Positions 1 through 64,000 of a stretch of 64,000 nucleotides of DNA are shown here, in pieces (position 1 is the stretch's first letter; every line of letters starts with the position of its first letter). This stretch comes from an uncultured Pelagibacteraceae bacterium. GTDB lineage: Bacteria; Pseudomonadota; Alphaproteobacteria; Pelagibacterales; Pelagibacteraceae. The translations under genes and the position numbers were made by a program. The stretch lies in the NCBI GenBank assembly GCA_902610755.1, contig CACLWW010000004.1:1-64000 (forward strand), read 5' to 3'. The notes under the pieces were generated by a model. The model searched no databases and had not been told where the DNA came from. It saw only the letters and a program-made list of their open reading frames with translations.

Positions 1-1720
1 TGTAAGGATCTATGATTTCGCTTTTAACAGTTTCAGGAATTTTACTGTATAAAACTCCCATTTCTAGAGTACCCAATTCTTTATTATTATTTAATTTTGT
101 TGCTACTTGAATAATTGAGGAAAAAGATAGAACCTTACCAACATGTTCTGTATTTTCTAAATAATTATGTACCTTATTTATTTTGTCGATCTTGTCTTTT
201 GTAAACCAATATTTACTTTCGTCACCGTCTTCCTCATCCCAGTCTTTGAACTCATCATCATCTCCAACGGTTTCGTCATTTTTTTTTCCAGAAAACTTTA
301 AAATGATTTCTAAAGGTGTTGTGCCACCAAGTTTTTCGTCAATTAATTTCATTCCTTGATAAATTTCAGTATCTTTACTGAAATAATTGATAAAACTATT
401 TTCGACCTTCAACTTTAACATTCCAAAAATACTAAAAAATATTAAAAAAACTGAAACGAGAAAAACTAAATTGGTTTTTTCTATTGAAAGTTTAGAAAGA
501 GGATTTGTTAAAAAAGATAAAGATTTTTCATGTACATTTATTTCTTTTGAGTAAAAAATACCCAGCAATGCAGGAAGCAAAGTAAAAGTGATAAAAAACG
601 AAGTTATCAATCCAAAAGTCATCATCCATCCGAAGTCAATAATCGGTTTAATGCCACTAAAAATTAAAGATAAAAAAGCACAAATTGTTGTTAACACCGT
701 ATAAAGTATTGGCCAAACCATTTTAGAAGTTGCAATTTTTAAAACTTCATAATTATTAAGATCTGAATTATTTTTAACCAGCTGTATATACCTTGTGCTA
801 ATATGAATGTTCATAGCCATTGTAAGTATCAACATCATTGCGATGAAATTTGATGATATGACTGTGACCTTCCAATTCATAATACCCAAAAATCCAATCA
901 TTATTATCACTGCAATAAAGCAACTAGAAATAGGGATTGTAATCCAAAGAATTTTTCTAAAAACAAACCATAAAGTAATTATAATAAAAGCGAAGACACC
1001 GATACCAAATACAATTATATCTTTTTTAATGAATGTCATCATGTCATCAGCTATCATAGGTATTCCTCCTAGATGAATTTTCCCAATACTTTTAAATGAA
1101 TCAATTACTTCTCTTATTTCTTTGATATTTTGACGATTTTGAGATTTAAGTTTGTCTTTATATTCTTCAAATTCTTTTTCATTGTCAAATGCGGATAACT
1201 CTAAAACTTTTTTTCTTTTTAAATTGACTATGATACCTGTCGTCGTTGCATCTTCACTTATCACTAAATTTTTAAAAACTGGGCTGTTTAAAATTTCATT
1301 AAATGCTCTATCTTTATCTATGTCCTCATCCTTAAGTGTTCTAAAATTTTTAATACGATCCATGAGCGGTTCGTCAGAACTTTCAAGTAGAGGCACGTCT
1401 AATATTGTGACGACACTATGCACCCAATCGAGACTTTGAATTTTATATTTTAAACTAAGAATGTTGTTAATTGAGCTCTCAGAGATCAAAGCCTCTTTGG
1501 GGGTAAAGGTAAGAACCAAAAAATCTTTAGATTTATATCTTTGATTAATTTCTTTCAAATATTCTAAATCTGGATCACCCTCTATAAGCAAAGTTTCAGA
1601 GGATGCATCTAGTCTAAAATCTTTCGTGTTAATTAAAAAAAAAGAGGTTATCAAAATTAATGCCAAAAAGACTAAACGTGGTTTTTTTAGAATTAAAGAT
1701 TGATATAGATTTGAAAACAT
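1..1720 (-). CDS. RND-superfamily (MMPL) exporter, 3' end cut by window edge
   Basis: This gene is absent from the ORF track because it runs off the left edge. Reading the minus strand from the ATG at 1720 gives an open frame of about 573 codons with no stop. It has an N-terminal membrane anchor (MFSNLYQSLILKKPRLVFL), a periplasmic domain of about 200 residues, then a block of hydrophobic helices, followed by a second anchor and the start of a second periplasmic domain. That half-repeat layout fits RND-superfamily exporters of the MMPL/COG1033 kind. Members move lipids, hopanoids or other hydrophobic molecules; the substrate here cannot be told. It starts 21 bases after dnaB in the same direction, so it may be the last gene of the rpsF operon. 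An acidic stretch in the second loop (DDDEFKDWDEEDGDE) is unusual. Confidence 0.82.
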   Translation of the reverse strand, partial: MFSNLYQSLILKKPRLVFLALILITSFFLINTKDFRLDASSETLLIEGDPDLEYLKEINQRYKSKDFLVLTFTPKEALISESSINNILSLKYKIQSLDWVHSVVTILDVPLLESSDEPLMDRIKNFRTLKDEDIDKDRAFNEILNSPVFKNLVISEDATTTGIIVNLKRKKVLELSAFDNEKEFEEYKDKLKSQNRQNIKEIREVIDSFKSIGKIHLGGIPMIADDMMTFIKKDIIVFGIGVFAFIIITLWFVFRKILWITIPISSCFIAVIIMIGFLGIMNWKVTVISSNFIAMMLILTMAMNIHISTRYIQLVKNNSDLNNYEVLKIATSKMVWPILYTVLTTICAFLSLIFSGIKPIIDFGWMMTFGLITSFFITFTLLPALLGIFYSKEINVHEKSLSFLTNPLSKLSIEKTNLVFLVSVFLIFFSIFGMLKLKVENSFINYFSKDTEIYQGMKLIDEKLGGTTPLEIILKFSGKKNDETVGDDDEFKDWDEEDGDESKYWFTKDKIDKINKVHNYLENTEHVGKVLSFSSIIQVATKLNNNKELGTLEMGVLYSKIPETVKSEIIDPY

Positions 1721-1741
1721 TACTAAATATATATCTTATAT

Positions 1742-3157
1742 TTAATTATTTGTTTTATCATTAAATTTAGTAAACATTTCCTCAAATTCTAATATGATTT
1801 TACCGGTAGGACCATGTCTTTGTTTACCAATTATTAATTCTGCTAAATGCGAAATTTCATTCATTTTGGCTTGCCATTCTGCATGTTCGACTGTAGCTGG
1901 TCTCGGCTCTTTATTTTTTAGATAGTAACCCTCTCTATAGACAAACATTACAACGTCTGCGTCTTGCTCAATAGATCCAGACTCTCTAAGGTCTGATAAT
2001 ATTGGTCTTTTGTCATCCCTAGTTTCAACTGCCCTAGATAATTGAGATAAAGCTAAAACAGGTACAGCAAGTTCTTTTGCTAGAGCTTTAAGTCCCTGTG
2101 TAATTTCAGAAATTTCTTGGACACGGCCTTCTTTAAAATTTGTAGCCCTCATCAATTGTATATAGTCGACTACCACCATATCCAAACCATAAAGTCTTTT
2201 GATTCTTCTAGCTCTATTAGATAGTGACGCAATAGTAATTGCTGGAGTTTCATCTATATAAAGCGGTAATTCAGAAATATTTTTTGATGTTTCTAAAAAT
2301 TGTTCAAATTGCTCCTCAGAAATTTTACCTCTTCTAATATCATTAGATTTTATTCTTGATTGTTCAGCTAAAATTCTTGTTGATAATTGTTCAGAAGACA
2401 TTTCAAGAGAAAAAAAAGCTATACAAGATTTTCTATTTGTTTTTTGGATATTTGTCGCAGCATTAAAAGCAATATTTGTTGCCAAAGCAGTTTTACCCAT
2501 AGCAGGTCGTCCAGCAATAATTAATAAATCAGATTTATGTAAGCCACCTAACCTGTCATCGAGATCCCGTAAACCGGTAGGGACACCAACAATTCCCTCT
2601 TCATTTTTGTATGCGTTAGAAGCCATATCAATTGTTTGTCTTACAGCTTCATCAAATTTAATTATATTAGAATTAAAGGAACCTTTTTCAGCGAGGTCGT
2701 AAAGTATTTTTTCTGAGTTCTCTATTATAGATTTTCCGTTTATATTTATGTCGTTTAGTTTAGCTGTATCAATAATGTTTTCTGAAATTTTAATAAGCTC
2801 TCTTCGTACGAACATATCATAAATAATTTTTGAATATTCTATAGCCTGTCTGGCTGACGTCGAAAATTTCGTTATTTTGATTAAATACTCAGGTACATTG
2901 AGATCATCATTTTCACTTTCAAAATAATTTTTAAGGGTAATAGGATTTGCCAGTAGTCCTTTGTAAATAAGATTTTGAATAGATCCAAATATTTTCTGGT
3001 GCAGTGGATCAAAAAAATTTTTATCAGATATTATTCCTGTAATTTCATCAAAAATTTCATTTTGAGTTAAAATAGACCCTATAACTGATTGTTCAGCCTC
3101 AACATTATTTGGAAGTTCTTTAAAGTTATTTTGAATGAGATTTAAAGTTTTATTCAT
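1742..3157 (-). CDS. dnaB: Replicative DNA helicase DnaB
   Basis: DnaB is the hexameric helicase that unwinds DNA ahead of the replisome. The N-terminal primase-interacting domain (PNNVEAEQSVIGSIL) is followed by a RecA-like ATPase with Walker A GRPAMGKT at about residues 216-223, Walker B-like VVVDYIQLM, and the DnaB region LSQLSRAVETRDDKRP. I place the start at 3157 (MNKTLNLIQ) rather than the track's 3202, because the extra 15 residues (MYLCCFLSRK...) do not look like DnaB and the resulting 471 residues match the family's usual length. It follows rplI by 67 bases, the common alphaproteobacterial order, and probably shares the ribosomal-protein transcript. No intein is present. Confidence 0.96.
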   Translation of the reverse strand: MNKTLNLIQNNFKELPNNVEAEQSVIGSILTQNEIFDEITGIISDKNFFDPLHQKIFGSIQNLIYKGLLANPITLKNYFESENDDLNVPEYLIKITKFSTSARQAIEYSKIIYDMFVRRELIKISENIIDTAKLNDININGKSIIENSEKILYDLAEKGSFNSNIIKFDEAVRQTIDMASNAYKNEEGIVGVPTGLRDLDDRLGGLHKSDLLIIAGRPAMGKTALATNIAFNAATNIQKTNRKSCIAFFSLEMSSEQLSTRILAEQSRIKSNDIRRGKISEEQFEQFLETSKNISELPLYIDETPAITIASLSNRARRIKRLYGLDMVVVDYIQLMRATNFKEGRVQEISEITQGLKALAKELAVPVLALSQLSRAVETRDDKRPILSDLRESGSIEQDADVVMFVYREGYYLKNKEPRPATVEHAEWQAKMNEISHLAELIIGKQRHGPTGKIILEFEEMFTKFNDKTNN

Positions 3158-3224
3158 GTTTAATTGTACAATTTTACGAGATAAAAAACAGCACAAATAC
3201 ACTATGGGGAAAAAAATGTATAAA

Positions 3225-3683
3225 CTATTTGATGTTATCTGAAGAAATAACTTTTATTTTTATTTCTGCTTGTACCTCAGAATGAAGATTGATTTTAACT
3301 TTAAAGGTACCTAAAGATTTGATTTCATTTAAAGGTTGTATAAGAGAAGGTTTAATGTCGATTTTATCAGATAAATTTATAATCTTAGAAATTTCTGTAG
3401 GCTTAATTGATCCGTAAAGATCTTTATTTTCTGTAGTAAGTTTTTTTACCTCATAAGTTTTGTTCTTCAAACTTTCATATATCTGCTTAGCATTTTTTTT
3501 CTTCTCCTGATCTTTTTTATTAAGTTCAGTCTTAATTTTTTCCACCTCTTTAATATTTTCTTTTGAGGCATATAAAGCTTTCTTATTTGAAATTAGGTAA
3601 TTTCGAGCAAAACCTCTTTTAACATCTATTACCTCACCAATAGATCCAATTTTAGCTAAGTTTTCTAACAATATAACTTTCAT
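3225..3683 (-). CDS. rplI: 50S ribosomal protein L9
   Basis: L9 is a structural protein of the large subunit, bound near the L1 stalk. The N-terminal signature is clear (MKVILLENLAKIGSIGEV, then VKRGFARNYLI), followed by the long Lys/Glu-rich connecting helix and a C-terminal domain containing LYGSIKPTEI. At 152 residues it is the normal length. It lies 3 bases after rpsR and upstream of dnaB in the rpsF-rpsR-rplI-dnaB cluster. The frame is intact. Confidence 0.97.
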   Translation of the reverse strand: MKVILLENLAKIGSIGEVIDVKRGFARNYLISNKKALYASKENIKEVEKIKTELNKKDQEKKKNAKQIYESLKNKTYEVKKLTTENKDLYGSIKPTEISKIINLSDKIDIKPSLIQPLNEIKSLGTFKVKINLHSEVQAEIKIKVISSDNIK

Positions 3684-3686
3684 AAT

Positions 3687-3959
3687 TTAGATTAAAGCTA
3701 AGTTTCTAGCCCTTTTTATCGATAATGAGAGCTCTCTTTGTTTTCTCTGTGAAACATTTGTTATTCTTGAAGGAAGAATTTTACCATTTTCTGAAACAAA
3801 CCTTTTTAACAATTTAATATTTTTATAGTCTACTTTCGGAGCATCTTTTATTGATAACGGGCAACTTTTTTTAAATCTAAATTTGTTAGGTTGAAAAATA
3901 CTCAGTTTTGAAAAACTACTACTTTTTCCTTTTTTTGAATTCTTTTTTCTATTTTTCAT
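3687..3959 (-). CDS. rpsR: 30S ribosomal protein S18
   Basis: S18 pairs with S6 on the platform of the small subunit. The family core is seen in [47 protein letters not shown] (quoted in parts: [18 protein letters not shown] and [18 protein letters not shown]). The N-terminus is a Lys/Ser-rich tail. At 90 residues it is slightly longer than the 75-residue E. coli protein, as is usual in alphaproteobacteria. It abuts rpsF (ends 3960) with no spacer and is probably translationally coupled to it. Confidence 0.96.
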
Positions 3960-4313
3960 CTATTTCTTTTTTCCTTTTTTGACTTCTTCAACTTCTTCTT
4001 TTCCAAAATAATTTTCTTTTAAATCAAATTTTTTTACTCTGATAGTTACATAACGTAGTAAGTTCTTGTCTATTCTTTCACTCTTCTCTAATTCTTTTAT
4101 TAAGTCGCCATTACCTTTAATTTTAAAATGTATGTAGTTTCCTTTTTTGTTTTTTTTGATTAAATAAGATAAGTTCAATAAACCCCAGTCTTGAGTTTGG
4201 ACTAAATTACCTTTGTTTTCCTCAATTAACTTAGAATATTTTTCTTTTAAACTTTTAATTTGTGAAGGACTTATGTCTTGCCTAGCTATAATTGTATGTT
4301 CGTATAGATTCAT
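3960..4313 (-). CDS. rpsF: 30S ribosomal protein S6
   Basis: S6 forms a heterodimer with S18 on the 30S platform. The start MNLYEHTIIARQDIS and the segment QDWGLLNLSYLIKKNKKGNY match the S6 fold (b1-a1-b2 with the conserved W-G and L-Y-I-K positions), and RNLLRYVTIRV is represented by KNLLRYVTIRV. A Lys/Glu-rich tail (EEVEEVKKGKKK) ends the protein. It is the first gene of the minus-strand cluster; its promoter should lie in the 77-base gap shared with fabD, which contains a palindromic -10-like sequence. Confidence 0.97.
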   Translation of the reverse strand: MNLYEHTIIARQDISPSQIKSLKEKYSKLIEENKGNLVQTQDWGLLNLSYLIKKNKKGNYIHFKIKGNGDLIKELEKSERIDKNLLRYVTIRVKKFDLKENYFGKEEVEEVKKGKKK

Positions 4314-4343
4314 TGCTAATTTTATATAAAAAAAATTGATATA

Positions 4344-4355
4344 CTATTATAATAG
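4344..4355. promoter_or_regulatory. Palindromic -10 element between divergent rpsF and fabD
   Basis: CTATTATAATAG is a perfect 12-base palindrome in the 77-base gap between rpsF and fabD. It contains TATAAT on the plus strand (4348-4353) and TATAAT on the minus strand (4351-4346), so one site could supply the -10 box for both operons. I see no good -35 box at the usual distance in either direction; the flanks are simply AT-rich. The assignment as a bidirectional promoter is inference. Confidence 0.4.
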
Positions 4356-4390
4356 TTTTATTACAAGATAAAAAAAAGAGTTAAATAAAG

Positions 4391-5320
4391 ATGTTTTCTA
4401 TAGTTTTTCCAGGTCAAGGGTCACAAAAAATTGGAATGGTTAAGGAATTTTATGAAAAATATGATCTAACAAAACAATCTTTTAAAAATGCAGATGCAAT
4501 TCTTAATGTTCCAATTACAAAAATCATATTCGAGGGTCCAGAAGATCAATTAAATTTAACTGAAAATACTCAACCAGCTATATTTCTAGCTAGCTATTGT
4601 ATTTTTGAGATTATTAAAAAAGAATTTGGATATGATTTTAAAAAATTTAAATATTTTGCCGGTCATTCTTTGGGTGAATATTCTGCTTTGGCTTGTGCAG
4701 GCTCTATAAGTTTTGAAGATACACTAAAAATTTTACAAAAAAGAGGGAAGCTTATGCAAGAAGCTGTACCAAGTGGTGAAGGAGCTATGTTGGCAGTCCT
4801 AGGGATAAGCTCCATTGAACTGGATGAAATTTTAAATAAAAATAAAGATAAGTACGAATGTTTTATAGCGAATGACAATTCTAGACTTCAAGTAGTTGTA
4901 AGCGGTCTTAAAAAAGACATTAATTTGTTATCAGATGATTTATATAGTAAAAAAATAAAGAACTTAAAGTTAAATGTTAGTGCTCCTTTTCACTGCAAAT
5001 ACATGAAAAAAGCCTCTGAAAAAATGGCAGTCTTTATTAATGATTTGAAAATGAAAGAATTAGACAAGCCTATTATATCAAATGTTACAGCTAAAGAGAC
5101 AGTTTCATCTAAAGAAATCAAATCTCTTTTGATATCTCAAATCGAAAAAAAAGTTCGTTGGTTAGAGTGTGTTGAATATATGGTAAATAATGGAGTAAAA
5201 AATTTTGTAGAAATAGGACCAGGAAAAGTGTTATCAGGGTTAATAAAACGAATTAATAAAGACTTAAATGTAAATTCGATTAATAATGAGGAAGATATAA
5301 AGTTATTGATAAATGATTAA
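4391..5320 (+). CDS. fabD: Malonyl-CoA:ACP transacylase
   Basis: FabD moves malonyl from CoA to acyl carrier protein, supplying the extender unit of type II fatty acid synthesis in the cytoplasm. The oxyanion motif FPGQGSQ lies near residues 6-12, the nucleophile motif GHSLGEY at 91-97 (Ser93), the catalytic His in APFHCKYM near residue 200, and the family signature VEIGPGKVL near the end. The length of 309 is normal. It overlaps fabG by 8 bases and leads the fabD-fabG-acpP cluster, whose last member is its acyl-carrier substrate. The first Met gives a natural start. Confidence 0.97.
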   Translation: MFSIVFPGQGSQKIGMVKEFYEKYDLTKQSFKNADAILNVPITKIIFEGPEDQLNLTENTQPAIFLASYCIFEIIKKEFGYDFKKFKYFAGHSLGEYSALACAGSISFEDTLKILQKRGKLMQEAVPSGEGAMLAVLGISSIELDEILNKNKDKYECFIANDNSRLQVVVSGLKKDINLLSDDLYSKKIKNLKLNVSAPFHCKYMKKASEKMAVFINDLKMKELDKPIISNVTAKETVSSKEIKSLLISQIEKKVRWLECVEYMVNNGVKNFVEIGPGKVLSGLIKRINKDLNVNSINNEEDIKLLIND

Positions 5321-6050
5321 TCTAAAAAATAAAAAAGTTGTCATAACAGGTGCAACAGGTGGAATTGGAAACTCAATTATAGAAAAATTTTATTCTCAGG
5401 GAGCAAACGTTTTAGGCACAGGCACAAGAGAAGAAAAATTAAGCAAACTAAAAAATGATTTTAATGGAATTATCGCAAAAAAGTTTGATATATCAAAACA
5501 TGATGAAATAGAAAATTTTGTGGATATTGCTTGTAATGAGTTAAATGGTTGTCCAGAAATACTTATTAACAATGCGGGAATAACCAAAGATAATTTATCT
5601 TTAAGGATGTCCCAAATAGAGTGGCAACAAGTAATAGATATCAATTTAACCTCTACTTTTTTATTGTGTAAGTTCTTTTTAAAAAAAATGATAAAAAATA
5701 AATCTGGCAAAATAATTAACATCACCTCCGTTGTTGGACACACTGGTAATGTAGGTCAAGCAAACTATGCTGCCTCAAAATCTGGCATTATTGGTATGAG
5801 CAAAAGTTTGGCTTTGGAATACGCTAAAAAAAATATCAATATAAATTGTATTTCACCTGGGTTTATTAAGACAAGTATGACTGAAAAAATAGACCCAAAA
5901 TTTAAAGAATTGATACTAGCAAAAATACCATCCAACAGATTAGGTGAACCATCAGATGTAGCTAATGTTGTTGCTTTTTTATCATCAGAAATGTCAAATT
6001 ATATTACAGGAGAAACAATTCATGTTAATGGAGGTATGTATTTGGGTTGA
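5313..6050 (+). CDS. fabG: 3-oxoacyl-[ACP] reductase
   Basis: FabG reduces beta-ketoacyl-ACP with NADPH in the fatty acid elongation cycle. It is a 245-residue classical short-chain dehydrogenase: cofactor motif TGATGGIGN at 13-21, NNAG at 86-89, and the catalytic set Ser139, Tyr152, Lys156 (YAASK). The C-terminus GETIHVNGGMYLG is typical of FabG. The gene begins inside the end of fabD (8-base overlap), indicating translational coupling, and is followed by acpP after 48 bases. The context removes most of the ambiguity usually attached to SDR proteins. Confidence 0.97.
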   Translation: MINLKNKKVVITGATGGIGNSIIEKFYSQGANVLGTGTREEKLSKLKNDFNGIIAKKFDISKHDEIENFVDIACNELNGCPEILINNAGITKDNLSLRMSQIEWQQVIDINLTSTFLLCKFFLKKMIKNKSGKIINITSVVGHTGNVGQANYAASKSGIIGMSKSLALEYAKKNININCISPGFIKTSMTEKIDPKFKELILAKIPSNRLGEPSDVANVVAFLSSEMSNYITGETIHVNGGMYLG

Positions 6051-6098
6051 CAAAAGTTCTTTTTTATTTATTAAGAAAAAATCAAACAAAGGATCAAA

Positions 6099-6338
6099 AT
6101 GGCAGAAGATATATCAAGTAAAGTAAAGAAAATTGTTGCCGACCACTTAGGCATAGATGAAGCAAAGGTTACGGACGAAGCAAGCTTCATTGATGATTTG
6201 GGGGCTGACAGTTTAGACACAGTTGAATTAGTAATGGCTTTCGAGGAAGAATTTGGATCAGAGATTTCAGACAGTGAAGCTGAAAAAATTCTTACAGTAG
6301 GCGATGCAATTAAATTTATTGAAAACAAGAGTAATTAA
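6099..6338 (+). CDS. acpP: Acyl carrier protein
   Basis: This is the small acidic carrier that holds acyl chains on a phosphopantetheine arm. The attachment motif GADSLD places the modified serine at residue 38, followed by the helix [13 protein letters not shown]. At 79 residues it is the standard size. An AAGGA-type ribosome site (aaaggatcaaaATG) supports the start. fabF does not follow; gmk does. The track's minus-strand ORF 6071-6328 is a shadow of this gene. Confidence 0.98.
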
Positions 6339-6353
6339 TTATTAATGCCCCCA

Positions 6354-6977
6354 ATGAGTGAAGGGATAATGATAATTCTTTCATCTCCATCTGGAGCGGG
6401 GAAAACAACTTTAGTAAAACTTTTATCTGAGAGGAAAGGTTTTATAACATCTGTATCCCACACAACTAGAACACCAAGATTTAACGAGGTAGACGGAAAA
6501 GATTATCATTTTGTAAGTAATGAAAAATTTGAAAAAATGATAAATAATAAAGAGTTTTTAGAATTTGCAAAAGTTTTTAAAAACTTTTATGGCACCACTA
6601 AATCAAATATTTTTAAAGAGTTGAACAGCGGAAACAATGTAATATTTGATATTGATTGGCAAGGAACAAATCAAATTATTTCACAAAAATTGGAAAATAG
6701 ATTATTAACTTTTTTTATTTTACCACCAAGCAGGGAAGAGCTATTCAAAAGGCTTACAAATAGAGACATGAAAGATAAACTTATAGCTGAAGAAAGAATG
6801 AAGCAATTCGATAATGACGTTTTACACTGGAAAGATTATGACTACGTAATTATTAATAATGATCTTGAAGCTTGTTACAATCAAATATCCGAGTATATAG
6901 ATTGTGAAATTAACAAAAAAAAGAGTTCTTATGATATTAATTTAATTAAAAATCATATTAAAAAATTAATTTTCTAA
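6354..6977 (+). CDS. gmk: Guanylate kinase
   Basis: Gmk phosphorylates GMP to GDP with ATP, an essential step in guanine nucleotide supply. The P-loop [11 protein letters not shown] is near the N-terminus, followed by the GMP-binding [10 protein letters not shown] and the [10 protein letters not shown] segment, and the lid region [16 protein letters not shown]. The track starts at 6345 (MPPMSEGIM); I prefer 6354 (MSEGIMIIL), while 6369 (MIIL, with AAGGG upstream) is also possible. About 207 residues is normal. Its 3' end overlaps the convergent rsmA by 12 bases. Confidence 0.95.
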
Positions 6978-7751
6978 AGACTCGTATTCATTTACAATCT
7001 TTAAGTATTTATCTACCTCTATATTTTGTGGCCTATCAGAGGGATTTAGATTAAATTTTTTATAATTAAACTTAAAGTTTTTAAATAAAATATTAACAGG
7101 TTTTTTTATCATTTTTCTTCTTTGATTAAAAAAAACTTTAGTTATTTTTTCTAAATTTTTTGAATCTATGAGTCTGTGAATTTTTTTTTTTGGTGTAAAT
7201 TTTAAAACTGTACTATCGATCTTTGGCCTCGGAAAAAAACTATTTGGTTTGACATCTATTACTTTTTCAATGTCAAATTTCCATTTAGATAAGATTGTGA
7301 TTCTACCATATTTTCTCGAACTAACATTAGCTAAAATTCTATCTGCGACTTCTTTTTGAAACATTAATATCATTTTTGATACCCTAAGTTTGTTATTAAG
7401 ACACCAATTTGACAAAATTTTAGTTGAAATATTATAAGGAAGATTTCCTAAAATTAAAAATTTTTTTTTTGAATAAAATTCGTTGGGAATTTTCAGTACA
7501 TCTTCCTTAATAATATTTATTTTATTGTTATATTTTTTATCAAGTCCCTTTGCAAGATTTCCATCTTTTTCAATAACATATATTTTTTTTGGTTTTTGAA
7601 AAACAATCAATTCTGTTAAGTTTCCTGTCCCAGAACCTATTTCTAATACTTCATCGTTAGGGGTAATTTCTGAAGCATGAATAATTTTATTTAAAATATT
7701 TTTATCATGTAAAAAATTTTGTCCTAGACTTTTCTTAGGCTTTACTAACAT
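6966..7751 (-). CDS. rsmA: 16S rRNA dimethyladenosine transferase
   Basis: RsmA (KsgA) dimethylates two adjacent adenines near the 3' end of 16S rRNA, a late step of 30S assembly. Recognised by the start [18 protein letters not shown]-binding [11 protein letters not shown] and the catalytic loop GNLPYNIS, followed by the family segment KEVADRILA and [14 protein letters not shown]. The 261-residue length is typical. It overlaps pdxA upstream by 17 bases and the 3' end of gmk by 12 bases, so the end of this operon is fully compressed. The Lys-rich C-terminal region is in line with this genome's base composition. Confidence 0.96.
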
Positions 7752-8700
7752 ACTTATTTATGAAATTAAAAGCCTGAACAAGGCTATCTGGTTTTGATTT
7801 ATTCAATCCAAACATTTTATAGTTAGGTCCATGATCTGGAGTAATTCTTATAAAAGGCAAACCAATAGTGATATTTATAGCACTGAAACCAAAAATTGTT
7901 TTCATGGGTGCAAGTACTTGATCATGGTACATTCCAACAATAACGTCAAACTTTTTTCTGTTATCCTCTAAAAAAATTGTATCTGCTGGGAATGGACCTA
8001 AAATTTTTATTTTATTCTTCTTCAATATTTTGATAGCTGGCAAAATTTCAGTTTTTTCAATGTTTCTGCCTTCAAACGTCTCACAATGAGGATTTAAACC
8101 TGTGACAGCAATGTTTGGTTTAAAATTTAAAAATTTTTTATAAAATTCATTAATGCTATTAACTTTTTTAATGATTACCTTTTTTTTGATTTTTTGCGAT
8201 ACTTTATTAATTGGTATATGTGTTGTTATTGGGCTTACGCTCAGCTTTTTGTTAAAAATTAACATTACTTCATTTAAAGACCCAGTTTTATAGGCTAAAT
8301 ATTCAGTAATACCCTCATATTTTCCTTTAAGAAAAGTTTCCTTTGAAATTGGGCCATTAACTAAAGCTAACAAGTTTTCTTTTTTGAGCAAATTTAGCCC
8401 AATATCAAAAGATTTTTTGATATATTCATTTTTTTTAATTAACGTCAATTTTTTTTGTTTAAGGGGTATATCAATCAAATAAATTTTATTTTTACGTAAA
8501 TTTTTTTGCTTATCAAATTCTTGAAAATTTATTTTAGTTTTTAGCTTTTTAAGCTCTTTTATAAATAGTTTTTTTGAACATATTACGATAATCGGAAAGT
8601 TTAACTTTTTAGAATCTTTGTTTTTCAATGATTTTATCAAAATCTCATTAAAAGTACTTTCTGGATCACCACATATTATTATAGCAGATTTATTTTTCAT
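7735..8700 (-). CDS. pdxA: 4-hydroxythreonine-4-phosphate dehydrogenase
   Basis: PdxA oxidises 4-phosphohydroxy-L-threonine in the DXP-dependent pathway to pyridoxal phosphate. The metal-binding and substrate motifs are visible: LNPHCETFEGRN, GMYHDQVLAPMK and the C-terminal ITIGLPFIRITPDHG. At 321 residues it is normal. It overlaps surA by 11 bases and rsmA by 17. The surA-pdxA-rsmA order is common to many proteobacteria. Its N-terminal third is Lys-rich and divergent, but the catalytic half is well conserved. Confidence 0.95.
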   Translation of the reverse strand: MKNKSAIIICGDPESTFNEILIKSLKNKDSKKLNFPIIVICSKKLFIKELKKLKTKINFQEFDKQKNLRKNKIYLIDIPLKQKKLTLIKKNEYIKKSFDIGLNLLKKENLLALVNGPISKETFLKGKYEGITEYLAYKTGSLNEVMLIFNKKLSVSPITTHIPINKVSQKIKKKVIIKKVNSINEFYKKFLNFKPNIAVTGLNPHCETFEGRNIEKTEILPAIKILKKNKIKILGPFPADTIFLEDNRKKFDVIVGMYHDQVLAPMKTIFGFSAINITIGLPFIRITPDHGPNYKMFGLNKSKPDSLVQAFNFINKYVSKA

Positions 8701-9619
8701 TAATCACAGAGTTATTATAAATTCTTTTATAAAATAAAGTGGAAAATCTTGTAAACTGTCTTTCCCTTTCAAACTCAATCATTTTTTTTAATTGAGCATT
8801 TTTGTCGATTTTAATTTTTTCAGTTTTTATATCATTCAATTTTAAAATTAAGAAACCACCACTAGTGGCAATTGGTTTAGTGAACTCTCCTATGTTTATT
8901 TCATCAAGCGTATTTCTAATTTCTTTTGAAAGTTGATTTTTATAAATCCAACCTAAATTCCCCCCACTTTTTTTACTGTCAGAAAGACTATAAATTCTTG
9001 CAGTTTCGTCGAACCCTATTTCGTTTATACTTTGTTTAATTGAGTCATATTTTTGTTGTAATTCTTTTTTTTCATTTATGGTAAAAATTATTTCTGAAAG
9101 CAAGAAATTATCAACTTTCTTTTCGTTAAATTTTTCAAGCTCTTTAATCATAGAATTTTGATCAATTTCTATCTCGTTTGCAAAGACTTTTACAATTAAG
9201 TCATTCCATGCAATTTCTATTGAGATTTTTTCTTTAACTTTTTCAATATCAACGTCATTTTGAGATAAATAATTCTCAAATTCACTTAAACTTGAAATTC
9301 CTATCCCAGAATATATGTCACTTATTACTTTTGATAACAATGTTTCATTAGTAATGATTTTAAAGTTTTTTTCTATCTCTATTCTTTTTATTCTTTCATT
9401 AATTAATGAATTTTTTGCATACTCCGTTATACGATTGTCATCTAACTTTTTTAAGTTTGGATTTAATAAAACTAAATACCTCTTTTCGAAGTCAAGATCT
9501 ATATTAGTTATTATCTCTTGATTTATTTTAGCTACTATAAAGACTTCAGAAAGTGCTGAATTTAAAGGCAACATATTCAAAATTAAAATGATATAAATTT
9601 TCAAAAATAGTCTTTTCAT
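8690..9619 (-). CDS. surA: SurA-type periplasmic chaperone / peptidyl-prolyl isomerase
   Basis: SurA helps outer-membrane proteins cross the periplasm and fold. The protein begins with a signal peptide (MKRLFLKIYIILILNMLPLNSALS), then the SurA N-terminal motif VAKINQEIITNIDL, a long helical region, and one parvulin-like domain (KKSGGNLGWIYKNQLSKEI; PIATSGGFLILKLND) near residues 165-270. E. coli SurA has two parvulin domains and about 430 residues; this one has a single domain and 309 residues, as is frequent in alphaproteobacteria. It lies directly after lptD, one of its expected clients. Confidence 0.88.
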   Translation of the reverse strand: MKRLFLKIYIILILNMLPLNSALSEVFIVAKINQEIITNIDLDFEKRYLVLLNPNLKKLDDNRITEYAKNSLINERIKRIEIEKNFKIITNETLLSKVISDIYSGIGISSLSEFENYLSQNDVDIEKVKEKISIEIAWNDLIVKVFANEIEIDQNSMIKELEKFNEKKVDNFLLSEIIFTINEKKELQQKYDSIKQSINEIGFDETARIYSLSDSKKSGGNLGWIYKNQLSKEIRNTLDEINIGEFTKPIATSGGFLILKLNDIKTEKIKIDKNAQLKKMIEFERERQFTRFSTLFYKRIYNNSVINEK

Positions 9620-9621
9620 TT

Positions 9622-12006
9622 CTATCTAACACTCGGTGTGTTTAAAGTTGTTAATGGAACTATAGAAATAGAAAAAAATATTTCTTCAGTAGGCTTCAAT
9701 TCGTTATCTGAATAGTAATCTTTGTTATATTGTATTGAGGCTGTTAAACAATCGTTTTTATACTCATAAATTAGGTTATAAAATTCTGTAAAGTCGGTTT
9801 TTTCATTTCTTCGTGTTCTGTATTTAAGAGAATATGCATTATTGAAATTATAGGCTGTTTCATTAGTGATATAACTTTCACTACCTACTTCATCATCCTC
9901 TTGTAAAAATTCAAAAGATGTAACGAATTTATTCACAGAAATATCTGTTTTAAACAAATTATAATTTGAAGATTCAAAGTCGCTATCAATTGAAAAATTA
10001 TAATCGAATTTTAGATTTTTGTTAGGTTCAAATAATATTGAACCAATAAAATCAGATCCTTTATTATTTAATGTTGATTTAGTTGGTAAATTTATTTCTT
10101 CATTATCTCTTAATACTGTTGCCAAACCTGCTTTAATTATATCGTTTCCACTTCTATTCCTTTTAAGTCTGTATTCACCACCTAAAGTTAAAGATCGCCC
10201 CCCTTCTACAGTGTCATCTAAGCTTAACCTATTTTGAGTGAATATGTTGTTTATATCAATTTTTCTGTCCAAAGTTTTCAAGTCTTTATTTGCATTGGGG
10301 CTGTACATTAATGATCCTTTAGCAGTAAAAAAATTATCAAAAAATTTTCCATTTCTTTTTAATGGATACGATATATCATAGAAAACGGAACCATAATTTT
10401 CTGAACTAAACTTATTTTTGTAATTTGATGAATTATCACCCTCAGAGGTAATATTTTTTAAAAGTAAGTTGAATTTATTTACAAAACCAAATGATGTAAT
10501 TTTTGGATTTGACGAAAATTTTAAATCGTTTATTAAAACTTTTTCATATATATCAGTATCATAATTCTTAATATTCCCACTTGAGATTATTTCATAATTT
10601 CCATTGAAACTTGAGGGAAGTCTTTTTGAAAATCTATAACTTGGAAATATATATTCATATTTATCACTAGATCTATCAATTGTTAAATCTTCATATGCTT
10701 CGATTTTTGTCTCTAAGTCCATATCTCTACTACTACCTCTAAATATTAAAAATGAATTTAATAAAGACTGATTATTATTAACTGAAGATTTGATATTATG
10801 AGTCTTTAAATAATTATCATCGGATGTTGTCTCTAAATTTATTTCGATTTCACTAATGTCAAATGTTTCCATATTTAGTTTCGCTTTAGAATTTGAAAAA
10901 AAGTGAGTTTTTGTGGTTGAATCTTTAGATTTTATACTAAAGTCTGCAATATGTTTTGAATTTTTATTTACCTGTCTGTACTCATTTTGAAACAACCCCT
11001 CATTTTCTGAAAAAATTCTTGGAGAAAATGTTAAATCTTTATTATCACTTATTACTTTATAATATGGAACTTTGAAAGATAGACCCAAACTTGATGAGTC
11101 TATCACTTGTGGCATCAAAAAACCTGATTGTCTCTTAACAGTCGGATCTGGATGAAAAAACTTTGGGAAATAAATAATTGGTTGATCGTATATCTCAAGC
11201 CATGCATGTTTATAATTTATAATTTTTTTTTCCTTATCATGTTTAATTTCTTTTGCTTTGATCTGCCAAGGAGGACAGTCGTCATTCTTTTTACAAGTTG
11301 TAAAAACTCCTTTTTTAATAATTGAATTTTTTCCATCACTAAAAAAATAATTCCCTTTAAGTCTTGGATCGTTGAGGGGATTACCAAAAATACTTTTATG
11401 AAAATTTATATCAATGTTGTCAGCTATTATTTTATTTTCGGAGAAATCTATAATTGCGCTTTCAAAATTGTAGAAATTTTTTTCAAGATCTAGCAATGTA
11501 ACTTTTTTACCTTTAATTAATTGATTGTTTGCATTGTAATTTAGTTCTTGGAACTCTATCTCATTACCTAATTTATCTTTTATTTTGGATTTATTATTAA
11601 TTAAGATTTCTTCAGAATTTTTAAAGTAAACTATTTCCTCTGTATTAAGTACAAAATTATCCTCAAGTTTTATCTCTATATTTCCAGAAGATACAAATTT
11701 TTCTAAATTTTTATCGTAATTAAGATTATCACTCTTGATTTGAATCTCTTTTATTTTATTTGTGATTATTATATTTCCACTAGCCTGTAAAAATTTTTCA
11801 ACCTTATCATATCTCATTTGGTCGGCATTAATGACTATCTCGTCTCCTGATAATATTTTTACTCCATCTTTCGCTATGACTATCTTATCTTTGTCAATAA
11901 TTTCGATTGATGATGCCTCAAATTTTAATTCTTCGGAATAAGCACTTAAAAAATTAATATAGAATATAAAAAAAAATAAAAATTTAGAAAATAAATTACT
12001 TTTCAT
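9622..12006 (-). CDS. lptD: LPS-assembly outer-membrane protein LptD
   Basis: LptD inserts lipopolysaccharide into the outer leaflet of the outer membrane. It has a signal peptide, an N-terminal OstA/LptA-like jelly roll (about residues 25-200; repeated strands such as VIAKDGVKILSGDEIVINADQ), and a C-terminal beta-barrel. The diagnostic junction TCKKNDDCPPWQIKA and IYFPKFFHPDPTVKRQSGFLMP (shortened: PDPTVKRQSGFLMP) is present. Cysteines near the junction and one near the C-terminus (NDCLTASIQY) could form the disulfides needed for maturation. Length 794. It overlaps lptG by 11 bases, grouping three LPS transport proteins in one operon. Confidence 0.95.
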   Translation of the reverse strand: MKSNLFSKFLFFFIFYINFLSAYSEELKFEASSIEIIDKDKIVIAKDGVKILSGDEIVINADQMRYDKVEKFLQASGNIIITNKIKEIQIKSDNLNYDKNLEKFVSSGNIEIKLEDNFVLNTEEIVYFKNSEEILINNKSKIKDKLGNEIEFQELNYNANNQLIKGKKVTLLDLEKNFYNFESAIIDFSENKIIADNIDINFHKSIFGNPLNDPRLKGNYFFSDGKNSIIKKGVFTTCKKNDDCPPWQIKAKEIKHDKEKKIINYKHAWLEIYDQPIIYFPKFFHPDPTVKRQSGFLMPQVIDSSSLGLSFKVPYYKVISDNKDLTFSPRIFSENEGLFQNEYRQVNKNSKHIADFSIKSKDSTTKTHFFSNSKAKLNMETFDISEIEINLETTSDDNYLKTHNIKSSVNNNQSLLNSFLIFRGSSRDMDLETKIEAYEDLTIDRSSDKYEYIFPSYRFSKRLPSSFNGNYEIISSGNIKNYDTDIYEKVLINDLKFSSNPKITSFGFVNKFNLLLKNITSEGDNSSNYKNKFSSENYGSVFYDISYPLKRNGKFFDNFFTAKGSLMYSPNANKDLKTLDRKIDINNIFTQNRLSLDDTVEGGRSLTLGGEYRLKRNRSGNDIIKAGLATVLRDNEEINLPTKSTLNNKGSDFIGSILFEPNKNLKFDYNFSIDSDFESSNYNLFKTDISVNKFVTSFEFLQEDDEVGSESYITNETAYNFNNAYSLKYRTRRNEKTDFTEFYNLIYEYKNDCLTASIQYNKDYYSDNELKPTEEIFFSISIVPLTTLNTPSVR

Positions 12007-13078
12007 TTATCCTTACCAAATTAACCATAGATACTATACCAATCATTAAAAGTGGCACCCAAATAGATACTATTATTGGAACTTGCTCATTTTTTCCAAG
12101 TTCCTCAAAGAAGAAGCTTAAATAATAAATTATGACAGAAATAAGAATTCCAAATATAAGGTGGAATATTTTAGTTTTATTTTGCTTTATATTCATCATT
12201 ATTGTTGAGGATAAAATAGTCATCAACATTAAATAAAATGGAAATGAAAAGATTTTTTGGATTGCAGAGTCTACTTCAATAGAAGAATAGTTTATATCAT
12301 TATACTTGTTTTTTAAATCATTTAACTCAAAAATTGATAGAGAAGTCAAATTAGAAAATAAAGAATTAATGTCTTGAAAGTTTATATTTGTACTTAATTG
12401 AAAGTTGTTTATTCTTTGATTAGTCTTTTGCTCATTATTTAATAAAGCTTTATTTGATTTCCAAATTTTATTTTCTATGTTGATTTTATCAGCTGATATA
12501 TTTTGTATAAAATTAAAATCTTTGTCAAATTGAACTATGTCTACATTATTTAAAATATTTCCTTTTAAATCTTCAGCATTTATAATGCTTGTTATTCCAT
12601 CCTTAGCATCTTTAATCCAAATCCCATTTTCAGTAATTACAGCTAAATATTTATTATCTTTTGCATATGAGTTTTTAATATTCAAATAAGAATGTTTAAG
12701 ATTTGAAGACAAGTTGTAAAATATTGTTACTATTATAACACCAACTATAAAACTTAAAATAGCCAATAACTTAATAATTTTTGAGTTAGTTAAACCAAAA
12801 TTTTTGAATGAAATATTTTCATTTTGTTCGATTAATTTTATGAAAAAAAATTGGGTAGTAATTAAAAAAATAAATGGAAATATTTCAAATAAAATCGATG
12901 GAATATTTAAAAGCGTTAAAAATATTGGTAATCCGATTGAAACATCTAAATCTTTGAAAAAGTTAATTTCTTCAAAAATATTTAAGATGAAAGCCAAAGT
13001 AAAAAAAATAAAAACAGTTTTTATAAATGTTAATAGGAATTGTTTGCTTATATAGTTTTGATAAACTTTAAATATCAT
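11996..13078 (-). CDS. lptG: LPS export permease LptG
   Basis: LptG is one of the two membrane subunits of the LptB2FG ABC exporter that extracts LPS from the inner membrane. The 360-residue protein has the YjgP/YjgQ layout: two to three N-terminal helices (ISKQFLLTFIKTVFIFFTL), a periplasmic beta-jelly-roll domain (about residues 125-260), and three C-terminal helices ending in WVPLLMIGIVSMVNLVRI. It overlaps lptF by 4 bases (ATGA) and lptD by 11. LptG rather than LptF is assigned from its position second in the pair and next to lptD. Confidence 0.9.
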   Translation of the reverse strand: MIFKVYQNYISKQFLLTFIKTVFIFFTLAFILNIFEEINFFKDLDVSIGLPIFLTLLNIPSILFEIFPFIFLITTQFFFIKLIEQNENISFKNFGLTNSKIIKLLAILSFIVGVIIVTIFYNLSSNLKHSYLNIKNSYAKDNKYLAVITENGIWIKDAKDGITSIINAEDLKGNILNNVDIVQFDKDFNFIQNISADKINIENKIWKSNKALLNNEQKTNQRINNFQLSTNINFQDINSLFSNLTSLSIFELNDLKNKYNDINYSSIEVDSAIQKIFSFPFYLMLMTILSSTIMMNIKQNKTKIFHLIFGILISVIIYYLSFFFEELGKNEQVPIIVSIWVPLLMIGIVSMVNLVRINEK

Positions 13079-14220
13079 TTTGAAGAAGTTAAAGATTGTT
13101 TGTAAAATATAAAGTAAAATATTATTGAAACAAAAATTGGAACAACCATCAATAAAAAACTCTTATTAAAGTTATAAGAAAAAAACTTCGTTAGGATTTC
13201 TGAAAAACTTATTAAAATTACTCCAGTGATAAAAATTATTACCTTATATCTTGAGTATCCAACAGAATTTTTTGATTTAATCAAAAGTAAAGCAGAGATA
13301 ATTGCCAATAATGGAATATATAATGGTTTAAATATTCTGCTAAAAAGTTCTTGAGAAAGGTTATCCAATTGTTTTCGTTCATGCGAACATTGAAACCCAA
13401 ATTCATTTTTATCAATAAGCATTATTTGAGTTCTTTGGTCTTTGGGTTTAAATAAACATTCTGTTAAAAGGAAAACACTAACCTCTTGTAGTTTTGGATA
13501 TTTAGTAGTCTTTGAACTGTAATCAGCTAAGTTTAATTGTGTTTTATTAAAGTTTATTACAGTTGTTTTACCTTTATTGATATTAAGAATCTTACCCTCA
13601 TTTAGGATTAAGAAATTTTGATCATTAAATTGAGAAAAGAAACCTGTTTTTGCGTATATAATTCTTGAGTTTGTTTTGTTGTAAGTATCTTTTATAACTA
13701 TATTTTTAAATTGGTCTAACTCATTCTTCTTATCAACATATATTGTTAGTTTTTCCACTGTGTCCATAAATTTTTTTGGTTTTACAAGCGATGGTAAAAA
13801 ATCAACATTTGATTGTCTTATAAAAGATCTTGCTTTATCTTGAGTAAATGGGACCAAAAATATATTCATTATTGACTGAATTATTAAAAAAATTAGAGAG
13901 TACTTTATAATAACGTTTAAAAATTCACTTTTTTTTATTCCATTAGACCAGAATATCAGAGTTTGATTTTGATCTTCATATTTTACAATTGTAAAAAAAA
14001 CTGCAAAGAAAAACATAAATGGTAAAATTTCATTAAAAATTTTTGGTAGACTTAATAACGTGTATAGAAAATATATTTTAAAACCGTGACCATCCTCAGT
14101 CACGAAACCTAGGTAATTTACAGCCTGAATTACCCAAACTATTAGTGCGACAGAACTACAAGAAAGTAAAAAAAATAATGTTGTTTCACGTAAAAAGTTT
14201 TTAAAAATAATTTTTTTCAT
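13075..14220 (-). CDS. lptF: LPS export permease LptF
   Basis: LptF is the partner of LptG in the inner-membrane LPS exporter. It shows the same design: N-terminal helices (TTLFFLLSCSSVALIVWVIQ), the family motif LLSLPKIFNEILPFMFFFAV, a periplasmic domain between about residues 130 and 270, and C-terminal helices (PLYIPLLAIISALLLIKS). At 381 residues it is normal. It is the first gene of lptF-lptG-lptD-surA-pdxA-rsmA. The first codons carry TGTTTCACGTAAAA, a weak resemblance to a parS site. Confidence 0.9.
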   Translation of the reverse strand: MKKIIFKNFLRETTLFFLLSCSSVALIVWVIQAVNYLGFVTEDGHGFKIYFLYTLLSLPKIFNEILPFMFFFAVFFTIVKYEDQNQTLIFWSNGIKKSEFLNVIIKYSLIFLIIQSIMNIFLVPFTQDKARSFIRQSNVDFLPSLVKPKKFMDTVEKLTIYVDKKNELDQFKNIVIKDTYNKTNSRIIYAKTGFFSQFNDQNFLILNEGKILNINKGKTTVINFNKTQLNLADYSSKTTKYPKLQEVSVFLLTECLFKPKDQRTQIMLIDKNEFGFQCSHERKQLDNLSQELFSRIFKPLYIPLLAIISALLLIKSKNSVGYSRYKVIIFITGVILISFSEILTKFFSYNFNKSFLLMVVPIFVSIIFYFIFYKQSLTSSK

Positions 14221-14276
14221 TGAAATTCTTTAAAATAAACATATACACGTTTTGATAGAAAAATGAATATAAAATT

Positions 14277-15737
14277 ATGATTTTAAAAGATAGTTTTTCA
14301 AAATTTACAAATATCTCCAAACTTTCAGGATGTATTGCCTTTTTTGTTAACGAAAAGTTAGAAATAACACATTTGAAAAAGTACTTAAGTAACTTAGACC
14401 ACAAAAACTTAAGTAAGCTATTAAAAAATAAGAATAAAAAAAAAGGTTTATTATCTTTTGATCTAAATCCAAACCAAAGAATAGTTTTGATTTCTCTAAA
14501 AAAAAATCAGAAACCCAATGAAACAGAAAAAAATGGCGCCAAGCTCACAGATTTTTTAAGTAGCGAAGGGGCAAGTGTAATTCATATTGTTTCAGACACA
14601 ATTTCTGTAAGTTTAAAAACCGATGCAATTTATGATTTTCTACATGGGATGAGATTAAAGTCATATTCTTTTGACAGATACAAATCAAAGAAGGAATCAA
14701 ATATTTTGAAAGTAAATATAACCTCTTCAAAAAAATTTAATAAGAAAATTTATGATAGATTCAAAGGAATAGAATTAGGGGTAAACTATACAAAAGATTT
14801 AGTTTCAGAGCCTGGAAATATTTTACACCCAGATGAATATGCTAAAAGGCTTACTCAATTAAAAAAAATTGGTCTAAAAGTTTCTGTTTATGATGAAAGG
14901 CAACTTAAAAAAATGGGTTGCAACGCACTAGTTGGTGTTGGTCAAGGAAGTATTAGAGGTTCATATTTAGTAACCCTTGAATGGCGAGGAAAAAAATCAA
15001 ATTCAAAGCCACTAGCATTCGTTGGTAAAGGAGTTTGTTTTGATACAGGGGGCATATCTTTAAAGCCCGCAAGGTTTATGGAAGATATGACTTATGACAT
15101 GGCTGGTTCAGCTGTAGTTGTAGGTCTTATGAAAAATTTAGCTTTGAGAAAATCAAAAGTTAACGCAGTTGGTGTTGTTGGGTTAGTTGAAAATATGCCA
15201 GGAGGTAATGCTCAAAGACCTGGAGATATTGTCAAATCTTATAGTGGAAAAACTATTGAGGTATTAAATACTGATGCTGAGGGAAGATTAGTTTTAGCGG
15301 ACGCCATAACTTTTACAGAGAAAAAATTTAAACCTAGTTTGATCGTAGATTTAGCAACATTAACTGGCGCTATAGTTGTCGCATTGGGATCAGAGTATGC
15401 TGGATTATTTTCTAACAACGATAATTTATCTAAGCAAATTCATGAGGCTGGTGAAAAAGTTGAGGAAAAAGCATGGAGACTCCCATTGCACTCTAATTAC
15501 GATAAACTTATGAATTCCAAAAATGCAGACATGCAGAACATTAATTATGTTGGTGGAGCAGGGTCGACTACCGCAGCTCAGTTTTTGCAAAGATTTATTT
15601 TAAACAAAACACCATGGGCTCATTTAGATATTGCTGGGATGGCTTTTTCAAAATATGCCGGAGCTCTTAATTCAAGTGGAGCAACAGGTTATGGAGTAAG
15701 ATTGCTAAATAAGTTTATTGAGGATAACTATGAGTAA
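14277..15737 (+). CDS. pepA: Leucyl aminopeptidase (M17)
   Basis: PepA is a hexameric two-metal aminopeptidase that removes N-terminal residues in the cytoplasm; in E. coli it also binds DNA. The M17 catalytic domain is complete: GVCFDTGGISLKP, the metal-ligand region MTYDMAGSAVV, the signature NTDAEGRLVLADA, and WRLPLHSNY. The N-terminal third is divergent, as is usual. At 486 residues it is standard. It is divergent from lptF across a 56-base gap, a conserved alphaproteobacterial arrangement. ndk starts inside its end, whereas many relatives have holC between; holC is not here. Confidence 0.95.
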   Translation: MILKDSFSKFTNISKLSGCIAFFVNEKLEITHLKKYLSNLDHKNLSKLLKNKNKKKGLLSFDLNPNQRIVLISLKKNQKPNETEKNGAKLTDFLSSEGASVIHIVSDTISVSLKTDAIYDFLHGMRLKSYSFDRYKSKKESNILKVNITSSKKFNKKIYDRFKGIELGVNYTKDLVSEPGNILHPDEYAKRLTQLKKIGLKVSVYDERQLKKMGCNALVGVGQGSIRGSYLVTLEWRGKKSNSKPLAFVGKGVCFDTGGISLKPARFMEDMTYDMAGSAVVVGLMKNLALRKSKVNAVGVVGLVENMPGGNAQRPGDIVKSYSGKTIEVLNTDAEGRLVLADAITFTEKKFKPSLIVDLATLTGAIVVALGSEYAGLFSNNDNLSKQIHEAGEKVEEKAWRLPLHSNYDKLMNSKNADMQNINYVGGAGSTTAAQFLQRFILNKTPWAHLDIAGMAFSKYAGALNSSGATGYGVRLLNKFIEDNYE

Positions 15738-16140
15738 AGTTGAACAAACTCTTTCATTGATTAAACCTGATGCAGTTGAAAGAAATTTAGAAGAAGAGAT
15801 AAAACAATTTTTTATTAAATCTGGTTTTAAAATTACTAAACAAAAAAAAGTAAAATTAGAAAAAAAAGATGCTGAAATTTTTTATAAAGTACATGAAACA
15901 AAACCTTTTTATAATGATCTTTGTAACTATCTTTCTTCTGGGCCTATTGTTGCAATGATACTTGAAAAGGTTGATGCAGTTTCTGAAAATCGAAAAGTTA
16001 TGGGAGCAACTGATCCTGGAAAAGCAGATGAAGGAACAATACGAAAAAAATATGGAATATCCATTGATAAAAATTCAGTTCATGGTTCAGACAGTATTGA
16101 AAACGCTAATAAAGAAATTAATTTCTTTTTTAAGACCTAA
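15730..16140 (+). CDS. ndk: Nucleoside diphosphate kinase
   Basis: Ndk equalises NTP pools by phosphate transfer through a histidine intermediate. Family motifs are TLSLIKPDAVERN at the start and the active-site strand NSVHGSDSIENANKEINFFF with its histidine. I choose the ATG at 15730 (MSKVEQTLSLIKPD), giving 136 residues; the track's start at 15718 adds MRIT. The gene overlaps the pepA stop by 8 bases. Its 3' end overlaps the convergent purN by 11 bases. Confidence 0.96.
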   Translation: MSKVEQTLSLIKPDAVERNLEEEIKQFFIKSGFKITKQKKVKLEKKDAEIFYKVHETKPFYNDLCNYLSSGPIVAMILEKVDAVSENRKVMGATDPGKADEGTIRKKYGISIDKNSVHGSDSIENANKEINFFFKT

Positions 16141-16699
16141 CTAGTTTTTCTAAAACTAGAGGATAAAGTTTATTCTCTTCTTTAAGTACCCTTTTTTCCA
16201 ATTTTATTAAAGTATCTTTTTTGAAAATCTTTACTTTCTTTTTTGCAATGATCTTACCAGAATCTAATTTTTTACTTACATAATGTATTGTGCATCCTGA
16301 AAATTTTTCTTTAGCTTCTAAGGCTCTTTTGTGTGTGTTAAGTCCTTTGTACTTTGGTAATAAAGATGGATGAATGTTAATTATTCTATTCTTAAAAAAA
16401 TTAAGAAAATATGGACTTAAAATTTTCATAAACCCTGCTAAACAAATAAACTTTATATTTTTATTAATGAGGATTTTTGCTAATTTTTTTTGCTCAATTT
16501 TTAAAAATGATTGAGAAATAACTTTAGTTATAATTTGATTTTTTTTCGCAATTTTTAATCCAGCAGCATTCCTTTTATTACTTATTACATACGCAATTTT
16601 ATAATTACAAGTTTTCTTATTTGATCTTAAAATTAAAGCTTTAAGATTTGTTCCCCTTCCCGAGATAAAAACTGCAATATTAGCCTTTTCCTTGATCAC
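16130..16699 (-). CDS. purN: Phosphoribosylglycinamide formyltransferase
   Basis: PurN formylates GAR with 10-formyl-THF in purine synthesis. The N-terminal FISGRGTNLKALI binds the phosphoribosyl group. The catalytic Asn/His are in IINIHPSLLPKYKG and the catalytic Asp in VSKKLDSGKII. At 189 residues it is normal. It starts 1 base after purM ends, so the two consecutive-pathway enzymes form a coupled pair. The last codons overlap ndk. An 8-bp inverted repeat, CTAGTTTT/AAAACTAG (16141-16159), sits in the 3' end of this gene just past the ndk stop; it has no T-run, so I do not call it a terminator. Confidence 0.95.
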   Translation of the reverse strand: MIKEKANIAVFISGRGTNLKALILRSNKKTCNYKIAYVISNKRNAAGLKIAKKNQIITKVISQSFLKIEQKKLAKILINKNIKFICLAGFMKILSPYFLNFFKNRIINIHPSLLPKYKGLNTHKRALEAKEKFSGCTIHYVSKKLDSGKIIAKKKVKIFKKDTLIKLEKRVLKEENKLYPLVLEKLVRS

Positions 16700-16700
16700 A

Positions 16701-17726
16701 TTACCAACGTATATTGTTAGTATATTTTACTTTATTTTTATTTCTAACTATTTCTCCAATTATGTATGGACGGTATTTCTTTGAAAAAAACTTTAAAATT
16801 TTATGAAAATTATTTTTTTTAATTATCAAACAAAAACCCACACCACAATTAAAAGTTTTGAGCATTTCTTTTTGAGAAACACCATTTTTGTTGATCCAAC
16901 TAAAAATTTTATGGGTTTTTATTTTATCTAAATCTATTCTTGCGCAAAGATTTTTTGGTATTACTCTTTCAATATTGTCACCAATACCTCCACCTGTTAT
17001 ATTTGCACATCCATTAATTAGTTTTCTATCAAGCAAATTCATAATTTCTTTTACATAAATTTTAGTGGGTTTTAATATTTCATTACGCAAAAATTTATTT
17101 TTTTTAATATTGATTTTCTTTTTTTTTAAAACTTCTCTTAATAGGGAATATCCATTTGAATGAAGTCCACTAGAAGGTATTGCTAAAATCAAATTATTTT
17201 CTTTTATCTTTTCCTTCTTTAACAAATTATTCTTGTTTACAAGTCCTACAGAAAATCCAGCCAAATCAAATTTATTTTTAGAGTAGGTTCCTGGCATTTC
17301 AGCTGTTTCTCCGCCCACTAATTGACAGTCACTCACTTTGCAACCTTCATGTATACCTTTAATAATATTTTTTAATTTTGTTAAATTTATTTTATCAATT
17401 GAAATGTAATCTAAGAAAAAAAGTGGTTTTGCTCCAAGTACCAGAATATCATTTACACACATTGCAACTAAATCTATTCCAATAGTATTAAACTTATTTA
17501 AAATATTTGCTATTTCAAGTTTTGTTCCGACACCATCGGTACTACTTACCAATAGAGGATTGTTAAATTTTTTTGGAATTTCATTTATTGAACCAAAACT
17601 ACCTATATTTTTAAATTTATTTTTAGAATTTCCTTTTTTGGTCAATTTAGATATATATTTAATGAATTGATTAGATGCATTTATGTTTACTCCGCTTTTT
17701 TGATATGTAAATTTATATTTTTTCAT
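16701..17726 (-). CDS. purM: Phosphoribosylformylglycinamidine cyclo-ligase
   Basis: PurM closes the imidazole ring (FGAM to AIR, using ATP) in purine synthesis. Markers are SGVNINASN near the start, the nucleotide-binding STDGVGTKLEIA, the family segment DLVAMCVNDILVLGAKPLFFLDY, GGETAEMPGTY and HSNGYSLLRE, followed by ITGGGIGDNIERV. 341 residues is standard. It leads the purM-purN operon, with the promoter in the very short gap (8 bases) to the divergent DUF2066 gene or inside its 5' end. Confidence 0.96.
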   Translation of the reverse strand: MKKYKFTYQKSGVNINASNQFIKYISKLTKKGNSKNKFKNIGSFGSINEIPKKFNNPLLVSSTDGVGTKLEIANILNKFNTIGIDLVAMCVNDILVLGAKPLFFLDYISIDKINLTKLKNIIKGIHEGCKVSDCQLVGGETAEMPGTYSKNKFDLAGFSVGLVNKNNLLKKEKIKENNLILAIPSSGLHSNGYSLLREVLKKKKINIKKNKFLRNEILKPTKIYVKEIMNLLDRKLINGCANITGGGIGDNIERVIPKNLCARIDLDKIKTHKIFSWINKNGVSQKEMLKTFNCGVGFCLIIKKNNFHKILKFFSKKYRPYIIGEIVRNKNKVKYTNNIRW

Positions 17727-17734
17727 AATTTAAA

Positions 17735-18811
17735 ATGTTTTTAAAAAAGAATTTTTCGAAGTCCTCATCTTATATAGTTTTTACTATATTTGTAGTATTT
17801 TTTATTTGTTTTATTCACACTTATACTTTTGGTAAAATTTTCAAAATTCAAGACATAGAAATTGAAGAGCCTTTTAATTCTAATTTTAATAAAGAAAAAG
17901 TTATTAACAAAGCATTTGGAGAAGCCTTTAATATTCTTTTGAATAGCTTAATAACTTCAAAGGATAAAAATAAAATTAAAAACACGCAGTTAAAAGATAT
18001 TAAATATCTTATCGATTCTTTTACGATAACAAATGAGCAGTTCCTAAATAAAAATTATCAAGCAAATTTTGTGGTAAATTTTGACAAGCCTAAAATTCTT
18101 AATTTTTTTGAAAGTAAAAATATATTTCCATCGATGTATAAAAAAAAAGAATTTTTGACCTTGCTTATATTAATAGACAATGACGAAGATAAAGTTCTTT
18201 TATTTGATAGAAATCCCTTCTATTCAAAATGGAATGATAATACAAAAAACTTTTCACAAATAAATTACATATTACATGAAGAAGATATTCTTGATCTAAA
18301 ATTGATTACTGAAAATAAAGATATTATTGAAAATTTTAAATTTGATCAAATTGTAAAAAAATATGATACGGAGGATTATATAGTTGCAATATATTTTGAG
18401 AATAAAAATAATCTTAGGGTGCTTTCAAAAATGTTTTATGACGGTGAGGTAAAGATTTCAAATCAAAGTTATAAAAAAGTTGATATTTCCGATGATTTAC
18501 AACTATTAAATATCATTGAAAAAACTAAGATTTTTTTTGAAGATATTTGGAAACAAAATAACCAAATTAATACCTCAATCAAGCTTCCAATAAATATTTC
18601 AATTAATTCAAAAAAAGTTAAACAAATACAATTAATTGAAAATTATTTAGCACAGCTTGATTTGGTTTCAAACTTTTATGTTACAAGTTTTAATAATAAT
18701 AATACAATTTATAAAATAATTTTTAATGGTAATCCAAATCAATTTTTAACCTTAATGAAAGAGAAAGATATTGACATCGATACAAATCAAGAAATATGGA
18801 AAGTAAGATAA
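17735..18811 (+). CDS. DUF2066-like secreted/anchored protein
   Basis: A 358-residue protein of unknown function. The N-terminus carries one hydrophobic segment (YIVFTIFVVFFICFIHTYTF), which would act as a signal peptide or anchor, so the body is probably periplasmic. The rest is rich in Lys/Asn with few family landmarks. The layout (signal, then NKEKVINKAFGEAFNILLNSLI early on) and the position directly before hda and next to purM are those of the DUF2066 gene of alphaproteobacteria; the family call rests partly on this context. It overlaps hda by 16 bases and is likely cotranscribed with it and aspS. Confidence 0.65.
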   Translation: MFLKKNFSKSSSYIVFTIFVVFFICFIHTYTFGKIFKIQDIEIEEPFNSNFNKEKVINKAFGEAFNILLNSLITSKDKNKIKNTQLKDIKYLIDSFTITNEQFLNKNYQANFVVNFDKPKILNFFESKNIFPSMYKKKEFLTLLILIDNDEDKVLLFDRNPFYSKWNDNTKNFSQINYILHEEDILDLKLITENKDIIENFKFDQIVKKYDTEDYIVAIYFENKNNLRVLSKMFYDGEVKISNQSYKKVDISDDLQLLNIIEKTKIFFEDIWKQNNQINTSIKLPINISINSKKVKQIQLIENYLAQLDLVSNFYVTSFNNNNTIYKIIFNGNPNQFLTLMKEKDIDIDTNQEIWKVR

Positions 18812-19476
18812 GAGACCTAAGGCAAGAAATATTTAAGTTTGAGCAATTATCAAATTTTAATAAAAATGATTTTTTTGTAAGTAAATGCAATTATTTTGCA
18901 TTTAATTTAATCAAAAGCTGGCCTAATTGGGAAAAAAAAATATTAAATATTTATGGTGAAAGGAAATCAGGCAAGTCTCATTTATCAGAAATTTTTTTAG
19001 AAAAAGAAAAAGGTATCAAATTTAAATTTAAAGAGTTGAATGCTAAAATATTCGATAAAATTAAAGGATATCAAAATGTTGTAATTGAAGATTTTAGTGA
19101 AAGCTGCGATGAGGAAACAACTTATTCTTTAATTGATATGGTTGAAAAAGAGAACAAATATTTATTAATAACATCTGTGAAAGCTGTAAATGAGATGGAG
19201 ACAAGACTTAAAGATTTAAATTCAAGGTTTAAAAATATTCTTACAGCCAAAATCAATAAACCAGATGATGAACTTATATATGCACTTATTGTTAAAAATT
19301 TTTCAGATAGCCAAATAATTTTAGATAAAAAAATCATAGATTTTATTTGTAAGAGAATAACTAGATCTTACGACAAAATATCGGAATTTATATGTACAAT
19401 TGACGAAATTAGTTTAAAAAAAAAAAAACCTATTAATTTAAAAATAATTAAAGAAATTTTAGGAGTATCAAATTGA
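18796..19476 (+). CDS. hda: DnaA-related regulatory ATPase Hda
   Basis: Hda, with the sliding clamp, promotes hydrolysis of DnaA-ATP after replication starts. This 226-residue protein has a short N-terminus (a start like FEQLSNFNKNDFFVSKCN), a degenerate P-loop GERKSGKSHL near residue 55, a Walker B-like VVIEDF, sensor region LLITSVKAVNEMETRLKDL, and a C-terminal lid resembling DnaA domain III. The DNA-binding domain IV of DnaA is missing, as expected for Hda. It overlaps DUF2066 by 16 bases and aspS by 4. The protein is divergent, so a generic DnaA-like ATPase is the fallback. Confidence 0.78.
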   Translation: MESKIRDLRQEIFKFEQLSNFNKNDFFVSKCNYFAFNLIKSWPNWEKKILNIYGERKSGKSHLSEIFLEKEKGIKFKFKELNAKIFDKIKGYQNVVIEDFSESCDEETTYSLIDMVEKENKYLLITSVKAVNEMETRLKDLNSRFKNILTAKINKPDDELIYALIVKNFSDSQIILDKKIIDFICKRITRSYDKISEFICTIDEISLKKKKPINLKIIKEILGVSN

Positions 19477-21260
19477 ATAAATTTAGAACACATACTTGTG
19501 GTGAACTCACAAAAAAATTTACTAAAAAAGATGTAATTTTATCTGGCTGGATAAATAAAAAAAGAGATCATGGAAATCTTCTTTTTATCGATCTTAGAGA
19601 TCATTATGGGATAACTCAATGTGTAATTGATAAAGAAAATAAATTTTTTAAAGAATTGGAAAAGCTTCAACTTGAAACAGTTATAAAAATAAATGGAAAA
19701 GTTATAGAAAGAACCAAAGAAACAATTAATAAAGATCTTTTAACAGGGGAGATCGAAGTTGCTATTGAAAAATTCGAAATTGTCGGAAAAACAAAAGAGT
19801 TACCTCTCCCTGTTTTTAGTGATCAAGAATATTCTGAGGAGATAAGACTTAAGTATAGATTTCTAGATTTAAGAAGAAAACAAATTCATAATAATATTAT
19901 ATTAAGATCAAAAGTAATTTCCTTTATTAGAAAAGAAATGGAAAAGATGGATTTTTTAGAGTTTCAAACTCCTATATTAACTTCATCAAGTCCTGAGGGT
20001 GCAAGAGATTTTCTTGTTCCAAGTAGATTAAATCCTGGAAAATTTTACGCTTTACCCCAAGCACCGCAACAATTTAAACAATTAATAATGATTTCTGGCT
20101 TCGATAAATATTTTCAAATTGCGCCATGCTTTAGAGACGAAGATGCGAGAGCAGATAGAAGTCCTGGTGAATTTTACCAACTAGATATAGAGATGTCATT
20201 TGTTGAGCAAGAAGATGTTTTTTCAGTAATTGAAAATCTGTTTCTAAAATTGTTTAAGGAATTTTCGAATAAAAAACTAGCAAGTGAAAAGTTTCCTAGA
20301 ATAAAATATTCCGAAGCAATTGAAAAATATGGAACAGATAAACCTGATCTTAGAAATCCGCTGATTATTTCGAATATTACAGAAATTTTTAGCAGAGATG
20401 ATGTTAAATTTGATATTTTTAAAAAAGAAGTTTCAAAAGGAAAAGTTGTAAAAGCAATCATTACAAAGAATACGAAAGATAAACCAAGAAGTTTTTTTGA
20501 TAATATTGATAATTGGGCCAAGAAAGAGGGTTCAGGCGGTTTGGCATATTTCACCTTTATTGAAGAAAATAACAAAGTTGTAGGCAAAGGTCCTGTCGGA
20601 AAGTTTTTTTCTTCAGAAGCTTGTGAAGAAATTTTAAAATTAACTAATTCCAAAATTGGTGACAGTATTTTTATGTCATGTGGACAAAAAAGAGATGTTG
20701 AAAAAATTCTTTCTTTAGCAAGAAATAAAATTGCTGAGGATTTGAAGTTAATATCTAATGATATATTTTCATTTTGTTGGATAATTGATTATCCTATGTA
20801 TGAACTAGATGAAAAGACAAAAAAAATTAAGTTTAGTCATAATCCTTTTTCAATGCCTCAAGGGATTATTAAAGATATTGATTTTTCCAAACCGTTAGAA
20901 ATGAAAGCATATCAATATGATATTGTTTGTAATGGAATAGAGTTATCTTCTGGCGCCATTAGAAATCATATTCCAGAATTAATGTATAAACTTTTTGAAA
21001 TAGCTGGCTACAAAAAAAAAGATGTGGATAATAAGTTTAGCGGAATGATAAACGCACTAAGTTATGGTGCACCTCCTCACGGTGGAATAGCCCCTGGGAT
21101 TGACAGAATAGTAATGCTACTTGCAAATGAGGCCAATATCAGGGAGGTTACAATGTTCCCAATGAACCAGAACGCTCAAGATTTAATGATGTCAGCACCC
21201 TCTGAAGTCAGCGAAGATCAATTAAAAGAACTTCAGCTTTCAATTACTAAAAAAAAGTAG
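19473..21260 (+). CDS. aspS: Aspartyl-tRNA synthetase
   Basis: This class II synthetase charges tRNA with aspartate. It has the OB-fold anticodon domain (GWINKKRDHGNLLFIDLRD), motif 1-2 residues in FRDEDARADRSPGEFYQLDIE, the GAD insertion (about residues 280-420), and motif 3 GGIAPGIDRIVMLL near the C-terminus. 595 residues is a bacterial-type length. In alphaproteobacteria such enzymes are often non-discriminating (Asp/Asn). The first codons overlap hda by 4 bases (ATGA). The stop abuts the stop of the convergent NrdJ-like gene; AAAAAAGTA/TACTTTTTT at the junction is a possible but weak two-way terminator. Confidence 0.96.
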   Translation: MNKFRTHTCGELTKKFTKKDVILSGWINKKRDHGNLLFIDLRDHYGITQCVIDKENKFFKELEKLQLETVIKINGKVIERTKETINKDLLTGEIEVAIEKFEIVGKTKELPLPVFSDQEYSEEIRLKYRFLDLRRKQIHNNIILRSKVISFIRKEMEKMDFLEFQTPILTSSSPEGARDFLVPSRLNPGKFYALPQAPQQFKQLIMISGFDKYFQIAPCFRDEDARADRSPGEFYQLDIEMSFVEQEDVFSVIENLFLKLFKEFSNKKLASEKFPRIKYSEAIEKYGTDKPDLRNPLIISNITEIFSRDDVKFDIFKKEVSKGKVVKAIITKNTKDKPRSFFDNIDNWAKKEGSGGLAYFTFIEENNKVVGKGPVGKFFSSEACEEILKLTNSKIGDSIFMSCGQKRDVEKILSLARNKIAEDLKLISNDIFSFCWIIDYPMYELDEKTKKIKFSHNPFSMPQGIIKDIDFSKPLEMKAYQYDIVCNGIELSSGAIRNHIPELMYKLFEIAGYKKKDVDNKFSGMINALSYGAPPHGGIAPGIDRIVMLLANEANIREVTMFPMNQNAQDLMMSAPSEVSEDQLKELQLSITKKK

Positions 21261-22091
21261 TTACTTTTTTCCTTTAAGATTTATTCTGATATCTGATAAG
21301 TCAATAAGTTTTCTTTTATAATCGTTTCTTACAAAACCCTTACTGGTGATATCTTTTACTATTTTGATTAATTCGTTATTTTCATCATTCATAGCGCCCA
21401 CATTTTTTTCATCCATCTTGTCTGATTTTCCAATTGATGGAGTGTGAGCAAGATCTTCTCTATTTAAGTATGAAATAGCAAGTTCTCTAAAAATATAATC
21501 TAAAATAGATGAGGCAGATAGAATTCTGTCATTGCCGTAAACTTTCCCCGATGGTTCAAATTTTGTATCTACATAAGCACTAACAAATTCATCTAATGGA
21601 ACGCCATATTGCAAACCTAAAGATATAGCTATTGCAAAATTGTTCATTAAAGCTTTCACTAGCTCACCTTCTTTACTTGTATCGATAAAAATTTCACCAA
21701 TCTTTCCGTCCTCATATTCACCTGTATGTAAATAAACCTTGTGATCTCCAATGGTAGCTTTTTGAATATAACCTTTTCTTCTGTCGGGCATACCAAATCT
21801 TTTATTAACTGTCTCATTCAGATTTTTTACAAAAGTATTATTTACATTTTTGTTGTCATCAATTTTATTTACTGTCTTGACTTGCTTATCTTTATTACTG
21901 AGATTATCTACAGATTTAAGATTTTTGTCTAAATTCTTAGTTTTACGGTTATCAATTTTCATGTCTAATATCTCAAATTTTCCATCTTCTTTTTTTTCAA
22001 GATTTTCTAATTCTTTTTCGTCTATTTTATCAAGGTAGTGACTGACCTTAAAAGTGCAGGTATAAAAGGTTTCAACGAGATATTTTGCCAT
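21261..22091 (-). CDS. Stand-alone NrdJ C-terminal (TSCPD)-like protein
   Basis: A 276-residue protein that resembles only the C-terminal part of vitamin-B12-dependent ribonucleotide reductase of alphaproteobacteria. The match is the stretch from [20 protein letters not shown] through [35 protein letters not shown] and [20 protein letters not shown]. The N-terminal segment ([20 protein letters not shown]) and a low-complexity Asn/Lys linker (residues about 55-95) are not from that enzyme. No catalytic cysteine set or nucleotide-binding barrel is present, so it cannot reduce ribonucleotides alone. Split NrdJa/NrdJb genes exist in other proteobacteria; here no NrdJa is in view. A role as a subunit or regulator is inference. 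The stop codon abuts aspS. Confidence 0.75.
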
Positions 22092-22201
22092 AGTAATTTC
22101 CTTATTTGTTTTGAGTATTTAAGATTCTATTGTATATACAAAATTAATTTTTAGTCTAATTTATTTTTTACAATTTAAAATTGAAAAAAAAATAATTTTT
22201 T

Positions 22202-22558
22202 ATGTTGACTCTATTTAAACAAATTTTCACTTGGTGGAATCATCAAACTATAGGCACCAGACTTCACACCTTTTTTAAAGGAAAGTTTGTTGGTAAAGAT
22301 GAAAACGGTAACAAATACTATGAGAGTAAAAATGGAAGAAGATGGGTTATATATAATGGAGAAGTAGACTCAACAAAAATACCAAATGAATGGTTTTCTT
22401 GGATACATTTTACAAAAAATAAAATTGAAAAAGATCAAAATCAAAAAAAATTTTCTTGGCAAAAGTCTCACAAACCCAATCTTACCGGAACAGATAAAGC
22501 CTATCATCCTAAAAAAAGTGAAAATGAATATAAAAAATATAGATCTTGGAAAGAGTAA
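22202..22558 (+). CDS. NDUFA12-family NADH:ubiquinone oxidoreductase subunit
   Basis: This is an accessory subunit of respiratory complex I, related to mitochondrial NDUFA12 (B17.2), found in alphaproteobacteria. The family core is visible: TRLHTFFKGKFVGKDENGNKY, YESKNGRRWVIYNGEVDSTK and IPNEWFSWIHFTKN. The C-terminal WQKSHKPNLTGTDKAYHPKK is the usual Pro-rich tail. Length 118. It overlaps the start of DUF2155 by 35 bases. The 110-base gap upstream contains the palindrome TTGTATATACAA (22130-22141) but no clear promoter. Confidence 0.92.
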   Translation: MLTLFKQIFTWWNHQTIGTRLHTFFKGKFVGKDENGNKYYESKNGRRWVIYNGEVDSTKIPNEWFSWIHFTKNKIEKDQNQKKFSWQKSHKPNLTGTDKAYHPKKSENEYKKYRSWKE

Positions 22559-22925
22559 AATATCAATAATCTCAATTTTCTTTTATCTTTTGACAATAAT
22601 CATTGTTCAAGCCGATGATCAAGATTATTTTGGAAAAAAAATCGATATCAGAATTTTAGACAAACTTAGTTCAAAAAGTAAATTATTAAAATTAGATATT
22701 GGCGAAAATTTTTCGTATAAGAATTTGGAAATCAAAGTTTTAAAATGTAAAAACTCTAAGTTTGATGATAATCCAGAAATAACCACTTATCTTCAAGTTA
22801 AAGATAGTAAAAATTCTAATAATGATGAGGTTTTTGTTTTTAATGGATGGACTTTTTCATCTAGTCCGTCTATTCAAGTTTTTGATCATCCAGTCTATGA
22901 TTTGTGGATTTTAAAGTGTTACTAA
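22524..22925 (+). CDS. DUF2155-domain secreted protein
   Basis: The track begins this ORF at 22386 inside NDUFA12 in another frame; the real start is most likely ATG 22524 (MNIKNIDLGKSKISIISIFF), giving 133 residues with a signal peptide. The mature part has the DUF2155 pattern: IDIRILDKLSSKSKLLKLDIG, then FKNLEIKVLKC-like (YKNLEIKVLKCKNSKF), and the closing VFNGWTFSSSPSIQVFDHPVYDLW with a final Cys. The paired cysteines suggest a disulfide. DUF2155 follows NDUFA12 across alphaproteobacteria; its function is unknown. The stop overlaps the convergent accC by 4 bases; the aat gene often found next is absent. Confidence 0.82.
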   Translation: MNIKNIDLGKSKISIISIFFYLLTIIIVQADDQDYFGKKIDIRILDKLSSKSKLLKLDIGENFSYKNLEIKVLKCKNSKFDDNPEITTYLQVKDSKNSNNDEVFVFNGWTFSSSPSIQVFDHPVYDLWILKCY

Positions 22926-24259
22926 ACAATTTTCTCGTTGTCTAGCCAAGTAACATTAAATTTTGATTCAATAAATTTTTCGTGATTTAAAAGTTTTTTG
23001 TGTAACTTTATTGTTGTCGTAATTCCCTCTATAACAAACTCATCTAAAGATCTTAAAGTTCGCTGTATCGCCTCTGTTCTGTTTCTTCCATGGCAAATTA
23101 GCTTACATACCATACTATCATAATAAGGTGTTACTTTGAAACCTTGATAAATTGAGCTATCTACTCTTGTTCTAAACCCAGACGGTTGATGACACATTCC
23201 AATCAATCCTGGTGAAGGCTGAAAGTTTCTACTCGGGTCCTCCGCATTTATTCTACACTCAATAGCATGACCTCTAGGATTAATATCGGATTGTTCTAAG
23301 GCAGTATTTCCTGTAAATGCAATCCATATTTGTTCTTTAATGATATCAATTCCAGTAACCATCTCTGTAACAGGATGTTCAACTTGCACTCTTGTATTCA
23401 TTTCTAAAAAATAAAATTTTCCGTCTTCATAAATAAACTCTACTGTTCCAGCTCCCTCGTAACCAATTTTTGATACCATATTTACTGTCCTATCGAATAG
23501 ATCTTTACGAATTACATCAGTTAAGACAGGACTTGGAGTTTCTTCAATTAATTTTTGATGTCGTCTTTGAACAGAGCAATCTCTTTCATGTAAGTGAACT
23601 GTATGATTTTTTCCTGAAAGTACTTGAACTTCAATATGACGTGGATTTTGAAAAAATTTTTCAATATACACCTCGTCATTCGCAAAAAATTTTTTGGCTT
23701 CTGATTTAGCAGTCAAAAATAAGTTATCAAATTCTTTTTCAGACCTAACAATTTTCATTCCCTTTCCACCACCCCCACCAGCAGCTTTTATTAGGATAGG
23801 AAAACCGATTTCTTTGGCTAACTTTTTACCACTTTCTAAATCTGAAATACCACTTTCAGAACCCTCAATAACAGGTAAACCATATTTTTTCGCAATTTTT
23901 TTTGCTTCAATTTTATCACCCATCATTTTAATAAGTTTTGATGAAGGCCCAATAAATTTTATGTTGTTTTCTTCAAGCATACTAGCAAAATTAAAATTTT
24001 CTGACAAAAATCCATAACCTGGATGCACTGCTTCGGAATTAGTTATTTCTATTGCAGATAATATTGCTGGAATGTTTAAATAACTGTTTGCAGGTTGATG
24101 TGAGCCAACACAAACACTTTCATCAGCTAATTTAACATGCATACTTTCTTTATCTACATCTGAATGTATTGCAACTGTTTGTATTCCCCACTCTTTACAT
24201 GCTCTTATAATTCTAACAGCTATCTCACCTCTATTGGCTATTAAAATTTTTTTGAACAT
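22922..24259 (-). CDS. accC: Acetyl-CoA carboxylase, biotin carboxylase subunit
   Basis: AccC carboxylates biotin on AccB with bicarbonate and ATP, the first half of malonyl-CoA synthesis. The ATP-grasp protein is complete: KILIANRGEIAVRIIRACKE, the glycine loop KAAGGGGGKGMKIV, HIEVQVLSG, RDCSVQRRHQKLIEE and the catalytic FLEMNTRVQVEHPVTEMVTG. Length 445. It lies 4 bases after accB, in the usual aroQ-accB-accC order. It feeds FabD (4.4 kb), which uses malonyl-CoA. Confidence 0.97.
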   Translation of the reverse strand: MFKKILIANRGEIAVRIIRACKEWGIQTVAIHSDVDKESMHVKLADESVCVGSHQPANSYLNIPAILSAIEITNSEAVHPGYGFLSENFNFASMLEENNIKFIGPSSKLIKMMGDKIEAKKIAKKYGLPVIEGSESGISDLESGKKLAKEIGFPILIKAAGGGGGKGMKIVRSEKEFDNLFLTAKSEAKKFFANDEVYIEKFFQNPRHIEVQVLSGKNHTVHLHERDCSVQRRHQKLIEETPSPVLTDVIRKDLFDRTVNMVSKIGYEGAGTVEFIYEDGKFYFLEMNTRVQVEHPVTEMVTGIDIIKEQIWIAFTGNTALEQSDINPRGHAIECRINAEDPSRNFQPSPGLIGMCHQPSGFRTRVDSSIYQGFKVTPYYDSMVCKLICHGRNRTEAIQRTLRSLDEFVIEGITTTIKLHKKLLNHEKFIESKFNVTWLDNEKIV

Positions 24260-24263
24260 CTTT

Positions 24264-24680
24264 TTAATCGATTACTACGAGAGTCTGGCCATATTCAACA
24301 GGTTGACCATCTTCAACATTTACGCTCTTAACAACACCATCTTTAGGGGAAGGAACATGATTCATTGTTTTCATAGCTTCAACTATCATGACGGTATCAC
24401 CTTTTTTAATTTTTTTTCCAATTTCAACAAATTTTTTTGCTCCTGGTTCAGGCGCCAAATATGCTGTTCCTATAATTGGGGATTTTATTTCGGTTCCAGA
24501 TATAGTCTCTACCTTTTTATTATTTCTTTCTATTGTAATTTCTGGAGGTATATTTTGACTTACTTTAGCTTGTCTAGACACCTTTATCCTTGTCTCTTTC
24601 TCAGAATATTCAAGTTCAGTCAGTTTAAATTCTTCTAAGTTATCGACCAGTTCTTTAATTAATTTTTTATTTATTTTCAT
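24264..24680 (-). CDS. accB: Acetyl-CoA carboxylase, biotin carboxyl carrier protein
   Basis: AccB carries biotin between the biotin carboxylase and the carboxyltransferase. The C-terminal biotinyl domain has the attachment motif VEAMKTMNHVPSP, with the biotinylated lysine between two methionines, and the thumb-like segment IGTAYLAPEPGAKKFVEIG. The N-terminal half is helical and Lys/Glu-rich, then a short linker. At 138 residues it is slightly short but complete. It overlaps aroQ by 14 bases and is followed by accC. Confidence 0.96.
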   Translation of the reverse strand: MKINKKLIKELVDNLEEFKLTELEYSEKETRIKVSRQAKVSQNIPPEITIERNNKKVETISGTEIKSPIIGTAYLAPEPGAKKFVEIGKKIKKGDTVMIVEAMKTMNHVPSPKDGVVKSVNVEDGQPVEYGQTLVVID

Positions 24681-25116
24681 TTTTTAAAAGTTTATGCATT
24701 GCTATTATGGCTAAAATATATCCATCACTTCCAAGACCAAAAATCCCACCATTTACCACATCACTTATTAGTGATTTTTGTCTAAATTCCTCTCTTTTGT
24801 AAATATTTGATATATGTACCTCTATTTTCTTTTTTTTACATATTTCTAATGCGTCTCTGATAGCTACTGATGTATGGGTGAACGCCGCAGCATTTATGAT
24901 TACTCCATCAAATTTTTCATTTGCTGATTGTATTATAGATACAATTTCACCTTCGACATTCGATTGAATAAATTCAACTCTAAGATCAAGTTCTTTACAT
25001 TTTTCTTCACATTTCTTTTTTAACTCTTCATAAGATATTGAACCATATTGTGATTGTTCTCTTTGACCTAATAGATTAAGATTTGGACCATTTAGAAAAA
25101 GTATTTTTAAACTCAT
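24667..25116 (-). CDS. aroQ: 3-dehydroquinate dehydratase, type II
   Basis: AroQ dehydrates 3-dehydroquinate in the shikimate pathway. The type II motifs are clear: LFLNGPNLNLLGQREQSQYG with the catalytic Tyr in the lid region, QSNVEGEIVSIIQSA, the Asn/His pair in INAAAFTHTSVAIRDAL, and VHISNIYKREEFRQKSLISD. 149 residues is standard. It is first in aroQ-accB-accC, the order found in many alphaproteobacteria, and is divergent from thiS across 12 bases. Confidence 0.97.
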   Translation of the reverse strand: MSLKILFLNGPNLNLLGQREQSQYGSISYEELKKKCEEKCKELDLRVEFIQSNVEGEIVSIIQSANEKFDGVIINAAAFTHTSVAIRDALEICKKKKIEVHISNIYKREEFRQKSLISDVVNGGIFGLGSDGYILAIIAMHKLLKNENK

Positions 25117-25128
25117 AAGTTATACATA

Positions 25129-25347
25129 ATGAAAAAAAGCAAAAAAATCAAAATTATTTTGAATGGGAAGTCGAGATCTTTGCGAAATACAACATCGGTT
25201 TATGATTTAATGAGGTCTTTAAAATTATCGATAAACAAAGTCGCCATTGAATTGAATAAAGAAATAATAAATAAAAAAAAAATAAAAAATCTATATTTAA
25301 AAAATAAAGATAAGATTGAAATAGTTCATTTTATTGGAGGAGGGTAA
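25129..25347 (+). CDS. thiS: Thiamine biosynthesis sulfur carrier ThiS
   Basis: ThiS is a small ubiquitin-like protein that carries sulfur as a C-terminal thiocarboxylate for thiazole formation. The 72-residue ORF ends in the required Gly-Gly (VHFIGGG) and has the ThiS-like [20 protein letters not shown] and the core [15 protein letters not shown]. Its last base overlaps thiG's ATG region (GGGTAATG). A strongly basic segment near residues 45-62 reflects the local base bias. No TPP riboswitch fits in the 12-base gap before it. Confidence 0.93.
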
Positions 25348-26117
25348 TGATGGATTTTTTAAAAATTGCTAATAAAAGATTTAAGTCTAGGTTAATTGTA
25401 GGCACTGGTAAATATAAAAGTTTTTCAGAATGTGCAAAAGCAATTAAATATTCAGGTGCTGAAATAGTTACTGTAGCAGTGAGAAGAGTAAATATAGTTG
25501 ATAAAAAGAAACCTTTATTAATGGACTATATCGATCCAAAAAAAATAACTTATCTTCCTAACACAGCTGGATGTTTTACCTCAGAAGATGCACTTAGAAC
25601 TTTGCGATTAGCAAGAGAAATAGGAGGCTGGAAACTAGTGAAACTTGAAGTTTTAGGAGATAAAAAAACTTTGTTTCCAGATATGATTGAGACTTTGAGA
25701 TCGACTGAAATTTTATCAAAAGAGGGATTTAAAGTAATGGTTTATTGTAGTGATGATCCACTGATGGCAAAACGTTTAGAAGATTCAGGTGCAGTTGCAA
25801 TTATGCCATTAGCAGCTCCAATCGGATCTGGCTTAGGTATTCAAAATTATACAAATATTAAAATAATAAGAAATCAAACTAAACTACCCGTTATAATTGA
25901 TGCAGGTATTGGACAAGCCTCAGATGCTGCAATCGCTATGGAATTAGGGTGTGATGGAGTTTTAATAAATACCGCAATTGCTAAAGCGATGAAGCCATTT
26001 GAAATGGCAGAAGCCATGAAGTTTGCAGTTATTGCTGGCAGGAAATCATTTATTTCTGGAAGAATTTCAAAAACTTTACTCGGATCTCCCTCAACAACGA
26101 ACAAAGGTATTATCTAG
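25347..26117 (+). CDS. thiG: Thiazole synthase ThiG
   Basis: ThiG condenses deoxyxylulose 5-phosphate, dehydroglycine and ThiS thiocarboxylate into the thiazole phosphate of thiamine. It is a TIM barrel with [24 protein letters not shown], the Schiff-base lysine in [29 protein letters not shown] and the phosphate loop [19 protein letters not shown]. Length 256. The start may be 25347 or the second Met at 25350. It ends inside the convergent RNase E/G gene (8-base overlap). No thiC, thiO or thiE is in the window. Confidence 0.96.
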
Positions 26118-27873
26118 GTCTTTTACTTTTATTTTTTCTATAAAACTTTTTCTTTTTAAAATTTTTCGATTTAAAATTTGACTTATTTTTAAGGTTTTTT
26201 TCAATTTTTTTTTCGATTGTTATTTTTTTAAGTTCAACAGTATTTTCAAGTTTCTCTAAAACTTTTTTGCTTTTGTTAAAAAATTCAATTTTATACTCAG
26301 GGACTAATAAGGATAAATCTCCAACAAAATTCATTTTAATTTTATTTTTCTTCTCGATGTAGAGTATATCTTCTTTAAAATTCTCATTGAGAAAATTTTT
26401 AATTTTTTCAGGTATGGTTATTTGAACTATTTTTGATTTATTTTTAACAGCATTAATCTCAACAGTTTTCATAACCTTCTGAGCAAAAGACTCGTTTGTA
26501 AGAGATATATTCCATTGAACACTACTCTCCCTTAATCTTTGACGGGACATTTCGAGTAACCCAAAGCTACTTATTCTTCCAATTTGAATTCTTGCCCTGT
26601 CTTTTCTGCACCTTTCCTTTAATCTCCTTTCAACTTGTCTACGATTACCAAAGCTCATCATATCAATAAAATCAATTATAATTAATCCAGAAAGATCTCT
26701 TATTTTTATTTGTCTTGCAATTTCCTCTGCTGCTTCAAGATTAGTATCTAGTGCTGTACTTTCAACATTTTTTTGTTTAATTGATCTTCCTGAGTTTACA
26801 TCAATCGACACTAAAGCCTCTGTCGGATTAATAACTAAATAACCACCCGAAGATAATTTAACTTGTGTGTCATAAATATCATTTAATTTATTCTCAATAT
26901 TTTCCTTTATGAATAAAGGAACTTTATCCCTATATTTTTTAATTTTTTTGACATGACTAGGCATTAAAATTTTCATAAAATTTTTTGCTTTTTGATATCC
27001 ATCATTACCATCTATAATTATATTTTGAGTTTCATCGTCGTAAATATCTCTTAAAGTTCTTTTTATTATGTCACTTTCCTGATGAATTAATTTTGGTGCA
27101 ATTGAATTCATTGCATTTTCTTTAATAGTTTCCCAAGACTTAATCAAACTTTGTAGGTCATAATTAATTTCATTTTTACTTTTATTTGATCCAGCAGTTC
27201 TTACTATTAATCCCATTTCTTTTGGAATAACTATTTCGTTAAGAATTGATCTTATTTTTTTTCTTTCACCAGAATTAAAAATTTTTCTTGAAATTCCTCC
27301 ACCTTTTGGAGTGTTTGGCATTAAGACTATATACTTTCCTGCAATAGATATAAAAGTTGAAAGAGCTGCACCTTTTAAACCTCTCTCGTCCTTTAATACC
27401 TGAACTAATATAACTTGATTTGGTTTTATAACTTCTTGAATTTTGTATCTCTTGGAAGGAGCTCTGCTTTGCTTAATGTTTCCATCATTTTGATTTTCTA
27501 TTTCTGGTTTTTTTTCAACGGCATCATTATCATTTTTTTCATTATCTATTTCCTCTTCCTCACTTTTTTTAGCCAATTCCTCTCTTACTTTTTTTTCCTC
27601 TTCCTTTATTTTTTCTAAATCGCTTGTTGGTATTTGGTAATAATCTGATTGAATATCATTAAAAGATAAAAAGCCATGCCTTTCCCTTCCAAAATCGATA
27701 AATGCAGCCTGGAGAGATGGTTCGATCCTACTTACTTTTCCTAAATAAATATTGTTTTTAATGAGAGTATTTTTTATACCTTCATATTCATAGTCTTCAA
27801 TATTTCCGTTTTCTTTAAGAACAACGCGTGTTTCATCTGGATGCGAAGCATCGATGTATAAATTCTTTTCCAT
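26110..27873 (-). CDS. rne: Ribonuclease E/G, zinc-link cysteines absent
   Basis: An endoribonuclease of the RNase E/G family, which starts mRNA decay and trims rRNA. I choose the start at 27873 ([18 protein letters not shown]), dropping 20 residues of the track ORF. It has the S1 domain ([20 protein letters not shown]) interrupted by an acidic low-complexity insert ([18 protein letters not shown]) near residues 70-120, then the DNase-I-like catalytic domain with Asp in [10 protein letters not shown] and [20 protein letters not shown]. After [13 protein letters not shown], where the CPxC zinc-link should follow, the sequence is [14 protein letters not shown] with no cysteine. The C-terminus is short and Lys-rich, with no long scaffold. 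RNase G is an alternative name. Confidence 0.93.
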
Positions 27874-27951
27874 AATTTTAGTGTTAAACTTTTCATTTTT
27901 TAAATTCTGATGCCTTAACTTTAACAAATTCATGAATTAAATGAAACTAAA

Positions 27952-30294
27952 ATGAGTGAGTATTTTAAAAAAACGTTAATAATTTTCTTGTCATCAATTT
28001 TACTATTGTTGATTGTAACCATTTCAATATTATGGGGTTTTTCTAATGATTTGCCTGACTATAAGTTTTTAAAGAATTATAAAGCGCCTGTATCAAGTAA
28101 AGTCTACTCAGGAGATGGCGACTTAATTCAAGATTTTTCATCCGAGAAAAGAATTTTCATACCTTATAATTCGATTCCACCAAAAGTTATAAATGCATTT
28201 CTTTCAGCAGAGGATAAAAATTTTTTTGATCATCCTGGTGTTGATGCAAAGGGAGTGCTTAGAGCAGTGATTAAAAATTTTTCAAATATAATAAATTCAA
28301 GAAGATTAGAGGGGGCCTCTACAATTACCCAGCAAGTAGCAAAAAATTTTTTATTATCTAATGAGGTCAGTTTGAATAGAAAACTTAAAGAAGCTATATT
28401 GGCATTTAGAATAGAAAGAAGTCTTAGCAAAGAGAGGATTCTTGAACTTTATTTAAATCAGATTTATTTAGGTCAAGGAACTTACGGTATTGCATCTGCA
28501 AGCTTAGAGTATTTTGATAAATCTGTTGATGAACTTGAATATGTTGAGGCAGCTTTATTAGCTGCTTTACCAAAAGCACCAAGTAGATACAATCCTTATA
28601 AAAATGAAAAACTTGCCAAATTCAGACGAGATTTAGTTTTAAAGAATCTACTTGATAATAATTATATAGATAAAAAAAAGTATGAAGAATTAAAAAGTTC
28701 CAAGATTAAATTAAAAAAAAGAGAAAAAGTTTTTTTAGAAGATTCTAGATATTATGTTGAAGAAATACGAAAAAATACAATTAAACAACTTGGATATGAT
28801 AAAGTCTATAAAGAAGGTTTAAATATTAAAACGCCTCTCAACTTAAGGCTTCAAAAATTAGCAACTAATTCTTTGAGAGAAGGGATTGAAAAATATGATA
28901 GAAGAAAAGGATGGAGGGGACCAATTCAAAATATTGATCTTAGTATAAAAGAATGGCCTGATAAAATTAAATTAAAAAAACTTGAAAAAACTCTAGACTG
29001 GAAAATTGCAAGAGTTACAAAAATTGGTATTTCAAACTTTGAAATCATTACTTCAAATGGAGATAAAGGTTTTATTACAAATGAAAATATTAAATGGACA
29101 AGAAAAACAAATACCTCTTTTAAAGAGGGGGATATTATTTATGTAAAAAAAAAAGAGGGATCTAATGAGTACATCTTAAAACAACTCCCTGCTGCAAATG
29201 GAGCTATCGTAGTAATGGACCCATACAACGGAAGAGTTCTAGCTCTGAGTGGCGGTTTTAGTTTTAATCAAAGTGAATTTAATAGAGCAACACAGGCACA
29301 AAGACAGCCAGGATCTGCATTCAAACCTTTTGTTTACGCAGCTGCTTTAGAAAATGGCTATTCTCCATCAACATTAGTTTTAGATGCACCATTAGTCTTA
29401 GAACAAGGAACAGATTTAAAAATGTGGAAACCAGAAAATTATGGTAAAAAGTTTTATGGACCATCCACTTTGAGGATGGGTCTTGAGAAATCAAGAAATC
29501 TTATGACTGTGAGAATTTCACAGGACTTGGGTCTAAAAAAGATCACTAAAATTTCAAAAGAGCTAGGTATTTATGAAAATCCAGATGAACTACTTTCAAT
29601 TTCTTTGGGATCTGCCGAGACTACTTTACTAAAATTAACTAGTGCATACTGTTCATTTGTAAATGGAGGAAAATTAATTAAACCAAAACTAATTGACAGA
29701 ATTCAAGACAGTGAGGGAAACACAATATTTAAAACTGAAGTAAGAAAATGTAGAAATTGCGAGGATGTATCAATGCAAAGTAATGATGTTCCTGAAATTA
29801 AAGATGACTCCAAACAAATTTTCTCTCCCCAGACTGCATATCAAATTACATCAATTTTAGAGGGAGCAACTAAAACTGGGACAGCAAAAAAATTGAGAGA
29901 TTTAAAAATGGATCTTGCTGGTAAAACTGGAACAACAAACAAAAATACAGATACCTGGTTTATAGGTTTTACATCAGATTTAGTAATAGGTGTTTATGTA
30001 GGTTATGATGAACCAAAATCACTTGGAAAATTTGAAACTGGAGCTAAAACAGCAATGCCAATATTTAAAAGTTTTATAAAATCAGCTTTAAAAAAAGAAA
30101 ATACGAGACCATTTAAAGTACCTGAAAACATTACTATGATGGTTGTTGATTCTAAAACTGGAAAAAAAGTAAGCTTTGCTTCAAAGAAAACATTAATAGA
30201 GTCTTTTAAGAGCAATAAAGTTCTAGAAAAAACTAATATTTCGAAAAAAATTAATAATAGATTTAACAATAATAATATATTAAGGTTTTATTAA
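27952..30294 (+). CDS. mrcA: Penicillin-binding protein 1A
   Basis: This is a bifunctional peptidoglycan glycosyltransferase/transpeptidase. After an N-terminal membrane helix (TLIIFLSSILLLLIVTISIL) comes the GT51 domain with the catalytic Glu in AEDKNFFDHPGVDAKG and RRLEGASTITQQVAKNFLL. The transpeptidase domain has SXXK in QRQPGSAFKPFVYAA, SXN in EKSRNLMT and KTGTTNKNTD. An OB-like insert lies between. 780 residues is typical for alphaproteobacteria. Its stop TAA overlaps the prfB ATG (TAATG). The order mrcA-prfB is widely conserved in this class. Confidence 0.96.
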   Translation: MSEYFKKTLIIFLSSILLLLIVTISILWGFSNDLPDYKFLKNYKAPVSSKVYSGDGDLIQDFSSEKRIFIPYNSIPPKVINAFLSAEDKNFFDHPGVDAKGVLRAVIKNFSNIINSRRLEGASTITQQVAKNFLLSNEVSLNRKLKEAILAFRIERSLSKERILELYLNQIYLGQGTYGIASASLEYFDKSVDELEYVEAALLAALPKAPSRYNPYKNEKLAKFRRDLVLKNLLDNNYIDKKKYEELKSSKIKLKKREKVFLEDSRYYVEEIRKNTIKQLGYDKVYKEGLNIKTPLNLRLQKLATNSLREGIEKYDRRKGWRGPIQNIDLSIKEWPDKIKLKKLEKTLDWKIARVTKIGISNFEIITSNGDKGFITNENIKWTRKTNTSFKEGDIIYVKKKEGSNEYILKQLPAANGAIVVMDPYNGRVLALSGGFSFNQSEFNRATQAQRQPGSAFKPFVYAAALENGYSPSTLVLDAPLVLEQGTDLKMWKPENYGKKFYGPSTLRMGLEKSRNLMTVRISQDLGLKKITKISKELGIYENPDELLSISLGSAETTLLKLTSAYCSFVNGGKLIKPKLIDRIQDSEGNTIFKTEVRKCRNCEDVSMQSNDVPEIKDDSKQIFSPQTAYQITSILEGATKTGTAKKLRDLKMDLAGKTGTTNKNTDTWFIGFTSDLVIGVYVGYDEPKSLGKFETGAKTAMPIFKSFIKSALKKENTRPFKVPENITMMVVDSKTGKKVSFASKKTLIESFKSNKVLEKTNISKKINNRFNNNNILRFY

Positions 30295-31392
30295 TGAGAG
30301 AAGAATTTTTTCAAAATGTGACTGAAGTCAACAAAGTTAATCAAAGAATAAAGGAGTATCTTTGAAAAGCACGACTTTGAAAAAAAAATAGAAAATTATA
30401 ATAACCTAATTTTATCGGAAAATTTCTGGAAGAATAAATCTGAAGCTCAAAAAGTTCTTAAAGAAAAAAAATTTCATGAAACTTTAGTAAATTCTTATGC
30501 AGAAACTACTAAATATTTAAAAGAGTTAGAGGAATTTTATAATCTAGCTTTAGAGGAAAATAATAAGAACTTAATTCAAGAAACATTAGAAAATATTAAA
30601 AACCTCAAAAATACAGTTAAGAAAAATGAGATTAAATGTTTTCTTTCAAAAGAAACTGATAGCAATGATTGTTTTTTAGAAATTCATGCTGGTGCTGGAG
30701 GAACAGAAAGTCAAGACTGGGCAGAGATGCTTAGAAGAATGTATATGAAATGGGCTCAATCAAAAGAATTTAAAAATCATATTATTAGTGAACATAAAGG
30801 TGATGAAGCAGGTCTTAAATCATCAACAATAAAAATATCTGGCGATTATGTTTTTGGATGGCTCAAAACAGAGTCTGGAATTCATAGACTAGTAAGAATA
30901 TCCCCTTTTGACTCCGGTGCTAGAAGACATACAAGTTTTGCAAGTGTTTGGGTTTATCCTGTAGTTGATGAGAATATTGATATTGAAATTTTAGAAAAAG
31001 ACCTAAGAATTGATACATACAGATCTAGTGGAGCGGGTGGACAGCACGTAAATACTACTGACAGTGCAGTCAGGATTACACATCTTCCAACAAAAATAGT
31101 CGTACAGTGTCAAAATGAAAGATCCCAGCATAAAAATAAAGAAACTTGTATGCAAATGCTTAAAGCAAGATTATATAATTTTGAATTGGAAAAGAGAGAA
31201 AAAGAAAACGAAAACAAACAAGACTCTAAAAAAGATATAGGGTGGGGCCATCAAATAAGATCATATGTTTTGCACCCATATCGACTAGTTAAAGACAATA
31301 GGACTAGCCATGAATCAAGTGATCCACAAAAGATATTAGACGGAGATATAGATAGCTTTTTAGAAAACTCTCTATTTAAACTAGATGCTTAA
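30294..31392 (+). CDS. prfB: Peptide chain release factor 2 with programmed +1 frameshift
   Basis: RF2 ends translation at UGA and UAA. The ORF track shows only a fragment from 30727, but the gene starts at 30294: 23 codons ([23 protein letters not shown]) end at an in-frame TGA at 30363-30365, and the next frame continues [14 protein letters not shown] to the stop at 31392. The joined product is 365 residues, the E. coli length. The catalytic GGQ is in [19 protein letters not shown] and the stop-recognition region in the middle domain. It overlaps mrcA by 1 base and the AsmA-like gene by 8. Confidence 0.96.
30352..30365 (+). promoter_or_regulatory. prfB +1 recoding site
   Basis: AGGAG (30352-30356), three bases, CTT, then TGA (30363-30365), followed by A. 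This is the known autoregulatory RF2 arrangement: an internal Shine-Dalgarno at close spacing before CTT-TGA pushes the ribosome +1 when RF2 is scarce. In E. coli the site is AGGGGGTATCTTTGAC; here the read-through codon after the shift is GAA (Glu) instead of GAC (Asp). The reading frames on both sides are seen directly; the regulation is established for the family. Confidence 0.95.
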
Positions 31393-33589
31393 AAAACTTT
31401 CTCAAATATTACTTATAATAATTTTCTTAATAATTTCGTTTTTTCTTTATCTAAGCGTTTACGGAATAAATACTGATAAGCTTAATGGAATTATCAATGA
31501 GAAAATTTCACAGAGGGACAGTGATTTCGATATCAAATTAAATAAGATTAAGATTTTTCTAGACATAGGAAGTTTTAAATTAGAAGCTAAAACAAATAAT
31601 CCAATTATACTCTACAAAAAAAACAAAATAGAATTACAAAGTATAAGTACCGGTTTACCTTTACTCTCTATTTTTACTCAACAAGCAAAAATAGAAAATC
31701 TTAAATTTATTACAAAAAAAAATAAGGTAAAAGATTTAATTGAGTTTGGCAGAGGTTTTCAAAATACTCCTCAATTATTCATTTTGAAAAAGATGGTGAA
31801 ATCTGGAGATATTTCCTTAGAAGCCAAGATAAATTTTTCTGAGGACGGCAGCATCTCAAAAGATTATGTAATAGACGGTGATCTTGAAAATGTTAAATTA
31901 AGGTTACTAAACAAAGATATTATTGATAATATAAAATTTGGTTTCATATTAAAAGATAAAGATTACCTCATTTACAATGCCTCATCTCTTTATCAGGAGA
32001 TAAAATTTAAATCAGACGAAATTAAAATAAAAGAAAAAGACAGCGCCTTTTTATTTAATGGTAATATTTCTACATCAAAAAATGATCTTAATCTTAAAGC
32101 GATATCAAAAATATTCCAACTTGATTTAAGGAGTATTGAAAACGATAAAATTATATTTTCTTCAAATAACAAGTTTTCTTTCAAATTAAGTAAAAAGTTT
32201 AAGTTTTCAAATATAAATGCAAATTCAAAATTTAATATAGAAAGCTTGGAATATGCAAACTCTAGTTTAAAGGAATTTTTTCCAGGTTACAAAAATGAAG
32301 TGAAATTTGAAAATAACGTAATAAATTTAGATTATCAAAATGGAAATTACAAGATATCAGGAGATAGCGAATTAAATGTTAATGAAGACACAGATAGTCT
32401 AAGATACTCAATTGAGAAGAAAAAAGATAAAATTTTTTTTAAAACAAATTTTGAGATTAAAAGTAATACATTAAACCTTGAACTTTTGAACTATACAAAA
32501 AAAAAAGGTACTAAAAGTAATCTTATTATAGAAGGGGTTGTAAACAGGAATAATTCAGTTTTTTTAAATAAAATAAACTTCGCTGAGTCAAAAAATTTTA
32601 TTAAGGTTAAAAATATTAATTTAAATTCCAAAAAAAAATTAAAAAGTATTGACCAAATTGACGTTGATCTCGTAAATAATAACGATCAAATCAGTCAATT
32701 AAATATCAAAAGAAAAAAAATTGATTACTCTATTAATAGTAAAATCTTTGATGGAGCAAAAATCCTTGATAGAATATTGTTTTCAAAAAGTGAGGGAAAT
32801 TTTTTTGACATTTTTGAAAAATTAAACTCTAAAATTTCAATAAACTTTAATACCATCTATATTTCAAATGAAGATTATTTAAATAGTTTCAAAGCGGATA
32901 TTATTGTTAATAATAATCAAATAAAAGATTTAATTTTATCCTCTCAGTTTTCAACCAAAGAAGACTTAAAATTTTCAATAAAGACAAACTCAAACAATGA
33001 AAGGATAACAGATTTATTTGCGGGCAATGCAAAACCATTAGTAAAAAAATATGATTTTATAAAAGGTTTTGAGGGTGGCTATTTAAAATTTGATTCTATT
33101 GAAAAAAATAAAGTTTCAAATTCTAATTTAAAAATTTTTGATTTTAAATTAAAAGAAGTCCCAGCATTAACAAAATTACTTACCCTAGCATCTTTGCAAG
33201 GAATTGCAGATCTTTTGACTGGAGAAGGTATTAGATTTAATGAATTTGAAATGATTTTTAATAATAAAAATGGGCTTATGACGATTGAGGAAATCTATTC
33301 TTTAGGGCCTTCGATATCTATATTGATGGATGGGTATATTCAAAAAGATGATTTAGTAAGTCTAAGAGGTACCTTGGTACCTGCAACTACTGTAAATAAA
33401 GTTATAGGTTCAATTCCGGTCATTGGAGATTTACTTGTCGGTAAAAAAGCTGGAGAGGGTGTTTTTGGAGTAAGTTTTAAAATAAAAGGTTATCCTGATG
33501 ATTTAAAAACAACAGTTAATCCTATCAAAACTTTAACTCCAAGGTTTATTACGAGAACATTAGAGAAAATAAAAAAATCTAACGAATGA
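31385..33589 (+). CDS. AsmA-like / DUF3971-type envelope protein
   Basis: A 734-residue protein with an N-terminal membrane anchor ([22 protein letters not shown]) and a long periplasmic body made of repeating beta-strand patterns, as in the AsmA/TamB/YhdP group that bridges inner and outer membranes and moves phospholipid. The best family-like segment is the C-terminus: [41 protein letters not shown], and [31 protein letters not shown] (in parts). It starts in the end of prfB (8-base overlap) and runs convergently into tyrS (11-base overlap). The exact subfamily is uncertain. Confidence 0.78.
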
Positions 33590-34811
33590 TTTTTATTAAA
33601 ACGTGATTTTTCTTACCATGAGAAATCTTTAAAACCTCATCTTTAAAGTCAGACACATTAATTGCTAAATTTTCATCTGTAACTGTAGAGTTATTTACTT
33701 TTAAACCAGAATTTTTTATTGTTCTTCTAATTTCACTTTTTGAACTAAACAAATTAGTTTTGATAGAAAGATCAATTATATTTAAACCATTATTAATTTG
33801 ATTTTTTTTAATTTTTATTACTGGCAACTCATCTCCTGAACCACCCGCGAATGTTTTTTTAGCTGTCTCTAAAGCTTTTAATGCAGCTGCTTGACCATGT
33901 AAAAGAGTAGTAGCTTCATTTGCTAAAAGGGTTTTTAAATAGTTAATATTTTTATCTTTTATATTTTCAATTTCAGAGACATCTTTATCTGTAAACATCT
34001 TCAAAAATCTAACAACATCTCGATCATCTGTATTTCTCCAAAATTGCCAGTAGTCATAAGATGGCAAAAGTTTTTTATCCAACCAAACAGCTCCTTTTTC
34101 AGTTTTACCCATTTTTGCTCCAGATGCTAAAGTAATCAAAGGTGTTGTTAAACCGTAAACTTGCTTACTTGAGTATCTTTTTACTAATTCAACACCATTA
34201 ACGATATTACCCCATTGATCAGAGCCACCAATTTGCATTAAACAATTTTTTGTTTTGTTAAGTTCTAAAAAATCATATGCTTGCAGTATCATATAGTTAA
34301 ATTCCATATAGCTTAATGATTGCTCTCTCTCCAATCTAAGTTTAACGCTATCAAAACTTAGCATTTTATTAATAGTAAAATGTTTTCCAATATCTCTTAA
34401 AAACTTAATATAATTTAGTTTACCCAACCACTTAAAATTGTTTACATAAATAGGACGTGTTTTAGAATTTTTGTTATCCAGAAATATCGAAAAAACTTTC
34501 TTAATATTTTTTATATTCTTTTCGATTTCTTTTTCTGTAAGAATTTTTCTTGTTTCTTCTTTTCCTGAAGGATCACCTATTCTTGTTGTACCTCCTCCGA
34601 GCAATATAATTGGTTGATGTCCATGTTTTTGTAACAACCTTAAGCACATAATTTGGAGTAAGCTTCCTACGTGTAAACTTTGAGCAGTACAGTCGAAACC
34701 AATATAAGCTCTTATTTTTTTCTTATCCATTAACGCATTTAGGGACTCTAAATTAGTACATTGATTAAAATATTCTCTTTCATTAAACTCTTTAAGGAAT
34801 GAATTTTTCAT
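33579..34811 (-). CDS. tyrS: Tyrosyl-tRNA synthetase
   Basis: A class I synthetase that charges tRNA with tyrosine. The HIGH-type motif appears in YIGFDCTAQSLHVGSLLQI, tyrosine binding in MILQAYDFLEL and QIGGSDQWGNIVNG, and the KMSKS-type loop in SGAKMGKTEKGAVWLD. The C-terminal S4-like RNA-binding domain (SEIRRTIKNSGLKVNN) is present. 410 residues is normal. Its end overlaps the AsmA-like gene by 11 bases. This gene beside an AsmA-like gene and anmK is a common alphaproteobacterial order. Confidence 0.97.
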   Translation of the reverse strand: MKNSFLKEFNEREYFNQCTNLESLNALMDKKKIRAYIGFDCTAQSLHVGSLLQIMCLRLLQKHGHQPIILLGGGTTRIGDPSGKEETRKILTEKEIEKNIKNIKKVFSIFLDNKNSKTRPIYVNNFKWLGKLNYIKFLRDIGKHFTINKMLSFDSVKLRLEREQSLSYMEFNYMILQAYDFLELNKTKNCLMQIGGSDQWGNIVNGVELVKRYSSKQVYGLTTPLITLASGAKMGKTEKGAVWLDKKLLPSYDYWQFWRNTDDRDVVRFLKMFTDKDVSEIENIKDKNINYLKTLLANEATTLLHGQAAALKALETAKKTFAGGSGDELPVIKIKKNQINNGLNIIDLSIKTNLFSSKSEIRRTIKNSGLKVNNSTVTDENLAINVSDFKDEVLKISHGKKNHVLIKIIR

Positions 34812-34872
34812 TTTTTTATAAAATAAGTCAGTTTCAATATACCTATATTAACTTAATTAAAAAATAAATATT

Positions 34873-36000
34873 ATGTCTAAAAATTACTATAGCCTTGGGT
34901 TAATGAGCGGTACATCTGGAGATGGAGTTGATGCATCTTTAATAAATTCTGACGGGGATTCAAATTATAACGTAGAAATTAACAAGTATTTTGAATATGA
35001 AAATAACTTGAGTCAAAAAATACACTCACTAAAAGATAAAATTAATACTGTCACTGATCTTGAAACATGTTCCACTGAGCTAAAAGCTTTGGAGAAAGAA
35101 TTAACTATTTTTCACTCAAAAGTAGTAATGGATATAATTAAAAATACAAAGATAAAAATTGATTTTGTAGGTTTTCATGGCCAAACAATGTTTCACGATC
35201 CATCTAAGAAAATCTCTAAACAAATAGGAGATGGTAAACTTTTGTCTCAACTTACTCAGACCACTGTTGTCTATAATTTTAGACAAAATGATATTCAGAA
35301 TGGTGGTGAAGGAGCACCTTTAGCTCCTATTTTTCACAAAACATTAGTAAAAAAGATAAAAATTGAGTTACCAGTTTGTATATTAAATATTGGTGGAATT
35401 TCTAATGTAACAATACTAGGTGATTACGAACAAAATCATTTTACAAGTAGAGATTTGGGTCCAGGAAACTGTTTAATTGATGCCTGGGTTAGAAAAAATA
35501 AAAAAGGAAATTTTGATAAAGATGGTGCATACGCAGCAATGGGCAAAACAAATGATTTGATGTTAAATCAGGCATTAGATAATTTTGATAATCGACCTGA
35601 CCAGAATAGACTTTCTTTCGATACCAAAGATTTTGACATAAATTTTTTAAGAGGCGTAAGTTTTGAAGATGGTGCAGCAACTTTAACGGACTTATCAGGG
35701 AGAATAATTGGAGCTGGTTTATTTTCTTTATTGAGCGATGTAAGAAATAAATTATTTAAAGTTTTGGTGTCTGGAGGTGGAAGAAAAAATAAAACTTTAA
35801 TTCAAAGGATAAAATCTAGAACATTGAAAAATTTAGTAATCCAACCTATTGATGACTATGGCATAGACGGAGATTATGTGGAGTCTCAGGCATTTGCATT
35901 TTTAGCAATTAGAAGTTTCTTGAAGTTGCCAATATCGTTTCCTGATACTACAGGATGTAAAAGTCCTACTACAGGTGGCGAAGTTGTGAAAAATTTTTAA
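34873..36000 (+). CDS. anmK: Anhydro-N-acetylmuramic acid kinase
   Basis: AnmK phosphorylates and opens 1,6-anhydro-MurNAc, allowing reuse of cell-wall fragments. The ATP-binding SLGLMSGTSGDGVDAS at the start, FVGFHGQTMFHDP, YNFRQNDIQNGGEGAPLAP, LNIGGISNVT and DLGPGNCLIDAW with the catalytic Asp are all present. 375 residues is the usual size. It is divergent from tyrS across 61 bases, the typical neighbour. The stop overlaps the convergent hydrolase gene by 4 bases. Confidence 0.96.
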   Translation: MSKNYYSLGLMSGTSGDGVDASLINSDGDSNYNVEINKYFEYENNLSQKIHSLKDKINTVTDLETCSTELKALEKELTIFHSKVVMDIIKNTKIKIDFVGFHGQTMFHDPSKKISKQIGDGKLLSQLTQTTVVYNFRQNDIQNGGEGAPLAPIFHKTLVKKIKIELPVCILNIGGISNVTILGDYEQNHFTSRDLGPGNCLIDAWVRKNKKGNFDKDGAYAAMGKTNDLMLNQALDNFDNRPDQNRLSFDTKDFDINFLRGVSFEDGAATLTDLSGRIIGAGLFSLLSDVRNKLFKVLVSGGGRKNKTLIQRIKSRTLKNLVIQPIDDYGIDGDYVESQAFAFLAIRSFLKLPISFPDTTGCKSPTTGGEVVKNF

Positions 36001-36653
36001 TATAAGGCAGATTCTTTTTTAATATATTTATCCAAAACTTTTTTTAAACTCTCTTCAGATTTTGTAAAAAAGTGATTTGCATCAGGTACAGACTCAAATT
36101 CAACTTTAATACCTTTTTGGGATGCCAGCCTTTTATCAAGTTCATTAATATATTCTTTAGGCACTAACTCATCTTTTTTTCCATAAACCATTAGCCCTGA
36201 TGTAGGACATGGAGATAAAAAAGAAAAATCATAAACGTTAGGTTGTGGAGATATAGATATAAATCTATTGATTTCAGGACGTCTCATAAGTAATTGCATA
36301 GAGATTAAAGATCCAAAAGAAAAACCAGCAACCCAACATTGAGAATTATCAAAATTCTCCCTCTCTAACCAATCAAGTGCAGCAGCAGCATCAGCTAACT
36401 CCCCTTGGCCGTTATCAAATTCGCCATCGCTTTTGCCTACCCCTCTAAAATTAACTCTGCAAACTGAAAACCCGTTGTCCATAAAAGCATGAAAAGTATC
36501 AACAACAACTTTATTATTCATCGTACCACCGTATTGCGGATGAGGTTGAAGAACTAAAGCTATTGGAGATGTAATTTTATGACTTTTAAAATATTTTGCT
36601 TCTAATCTTCCTGCAGGTCCAGGTATGAAGATTTCTAAAATTTTATTTTCCAT
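35997..36653 (-). CDS. Alpha/beta hydrolase (COG2945-like)
   Basis: A 218-residue cytoplasmic alpha/beta hydrolase. The nucleophile elbow is GFSFGS near residue 110; the acid is probably in MVYGKKDELVPKEY and the His in VPDANHFFTKSEE. The N-terminal part has HPHPQYGGTMNNKVV, a hallmark of the COG2945 group found in alphaproteobacteria, whose substrate is unknown. It is divergent from iscR with only the iscR promoter region between. No partner gene indicates a pathway. Confidence 0.85.
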   Translation of the reverse strand: MENKILEIFIPGPAGRLEAKYFKSHKITSPIALVLQPHPQYGGTMNNKVVVDTFHAFMDNGFSVCRVNFRGVGKSDGEFDNGQGELADAAAALDWLERENFDNSQCWVAGFSFGSLISMQLLMRRPEINRFISISPQPNVYDFSFLSPCPTSGLMVYGKKDELVPKEYINELDKRLASQKGIKVEFESVPDANHFFTKSEESLKKVLDKYIKKESALY

Positions 36654-36735
36654 GTTTGTTAATGATTATTATTCTCACTAAAAAACTTTGTTTATCATAT
36701 TGCAGTGTCAATTTGCGAGTCTTTTTCTTTAATGC

Positions 36736-36760
36736 AATCTTGACTATTTTAGTCGGGTAT
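36736..36760 (+). promoter_or_regulatory. Type-1 IscR operator overlapping the suf operon promoter
   Basis: AATCTTGACTATTTTAGTCGGGTAT matches 23 of 25 positions of the E. coli type-1 IscR consensus ATASYYGACTRWWWYAGTCRRSTAT, including both GACT/AGTC half-sites. A -35 hexamer TTGACT (36740-36745) lies inside it, with TATATA at 36762-36767 (16-base spacer) as the -10. The iscR ATG follows at 36788. The layout implies that [2Fe-2S] IscR represses its own operon. The match is seen in sequence; repression is inference from the family. Confidence 0.85.
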
Positions 36761-36787
36761 ATATATAAGTCCCATAAATTGCGGATT

Positions 36788-37210
36788 ATGAAGCTTAATA
36801 CTAAATCACGATATGCTGTAATGGCACTTGCTGATATGGCGAGATTTGATGGGAAATACCCAGTTAGTTTAAGAGATATATCTCTAAGACAGAGTATATC
36901 TTTACTTTATTTGGAACAGATTTTTTTAAGATTAAAAAAAAATAATATTGTTAAAAGTGTAAGAGGTACAAATGGTGGCTATATTATATCTAAAAATATT
37001 AACGACCTGAAAATTTCAGATATTTTTTATGCTTTAGATGAAAAAGTCAAAACAGTTGGATGTAAAAAAGATTCAAAAAAAGGTTGTAATGGCAAATCTT
37101 CAAAATGCATAACTCACAATTTGTGGGATGAACTTGATTTGCATATCAATTCATTTTTTGAAAATAAAAAATTGGGTGATTTAGTAAGGAAAAAAGAAAG
37201 TAGAAATTAA
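36788..37210 (+). CDS. iscR: Fe-S responsive Rrf2-family regulator IscR
   Basis: A winged-helix regulator that senses Fe-S status. I choose the ATG at 36788 ([20 protein letters not shown]) because the track's 44 extra residues translate the promoter. The 140-residue protein has the recognition helix in [19 protein letters not shown], the wing [11 protein letters not shown], and three cysteines plus a His in [21 protein letters not shown], matching the IscR cluster ligands (spacing differs slightly from E. coli). Its stop overlaps sufB's ATG (TAATG). It leads the SUF operon and should be autoregulated by the upstream operator. Confidence 0.94.
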
Positions 37211-38646
37211 TGAGAGAAAAAGAACTTGAAAAGTTAAAAGACTATAAATACGGTTTTTCAACTGATATTGAAAATTTCAAAGCTCCAAAAGGTTTAAATG
37301 AAGATGTTATCAAATTTATATCTAATATTAAAAAAGAACCTAAGTGGTTGTTGGATTGGAGACTAAAAGCTTACAATAGGGTAAAAGTTTTAAAAGAACC
37401 AAACTGGCAGAAACCAAAGTATCCTAAAATTGACTATCAAGATCTTTATTATTATTCAGCGCCAAAAAGTTTTAAAGAAAAACCAAAAAGTTTAGATGAA
37501 TTAGATCCAAAACTTATTGAAACCTATAACAAACTTGGTATTCCGCTAAATGAACAAAAAAGATTAAATGGTATAGCGGTTGACGCTGTATTCGACTCAG
37601 TTTCTGTAGCTACGACTTTTAAGGATACTCTGACAGAAAAAGGAATTATTTTTTGCTCTATTTCTGAAGCAATTCAAAAACATCCAGATCTAGTGAAAAA
37701 ATATTTAGGTTCTGTAATACCAATTACTGATCATTACTTTGCAACATTAAATTCAGCAGTATTTACTGATGGATCTTTTGTTTATATTCCACCGGGAGTA
37801 AGATGTCCTATGGAGCTTTCTACATATTTTAGAATAAATGCCTCTGATACAGGTCAGTTTGAGAGAACTCTTATTATTGCAGATAAAGGGAGTTACGTAA
37901 GCTATTTAGAAGGATGCACTGCACCAATGAGAGACGAGAATCAATTGCATGCAGCAAATGTTGAGTTGATTGCATTAGATGACGCTGAAATAAAATACTC
38001 AACTGTTCAAAATTGGTATCCTGGAGATAAAGATGGAAAAGGTGGAATTTACAACTTTGTAACAAAAAGAGGATTATGCAAGGGTAAAAATTCTAAAATT
38101 TCTTGGACACAAGTTGAAACCGGATCAGCTATCACGTGGAAGTATCCAAGCTGCATATTGCAAGGTGACAACTCAGTTGGTGAATTTTATTCAATTGCAA
38201 TTACAAATAATCACCAAAAAGCAGATACAGGTACTAAAATGATTCACTTAGGCAAGAATACAAAAAGTAAAATCATATCAAAGGGTATAAGTGCAGGTTT
38301 CTCTGATATGACTTATAGAGGATTAGTTGATATTTCTCCTAAATCATCAAACTCTAGTAATTATACTCAATGTGATTCATTACTAATGGGAAATAAATGT
38401 GGTGCACACACCATTCCTTACATTAAAAATAAAAATGCTAATTCTAATATTGCGCATGAAGCAACAACTTCAAAAATAAGCGATGAACAATTGCATTATT
38501 GCCAACAAAGAGGATTGAATTCTGAGGAAGCAGTAAGTTTGATTGTAAATGGTTTTTGTAAAGAAGTTCTTCAGCAATTACCTATGGAATTTGCAGTTGA
38601 AGCGCAAAAACTTGTTGGTATTAGTTTAGAGGGGAGTGTTGGTTAA
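37210..38646 (+). CDS. sufB: Fe-S cluster scaffold subunit SufB
   Basis: SufB is the main scaffold subunit of the SufBC2D complex. Typical sections are [50 protein letters not shown], the HxxN-type [32 protein letters not shown] and the C-terminal [20 protein letters not shown]. 478 residues is normal. The N-terminus [15 protein letters not shown] is standard. It is coupled on both sides (TAATG with iscR and with sufC). Confidence 0.97.
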
Positions 38647-39380
38647 TGTTAAAAATCGATAACCTAAATGCAAAAATAGAAGATAAATCAATTTTAAATG
38701 GCTTCTCTCTTGAGATTAAACCTGGAGAAGTTCATGCTATAATGGGTCCTAATGGATCAGGAAAAAGCACTCTATCTAATATTTTATCAGGAAAAAAAGG
38801 GTATGACGTAACAGGGGATGTTTTATTTGAGAATAAAAATTTATTTGATCTTGAGACAGAGGAAAGAGCTCATAAAGGAATATTTTTAGCTTTTCAATAT
38901 CCTTTAGAAATTCCAGGTGTAAATACAAACATCTTTTTAAAAACTTCTTTAAACGCTATTAAAAAAGCGCGTGGTGAAAAAGAATTAGACGCATTAGAGT
39001 TTCTCAAATTAGTAAAAGAAAAAGCAAAAAATCTAAAATTTGATGAAGAAAAACTTAGTAGACAACTTAATGTTGGTTTTTCTGGTGGAGAAAAAAAGAA
39101 GAATGAAATTTTACAAATGTCTATTTTAGAACCAAAATTATCAATTTTAGATGAAACAGATTCAGGACTAGATATTGATGCATTAAAAATTGTTGCAGAT
39201 GGTGTTAACTCATTAAGAAAAAAAGATAATTCTTTTTTGATAATAACCCACTATCAAAGATTACTTAATTATATAAAACCTGATTTTGTTCATGTTTTAA
39301 TGAATGGAAAAGTAGTTAAATCAGGAGGACCTGAGTTAGCGCTAGAGTTAGAAAAGAAAGGTTATGAAAACATAAACTAA
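38646..39380 (+). CDS. sufC: SufC ATPase
   Basis: SufC is the ABC-type ATPase that drives conformational change of the SufBCD scaffold. Walker [11 protein letters not shown] lies near residue 35, the signature is unusual for ABC proteins but typical of SufC ([17 protein letters not shown]), and Walker B is [16 protein letters not shown], followed by [16 protein letters not shown]. 244 residues. It shares single-base stop/start overlaps with sufB and sufD, so the three complex subunits are made in equal coupled fashion. Confidence 0.97.
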
Positions 39381-40630
39381 TGGAAAATTTTAAAACAGAT
39401 TTTAAAAAAACATTAAAGAATAACAATTTATCTGAAAAGGAAATTGCTTTTAAAAATCTTAATGCAAAAGAATTCTCGAGCCATGGTTTCCCAAATAGGA
39501 AAGATGAAGATTGGAAATTTTCAGATATTAATCAAATTATTAAAAAAGAAATTGGAGAATTAAATTTTTACAATGAACAATTAAAAAAAATTGAGATAGA
39601 TAAAGATATCTTACTCAATGAAATAGAACATAACAAATTGTTTTTTGTAAATGGTCAATTAGTACAGATTGACTTTAATTCTGAGGATAAAGGTAAAATA
39701 GAATTTTTAGATAATCAAAATAATATAGATGAACAATTAGCAGATAATTCTTTAATAAATTTGAATAACGCCTTATCAAATAAAAGTTATAAATTATTGA
39801 TTAAGAAAAATTATCAAATTAAAAAACCTCTTATTATTTACCACACAACTAAAAGTGAATTAAAATCACAAAGCATAAATTTTAAAATTAATTTTGTGTT
39901 AGAGGAAAACAGTTCTTTAAAGTTAATTGACTTTGTAAAAGACAAAGGTAATAAAAACTTTATCAATATTTTTTACAATTTTTCTTTAGAAAAAAATTCA
40001 ATTTTAAAAAACTACAAAATTGATCAGTTTGAAAATGATAATATTAGATATATGTTTAACAACATTAAACAATCTTCTAATAGCGTTTCAGAAACATTTT
40101 ATTTATCTAAAGGATCAACTTTTTCAAAAAACGAAATCTTTTGTGACTTAAAAGGAGAACACTCTTCAGCTTTTGTGAATGGTATATTTTCACTAAATAA
40201 AAGCAAACACCACGAGATTAAGGCAAAAATTAATCATTTAGTTGAGAATACAAAAAGCTATCAGTTAGTGAAAAGTGTTTTAGAAAATAAATCAAGATCA
40301 GTTTATCAAGGAAAAATATATGTAGACTCGAAAGCACAAAAAACAGATGGCTATCAATTAAGTAAAGCAATATTGGTTGATGAAACAACAGAATTTAATG
40401 CAAAGCCTGAGTTAGAAATTTATGCAGATGATGTAAAATGTTCACATGGATCTGCTTCTGGAAGTTTAGATGAAAATTCAATATTTTATTTGATGTCTAG
40501 GGGCCTTAGTTACAAAGAGGCAAGAGAATTATTAATAAATGGTTTTCTTGTTGAAGTAATCAATCAAATAACTGATGAATCAATTAAAAAACTTATTAAA
40601 AATTTATATGGATTAAAAAATGAATATTAA
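39380..40630 (+). CDS. sufD: Fe-S assembly protein SufD
   Basis: SufD is the SufB paralogue that completes the SufBC2D complex and helps iron entry. The N-terminal half is divergent (SHGFPNRKDEDWKFSDINQI is recognisable), and the C-terminal beta-helix contains GVF-like SAFVNGIFSL, KSVLENKSRSVYQGKIYVD, KTDGYQLSKAILVDE, PELEIYADDVKCSHGSASG and YLMSRGLSYKEARELLINGF. Length 416. It overlaps the start of sufS by 11 bases. Low conservation of the first 250 residues is common for SufD. Confidence 0.95.
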   Translation: MENFKTDFKKTLKNNNLSEKEIAFKNLNAKEFSSHGFPNRKDEDWKFSDINQIIKKEIGELNFYNEQLKKIEIDKDILLNEIEHNKLFFVNGQLVQIDFNSEDKGKIEFLDNQNNIDEQLADNSLINLNNALSNKSYKLLIKKNYQIKKPLIIYHTTKSELKSQSINFKINFVLEENSSLKLIDFVKDKGNKNFINIFYNFSLEKNSILKNYKIDQFENDNIRYMFNNIKQSSNSVSETFYLSKGSTFSKNEIFCDLKGEHSSAFVNGIFSLNKSKHHEIKAKINHLVENTKSYQLVKSVLENKSRSVYQGKIYVDSKAQKTDGYQLSKAILVDETTEFNAKPELEIYADDVKCSHGSASGSLDENSIFYLMSRGLSYKEARELLINGFLVEVINQITDESIKKLIKNLYGLKNEY

Positions 40631-41837
40631 AGATATCAAAAAAGAATTTCCAATATTTGATAACAAAGTTCATAATAATGATCTAGTTTATTTAGATAGT
40701 GCTAATTCATCTCAAAAGCCTAAAGTTGTTGTAGATAGAATCTACGATTTTTATACTAAAGAATTTTCAAATGTGGGTCGTAGCGTTCATTACTTAGCTG
40801 TAGCAGCAACAAATTTATACGAAAATACAAGGGTTTTAGTACAGAAATACATTAATGCAAAAGATCCAAACGAGATAGTTTTCACAAAAGGTGCAACCGA
40901 GGCAATAAATTTAGTAGCAAATACTTTCGGTCAAAAATATTTAAAAGAGGGTGATGAAATTTTAATTACAGAATTAGAACACCATTCAAACTATGTTCCT
41001 TGGCATTATTTAAGGAAATCAAAAGGTGTTAAGATTAATTTTGCAGATGTAGATGAGAACGGTGATATTAGTATTGAAAGTATTGAAAAGAAAATTACAC
41101 CTAAAACAAAAATTTTGGCTATCACTCATCTATCTAATGTTACAGGTGCAATTCTTCCTATTAAAGAAATTATTCAATTAGCACATTCAAAGAATATTCC
41201 AGTTCTTGTAGATGGTTGTCAGGGAGCTCCACATTTAAAATTAGATATGCAAGATCTTAATTGTGATTTTTACGCAATATCCTGCCATAAAATGTATGGA
41301 CCTACTGGTCTTGGTGTATTGTATGCTAAAAAGAAATGGTTAGAAGAGTTACCACCTTACCAAGGCGGCGGCGGAATGATTGGTGAAGTAAAAAAAGAAG
41401 GGATTACTTTTGGAGATCTTCCTAATAAATATGAAGCAGGTACAATGGCAACTGCACAAGTGATCGCATTTGGTGAGTCAATTAATTTCATAAACAAACT
41501 CGGTATAGATAAAATTGAGGAACATGAGAGAGAATTGACAAAATACGGTGAAGAAATTTTAAGAAAAAATAATTCTGTAAAACTCATTGGGAGCCCAAAA
41601 AATAAAGGGTCAGTTTTATCATTCACTTTAGATGGAATTCATCCACATGATATAGCAACTATACTTGATGAAGATGGTGTTGCAATAAGAGCTGGACACC
41701 ATTGTTGTCAAATCCTTCATGAAAAATTAGGATTAGCAGCTACAGCTAGAGCATCTTTAGGTGTTTACAATACCAAAGATGATCTCGATCAATTAAACAG
41801 CTCAATTAACAAATGTATAAAAATATTTAATTCATAA
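40620..41837 (+). CDS. sufS: SufS cysteine desulfurase
   Basis: SufS is the PLP enzyme that takes sulfur from L-cysteine for cluster assembly. The PLP lysine is in YAISCHKMYGPTGLGVLY; the His stacking on PLP is in LITELEHHSNYVPW; the persulfide cysteine is in RAGHHCCQILHEKLG near residue 362. The group II cysteine desulfurase length (405) fits SufS and not IscS. The 5' end overlaps sufD by 11 bases, and the stop touches sufU's ATG. Two adjacent cysteines (HHCCQ) are at the active site, common in this subfamily. Confidence 0.97.
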   Translation: MNIKDIKKEFPIFDNKVHNNDLVYLDSANSSQKPKVVVDRIYDFYTKEFSNVGRSVHYLAVAATNLYENTRVLVQKYINAKDPNEIVFTKGATEAINLVANTFGQKYLKEGDEILITELEHHSNYVPWHYLRKSKGVKINFADVDENGDISIESIEKKITPKTKILAITHLSNVTGAILPIKEIIQLAHSKNIPVLVDGCQGAPHLKLDMQDLNCDFYAISCHKMYGPTGLGVLYAKKKWLEELPPYQGGGGMIGEVKKEGITFGDLPNKYEAGTMATAQVIAFGESINFINKLGIDKIEEHERELTKYGEEILRKNNSVKLIGSPKNKGSVLSFTLDGIHPHDIATILDEDGVAIRAGHHCCQILHEKLGLAATARASLGVYNTKDDLDQLNSSINKCIKIFNS

Positions 41838-42307
41838 TGGACTTAAAAGATTTATACCAACAATTAATTCTAGATCATGGAAAAAATCCTAGGAACTTAG
41901 GAAAGTTTGAAAATTTTAATAAAGACGCTAAAGGACATAATCCTTTATGCGGAGATAAAGTTCATGTTTACTTAAAATTGGATGAAAATAAAAAGATTTC
42001 CGATATCAAATTTGAAGGTGAGGGATGTGCGATATCCATGGCATCTGCTTCCATAATGACTGAATTGATGAAAAATAAAGAGGAACCAGAGGTAAAAGAA
42101 TTGATTGATGACTTTTTAAAAATGATAAAAGATAGCCCTGAACTTAGTTCTAAAATTATTAGTGAGGATGAAAAAACTAAACTTATGTCTTTGTCTGGAG
42201 TTAAAAAATACCCAATGAGAGTAAAATGTGCAACCTTACCGTGGCATACTTTAGTTTCAGCCATGACAGATAAACCTGGAGAAGTAAATACTGAAAAGGA
42301 AGATTAA
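41837..42307 (+). CDS. sufU: SufU-type IscU/NifU-like sulfur-transfer protein
   Basis: A 156-residue NifU-N-type protein. The three ligand cysteines are in HNPLCGDKVHV, GEGCAISMASASIM and RVKCATLPWHTLV. The insertion before the last cysteine (SLSGVKKYPMRVKC) is the mark of SufU rather than IscU. SufU takes sulfur from SufS in Gram-positive bacteria; the same role here is inferred from its place between sufS and sufT. No hscA, hscB or fdx genes are in the operon, in keeping with a SUF-only system. Confidence 0.9.
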   Translation: MDLKDLYQQLILDHGKNPRNLGKFENFNKDAKGHNPLCGDKVHVYLKLDENKKISDIKFEGEGCAISMASASIMTELMKNKEEPEVKELIDDFLKMIKDSPELSSKIISEDEKTKLMSLSGVKKYPMRVKCATLPWHTLVSAMTDKPGEVNTEKED

Positions 42308-42607
42308 ATGGAATTAAAAGATAAAGTAATATCAGAAATCAAGAAAATCTATGATCCCGAAATACCAGTAAATATTTATGATTTGGGTTTAATTTATAAT
42401 GTAAAAGTTGATAAAGAAAATGTTGTAGAAATTAAAATGACTCTTACTACTCCAAATTGTCCAGTTGCCGAAAGTCTGCCTAAAGAAGTAGAGGAAAGTG
42501 TTAAAGGTATTAAGGAAGTTAAGGATGCAAAATTAGAATTAGTTTGGGAACCGCCATGGGACAAATCAATGATGTCAGAGGCAGCAAAATTGGAGTTAAA
42601 TTTATGA
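42308..42607 (+). CDS. sufT: SufT / DUF59 (MIP18) Fe-S maturation factor
   Basis: A 99-residue DUF59-family protein. The core is YDPEIPVNIYDLGLIYNV, with the conserved Cys in TLTTPNCPVAESLP and the C-terminal LVWEPPWDKSMMSEAAKLEL, which is specific to the SUF-associated branch. These proteins help supply clusters to target enzymes; the mechanism is not settled. It abuts sufU and overlaps sufA by 4 bases (ATGA). Confidence 0.93.
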   Translation: MELKDKVISEIKKIYDPEIPVNIYDLGLIYNVKVDKENVVEIKMTLTTPNCPVAESLPKEVEESVKGIKEVKDAKLELVWEPPWDKSMMSEAAKLELNL

Positions 42608-42936
42608 GTCAGATAATTAAACTTAGTGACAAAGCAGCGGACAGAATAAAGTCAATTTTATCGAACGATAAAACCTCTTTAGGAGTAAGAATTGGTGTTA
42701 AGAGTGGTGGATGTGCTGGGATGTCTTACGTTATGGAATATGCAAAATCAGAAAATCCAAATGATGAAATGATTGAGGAAAAAGGTGTAAAAGTATTTAT
42801 AGATCCTGGTGCCGTTATGTATTTGTTAGGTACTACAATGGATTTTAAAGAAGAGGAGTTTTCATCATCTTTCGTGTTTAATAATCCTAACGAAACTGAG
42901 CGTTGTGGATGCGGAGAGTCTTTTAAAATAGAGTAA
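42604..42936 (+). CDS. sufA: A-type Fe-S carrier (SufA/IscA family)
   Basis: The track starts this ORF at 42544, but ATG 42604 (MSQIIKLSDKAADRIKSIL) fits both the family N-terminus and the ATGA overlap with sufT, giving 110 residues. The three cluster-binding cysteines are in GGCAGMSYVMEY and ERCGCGESFKIE. A-type carriers receive clusters from the scaffold and deliver them to client proteins. This is the last gene of iscR-sufBCDSUTA. A T-run follows (TTGTTTTTTTT, about 42959-42969) without a convincing hairpin. Confidence 0.94.
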   Translation: MSQIIKLSDKAADRIKSILSNDKTSLGVRIGVKSGGCAGMSYVMEYAKSENPNDEMIEEKGVKVFIDPGAVMYLLGTTMDFKEEEFSSSFVFNNPNETERCGCGESFKIE

Positions 42937-42999
42937 CTTTTATCATATATATTAAGGGTTGTTTTTTTTAAATTAAGTTAATAACCTAATTGTTCTTAT

Positions 43000-45054
43000 A
43001 TGAAAAAGGACACTTATAAAAACAAGGCCACTTTTCTAGAAAAATTAAAAACCAAGTCTAAACGAGAAGCAAATTTGTTTTTTTCTTTGTGTGAAGACGA
43101 TAGTGAAATAGTAAACACAAAAAAATTCAAGGAAGTTTTATTAAACTCAGGTTTAAAAGCCAATGATAAAAGACTATATAACCTTTTTCAGAATTTAGAC
43201 GCTCATGGTGATAAAATTGTTTTTGAAGACTTTATTGATATTATCCGAAGTTCAGAATTAATTGTTGAAAAATCTTTAAGAGGTGAATTATCAATCCCAG
43301 ATTTTAGCTATTTTGCAAAAAATTTGGATAGTATGTTTGATGAAGTAAAAAAAATTAAAACAGGGGAATTAGCATCATACATCCCACCACTAGCTGAAGT
43401 TGATCCAGATCAATTTGGTGTTGCAATTGTAACAGCAGATGGTCAAATATATCAAAAGGGTGATAGTAATGTTGATTTTTCAATTCAATCTATGTGCAAA
43501 CCTTTTAACTATTGTTTTGCAATGGAAAGATTGGGTTTAGAAAAAGTTCATCAACATGTTGGTCAAGAACCATCTGGTAGACAATTCGATGATCTAACTT
43601 TATTAGCAAAAACAGCTATAGGTGACCTGCAAGGAGAGCATGCTAAAGATAATCGAAACGGAAAATCTAGTCGCGTTCCTTTTAACCCAATGGTCAACGC
43701 TGGTGCGATAATGACAGCTGGTCTAATAGGTCCTGAAGAGTCTCACAGTCAAAGATTAAGATACATAAGACAACAGTTTGGCAGGCTAATAGGATGGTCT
43801 CCAAAAGATGATTTTGGTGCTGAGTTACCAAGATTCAATAAAAATATGGCTCGCCAAGAAAATTTTACGGGATATAATAATATTGCAATGGGTTATCTTT
43901 TGATGGCTACAGGCAATTTACCCCATACCAAAACCAAGCTGCACAATGACATACATCCTGATGAGGATGAATTTGACTTTTACACAGAACCCGCAGTTAC
44001 CGAAGCACTCAAGCTCTATTTTAGCATATGTTCATTAGAGATGACTTCTGTAAATTTTGCAACAGCCGCAGCCACGCTTGCTAATAGTGGCGTTAATCCC
44101 CTAACTCAAGATCGTGTACTAAGTCAGAAAACTGTAAGAAATTGTTTACCAGTTCTACAAACTAGTGGGATGTATAATGCTAGTGGTACATTCTTTCAAC
44201 AAGTGGGATTACCAGCAAAAAGCGGAGTAGGTGGTGGAGTTATATTAATAGTTCCAAGACTGATGGGAATATGTATTTTTTCACCTCGCTTAGACAAACA
44301 AGGAAATAGTGTTAGAGGAATTGAAATGGCGAGACGAATTACATCAAAATATTTAGTTCATACTTTTGATGGTACAATGACAGATACAGATCGTCTTGAT
44401 CCAAAAATACCAATTTCGAAGTGGCGTGCGAATAGCTGTGGAGAGGCAATTTGGGCTGCAAGCAATGGAAATATTAGAACATTGGAGCGTTTAGTTAGTG
44501 AACAAAGAGATCTTCAAAACGGAGACTATGATATGAGAACTCCATTGCATTTAGCGTCAGCTGAAGGTCAACTAGAAGCAGTTCAATTTTTACTTAAACA
44601 GGGTGTTAAACCGATACCAGATCGTTGGGGCGGTTACGGATACTTTGATGCAAAAAATAATAATCATAAAGAAATTGTAAAGGAATTTGAAAAACTTGAT
44701 ATTGATTACACTCAAGCATCACACTTAATTGAAGATCCTAATGGAAAAACCGACAAGATGGCAATTTATGATGATGAATTAGCAGTCATTGAACTATTGT
44801 TCGCAGCTTCCGAAAACAACGTTGAAGGTATACGAAATTTGGTTGCAAAGGGAATACCTGTGCATGCCGGAGATTATGACTCTAGAACAGCTTTACATCT
44901 TGCAGCTGCTGAAGGCTGCTTAGACGTAGTTGAGTACTTGGTTACACATGGACACCCTTTATTCGTTAGAGATAGATGGGGTGCTACACCTTTAGATGAG
45001 GCTAAAAGAGAAAAAAGAAAATCTGTTATTAATTATCTTAAAGATTTTAATTGA
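43000..45054 (+). CDS. glsA: Kidney-type-like glutaminase with EF-hand-like and ankyrin domains
   Basis: A 684-residue glutaminase, twice the size of ordinary bacterial GlsA (about 310). Residues about 22-90 form an EF-hand-like helical domain (LFQNLDAHGDKIVFEDFIDI), residues about 115-440 the serine-dependent glutaminase core with SXXK (QSMCK; Ser164, Lys167), NPMVNAGAIM, NNIAMGYLLMATG and LPAKSGVGGGVILIVP, and residues about 480-684 ankyrin repeats. The architecture is that of animal KGA/GLS, and DYDSRTALHLAAAEG closely resembles the animal repeat. The ankyrin module is doubled (GDYDMRTPLHLASAEG and GDYDSRTALHLAAAEG). It releases ammonia and glutamate from glutamine and faces glnA, the opposite reaction. 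Confidence 0.93.
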   Translation: MKKDTYKNKATFLEKLKTKSKREANLFFSLCEDDSEIVNTKKFKEVLLNSGLKANDKRLYNLFQNLDAHGDKIVFEDFIDIIRSSELIVEKSLRGELSIPDFSYFAKNLDSMFDEVKKIKTGELASYIPPLAEVDPDQFGVAIVTADGQIYQKGDSNVDFSIQSMCKPFNYCFAMERLGLEKVHQHVGQEPSGRQFDDLTLLAKTAIGDLQGEHAKDNRNGKSSRVPFNPMVNAGAIMTAGLIGPEESHSQRLRYIRQQFGRLIGWSPKDDFGAELPRFNKNMARQENFTGYNNIAMGYLLMATGNLPHTKTKLHNDIHPDEDEFDFYTEPAVTEALKLYFSICSLEMTSVNFATAAATLANSGVNPLTQDRVLSQKTVRNCLPVLQTSGMYNASGTFFQQVGLPAKSGVGGGVILIVPRLMGICIFSPRLDKQGNSVRGIEMARRITSKYLVHTFDGTMTDTDRLDPKIPISKWRANSCGEAIWAASNGNIRTLERLVSEQRDLQNGDYDMRTPLHLASAEGQLEAVQFLLKQGVKPIPDRWGGYGYFDAKNNNHKEIVKEFEKLDIDYTQASHLIEDPNGKTDKMAIYDDELAVIELLFAASENNVEGIRNLVAKGIPVHAGDYDSRTALHLAAAEGCLDVVEYLVTHGHPLFVRDRWGATPLDEAKREKRKSVINYLKDFN

Positions 45055-45082
45055 ACGATTTTTCTTAAACTACACAAATACT

Positions 45083-46489
45083 TTAACAACTATAATACAT
45101 TTCGTATTCAATAGGATGCGGAGTATCTTGAAAGTTATTTACTTCTTCCATTTTCAAGTCAATGTAAGCATCAATCTGATCGTCAGTAAACACTCCACCT
45201 TCAGTTAAAAATTTTCGGTCTTCATCTAAAGCTACACAAGCCTGTCTTAATGATGAACAAACAGTCGGAATACCTTTTAGCTCCTCAGGACTTAAAGCAT
45301 ATAAGTCTTGGTCCATTGGTTTACCAGGTTTGATTTTATTCTTAATTCCATCTAAACCTGCCATCAACATTGCTGAAAATGTTAAATAAGGATTCCCAGA
45401 AGCATCAGGAAATCTTACTTCAACTCTTTTACCTTTTTTACTTGTACTAAATGGTATTCGACAGCTTGCAGATCTGTTTCTAGATGAGTAAGCTAATAGC
45501 ACTGGTGCTTCAAATCCTGGAATTAGTCTTTTGTAGCTGTTAGTAGAAGCGTTTGAAAAAGCGTTAAGTGCTCTTGCGTGTTTAATAATCCCACCAATGT
45601 AGTACAAACATTCATCAGATAGTCCGGCGTATTTGTCTCCTGCAAACAACGGCTTATCTCCATTAAAAATAGATTGATGGATATGCATACCTGAACCGTT
45701 ATCATTCTTAACTGGTTTTGGCATAAACGTAGCTGTTTTACCAAATGAATGAGCTACATTATGAACTGCGTATTTATAAATTTGCATACTGTCACCTTGG
45801 TTAACTAGAGTGTTAAACAAAGTTCCGAGTTCGTGTTGGCTTGGTGCAACTTCATGGTGATGTTTCTCGACCTTTACACCCATATCCCTCATTGCTTTAA
45901 GACATTCAGATCTTAAATCTTGTCCACCATCAACTGGAGGAACCGGGAAGTAACCACCTTTAATCTTTGGTCTGTGTCCCATATTTCCATTATCATATTT
46001 CTTTCCTGTATTGTAAGGACCTTCAATACTATCAATTTCAAAACCTGTTTTATTCATATCGTTAGAAAATTTTACATCATCAAATACAAAAAATTCTGGT
46101 TCTGGTCCAAAATAAGCTTTGTCTCCAATTTTAGTTTTTTTTAAATATTCCTCAGCTTTTTTTGCAGTGGATCGTGGATCTCTCTCGTAAAAACTTTTAG
46201 TAATTGGGTCCATTACATCACAAAAAAGTACTAATGTAGTGTGTGAAAAAAAAGGGTCTACGAAACTGTTTGATAAATCTGGCTTTAAAATCATATCAGA
46301 CTCATTAATCGCTTTCCAACCAGCAATCGATGAACCATCGAAAAAAATTCCATTATTTAGCATATCTTCATCTACTGTAATTAGATCTTGTGTTACGTGT
46401 TGTAGTTTACCTCTAGGGTCAGTAAATCTTAAATCTACATATTCAATTTCTTTGTCTTTTATTTTTTTTAATATGTCTTTTGCACTCAT
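45083..46489 (-). CDS. glnA: Glutamine synthetase type I
   Basis: GlnA makes glutamine from glutamate, ammonia and ATP. I place the start at 46489 ([20 protein letters not shown]), 12 residues shorter than the track. Markers: [25 protein letters not shown], the catalytic region [27 protein letters not shown], the glutamate loop [10 protein letters not shown] and [10 protein letters not shown]. The adenylylation Tyr region [10 protein letters not shown] is kept, so control by GlnE is possible. No glnB is beside it; the gene is alone, convergent with the glutaminase across 28 bases. Confidence 0.96.
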
Positions 46490-46628
46490 ATAATTTGACC
46501 TTTCAATTTTAAAGTTTAATAGCAAATAAAAATATATTAATATCGTTCATTATATTGATATCTCCTATGCAATTTAAACATGGATTGATACCTAAGTTAT
46601 AAATATTTTACAAACAACTAATAGTTGA

Positions 46629-47111
46629 ATGAATGACTTATTAAACAAAGAGCCAGTAAAACGAGTGATTGAAACCTTAAATAGGTTTAATGAAAACCTC
46701 AAGGTTCAAATTTTGGAAAAAACTGCAAGGACAGCAAAGGAAGCAGCTAATGCCTTAAATTGTGAGGAGGGTGCTATCGTTAAAAGTTTAGTTTTCAAAA
46801 CAGAGACAGAATTTTTAGTTTGTTTAATATCTGGCGATAAAAGATGTTCTTTAAACAAGCTCAAAAAGGTTATTTCAAAAAAAGATGTTTCAATGGCAAG
46901 TGCAGATGAGGTTAAAGCTCAAACTGGTTTTACTATTGGTGGTGTTTCACCAGTAGGTCATATAAATAACCTAGATATAATTATTGATAAAACACTTGAA
47001 AGATTTCAAATTGTGTATGCTGCAGCGGGACATCCAAATAGTATATTCAAAATAGATATTTCAAAATTAAAAGACCTAACAAAAGGAAGGGTTGAGGATA
47101 TTACTGAATGA
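46629..47111 (+). CDS. YbaK/EbsC-type aminoacyl-tRNA deacylase
   Basis: A 160-residue YbaK/ProX-like editing domain that removes wrong amino acids from tRNA. The fold is visible in ARTAKEAANALNCEEGAIVKSLVF, the lysine-containing SGDKRCSLNKLKKVI, and GFTIGGVSPVGH, followed by the C-terminal HPNSIFKIDISKLKDLTKG. It is a stand-alone editing protein; which tRNA it edits is not decided by sequence. It overlaps the EamA gene by 4 bases (ATGA) and probably forms a two-gene operon. The 139-base gap before it and glnA shows no clear operator. Confidence 0.88.
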   Translation: MNDLLNKEPVKRVIETLNRFNENLKVQILEKTARTAKEAANALNCEEGAIVKSLVFKTETEFLVCLISGDKRCSLNKLKKVISKKDVSMASADEVKAQTGFTIGGVSPVGHINNLDIIIDKTLERFQIVYAAAGHPNSIFKIDISKLKDLTKGRVEDITE

Positions 47112-48013
47112 GACAGCCTACTATAGCAGATTATTCATTATTGGTTTTTCTGGGAGTAGTTTGGGCCTCTGCTTTTTTTAACATTAAATTAGCAACAGAC
47201 TCGTTTGGTCCGATAACTATTGCATTTATTAGAGTTTTGTTGGGATCTCTGCCTTTAATAATTTTATGCTTATATAAGAACATCAAAATAGAGGTCTTTT
47301 CAAAAGATTGGCTGTGGTTTGCAGCAATAGGTTTTGTAAACTTAGTTTTTCCGTTTTTCTTAATCGCTTATGGGGTTAAAAACGTTCAAAGTAATCTAGC
47401 TGCAATATTAATGTCCACCTCTCCTTTAACTTCAACTCTACTTGCACACTTCTTTATTAAAAATGAAAAAATTAATTTACTTAAAGTAATTGGAGTGTCT
47501 ATTGGTTTTGCAGGTATAATATATCTATTTTCTGACAACTTCTTGATCAATGAAAACAACCTATTTTCAGCATTATGTATTTTAGTTGGTTCCTTAGGAT
47601 ATGTTATTGGTGGAATACTAACTCTGAAAATAAGTCATAAAAAAAATGAAAACGTGACTGCATCTATCTTAATTTGGGCAACAATAATTTTATTACCAAT
47701 TTGTTTTTATTTTGAAAAACCATGGAACTATAATCCATCACTAACATCAGCAATTTCAATAACTTATTTGGGAGTTATAGCCACAGGTTTAGCTTGGGTT
47801 TTAAGATTTAAAGTCTTAAAAGATAACGGTTTAGTTTTTCAGTCACAAGTAGCTTATTTAATTCCAATCTTTGGAGTAATTTTAGGTTATATTTTTTTAG
47901 ACGAACTAATCACATTTAAAGTACTAGTTGCACTTATTGCAATTATAATAGGGATATATTTTGTTAAAAAATCTACTACTTCGAAGAAGATTTTAAGTCA
48001 AAAAAATATCTAA
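47108..48013 (+). CDS. EamA-family (DMT) transporter
   Basis: A 301-residue inner-membrane protein with ten hydrophobic segments in two EamA repeats (YSLLVFLGVVWASAFFNIKL at the start; SITYLGVIATGLAWVLRFKV in the second half). DMT transporters export amino acids, nucleosides or other metabolites. The substrate is not predictable. It is coupled to the YbaK-like gene by ATGA. Its 3' end overlaps the convergent glycosyltransferase by 38 bases. Confidence 0.88.
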   Translation: MRQPTIADYSLLVFLGVVWASAFFNIKLATDSFGPITIAFIRVLLGSLPLIILCLYKNIKIEVFSKDWLWFAAIGFVNLVFPFFLIAYGVKNVQSNLAAILMSTSPLTSTLLAHFFIKNEKINLLKVIGVSIGFAGIIYLFSDNFLINENNLFSALCILVGSLGYVIGGILTLKISHKKNENVTASILIWATIILLPICFYFEKPWNYNPSLTSAISITYLGVIATGLAWVLRFKVLKDNGLVFQSQVAYLIPIFGVILGYIFLDELITFKVLVALIAIIIGIYFVKKSTTSKKILSQKNI

Positions 48014-48857
48014 TATTTGCAGCTAATTTTATAAAATTTGTTATAGATTTTTTTATATTTAATATTAATAAATATGAAAATCCTCTAAGGATATATTTTA
48101 TTATTTTTCTAAAGTGGTGAACAGTAAATTTTTGTACATTAAAATAAATAAGAGGAGAATATTCATTATGAAAGGTTTTTATTAAAAAATTCTGAATGTT
48201 CGATTTTGAGGATTTGCCCTGATTATGTTGAGCTTTCGATTTTGGTGTTATGATTACACTCTTTTTTTTGGATCTAAATTTTCTACAAAGATCAATCTCC
48301 TCCCAAAAAAGAAAATACTTTTCATCAAATTTACCAATATTTTCAAAGTGTTTTGCACTTATTAATAAAGCACAGCCTTTAGCAACATCAACGCATAATT
48401 CACCCTCTATCTTTGAATTTAATAATAATTCTCTTGATCTCATTGCACTTGATGAATCTAAATTCTTTAAGTTTCTTTCTGGAAATGCTCCGTAAAAGTC
48501 TTTATCAGGAAGTGTAACGGGAGCAACTATTCCGCAGTCATTATATTGGTTTAAAGTGTTAAGCATATTTTCTATTGAACTATCATCAATGGAAAGGTCA
48601 GGATTAAGAACTAGAAAAAAATTTGTAGATACATTATCAAAAGCAAAATTTATTGCTCTACCATACCCAAGATTTTTATTTTTTGAAATAACTTGGATAT
48701 TTTTAAAATTTTTAATTCGCTCAAGAATTTTTTCATTTTTTCCATTATCGACAACAATTATCTTAAAATTTTTTAGACTATCAAAAAAACTCTCAACTAT
48801 TTCACTTGAGTTATAGAGAACAGTAATGATCGTAATTTCATTATAAATTTTGCTCAT
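47976..48857 (-). CDS. Glycosyltransferase family 2
   Basis: A 293-residue GT-A type glycosyltransferase. The N-terminal strand ITIITVLYNSSEIVESFFDSL, IIVVDNGKNEK, KNKNLGYGRAINFAF, and the DxD-type metal motif FLVLNPDLSI mark the family, similar to rhamnosyltransferase-like GT2 members of O-antigen or cell-wall pathways. The C-terminal region (FHNEYSPLIYFNVQKFTVHHF) is typical too. No polysaccharide cluster surrounds it; it is a lone gene whose end overlaps the EamA gene by 38 bases. Confidence 0.87.
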   Translation of the reverse strand: MSKIYNEITIITVLYNSSEIVESFFDSLKNFKIIVVDNGKNEKILERIKNFKNIQVISKNKNLGYGRAINFAFDNVSTNFFLVLNPDLSIDDSSIENMLNTLNQYNDCGIVAPVTLPDKDFYGAFPERNLKNLDSSSAMRSRELLLNSKIEGELCVDVAKGCALLISAKHFENIGKFDEKYFLFWEEIDLCRKFRSKKKSVIITPKSKAQHNQGKSSKSNIQNFLIKTFHNEYSPLIYFNVQKFTVHHFRKIIKYILRGFSYLLILNIKKSITNFIKLAANIRYFFDLKSSSK

Positions 48858-48936
48858 CTGCGTGAAATAGCTTATATTTTTTTAAAAAAATTTGTTTTAA
48901 TTTATTTTTTCTATTTCAATTTATAATAGAAGAATT

Positions 48937-48981
48937 ATGAAAAAACATACCAAATGTTGTTGTCGTTTAATAAATCAATAA
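48937..48981 (+). CDS. Candidate 14-residue leader peptide with Cys-Cys-Cys
   Basis: Too short for the ORF track. ATG AAA AAA CAT ACC AAA TGT TGT TGT CGT TTA ATA AAT CAA TAA encodes MKKHTKCCCRLINQ. It lies in the 185-base gap before the second EamA transporter, with AGAAG five bases or so upstream of its ATG. Three adjacent Cys codons are what a cysteine-sensing leader would need. The codon run is seen directly; translation and a regulatory role are inference, and a chance ORF is possible. Confidence 0.4.
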   Translation: MKKHTKCCCRLINQ

Positions 48982-49007
48982 TATTTTCAACTTGAGGTTT
49001 TTCTGTG

Positions 49008-49021
49008 GTTTCACGTGAAAA
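49008..49021. promoter_or_regulatory. parS-like palindrome
   Basis: GTTTCACGTGAAAA, containing the perfect 12-base palindrome TTTCACGTGAAA (49009-49020), matches 13 of 14 positions of the bacterial parS core GTTTCACGTGAAAC bound by ParB. It sits between the leader ORF and the EamA gene, 22 bases before the ATG. No parA or parB is in the window. The alternative is an unrelated operator or RNA hairpin in the leader. Confidence 0.5.
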
Positions 49022-49042
49022 TACTATAGGTTTGATAAATTA

Positions 49043-49894
49043 ATGAATAAATTTTTACCTCTGATCTTTGTTCTATTGTGGTCTTCAGCTTTTGTTACTA
49101 CAAAACCAATAGTAGATAACAGTGATCCTTTTGCAGCTTTAGCTTTCCGATTTTTTATAGTTGCTCTAGGTTTTTTTATTTATTGCGTTTATAAAAAACT
49201 ATCACTTAAATTAAACAGTAGAGACTTTATCCAGTCTTTTTCAAGTGGCGTTCTATTTCATGGAATTTATTTAGGAGGTGTATTTTTTTCTATCTCAAAA
49301 GGTATTCCAACAGGTATAACTGCACTTATTGTTACAATGCAGCCGATTTTAACAAATGCTTTGGCCGGACCTTTTCTCAAAGAGCATGTAGGATGGAAAC
49401 AGTGGATTGGGGTTGCTCTTGGATTTATAGGATCTGCATTAGTATTAGGAGTAGATATAGGAGGTGCTCTTCCAACAATTGGAATTATAGCTTCTTTCAT
49501 TGCACTAATATCCATTACATCTGCCACTCTTTTTCAAAAGAAATTCAGTGGAAATATTCCTTTACCAGTAAGCAATACATATCAAGCTGCAGGAGGATGT
49601 TTCTTCCACTTGATAGTGATTTTGTTTTTTGTTGAACCCTTTATCGATTTTAACCCCAGTTTTTTAATAGCAATGGGTCATCAAATTTTTCTTGTATCTT
49701 TTGGTGCGTTTACAATATTAATGTTTTTAATCAAAAATAATTCAGCAAGTAAAACAGTTACTGTATTTTTTTTAATACCAGCAACTTCGGCAATTATTGC
49801 CTGGATATTTCTTAATGAACAATTATCTTTAATTGATATATTTGGCTTCATTGTTGCTTCACTTGGTGTATTTATCGCAACAAGAAAATCTTAA
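49043..49894 (+). CDS. EamA-family (DMT) transporter
   Basis: A 283-residue membrane protein with ten hydrophobic segments in two EamA repeats (FLPLIFVLLWSSAFVTTKPI at the N-terminus; the second ends IAWIFLNEQLSLIDIFGFIV). The FALLWSSAF-type opening is typical of this DMT branch, whose E. coli namesake EamA exports cysteine and O-acetylserine. Whether this protein does so is unknown, but the Cys-codon ORF just upstream makes it worth asking. The track's ORF 49393-49635 is a shadow. Downstream is a 100-base gap with a weak inverted repeat ATTTCAA/TTGAAAT. Confidence 0.87.
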   Translation: MNKFLPLIFVLLWSSAFVTTKPIVDNSDPFAALAFRFFIVALGFFIYCVYKKLSLKLNSRDFIQSFSSGVLFHGIYLGGVFFSISKGIPTGITALIVTMQPILTNALAGPFLKEHVGWKQWIGVALGFIGSALVLGVDIGGALPTIGIIASFIALISITSATLFQKKFSGNIPLPVSNTYQAAGGCFFHLIVILFFVEPFIDFNPSFLIAMGHQIFLVSFGAFTILMFLIKNNSASKTVTVFFLIPATSAIIAWIFLNEQLSLIDIFGFIVASLGVFIATRKS

Positions 49895-49994
49895 ACTATT
49901 CTATTTATTGAAAAAAAACATTTCAACTTAAAATTGAAATATATTTTGCGCATTTACATCGTGTTTAAAAAGAGCTTAAATTGAAATTATACAA

Positions 49995-51707
49995 ATGGCT
50001 AAGTCTAAGAAAAAAAAAGCTGTTAAGAAAAGAAGAAAGAAAACAAAAAAGTCGATTAAAAAAAGAAGAAAACTTAAAAGCGGAACGACAAAGAAACTTT
50101 CTAAATCTAAAAAAAAGCTGAAAAAGACAAAGCCAAAAACAATACGTAAAACAAATGGAGGAAAAATGAGTGCAGAGATGAAAGTGTCTTCTGTTCTAGA
50201 TACCTCTCATTTGAAGGTTAAATTTCCGTTCAAAGCAAAATACGGAAACTACATAAATGGAAAATTTGTAGAACCTAAATCTGGAAAGTATTTTGATAAT
50301 ACTTCTCCGATCTCAAATGAAGTTATCTGTTCAGTTGCGCGATCTAACGAAAAAGACGTGGATGCAGCATTAGATGCAGCTCACGCAGCTTTCCCAACTT
50401 GGGGAAAGACATCAATCACTGAAAGATCTAACATTTTGATAAAGATTGCAGATGTATTAGAAAAGAATTTAAATACATTAGCAGTAGCAGAATGTTTAGA
50501 TAACGGTAAGCCAATCAGAGAATGTATGGCTGCTGACTTACCTCTTGTAATAGATCATTGGAGATATTTTGCAGGAGTAATCAGAGCAGAAGAAGGTTCA
50601 GTTGCTGAAATAAGCAATAATGAATATTCTTATCATATACCTGAGCCACTAGGTGTAGTTGGACAAATTATACCTTGGAACTTCCCATTACTAATGGCAA
50701 CTTGGAAACTTGCTCCAGCATTAGCTGCTGGTAACTGTGTGGTATTAAAACCTGCAGAGCAAACTCCAGCGTCTATCATGGTAATGATGGAAATGATTGG
50801 CGATCTTTTACCAAAAGGTGTTGTTAACATTGTAAGCGGTTTTGGATTAGAAGCTGGTAAACCTTTAGCATCTTCTAAAAGAATTAAGAAAATTGCTTTC
50901 ACTGGTGAAACAACAACTGGTAGATTGATTATGCAATATGCATCACAAAACTTAATCCCAATAACTTTGGAATTAGGTGGTAAATCTCCTAACATTTTCT
51001 TTGAAGACGTCATGGATAAAAACGATGACTTCTTTGATAAATGTTTAGAAGGTTTTGCAATGTTTACATTAAACCAAGGAGAGGTTTGTACTTGTCCAAG
51101 TAGAGTACTAGTTCAAGAGTCTATCTATGACAAATTCATGGAAAAAGCTATTGCTAGAACTAAAGCTGTAAAACAAGACAATCCTTTAAAAATGGAGACA
51201 ATGATTGGTGCGCAAGCTTCATTAGAACAAATGGAAAAAATCAAATCTTATCTAGATTTAGGTAAGAAAGAGGGTGCCAAAGTTCTATGTGGAGGAAATG
51301 TTGCAAAAATCAATAGTGGTTTAGAAAAAGGAAACTACATTGAGCCAACTATTTTCGAAGGTAAAAACAATATGAGAATATTCCAAGAAGAAATTTTTGG
51401 ACCTGTTGTTTCTGTAACTAAATTTAAAGATGAAAAAGAAGCATTAGAAATTGCTAATGATACTCTTTATGGTTTAGGTGCAGGAGTATGGACTAGAAAT
51501 GGAAATCTTGCATATAGAATGGGTAGAGAGATACAAGCTGGTAGAGTTTGGACAAACTGTTATCACGCTTATCCTGCTCATGCTGCTTTCGGCGGATATA
51601 AACAATCTGGTATCGGAAGAGAAACTCATAAAATGATGCTTAACCACTACAGACAAGTGAAGAACTTACACGTGTCTTACAGTGAAAAGAAATTGGGCTT
51701 CTTTTAA
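49995..51707 (+). CDS. NAD-dependent aldehyde dehydrogenase (ExaC-like) with Lys-rich N-terminal extension
   Basis: The catalytic part (from about residue 58) is a full aldehyde dehydrogenase close to the ExaC/AldB acetaldehyde type: [45 protein letters not shown], the general-base Glu in [14 protein letters not shown], and the cysteine motif [15 protein letters not shown]. The first 57 residues ([20 protein letters not shown] and on) are almost all Lys/Arg and unrelated to the family. A GGAGG sits 4 bases before an internal ATG at 50166 ([11 protein letters not shown]), so the main product may start there. The DUF779 gene follows, a known partner of this enzyme type. It could oxidise acetaldehyde or another short aldehyde. 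Confidence 0.92.
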
Positions 51708-51724
51708 AAGATAATTAATATATA

Positions 51725-51750
51725 ATGGCCCGTGAGGAATCACGGGCCAT
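51725..51750 (+). terminator. Strong GC-rich hairpin between aldehyde dehydrogenase and DUF779
   Basis: ATGGCCCGTGA-GGAA-TCACGGGCCAT is a perfect 11-bp stem with a four-base loop, remarkably GC-rich for this genome. It lies 17 bases after the dehydrogenase stop and 6 bases before the DUF779 ATG. Only ATTGTT follows, so a classical T-run is missing. It could end or weaken transcription, protect the upstream mRNA end, or control DUF779 translation. Confidence 0.7.
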
Positions 51751-51756
51751 ATTGTT

Positions 51757-52107
51757 ATGAAAGTAAAAGCAACAGAATCAGCATTAAAACTAATTGAAGA
51801 TATTAAAGCTCAACATGGGGAGGAGCTTTTATTTCATCAATCGGGTGGATGTTGCGATGGAAGTGCTCCAATGTGCTATCCTAGAAAAGAATACATGGTT
51901 GGTAACAGCGATGTAAAACTTGGTGAGATTGGTGGAGTCCCTTTTTATATGAATGATGACCAATATGAAAAGTGGAAACATACTGACTTAACTATCGATG
52001 CTGTAAATGGTATTGGCGGAATGTTCTCTTTGGATAATGGAACAGGCCGCAGATTTCTGACTAAATCAGAAATCTGCTTAGTCGTTGATAACGACAAAAA
52101 AAATTAA
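51757..52107 (+). CDS. DUF779-family protein
   Basis: A 116-residue protein matching DUF779: LIEDIKAQHGEELLFHQSGG, CCDGSAPMCYPRKEY and IDAVNGIGGMFSLDNGTGRRF. The cluster of cysteines (GGCCDGSAPMC) suggests metal or redox function, but no activity is established to my knowledge. DUF779 genes are regularly found next to ExaC-type aldehyde dehydrogenases, as here. The ATG follows a strong hairpin closely, and a second inverted repeat lies in its 3' end. Confidence 0.9.
   Translation: MKVKATESALKLIEDIKAQHGEELLFHQSGGCCDGSAPMCYPRKEYMVGNSDVKLGEIGGVPFYMNDDQYEKWKHTDLTIDAVNGIGGMFSLDNGTGRRFLTKSEICLVVDNDKKN
52049..52077 (+). repeat. Perfect 12-bp inverted repeat in the DUF779 3' end
   Basis: GCAGATTTCTGA-CTAAA-TCAGAAATCTGC is a perfect 12-bp stem with a five-base loop, within the last codons of DUF779 (FLTKSEICLV region). 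The stop follows 28 bases later, then the convergent GYD gene. No T-run follows directly. It may be an mRNA 3'-end structure or a two-way terminator; the role is not determined. Confidence 0.75.
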
Positions 52108-52115
52108 TTAATCTT

Positions 52116-52433
52116 TTACTGTCCAGGTGCTTTGTAGCCAATTTTTCCTGCTTTAGCTGTAGCTTTTGAAAAATCAATCGCCTCAAGTATTGTTAAATTT
52201 TTAACAGCACCTGATCCCTCTACAACAAGTTTAATTGCAGCAAAATCATCAAACGATGTAAGATCTACAACAACAACAAAATCATAAGATCCTCTTACAA
52301 TGTCCATACTATGCATTGTACCACCCATTGCTTTTGTTAATTGTTCTACAACTGCTTTTCTGTCAGTTCCTGGATCTTTCAAAAATCCTTGAAAAGCTTT
52401 TTCTGTGTAGTTTCCCATTATATATGCTTTCAT
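52116..52433 (-). CDS. GYD-domain protein
   Basis: A 105-residue small protein with the GYD-domain pattern: YIMGNYTEKAFQGFLKDPGTDR at the start, MGGTMHSMDIVRGSYDFVVVVDL in the middle and AAIKLVVEGSGAVKNLTILEA near the end. These are ferredoxin-like dimers of unknown function. A strong ribosome site (AAGGAGTATAAC before ATG) indicates efficient translation. It is divergent from the second aldehyde dehydrogenase across 103 bases that should carry both promoters; I see no clear boxes. Confidence 0.85.
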   Translation of the reverse strand: MKAYIMGNYTEKAFQGFLKDPGTDRKAVVEQLTKAMGGTMHSMDIVRGSYDFVVVVDLTSFDDFAAIKLVVEGSGAVKNLTILEAIDFSKATAKAGKIGYKAPGQ

Positions 52434-52536
52434 GTTATACTCCTTAAATTAAGGTTTATAGTATCGAGTTTTTGGGTTTTGTTGATATGATTTATTTGCA
52501 CACTAGACACTTTAAAAGCTCATGTTAGATTAAATT

Positions 52537-53979
52537 ATGTACGAAAAATACGGTCAATTCATAGATGGTAAGTGGCACAAATCTTCTTCAGGTGAAACTT
52601 ATGAAGTTATCAATCCAGCTAACGAGGAAATTATTGGTAAAGCATCTAAAGCTTCATCTGAGGATGTTGATAAAGCTTTGTTGTCTGCTCAAAAAGGTTT
52701 AGAGGTTTGGAAAAAAACACCACCATGGCAACGTGCTTATATTTTAAGAAGAATTGCTGACAAGATGAGAGAAAAGCAAGACATACTTGCTAAATGGATG
52801 ACCCTTGAAGTTGGAAAACCGTTTGCAGAAGCAAAGGGTGAAGTTAATGGTGCAGCAGATATTTATGAGTGGAATGCAGAGGAGACAAAAAGAATTTATG
52901 GCCAAACAGTTGAAAGCAGATTTGAAGATACTAGAGTTCATGTTTACTACCAGCCTGTTGGAGTAGTAGCAGCATTAGTCCCGTGGAATTTTCCTTTAGT
53001 TTTATCTGCAAGGAAAATTTCTACAGCATTAGCAGCTGGCTGCTCAGTAATTGTAAAACCAGATGTAATAACTCCTGGTGTTGTTATGGAACAAGTTGAG
53101 ATTTGTAGAGAATGTGGAGTTCCTCCAGGTGTTGTAAATTTATTATCAGGGGACCCTCCAAGTATCGCTCAACAATTAATTGCCTCTGATATAGTAAAAA
53201 AGATTTCGATTACAGGATCATCAAGAGTTGGAAAGTTAATTTTAAAACAGGCAGCAGACAAAGTTCAAAGAGTTACAATGGAATTAAGTGGTCACTCTCC
53301 ATTTATAGTTTTTGATGATGCAGATATTAAAAAAGCGACCGACATGGCAATCGCTGCAAAGTTTAGAAATAATGGTCAAGTTTGTATTTCGCCTAATAGA
53401 TTTTACATCCAAGAAAATAAAAAAGATGAATTTGTTAACTTGTTTGTAGAAAAAACTAAGAAATTGAAAATTGGTGACGGTATGGATCCTTCAGTTCAAC
53501 TTGGACCTTTAACAACCAAAAAAAGATTAAACGAAATTGAAGAATTAGTTGAAACAACAAAAAAAGAGGGTGCGAAAGTTTTACTAGGTGGGAAAAGACC
53601 ATCAGGCTTTAATAAAGGTTATTTCTATGAACCTACAGTTTTTGATAATGTAAAAGATGATTATACAATTATGAAAGTAGAACCATTTGGACCTTTGGTT
53701 CCTATGTTATCCTTTAAAAGTTTCGATGAAGTAATTGAAAGAGCTAATAATCATGAATTAGGATTATCAAGTTATATTTGTACTAACTCTATGGAAAAAG
53801 CACATAGAGCTTCAGAGTTAATGGAAACTGGAACAGTAGCAGTCAATACACCTTTAGTAGCTTTAGCAGAAGCACCCTTTGGAGGTATCAAACAAGCGGG
53901 ATACGGAAGAGAAGGTGGCTCTATGGCAATAAAAGATTATCTTAATGTTAAGTATACTCACCTTGGTTTAAAAGGTTAA
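52537..53979 (+). CDS. NAD(P)-dependent aldehyde dehydrogenase (succinate-semialdehyde type)
   Basis: A 480-residue aldehyde dehydrogenase. YGQFIDGKWHKSSSGETYEV starts the fold; VPWNFPLVLSARKISTALAAG and SITGSSRVGKLIL bind the cofactor; the general-base Glu is in VTMELSGHSPFIVFDDAD and the nucleophile in RNNGQVCISPNRFYIQ. The SPFIVFDDAD plus FRNNGQVC patterns are closest to GabD-like succinate-semialdehyde dehydrogenases, but the substrate is not certain. It follows a different aldehyde dehydrogenase by 0.8 kb without being a close copy of it. ccdA begins 5 bases after. Confidence 0.9.
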   Translation: MYEKYGQFIDGKWHKSSSGETYEVINPANEEIIGKASKASSEDVDKALLSAQKGLEVWKKTPPWQRAYILRRIADKMREKQDILAKWMTLEVGKPFAEAKGEVNGAADIYEWNAEETKRIYGQTVESRFEDTRVHVYYQPVGVVAALVPWNFPLVLSARKISTALAAGCSVIVKPDVITPGVVMEQVEICRECGVPPGVVNLLSGDPPSIAQQLIASDIVKKISITGSSRVGKLILKQAADKVQRVTMELSGHSPFIVFDDADIKKATDMAIAAKFRNNGQVCISPNRFYIQENKKDEFVNLFVEKTKKLKIGDGMDPSVQLGPLTTKKRLNEIEELVETTKKEGAKVLLGGKRPSGFNKGYFYEPTVFDNVKDDYTIMKVEPFGPLVPMLSFKSFDEVIERANNHELGLSSYICTNSMEKAHRASELMETGTVAVNTPLVALAEAPFGGIKQAGYGREGGSMAIKDYLNVKYTHLGLKG

Positions 53980-53984
53980 TTTAG

Positions 53985-54692
53985 ATGACAGAATTAATTT
54001 TGGCTTTAGGTGCAGGCCTTCTAAGTTTTTTATCTCCATGTGTTTTACCTTTGATACCTGGTTATATATCGTACGTTTCAGGAAAATCTTTAAATGAACT
54101 ACTTGAGGAAAAAAAAGTTAATATTTTACCAATAGTCCTCTTTACTGTTGGCTTCTCTTTAATTTTTATTGCATTTGGCGCAACTAGTTCTCTTATTGGA
54201 AAAATTTTGTTAAATAATTCAATAGAGTTAAGAATACTTTCTGGCTTAATTATTATATTTTTTTCTCTTCAAATAATTGGAATAATAAATTTAAATTTCC
54301 TTAACTTTGAAAAAAGGTTTCAAACACAAAAAAGTGCTAATATTTTTAGCTCTGTTTTAGTTGGAATGGCTTTTGGTTTTGGTTGGACTCCATGTATTGG
54401 ACCTATACTAGGATCTATATTAGCTCTTGCAGCTGTAGAGCAAACACTACTTAAGGCAGTAATGTTATTATTATTTTATTCTTTAGGGTTGGCGATCCCA
54501 TTTATTTTATCTGGTTTCTTAATACAAAAATTTATGCTTGTTTCAAAAAACCTAAAAAGAAATATCAATATTATTTCAAAAACTGGTGGATTTATTTTAT
54601 TGGTAACGGGCATTTTAATACTTACAAACCAACTTCAGGCAGTGGGTTTTTATTTATTAAAATCTTTACCTTTTTTACAAAATCTGGGTTAA
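53985..54692 (+). CDS. ccdA: CcdA-type cytochrome c biogenesis protein
   Basis: CcdA passes electrons from cytoplasmic thioredoxin across the membrane to periplasmic thiol proteins for cytochrome c maturation. Six hydrophobic segments are visible in 235 residues. The two redox cysteines are in LLSFLSPCVLPLIPGYISYV and FGFGWTPCIGPILGSI. The periplasmic domains of full DsbD are absent, as in CcdA. It is placed close after the aldehyde dehydrogenase, with no functional link evident. Confidence 0.93.
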   Translation: MTELILALGAGLLSFLSPCVLPLIPGYISYVSGKSLNELLEEKKVNILPIVLFTVGFSLIFIAFGATSSLIGKILLNNSIELRILSGLIIIFFSLQIIGIINLNFLNFEKRFQTQKSANIFSSVLVGMAFGFGWTPCIGPILGSILALAAVEQTLLKAVMLLLFYSLGLAIPFILSGFLIQKFMLVSKNLKRNINIISKTGGFILLVTGILILTNQLQAVGFYLLKSLPFLQNLG

Positions 54693-54722
54693 AAAAATCG
54701 TATTTTTTGGTATAATCATAAT

Positions 54723-55742
54723 ATGTCATTAAGCTATTTAATAAATCAATCTAGTAAGTTTATTTGGTACTCTGCGCACTACATTATTTCGTTTAAGTAT
54801 GCGACACCTATTAAAATAGATAAGTCTAATCCACCTCCATTTTATGGAAAGATGCCATCAGGTAAAAAACTATTTTTTGAAATGATGAAGCTTTTAAATG
54901 ACGAAAGAAAACTAATTAATTCAAAATTCTATAAAATACCAAAGACAGAATTAAAAGATTTAATAAATACAGCTAAAGGGAGCTTTGATTTTTTTCTTGA
55001 TTTACCAAAAATTGACAAAAGAAGAACATCGGGTAAATTTTCTGAAGTCAAAACGAATAAAGATTTACCAAAATACTTCTTAAGAAATTTCCATTACCAA
55101 ACTGATGGATATTTAAGTGAAAAATCTGCAAGATTATATGAGTTTCAAGTCGAGACTTTATTTTCTGGATGTGCTGCAACAATGCGAAGATTCTCAATGA
55201 TACCACTAATTAAATTTATTAAAGATGAAAATTTACCAAGAACAAAGCTGCTGGACATTGGTACTGGCACTGGAGATATAATTGCAACGTATAAATTAAA
55301 CACTAAAAATTTAGAGGTCACTTGTTCTGATTTATCAGAAGAGTATTTAAATGTAGCAAAAGAAAAATTAAAGAAATTCTCAGATATTAACTATGTCAAT
55401 TGTAAAGGGGAAGAACTCCCTTTTGATGAGAAGTCTTATGACATTGTTACTTCTACGTATGTTTTTCATGAGGTTCCCTCTGCTATTAGAAAAAAAATTT
55501 TTAATGAAATTTCAAGAGTACTTAGAAAAGGAGGGATCTTTATTTTAACAGATTCTTTACAAATGGATGACAATCCAATTTTAAATCCATTATTAGAATT
55601 TTTTCCTTATTCGACACATGAACCTTATTATCCTAAATATATAAGAGAAGATCTTGCAAGCGTTGCTAGACAAAGTGGACTAGAACTTTTTTATTCTAAG
55701 AATGCTTATCTTTCTAAAAGCCTAGCTTTCAAAAAAATCTAA
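54723..55742 (+). CDS. SAM-dependent methyltransferase
   Basis: A 339-residue class I methyltransferase. The N-terminal 180 residues have no family I can name (SARLYEFQVETLFSGCAATMRR stands out), then the SAM motif LLDIGTGTGDIIATYK near residue 178, acidic SDLSEEYLNVA, ELPFDEKSYDIVTSTYVFHEV, and FNEISRVLRKGGIFILTDSL. It resembles UbiE/Methyltransf_11-type enzymes in the C-terminal part. The target is unknown. Its stop is next to that of the convergent dioxygenase. Confidence 0.83.
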   Translation: MSLSYLINQSSKFIWYSAHYIISFKYATPIKIDKSNPPPFYGKMPSGKKLFFEMMKLLNDERKLINSKFYKIPKTELKDLINTAKGSFDFFLDLPKIDKRRTSGKFSEVKTNKDLPKYFLRNFHYQTDGYLSEKSARLYEFQVETLFSGCAATMRRFSMIPLIKFIKDENLPRTKLLDIGTGTGDIIATYKLNTKNLEVTCSDLSEEYLNVAKEKLKKFSDINYVNCKGEELPFDEKSYDIVTSTYVFHEVPSAIRKKIFNEISRVLRKGGIFILTDSLQMDDNPILNPLLEFFPYSTHEPYYPKYIREDLASVARQSGLELFYSKNAYLSKSLAFKKI

Positions 55743-56858
55743 TTAACTAAATTTTCTTAGCAAGTGTCTTAGTTTACCTTCTGAAGAGTCGTAATCTATA
55801 TAACAACCTTGTAAAAACCTATTACCCTCATTAGGATTAAATTCTGTTCTACCGTGAAGTAATCTATAATTATCCATCATCAGCAAGTCACCTGGATTTA
55901 ACTTGAACTTTATTAAAAATTTGTCTGAGTTATAAATTTCTGAAATCTTATTTCTTGCTTTATAATATAAATCTAGCCTATCTTTTTCTAAGGCTGGAAC
56001 AAAATCTAGTCTAGTACTAAATCTTACTTGTTTAACTCGTTTATTTTGATCTAATTCAATAAGTTCCCCATAATTTTCCAAAACAACATTTTTATCTGCA
56101 AATCTAAACTTCACCTTCACTTCTGTAAGTATTTTGAAAAACTCAGGAAATTCTTTTTTTAAATTTTCTGCCACTGAAAATCCATCGACAAGAGTGGAAA
56201 ATCCACCTTTAACCTCATTTTCAATACAATGTAATAACTGAATATTGGGAACTGGTTTTCTGTAAGGATTGTCAGTATGAGGTGATAGAGGAAGAGGTGT
56301 ATAAGCTAAATCATTTGGATTTGGTTTTGACTTAACATTAAAGTATTCACCAAAATTTGTTCTTCTAATACTGCCAATTGAATTAGCAAAATTTACAATG
56401 AAATTATCTTTAGTTGGAACATTTGAAATAATAATAAAACCATTTTTATAGAATGATTTTAAAAGCTCAAGCATCTCAGCACTTTCTAAAAAATTATCAT
56501 TATATTTAAAATTCTTTATATTCTTAAGTTCAGAATTCCAAAGTGTTGGCTGCATTAATCTTTCTAATTCCTCATCTGAAGAAAACTCTTTTTCAATTTT
56601 TTTAATGTCAAATTTAGACTTTACTCCATCACTAAACTCGAGATTTAAAAGATCATTATCAATTTTAACATCTTTAATTGTTATATTTTTTAGAAAAGAC
56701 GGATCAAATAATCTTTGTTCGGTATTACTATCTAGATGTTCTTTTTCAGACACTCTTTCTCTTAACCAAATAGGATGTAATTCTTTCTTTTCTGATCCTA
56801 GAAACACAAATATTTTGTTATTTTTTTCTAATTGTATTTTCATATCTACAATAAACAT
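55743..56858 (-). CDS. Gamma-butyrobetaine hydroxylase-like 2OG-Fe(II) dioxygenase
   Basis: A 371-residue protein with two parts: an N-terminal GBBH-like domain (HPIWLRERVSEKEHLDSNTE) and a TauD-type double-stranded beta-helix. Iron ligands are HTD in LSPHTDNPYRKPVPNIQLLHC and the distal His in LMMDNYRLLHGRTEFN, with the 2-oxoglutarate Arg in RFLQGCYIDYD. Relatives hydroxylate gamma-butyrobetaine or trimethyllysine. In marine bacteria this could serve quaternary amine use, but the substrate is inference. The start may be the second Met (MKIQLEKNN). Confidence 0.88.
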   Translation of the reverse strand: MFIVDMKIQLEKNNKIFVFLGSEKKELHPIWLRERVSEKEHLDSNTEQRLFDPSFLKNITIKDVKIDNDLLNLEFSDGVKSKFDIKKIEKEFSSDEELERLMQPTLWNSELKNIKNFKYNDNFLESAEMLELLKSFYKNGFIIISNVPTKDNFIVNFANSIGSIRRTNFGEYFNVKSKPNPNDLAYTPLPLSPHTDNPYRKPVPNIQLLHCIENEVKGGFSTLVDGFSVAENLKKEFPEFFKILTEVKVKFRFADKNVVLENYGELIELDQNKRVKQVRFSTRLDFVPALEKDRLDLYYKARNKISEIYNSDKFLIKFKLNPGDLLMMDNYRLLHGRTEFNPNEGNRFLQGCYIDYDSSEGKLRHLLRKFS

Positions 56859-56926
56859 TTCAACAAAAAATAGCTTTAATCAAGCAAAATTAAATAGTAA
56901 TAAGATCTTAAGACAAATCAAAACAA

Positions 56927-57712
56927 ATGAAAAATATTGAATTTTATAGATTTTTAATCTCTTTAGCTAAAGACTTAAATAGATTTTACAAGAAGAATTT
57001 AAACAAACCTTTTAAGGCCATTAACAAAGGTAAAGGCTCTAACTATGACCCAGTCACTATAGCTGATAAAAAATTTGAGAAATTCATAAGATCAAAGATT
57101 AATAAAAAATACCCGTCTCACTCTATCGTTGGCGAAGAATTTGGAAAGAAAGAAACTAAAAGTGACTACTCTTGGGTAATAGATCCAATTGATGGGACAA
57201 GATCTTTTGTAATTGGTAATCCTTCATGGAGTAATCTTGTAGCTGTTTGTTATAAAGGACAACCGATTTTTGGGTTAGCAAACTTTCCTGAACTAAATAA
57301 ATTTTATATAAACAAAAACACTAAAGAGGCTTTTTTATTTAGGGATAATAAAAAGACAAAATTAAGATCTTCGAAAGAAAAAAATTTTAAAAAGATAAAA
57401 CTTTCTGGAAATTTTCATGGTCATTTTTCTTTAGATAAGCTCAAGAAAGTAAAAAAAATTCTCCCAATGATGCAATTTCCTTGTATGGATGCATTAAGTT
57501 ATTCTCATTTTTGTGAAGGAAAAATTGATGTTGTTTTTCAATGTGGAAATAAAATTTGGGATATTTTTCCATTGATACCAATAATAAGAGCTTCAGGAGG
57601 AATAGTAACAAATTGGAAAAATCAATTTAATTTTAAAAGTGGGAATGTTTTAGTTTCTCCAAATAAAATTTTACACTCTAAGATGCTTAAAATGCTTAGA
57701 CCTCTTAATTAA
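56927..57712 (+). CDS. Inositol-monophosphatase-family phosphatase (HisN-like)
   Basis: A 261-residue Mg-dependent phosphatase. Metal and catalytic residues are in DPVTIADKKFEKFI, HSIVGEEFGKKETKSD, WVIDPIDGTRSFVIGNPSW and the C-terminal NKIWDIFPLIPIIRASGG. The DPIDGTRSFV wording and length are those of HisN, the histidinol-phosphate phosphatase of alphaproteobacteria and actinobacteria. Other members act on inositol phosphate or PAP, so HisN is the favoured but unproven role. The stop overlaps the convergent epimerase by 4 bases. Confidence 0.88.
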   Translation: MKNIEFYRFLISLAKDLNRFYKKNLNKPFKAINKGKGSNYDPVTIADKKFEKFIRSKINKKYPSHSIVGEEFGKKETKSDYSWVIDPIDGTRSFVIGNPSWSNLVAVCYKGQPIFGLANFPELNKFYINKNTKEAFLFRDNKKTKLRSSKEKNFKKIKLSGNFHGHFSLDKLKKVKKILPMMQFPCMDALSYSHFCEGKIDVVFQCGNKIWDIFPLIPIIRASGGIVTNWKNQFNFKSGNVLVSPNKILHSKMLKMLRPLN

Positions 57713-58587
57713 TTATTACTAATAAAAGATTTAATGTAATCTCTGAGTTTTATTTTACCAAAATGTTTATAAACTTTATTTGATAAATTCATTGTGGTAA
57801 GTGCTGATGCATATCTTTCACCAGGTCTTTTGGATAGAAATCTAATTCTTTGTTTAAACATCTTTGCCACTTCTAAAATTGAAAAACTCTGTTTATGAGA
57901 AATGCTATAATGTCTACATAGATTTTTTTTCCAAGCAATATAACAAACATTTACTGTATCATCTATATGTGTAAATCTTCTTGATTGAGATCCTGGTTTC
58001 ACTACTGGCAAAGCTTTATTTTTTTTGTAACAGTCTTCGAATATTCCAATTACAGTAGCCATGTTCCCTTTACTTATTTGATTAGGGCCATATACATTAT
58101 AAAAATAAATCACTTCATATTTAAACTTAAACCATTTTTTTAAATTTTCTAATAACTCCAAATTTTTTGCTTTTGTAAATGCATACGGAGATAGGTTTTT
58201 ATCATTCCCTTTATTGCCAAGTGATGCAGATGTTGCGCTATAAACTAATTTAATCTTATTTTTAAGGCAGAAATTAAAAACTGCATTTGTTCCAATTGAG
58301 TTAGATTCTATGCATTTATCCATTTGTAAAAAACTTTGATAAATTCTTGCAAATTCTCCAAAATGAAAAATTGAATGTACTTGTTTTGGATTTAATACTG
58401 CTGATATATTTTTTGTGTGAGCGTTAATGTATTTTACTCGAGAGTCCTTAATATGGTTTTTACGTGAACTAGAACTGTAATCATCAATTGAAATTAATTT
58501 GTAGCTTGTTTTTTTTAAAAGTAATTTAATTAGATTAGTGCCAACAAAACCTGCACCACCTGTAATTACTATCTTTTTTAAGCTCAT
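57709..58587 (-). CDS. NAD-dependent sugar epimerase/dehydratase
   Basis: A 292-residue extended SDR. The Rossmann motif KIVITGGAGFVGTNLIKLLL opens it, followed by IDDYSSSSRKNH, the catalytic Ser/Thr in VYSATSASLG, and FYNVYGPNQ. The usual YxxxK appears as YAFTKAKNLE. The family includes UDP-glucose 4-epimerase and related enzymes; FHFGEFARIYQSF in place of the common H-L-A-A is a variation. Substrate unknown. It is alone in its direction, between HisN-like and AhpD-like genes. Confidence 0.87.
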   Translation of the reverse strand: MSLKKIVITGGAGFVGTNLIKLLLKKTSYKLISIDDYSSSSRKNHIKDSRVKYINAHTKNISAVLNPKQVHSIFHFGEFARIYQSFLQMDKCIESNSIGTNAVFNFCLKNKIKLVYSATSASLGNKGNDKNLSPYAFTKAKNLELLENLKKWFKFKYEVIYFYNVYGPNQISKGNMATVIGIFEDCYKKNKALPVVKPGSQSRRFTHIDDTVNVCYIAWKKNLCRHYSISHKQSFSILEVAKMFKQRIRFLSKRPGERYASALTTMNLSNKVYKHFGKIKLRDYIKSFISNN

Positions 58588-58663
58588 TAGCTTTTTATCT
58601 ATTAATTTAAATATTTATTTATGTAAATAACTAAATTACAATACATTAAAAAAGAGGAGGAAT

Positions 58664-59056
58664 ATGGAAATTTTCAAACCAATTAACGAAAAAAAAGCTA
58701 ACACAAAAGTAAAAAGAATTTTTAATGAAATTAAGAAAACCAGAAAAATTACTAAAATTCCAAATTTTTGGAAATCTATAGCACATAACCCACAACTTTT
58801 AGAAAGAACATGGAATAATCTTAAACAAATTATGAAAGATGGTGCGCTAGACTCAGTTACTAAAGAATTAATTTATGTTGCTGTATCAATTACAAACAGC
58901 TGTAACTATTGTACTAGATCACATACTTTTGCTGCTAAAAAAAAAGGTGCAACTGATGAAATGATAAAAGAAATGATTGATGTGGTTGGTATTGCTAATC
59001 AAAATAATAAACTTGTTGAAGCTTATCAAGTTGAAGTAGACAAAATTTATAAATAA
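58664..59056 (+). CDS. Carboxymuconolactone decarboxylase (AhpD-like) protein
   Basis: A 130-residue all-helical protein of the CMD/AhpD family. The redox motif CNYC with following His (NSCNYCTRSHTFAAKKKG) suggests a peroxidase or disulfide-exchange role, as in AhpD. SIAHNPQLLERTWNNLKQIM is the usual first half. A strong ribosome site (GAGGAGG, 5 bases before ATG) is present. The SMR gene follows after 3 bases, so they are cotranscribed. Partner reductase not seen. Confidence 0.9.
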   Translation: MEIFKPINEKKANTKVKRIFNEIKKTRKITKIPNFWKSIAHNPQLLERTWNNLKQIMKDGALDSVTKELIYVAVSITNSCNYCTRSHTFAAKKKGATDEMIKEMIDVVGIANQNNKLVEAYQVEVDKIYK

Positions 59057-59059
59057 GCT

Positions 59060-59395
59060 ATGACGAATTTTCTTGGATATATATATCTTTTGTTGGCCGT
59101 AATATTAGGAATTACCTCAAATGGTTTTTTAAAAACTACTAATGGATTTACAAATCTTGTGCCAACTACAATGTGTGTAGTTACAATTGTGCTTTGTATA
59201 TTTTTTCTAGCAAAAGCAATGATGACAATACCTGTTGGTTTTACATATGCAACATATGGAGGGCTAACCATCACCGCAGTAACAATATTTGGAATATTAA
59301 AATATAATCAAATTCCAAACATGTATGGAATTATAGGCATATGTTTTATTATTATTGGGGTGATACTGGTAAATTTTTTAGGAAAAACATCTTAG
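59060..59395 (+). CDS. Small multidrug resistance (SMR)-family protein lacking the key Glu
   Basis: A 111-residue four-helix protein alignable with EmrE: YIYLLLAVILGITSNGFLK for helix 1, TIPVGFTYATYGGLTITAVT for helix 3, GICFIIIGVILVNFL for helix 4. The glutamate in helix 1 (EmrE Glu14, ILAEVIG), which couples protons to substrate, is Gly here (VILGITS), and EmrE Trp63 aligns with Tyr. The fold is likely kept, with altered transport or a heterodimer role. It is next to SRAP (stop TAG then ATG at 59396) and the AhpD-like gene. Confidence 0.85.
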   Translation: MTNFLGYIYLLLAVILGITSNGFLKTTNGFTNLVPTTMCVVTIVLCIFFLAKAMMTIPVGFTYATYGGLTITAVTIFGILKYNQIPNMYGIIGICFIIIGVILVNFLGKTS

Positions 59396-60019
59396 ATGTG
59401 TGGAAGGTACGTAATTACAAAAGCTAAAGAAAAAACTTCATTCTTAGTAAAGTCAACAACCAACGTTAAAGACGAAGAAAACTTTAACGCACACCCAACT
59501 CAGAGTTTACCAATAGTAAAATCTTATTCTAATGGCAAAACTTTAGAATTACTTAAATGGGGCATTGTTCCATCTTGGGCTAAACAAAAAAACTTCAGAC
59601 CACTAATTAATGCAAGACTAGAGACAATTGATGAGAAAATATCATTTAAAAGATTAATCCAAGCCAATAGATGTGTTGCTGTAATGGACGGCTTTTATGA
59701 ATGGAAAAGAACTAAAGAAAAAAAAACACCCTTTTATTTTAAAAGACAGGATAATCTACCCTTATTTGTTGCAGGGATATTTGATAAAAATGAATTTTGT
59801 TTAATAACCGAGGAGGCAAACTCTAATGTATCTGAGATACATCATAGACAACCTGTGATTCTTAACCAAGATGAAATAGATTTGTATTTAGACTTAAAAA
59901 AATCTGGTAAAAATTTATTAGCTAATATTCAAAAACCCCAGATTATTTTCCATGAAATATCAAAAGAAGTAAATAAACCGAACAATAACGACCCATCATT
60001 AATTAAATCTATAAATTAA
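59396..60019 (+). CDS. SRAP-family (YedK/HMCES) abasic-site DNA-binding protein
   Basis: SRAP proteins crosslink to abasic sites in single-stranded DNA through Cys2 and shield them. The essential N-terminus MCGRYVITKA is present, as are the active-site Asn in PLINARLETIDEK, the Glu in VMDGFYEWKRTKEKKTPFYF and the His in VSEIHHRQPVIL. Length 207. It follows the SMR gene without a gap. No lexA or other SOS genes are nearby and no LexA box is seen. Confidence 0.94.
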   Translation: MCGRYVITKAKEKTSFLVKSTTNVKDEENFNAHPTQSLPIVKSYSNGKTLELLKWGIVPSWAKQKNFRPLINARLETIDEKISFKRLIQANRCVAVMDGFYEWKRTKEKKTPFYFKRQDNLPLFVAGIFDKNEFCLITEEANSNVSEIHHRQPVILNQDEIDLYLDLKKSGKNLLANIQKPQIIFHEISKEVNKPNNNDPSLIKSIN

Positions 60020-60540
60020 TGAATTTGGAGAAATATAAACAAAAAAGTAGAGTTCTATTAATTAACACTCCAAGCTATAAAGAAAAAAAATATCTAAATT
60101 CAAAAAAGATATATCAAAAATATATTAAAAGATTTCATAAAAATTACATCAAACTTATCACTAAAATAAATAAAAAAAGTTTTTTTATAGAATTTATCGA
60201 ATTTGATGGTTCAGTAAAAAAAAAGTTTAAAAATTTAAATATTAAAAATTTATTAATTTTTTTAAAAAAGTTAAAAACTCCTAAAAAAAATAACCTTATA
60301 AATTTATCTCTTTATTCAGATTATAATCCAAAAACGACAACCCCAGGATTAGGTTTTAAAAATAAAGATAAGGCTATTTATACTATAAATAAGATTAAAA
60401 ATAGAACTATAAAATATCAGGTAAATGTTATTGCAACAATGTTAGGTAGAGCAAAAAATCATCCTCATAAAACCAAAGACATGAATAAAGCAATTAAAGA
60501 ATTTGAAAAATGGATGAAAAATTATAAAAAAACTACTTAG
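60019..60540 (+). CDS. Hypothetical Lys-rich protein
   Basis: A 173-residue protein I do not recognise. About a quarter of residues are Lys. There is no signal peptide or membrane segment. The C-terminal half looks more constrained (LYSDYNPKTTTPGLGFKNKD, then RTIKYQVNVIATMLGRAKNH and KAIKEFEKWMKNYKK) and may be a helical domain. Its ATG overlaps the SRAP stop (TAATG), so it is likely co-expressed with SRAP. The stop overlaps the convergent DUF2798 gene by 8 bases. A nucleic-acid role would fit its charge but is not supported by any motif. Confidence 0.75.
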   Translation: MNLEKYKQKSRVLLINTPSYKEKKYLNSKKIYQKYIKRFHKNYIKLITKINKKSFFIEFIEFDGSVKKKFKNLNIKNLLIFLKKLKTPKKNNLINLSLYSDYNPKTTTPGLGFKNKDKAIYTINKIKNRTIKYQVNVIATMLGRAKNHPHKTKDMNKAIKEFEKWMKNYKKTT

Positions 60541-60754
60541 TTATTTTATCTACAAAATTTTTTGTTATTGGACCAACAAATAAAGCTGCAACAATTGCTA
60601 TAGGAAGACTAACCATCCAAGCTTTTAAAAATCTATTAATATATTCACTATCCATTCCAGTATTTATATATGTAATTATTAGTGTCATCATAAGGCTCAT
60701 TCCAAAACCCATGATCAAAATAAATAGTAAGTTTGAATATTTTTTTGGAAACAT
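60533..60754 (-). CDS. DUF2798-family small membrane protein
   Basis: A 73-residue protein with two predicted membrane helices (LLFILIMGFGMSLMMTLIITYI and WMVSLPIAIVAALFVGPIT). The helix pair with the P-I-A and GP-I/V-x-x motif matches DUF2798. The function is unknown. Its ATG overlaps the stop of a nine-codon ORF (TAATG) upstream, and the plus-strand hypothetical gene's end overlaps it by 8 bases. Confidence 0.82.
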   Translation of the reverse strand: MFPKKYSNLLFILIMGFGMSLMMTLIITYINTGMDSEYINRFLKAWMVSLPIAIVAALFVGPITKNFVDKITK

Positions 60755-60783
60755 TAAATTGTTAGCGTAACTTTGTAGCTCAT
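60754..60783 (-). CDS. Candidate nine-residue coupled upstream ORF
   Basis: On the minus strand an AGGA (AGGAAAC) precedes ATG at 60783, encoding MSYKVTLTI, and the stop TAA overlaps the DUF2798 start as TAATG. DUF2798 itself has no Shine-Dalgarno, so ribosomes could reach it by reinitiation from this small ORF. Whether it is translated is unknown. Confidence 0.3.
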   Translation of the reverse strand: MSYKVTLTI

Positions 60784-60796
60784 GTTTCCTGGTGAA

Positions 60797-61180
60797 TTAT
60801 TTTTTCATCGCGTTGAACATACTTAGTGTATCGTCGAAAGTCATCATTCTGACCATTTTTCCACTATCGCTTACTTCAAAGTAATGACCAAACATTGTTT
60901 CCATACCATCTGCTGACCCTTTTACTCTTACAAAAACTTTATTTCCTTCACTTATCATTTCAATTGGTTCAACTTTGAAATTTGACCATTTTTCTGGAAT
61001 TTTTGAAAATGCTCCCATCATTGCTTGTGGACCTTTGTGCACCCCTGATAGAGGATGGACTCCTTCTTTTCCAGGGAAAGTCCATGTAGTATTTTCATCA
61101 ACTAACTCTTTAAAAAAAGTCTCCATGTCGTGTTTGTTAAAAAGATCATAACCTAATTGTATTCTTTCTTTTGCGTTCAT
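60797..61180 (-). CDS. SnoaL-like / nuclear-transport-factor-2 fold protein
   Basis: A 127-residue protein with the cone-shaped SnoaL/ketosteroid-isomerase-like pattern: AKERIQLGYDLFNKHDMETF, ELVDENTTWTFPGKEGVHPL, KGPQAMMGAFSKIPE and GNKVFVRVKGSADG. The family includes isomerases, cyclases and non-enzymes; no catalytic set can be assigned here. AAGGAGAAGC precedes the start, a strong ribosome site. It is in a run of small minus-strand genes. Confidence 0.85.
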   Translation of the reverse strand: MNAKERIQLGYDLFNKHDMETFFKELVDENTTWTFPGKEGVHPLSGVHKGPQAMMGAFSKIPEKWSNFKVEPIEMISEGNKVFVRVKGSADGMETMFGHYFEVSDSGKMVRMMTFDDTLSMFNAMKK

Positions 61181-61204
61181 TTGCTTCTCCTTTCTTATTA
61201 TTTT

Positions 61205-61621
61205 TTATACGTAAATTTTATCAGCTAATCCGTAACAAAGAAGTGCGCTTATAATCACTAGAACTAGTGGAGCATATATTCCATCATTTCTAGTTTTCTC
61301 AGTCAAACCAGTTTTATCAATTTTTAAAGTATAAAAATTTGCACATAATATTGTGACATTAATGATAAAAACTAAATTAAAAAATGCCCAAGTAGCATCT
61401 AAACCACCCGATCTTATGAAAGCGATATATATTGCCATTAAAACCATTGCAATCATGAACGAACCAGCAAATCTTGTTAATAGTGTAGCCGTTTTATCTA
61501 CGCCTCTACCTTCAAGAAATTTTTGAGTACCGAAAACTAATTGGAATGCGTAGCTTCCAACAATAATAAAGTGAACTAAGTAAATTATTAAGTAAAATAT
61601 ATTTCCAAATTTGTCGATCAT
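61205..61621 (-). CDS. Four-helix membrane protein of unknown function
   Basis: A 138-residue integral membrane protein with about four hydrophobic helices (FYLIIYLVHFIIVGSYAFQLV, RFAGSFMIAMVLMAIYIAFI, FFNLVFIINVTILCANFYTL, YAPLVLVIISALLCYGLA). It resembles DoxX/DUF4345-type small membrane proteins in layout, but I cannot assign a family with confidence. It lies 24 bases before the SnoaL-like gene and 7 bases after the 95-residue protein, likely in one transcript. Confidence 0.75.
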   Translation of the reverse strand: MIDKFGNIFYLIIYLVHFIIVGSYAFQLVFGTQKFLEGRGVDKTATLLTRFAGSFMIAMVLMAIYIAFIRSGGLDATWAFFNLVFIINVTILCANFYTLKIDKTGLTEKTRNDGIYAPLVLVIISALLCYGLADKIYV

Positions 61622-61628
61622 AAATATC

Positions 61629-61916
61629 CTATGCGTTGTAGTCCATTACTTGATCTGTACACTCAACAAACTTATGTGGAGTGAAAAAATCGTTCATTTG
61701 ACCTAATTGATTAATAATTGCTTCCTCATCTTTACCCTTCCACCAACAATACATTTCCATTGTATCACCTGGAGTATTCCAAGTCATCTGACAAGCAGCA
61801 TTATCGCTTTTCATACTTTTAACAATATCCTCCATTTTCATTGAAGCCACTGTTTCAGTAAACTTATCTTTCATTTCTTTAGATTTGAAAGTGTGTGTTA
61901 CCATATAGTTTTTCAT
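61629..61916 (-). CDS. Small soluble protein of unknown function (95 aa)
   Basis: Not recognised. The 95 residues (MKNYMVTHTFKSKEMKDKFT at the start) have a beta-alpha-beta rhythm that would fit a ferredoxin-like or dimeric alpha-beta barrel fold. The middle is Met/Lys-rich (SMKMEDIVKSMK), and MEMYCWWKGKDEEAIINQL follows. Three cysteines occur. A clear ribosome site (AAAGGAGAAAAT) precedes its ATG. It is in a row with three other small proteins of similar size and apparent fold. Confidence 0.75.
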   Translation of the reverse strand: MKNYMVTHTFKSKEMKDKFTETVASMKMEDIVKSMKSDNAACQMTWNTPGDTMEMYCWWKGKDEEAIINQLGQMNDFFTPHKFVECTDQVMDYNA

Positions 61917-61926
61917 ATTTTCTCCT

Positions 61927-62217
61927 TTATAGATTTATTTTAGATAATTCATACAACTGAGCACTCTCTACACACTCAGCGTAAATTGCTTTTGCTGTAG
62001 GATTATTTCCAGTTACGAACTCTTTCATACCTGCTTCATTATGAACATTAACTTTGAACAACAGCCCACTTTTATCGGGTATCATAGCCCCAACAGTTTT
62101 TTCTGGATAAGCAACACTTTTTCTGACACCCATACCTTCATCTGATTGCATCCAACCCATGAAAGTTTCTAATTTACCTTCTTTAAGTTTAAGATACACT
62201 AACATTTCCTTTTCCAT
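61927..62217 (-). CDS. Small soluble protein of unknown function (96 aa)
   Basis: Not recognised. It begins MEKEMLVYLKLKEGKLETFM, the typical first strand and helix of an antibiotic-biosynthesis-monooxygenase-like or dimeric alpha-beta barrel protein, then LFKVNVHNEAGMKEFVTGNN and a helix with one Cys. It has no signal peptide. It stands 10 bases before the 95-residue gene and 28 after DUF1330 in the same direction. It may be a distant paralogue of its neighbour; this is inference from the fold pattern alone. Confidence 0.75.
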   Translation of the reverse strand: MEKEMLVYLKLKEGKLETFMGWMQSDEGMGVRKSVAYPEKTVGAMIPDKSGLLFKVNVHNEAGMKEFVTGNNPTAKAIYAECVESAQLYELSKINL

Positions 62218-62245
62218 TTTTTTTTCCTTTCATTAAATAGTTTCA

Positions 62246-62533
62246 TTATACTCCCTTAATTATAATTAAATTACCTTCAGAATTTTTTTGGCGGAGTTCT
62301 TTAACTGGTTTATATAAATCTGAATTATACCACTCTAAAGCTTTTTCGTAAGTAGGAAATTCAATTATTACATTTCTAGTGTAATCCCATTTACCTTCCA
62401 GCGACTTATATTCGCCAGCTCTAATAATATATTTCCCTCCATAGTGCTTTATAGTTTGTGGGACTTGTTCTGCGTAAATTTTAAAACCTTCTTTATTAGT
62501 CATATTAATCTGAGCAATCACGTATCCGCTCAT
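62246..62533 (-). CDS. DUF1330-family protein
   Basis: A 95-residue protein of the DUF1330 family, dimeric alpha-beta barrels of unknown function. The pattern is clear: GYVIAQINMTNKEGFKIYAEQ, VPQTIKHYGGKYIIRAGEYK, LEGKWDYTRNVIIEFPTYEKAL and the usual WYNSDLYKPVKELRQKNSEG. The length is normal. It comes 3 bases after the secreted protein gene upstream in this direction and leads into the other small proteins. Confidence 0.93.
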   Translation of the reverse strand: MSGYVIAQINMTNKEGFKIYAEQVPQTIKHYGGKYIIRAGEYKSLEGKWDYTRNVIIEFPTYEKALEWYNSDLYKPVKELRQKNSEGNLIIIKGV

Positions 62534-62536
62534 TTA

Positions 62537-62938
62537 TTAATAAAGAGTTTGAGCGACTTTTTTCACTCGCTTTTCGCCATTTGGAATAGTTGTTTCTAAG
62601 AATTTATGACACTGATTAGTTAATTTTTCATTATATTTTGAGCCGTAGTGTTTATCGACAGCTTTATTTACACCTTTGTCCCAATCAGTTTCTTTAATAC
62701 CAATTTCGATTGCATAAGTTTTCCAAACTTTTACAGCTGCCATGGATTTTTCCTTCATACCATATTCAAATTTTTCTCCGGATGGCAAAAAGTAATTAGC
62801 CATGTAAATTCCAACACAATCCCAAGCTTTTTCCTTATCTTTTTTGTTTAGATCAGCTAATGCTAAGGAAAAAATAAACAAACTAAACAGTACAATTAAC
62901 AAAAGTGAGAAGAAATTTTTTTTAAATAGTTCGTTCAT
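62537..62938 (-). CDS. Small secreted protein of unknown function
   Basis: A 133-residue protein with a clear signal peptide (FFSLLLIVLFSLFIFSLALA, cleavage probably after ALA) and a helical mature part of about 100 residues. Two cysteines (KAWDCVGIYMANY and LTNQCHKFLE) could form a disulfide in the periplasm. I recognise no family. It is first in the row leading to DUF1330 and the other small genes, and could share their transcript. The gap to the cysteine synthase (76 bases) shows nothing clear. Confidence 0.75.
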   Translation of the reverse strand: MNELFKKNFFSLLLIVLFSLFIFSLALADLNKKDKEKAWDCVGIYMANYFLPSGEKFEYGMKEKSMAAVKVWKTYAIEIGIKETDWDKGVNKAVDKHYGSKYNEKLTNQCHKFLETTIPNGEKRVKKVAQTLY

Positions 62939-63014
62939 AGTATAAATAAGAAAATTATTTAACTACAATATCTTTATTATGTAAAAGATTTATTAAAGTG
63001 TGCGCTAAAAAAAA

Positions 63015-64000
63015 TTAAATCCAAGCGGGAATCGGTAGTCCTTTTTCCTCTAAAAATTTTCTATTAAACAGCTTGGAGTTGTATTTATCTGATCTGTCAC
63101 AAAGAATGGTAACGATTGTTTTACCAGGTCCTAATTTCTTGCCAAGTCTTATAGCACCAGCAATATTTACCCCACAACTTGTACCTAAACTTAGTCCCTC
63201 ATTTTGAATAAGGTCATAAATGACAGGCAAAGACTCTTTATCTTCAATAGAGAAAGCACCATCAATTTTTGCTTCAGCAAAGTTAGCTGTAACTCTACTT
63301 GATCCTATCCCTTCAGTAATTGAATTGCCTTCACCCTTTAATTCTCCATTTTCAATATAATTGTAAAGGGATGATCCAGCAGGATCTGATAAATAAATTT
63401 TAATATTTTTATTTTTTTCTTTTAAAAAACTACTTACACCAGCAATTGTTCCTCCCGTACCAGACGAGCAAACAAAACCATCAACTTTTCCATCTGTTTG
63501 CATCCATATTTCAGGTCCAGTGGTCTCATAATGTCCTTTAGAATTGGCAGTGTTATCAAATTGATTAGCCCAAACCACACCATGATTGTTACTGCTCTTT
63601 AATTCATCAGCAAGTCTACCAGCAACCTTTACATAATTACCTTCGTCTTTATATGGTTTAGGTGGAACTAACCTTAAGTCAGCTCCCATGTTCTTTAACA
63701 TATCTTTTTTCTCTTGAGTTTGATTATCATTCATCACAATGATTGTTTTATACCCAATTGAATTACCAATAAGACAAAGACCAATACCAGTATTACCTGC
63801 AGTACCTTCAACAATCGTCCCGCCTTTTGAAATTAATTTTTTTTCTTGAGCATCTTTAATTAATGCTAAAGCGGCTCTATCTTTTACAGATCCACCTGGA
63901 TTTAAGTATTCTGCTTTACCATAAATATTGCACCCAGTAATTTCGGATGCAGCTCTTAATTTTACTAATGGCGTATTACCAATCCCTTCAATAAAATTAT
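63015..64000 (-). CDS. Cysteine synthase-type PLP enzyme, 5' end cut by window edge
   Basis: The track gives 63015-63737 with a GTG start, but the frame stays open to the right edge and encodes the rest of the enzyme: FIEGIGNTPLVKLRAASEIT, the PLP lysine in NPGGSVKDRAAL, and GGTIVEGTAGNTGIGLCLIG. Further on are VCSSGTGGTIAGVSSFL and EGLSLGTSCGVNIAGAIRL. It is an O-acetylserine sulfhydrylase or cystathionine beta-synthase-like lyase making cysteine from O-acetylserine and sulfide or a related compound. The missing start lies a few codons past 64000. The C-terminus ends GLPIPAWI. Confidence 0.92.
   Translation of the reverse strand, partial: NFIEGIGNTPLVKLRAASEITGCNIYGKAEYLNPGGSVKDRAALALIKDAQEKKLISKGGTIVEGTAGNTGIGLCLIGNSIGYKTIIVMNDNQTQEKKDMLKNMGADLRLVPPKPYKDEGNYVKVAGRLADELKSSNNHGVVWANQFDNTANSKGHYETTGPEIWMQTDGKVDGFVCSSGTGGTIAGVSSFLKEKNKNIKIYLSDPAGSSLYNYIENGELKGEGNSITEGIGSSRVTANFAEAKIDGAFSIEDKESLPVIYDLIQNEGLSLGTSCGVNIAGAIRLGKKLGPGKTIVTILCDRSDKYNSKLFNRKFLEEKGLPIPAWI

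Follow-up and report, generated by a model that had tools for sequence, protein, structure and literature searches.

Multidomain glutaminases of bacteria are already known; Pasquali 2017, a study of glutaminase evolution, reportedly proposed a bacterial origin for the multidomain architecture. The closest described systems are the animal glutaminases KGA/GLS and GLS2, which carry a single ankyrin (ANK) module behind the catalytic core. In mammalian GAC and GLS2, phosphate drives the stacking of tetramers into catalytically active filaments. The activity of human GLS2 and KGA is restrained by their ANK repeats (PMC10912226), and according to a review the filament interface is missing from bacterial glutaminases (PMC13142944). 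Short-form bacterial glutaminases of the GlsA type (E. coli YbaS, B. subtilis YbgJ) comprise about 310 aa. At the level of genome organization, replacement-type flexible regions of SAR11 and other aquatic bacteria exchange homologous segments whose site is fixed and whose flanks are conserved (PMC4033161), and recombination in SAR11 is frequent (PMC12374537). We analysed a stretch of 64,000 nucleotides from an uncultured SAR11 bacterium of the Pelagibacteraceae (the window), in which a long-form glutaminase gene faces the glutamine synthetase (GS) gene glnA (Table 1).

Table 1. Features of the glutaminase locus, with positions in the window
Feature	Position	Strand	Comment
iscA-like gene	42544..42936	+	left border of exchanged block
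Long-form glutaminase gene, EF-hand_14 / glutaminase / 2 ANK modules	43000..45054	+	ATG start, 684 aa
EF-hand_14 domain, residues 25-100	43072..43299	+	Pfam; canonical Ca2+ loop absent
Glutaminase core, about residues 111-456	43330..44367	+	catalytic S164, K167, Y392 kept = human S286, K289, Y466
Activation-loop insertion, about residues 202-226	43603..43677	+	length variable, fast evolving
Second core insertion, about residues 309-330	43927..43989	+	not in human GLS or single-ANK form
ANK module 1, about residues 479-572	44434..44715	+	GLS-type motif DYDMRTPLHLASAEG...DRWGG
ANK module 2, about residues 593-683	44776..45048	+	GLS-type motif DYDSRTALHLAAAEG...DRWGAT
Spacer between convergent stop codons, 28 nt	45055..45082	.	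range among related loci, -4 to 33 nt
glnA, type I glutamine synthetase, convergent	45083..46525	-	allele exchanged jointly with glutaminase
YbaK-like and EamA-like genes	46629..48013	+	right border of exchanged block

Domain architecture and the two ankyrin modules

The window protein matched the glutaminase models PF04960 (302 bits, cut-off 27) and TIGR03814 (272.5, cut-off 255.4). EF-hand_14 was recognised by Pfam at 28.2 bits (cut-off 23.7), and several Pfam ANK models matched in two stretches. The protein thus had the KGA/GLS-type order of EF-hand_14, glutaminase and C-terminal GLS-type ANK, as the original prediction had read it, and the ANK module was indeed duplicated, whereas the animal enzymes have one. 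The catalytic S-K-Y residues and the GLS-type ANK motifs (DYDxRTxLHxA...DRW) were shared with KGA/GLS and GLS2, and human KGA and GLS2 were the nearest solved full-length structures as well as the top of the structure search. Relative to both animal and short bacterial glutaminases, the core contained two insertions. When the full protein was modelled by AlphaFold, the EF-hand and ANK parts were confident, with three helix pairs in each ANK module (pLDDT roughly 80-96), and the core had a low pLDDT, as no more than 22 related sequences were usable. Since the core was poorly modelled, the fold search backs the known homology and not the placement of domains. The gene was the sole PF04960 gene in its 867-kb partial SAR11 genome.

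The two modules carried the motifs DYDMRTPLHLASAEG...DRWGGYG and DYDSRTALHLAAAEG...DRWGATP, spaced 116 residues apart. Both motifs were found at equal spacing in all 18 double-ANK sequences examined, L127 included, and the single-module forms were the animal enzymes and the bacterial pair L082/L118. In a tree of the modules, first modules grouped with first modules and second with second, with weak support at the base. A duplication special to this lineage, which the original prediction had entertained, was therefore ruled out by the shared motifs and the split of the module tree; these point to a doubling that is old and bacterial and predates the lineages, the very outcome that the original prediction had named as its refutation. 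Pairwise dN/dS was 0.00-0.18 for module 1, 0.00-0.17 for module 2 and 0.02-0.15 for the core, with dS saturated in some of the larger comparisons. The low ratios indicate that both modules are maintained under purifying selection, in agreement with the earlier expectation that they had been selectively kept. In several comparisons, the linker between the modules and the insertion in the activation loop varied more than the ANK modules, and in most the activation-loop insertion evolved faster than the remaining protein.

A canonical D-x-D-x-D-G Ca2+ loop was sought in the EF-hand and was absent in both the SAR11 and the human proteins. The EF-hands of four other bacterial long forms (L039, L040, L041 and L126) had the canonical calcium-binding loop. 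Based on this comparison, the loop found in some bacterial long forms was lost in SAR11 and human GLS.

Relation of the core and its contact sites to the animal enzyme

A KGA-like architecture in SAR11 might be read as acquisition of the gene from an animal or other eukaryote. With human GLS the core of the window protein shared 42% identity and with L082 45%, versus 60-73% with the double-ANK proteins L037, L039, L040 and L041 from outside SAR11. In core trees with human GLS and GLS2 as the only eukaryotes, the two human enzymes grouped with L082, L118, L126 and L127 (93/91), and the window protein fell in a sister clade of double-ANK proteins (100/98) that left the animals outside. L127 has double ANK, yet its core lay on the animal side. 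With those two eukaryotes, the trees ruled out a eukaryotic origin, to which we assign a negligible probability, and they place the core of the window protein in a clade of bacterial enzymes, the sister group of one that unites animal GLS with a few KGA-like enzymes of bacteria; the animal affinity suggested by the original prediction was not upheld. The same prediction had proposed filament formation as in animal GLS. An enzyme of that type, stacking its tetramers in response to phosphate, would fit the identical domain order, the human KGA and GLS2 structures as closest full-length matches, and the retention of the catalytic S286, K289 and Y466 and the lock residues Y249 and F318 (human numbering). 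However, when the filament-contact residues of human GAC (PMC10912226) were mapped onto the window protein, only F373 of the seven was kept, the others being replaced (F355L, N375K, F378A, Q379R, D412K and Q416S). The phosphate-site residues were replaced as well (R317Q, K320D and R387N, nearly uniform across the subfamily), and the changes at positions 375, 378, 379, 387 and 412 were uniform throughout the derived subfamily. Since both sets of residues were replaced, filaments of the animal, phosphate-driven type are unlikely on this residue mapping, and the proposal did not stand. The lower activity of the ANK-bearing human forms themselves (PMC10912226) and the reported lack of a filament interface in bacterial glutaminases (PMC13142944) also speak against an animal-type filament enzyme, which we consider very improbable. 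Basic residues K375, R379 and K412, specific to the subfamily, occupy the face that serves filaments in animals.

The animal-side bacterial KGA-like glutaminases (L082/L118 with single ANK and L127 with double ANK) resembled the window protein in being bacterial and in combining core and ANK, with EF-hand_14 in L082. Unlike the window protein, they kept R387 and some filament-face residues, and the L082/L118 core was about 54% identical to human GLS, nearer to the animal enzyme. L082 (1147-2670) and L118 are single-ANK glutaminases of Alphaproteobacteria with genomes of about 1.4 Mb (G487 and G389), and neither GS nor the ammonium transporter gene (Amt) was nearby. The short forms shared the catalytic core with the window protein and also lacked the animal phosphate-site K320; unlike it, they had no EF-hand or ANK.

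Exchange of the glutaminase together with glnA

The position of glnA opposite the glutaminase gene across 28 bases was confirmed, and conservation of this neighbour, offered in the original prediction as a check, turned out stronger than proposed. In Pelagibacteraceae with a glutaminase between iscA and EamA, a convergent glnA adjoined it wherever the locus was long enough. In the relatives G017 and G036, which have no glutaminase, iscA faced glnA directly. Between L008-L020 and the window, glutaminase and GlnA were 89-95% identical versus 38-75% for the flanking proteins, and third-position identity was 60-67% for the two genes versus 39-57% for the flanks. By sliding identity, the window and L011 were 82-91% identical over the two genes and 50-72% in the flanks. 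In the comparison of L011 with L034, the flanks near the block were 95-98% identical in nucleotides versus 66-80% for the glutaminase and glnA. Between L028 and L181, the left flank was 97-100% and the right flank 92-97% identical, with the glutaminase present in the former versus absent in the latter and glnA at about 74%.

Trees were consistent with these contrasts. In the GlnA tree, 26 of the 27 glutaminase-linked GlnA proteins formed one clade (100/97), and the exception, L034, was placed among the alleles of SAR11 without glutaminase even though it is paired with one. In the iscA/sufS/sufU tree, genomes with and without glutaminase were intermixed, and a single clade of glutaminase-bearing genomes was rejected (p-AU 7e-50). 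Together, the identity contrasts and the GlnA tree, set against the mixed flank tree, imply that glutaminase and glnA were exchanged together; on this evidence SAR11 lineages gain, lose and swap the two genes as a single block. The exchange resembles replacement-type flexible regions (PMC4033161) in its fixed site, conserved flanks and homologous segments, but what moves here is a pair of genes for opposing enzymes, and glnA is also found in genomes that have no glutaminase. A strict co-adaptation of GlnA and glutaminase was unsupported, given the pairing in L034. At Rfam gathering thresholds, no riboswitch or other RNA was found near glnA in the window.

In L034 (6001-9443) the glutaminase-glnA pair was replaced as a block relative to L011. 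Glutaminase genes with neither GS nor Amt beside them were also found in other SAR11 (G204 and family f2) and in L031, L032, L040 and L189, some on short contigs. At L184 (7646-9655, genome G204), the SAR11 glutaminase adjoined an rpoD-like sigma factor gene instead of glnA, so SAR11 chromosomes have taken up the gene in more than one place.

Neighbourhoods, proposed role and distribution

Outside SAR11, type II GS (GSII) and/or Amt lay beside the double-ANK glutaminase in L037, L041/L194, L190, L191 and L192, Amt was near that of L030, and a GS-like gene and Amt were near that of L033; seven other lineages, some on short contigs, had neither. The synthetase of L194 matched best to chain 4bax, a type II enzyme from Streptomyces. 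In the short-form control, which covered flanks of up to 6 kb each, GS/Amt neighbours occurred in 1 of 20 loci (a GS gene). The difference between double-ANK and short forms gave a Fisher p of about 0.002, in a comparison that was framed post hoc and whose lineages are partly non-independent.

PII was detected in none of the 15 genomes tested from the window's genus and g5, and GlnE in none of the 20 SAR11 genomes tested. Two glutaminase-bearing genomes of family f2 still had PII, so the glutaminase is not simply a substitute for it. We favour, as somewhat probable, the view that the window gene encodes an old bacterial double-ANK glutaminase that opposes GS in one nitrogen module or turnover pair. 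The enzyme would be cytosolic, converting glutamine to glutamate and ammonium, and would form the half of a glutamine-turnover pair that works against GlnA, as suggested by the conserved catalysis and the linkage of the genes. Where GlnE and, in the window's genus, PII are missing, the glutamine pool might be set in part by how the two enzymes balance each other. By analogy with human GLS2 and KGA, in which ANK repeats lower activity, the ANK part may restrain activity or organise the oligomer, serving as an intrinsic brake or for assembly and not as a component of an animal-type filament.

An accessory catabolic gene of the ordinary kind, with the adjacent glnA merely carried along by crossovers in the flanks, could produce much of the same pattern, given frequent recombination in SAR11 (PMC12374537), the pairing of glutaminase in L034 with a GlnA of the glutaminase-free type, and further glutaminase sites without glnA. 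The recurrence of GS and/or Amt neighbours in unrelated lineages, with GSII in place of type I GS (GSI), and exchanged tracts whose limits, in two comparisons, roughly coincided with the two ends of the pair argue against such hitchhiking, which we regard as possible but the less likely course. The recurrent neighbours would also suit a complex in which the two ANK modules hold GS or the ammonium transporter; the conservation of both modules against a more variable linker and activation-loop insertion points the same way, as do the subfamily-specific basic residues. Yet the modules stayed alike across differing partner genes (GSI, GSII, GS-like or none), and the usual binding face of ANK is reportedly occluded in human GLS (Pasquali 2017). 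We regard docking of this kind as improbable. A wider scheme seems to us speculative and rather doubtful: KGA-like glutaminase, GS and Amt would form an ancient bacterial glutamine-cycling module, with ANK coupling or gating the opposing enzymes. Animals would keep the halves in separate compartments, and in SAR11, which would do so without PII, swapping of the block would retune the balance of nitrogen.

The double-ANK subfamily without filament contacts, the block exchange with glnA and the GS/Amt neighbourhoods appear undescribed in the literature searched, which left most subscription papers outside; that search found no paper on GS/Amt linkage of double-ANK glutaminases. The ANK tail of animal glutaminases is poorly understood, and a two-copy bacterial subfamily separates ANK function from filament control and offers a simple protein for testing it. 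The block exchange, in very abundant ocean bacteria seemingly without PII and GlnE, suggests that SAR11 nitrogen balance may be tuned by gene swapping, and the GSII-Amt-glutaminase neighbourhoods provide a concrete lead on the animal enzyme's bacterial background.

Glutaminase was found in 8 of 247 Pelagibacterales genomes, always as the long form (open frames of 672-703 codons), in 1 of the 149 most complete Pelagibacterales genomes, and in 51 of 385 genomes of the class, mostly as the short form. Loci nearly identical to that of the window were present in named Pelagibacteraceae single cells. Across 84,980 species scanned there were 42 loci, of which 34 were titled SAR11. The others came from further members of the Alphaproteobacteria or from MAGs, for example UBA1673, 'Rhodospirillaceae' Ww272, 'Desulfobulbaceae' Ww282 and 3_bin.88, the labels of Ww272 and Ww282 being insecure because of short contigs; additional long forms were present in the phylum of 3_bin.88. 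Carriage of the long form by phages or plasmids was rejected, as neither phages nor plasmids had a match over 80% of the query and viral contigs gave none. The double-ANK glutaminases at L195 (5887-8304) and L196 (3001-5454), which are the genes of L040 and L039 respectively, had about 120 extra N-terminal residues. This extension scored 21.7 bits against Bac_globin in L196 (cut-off 21) and 16.8 in L195, and the two are possible fusions of glutaminase with a globin of the bacterial truncated type.
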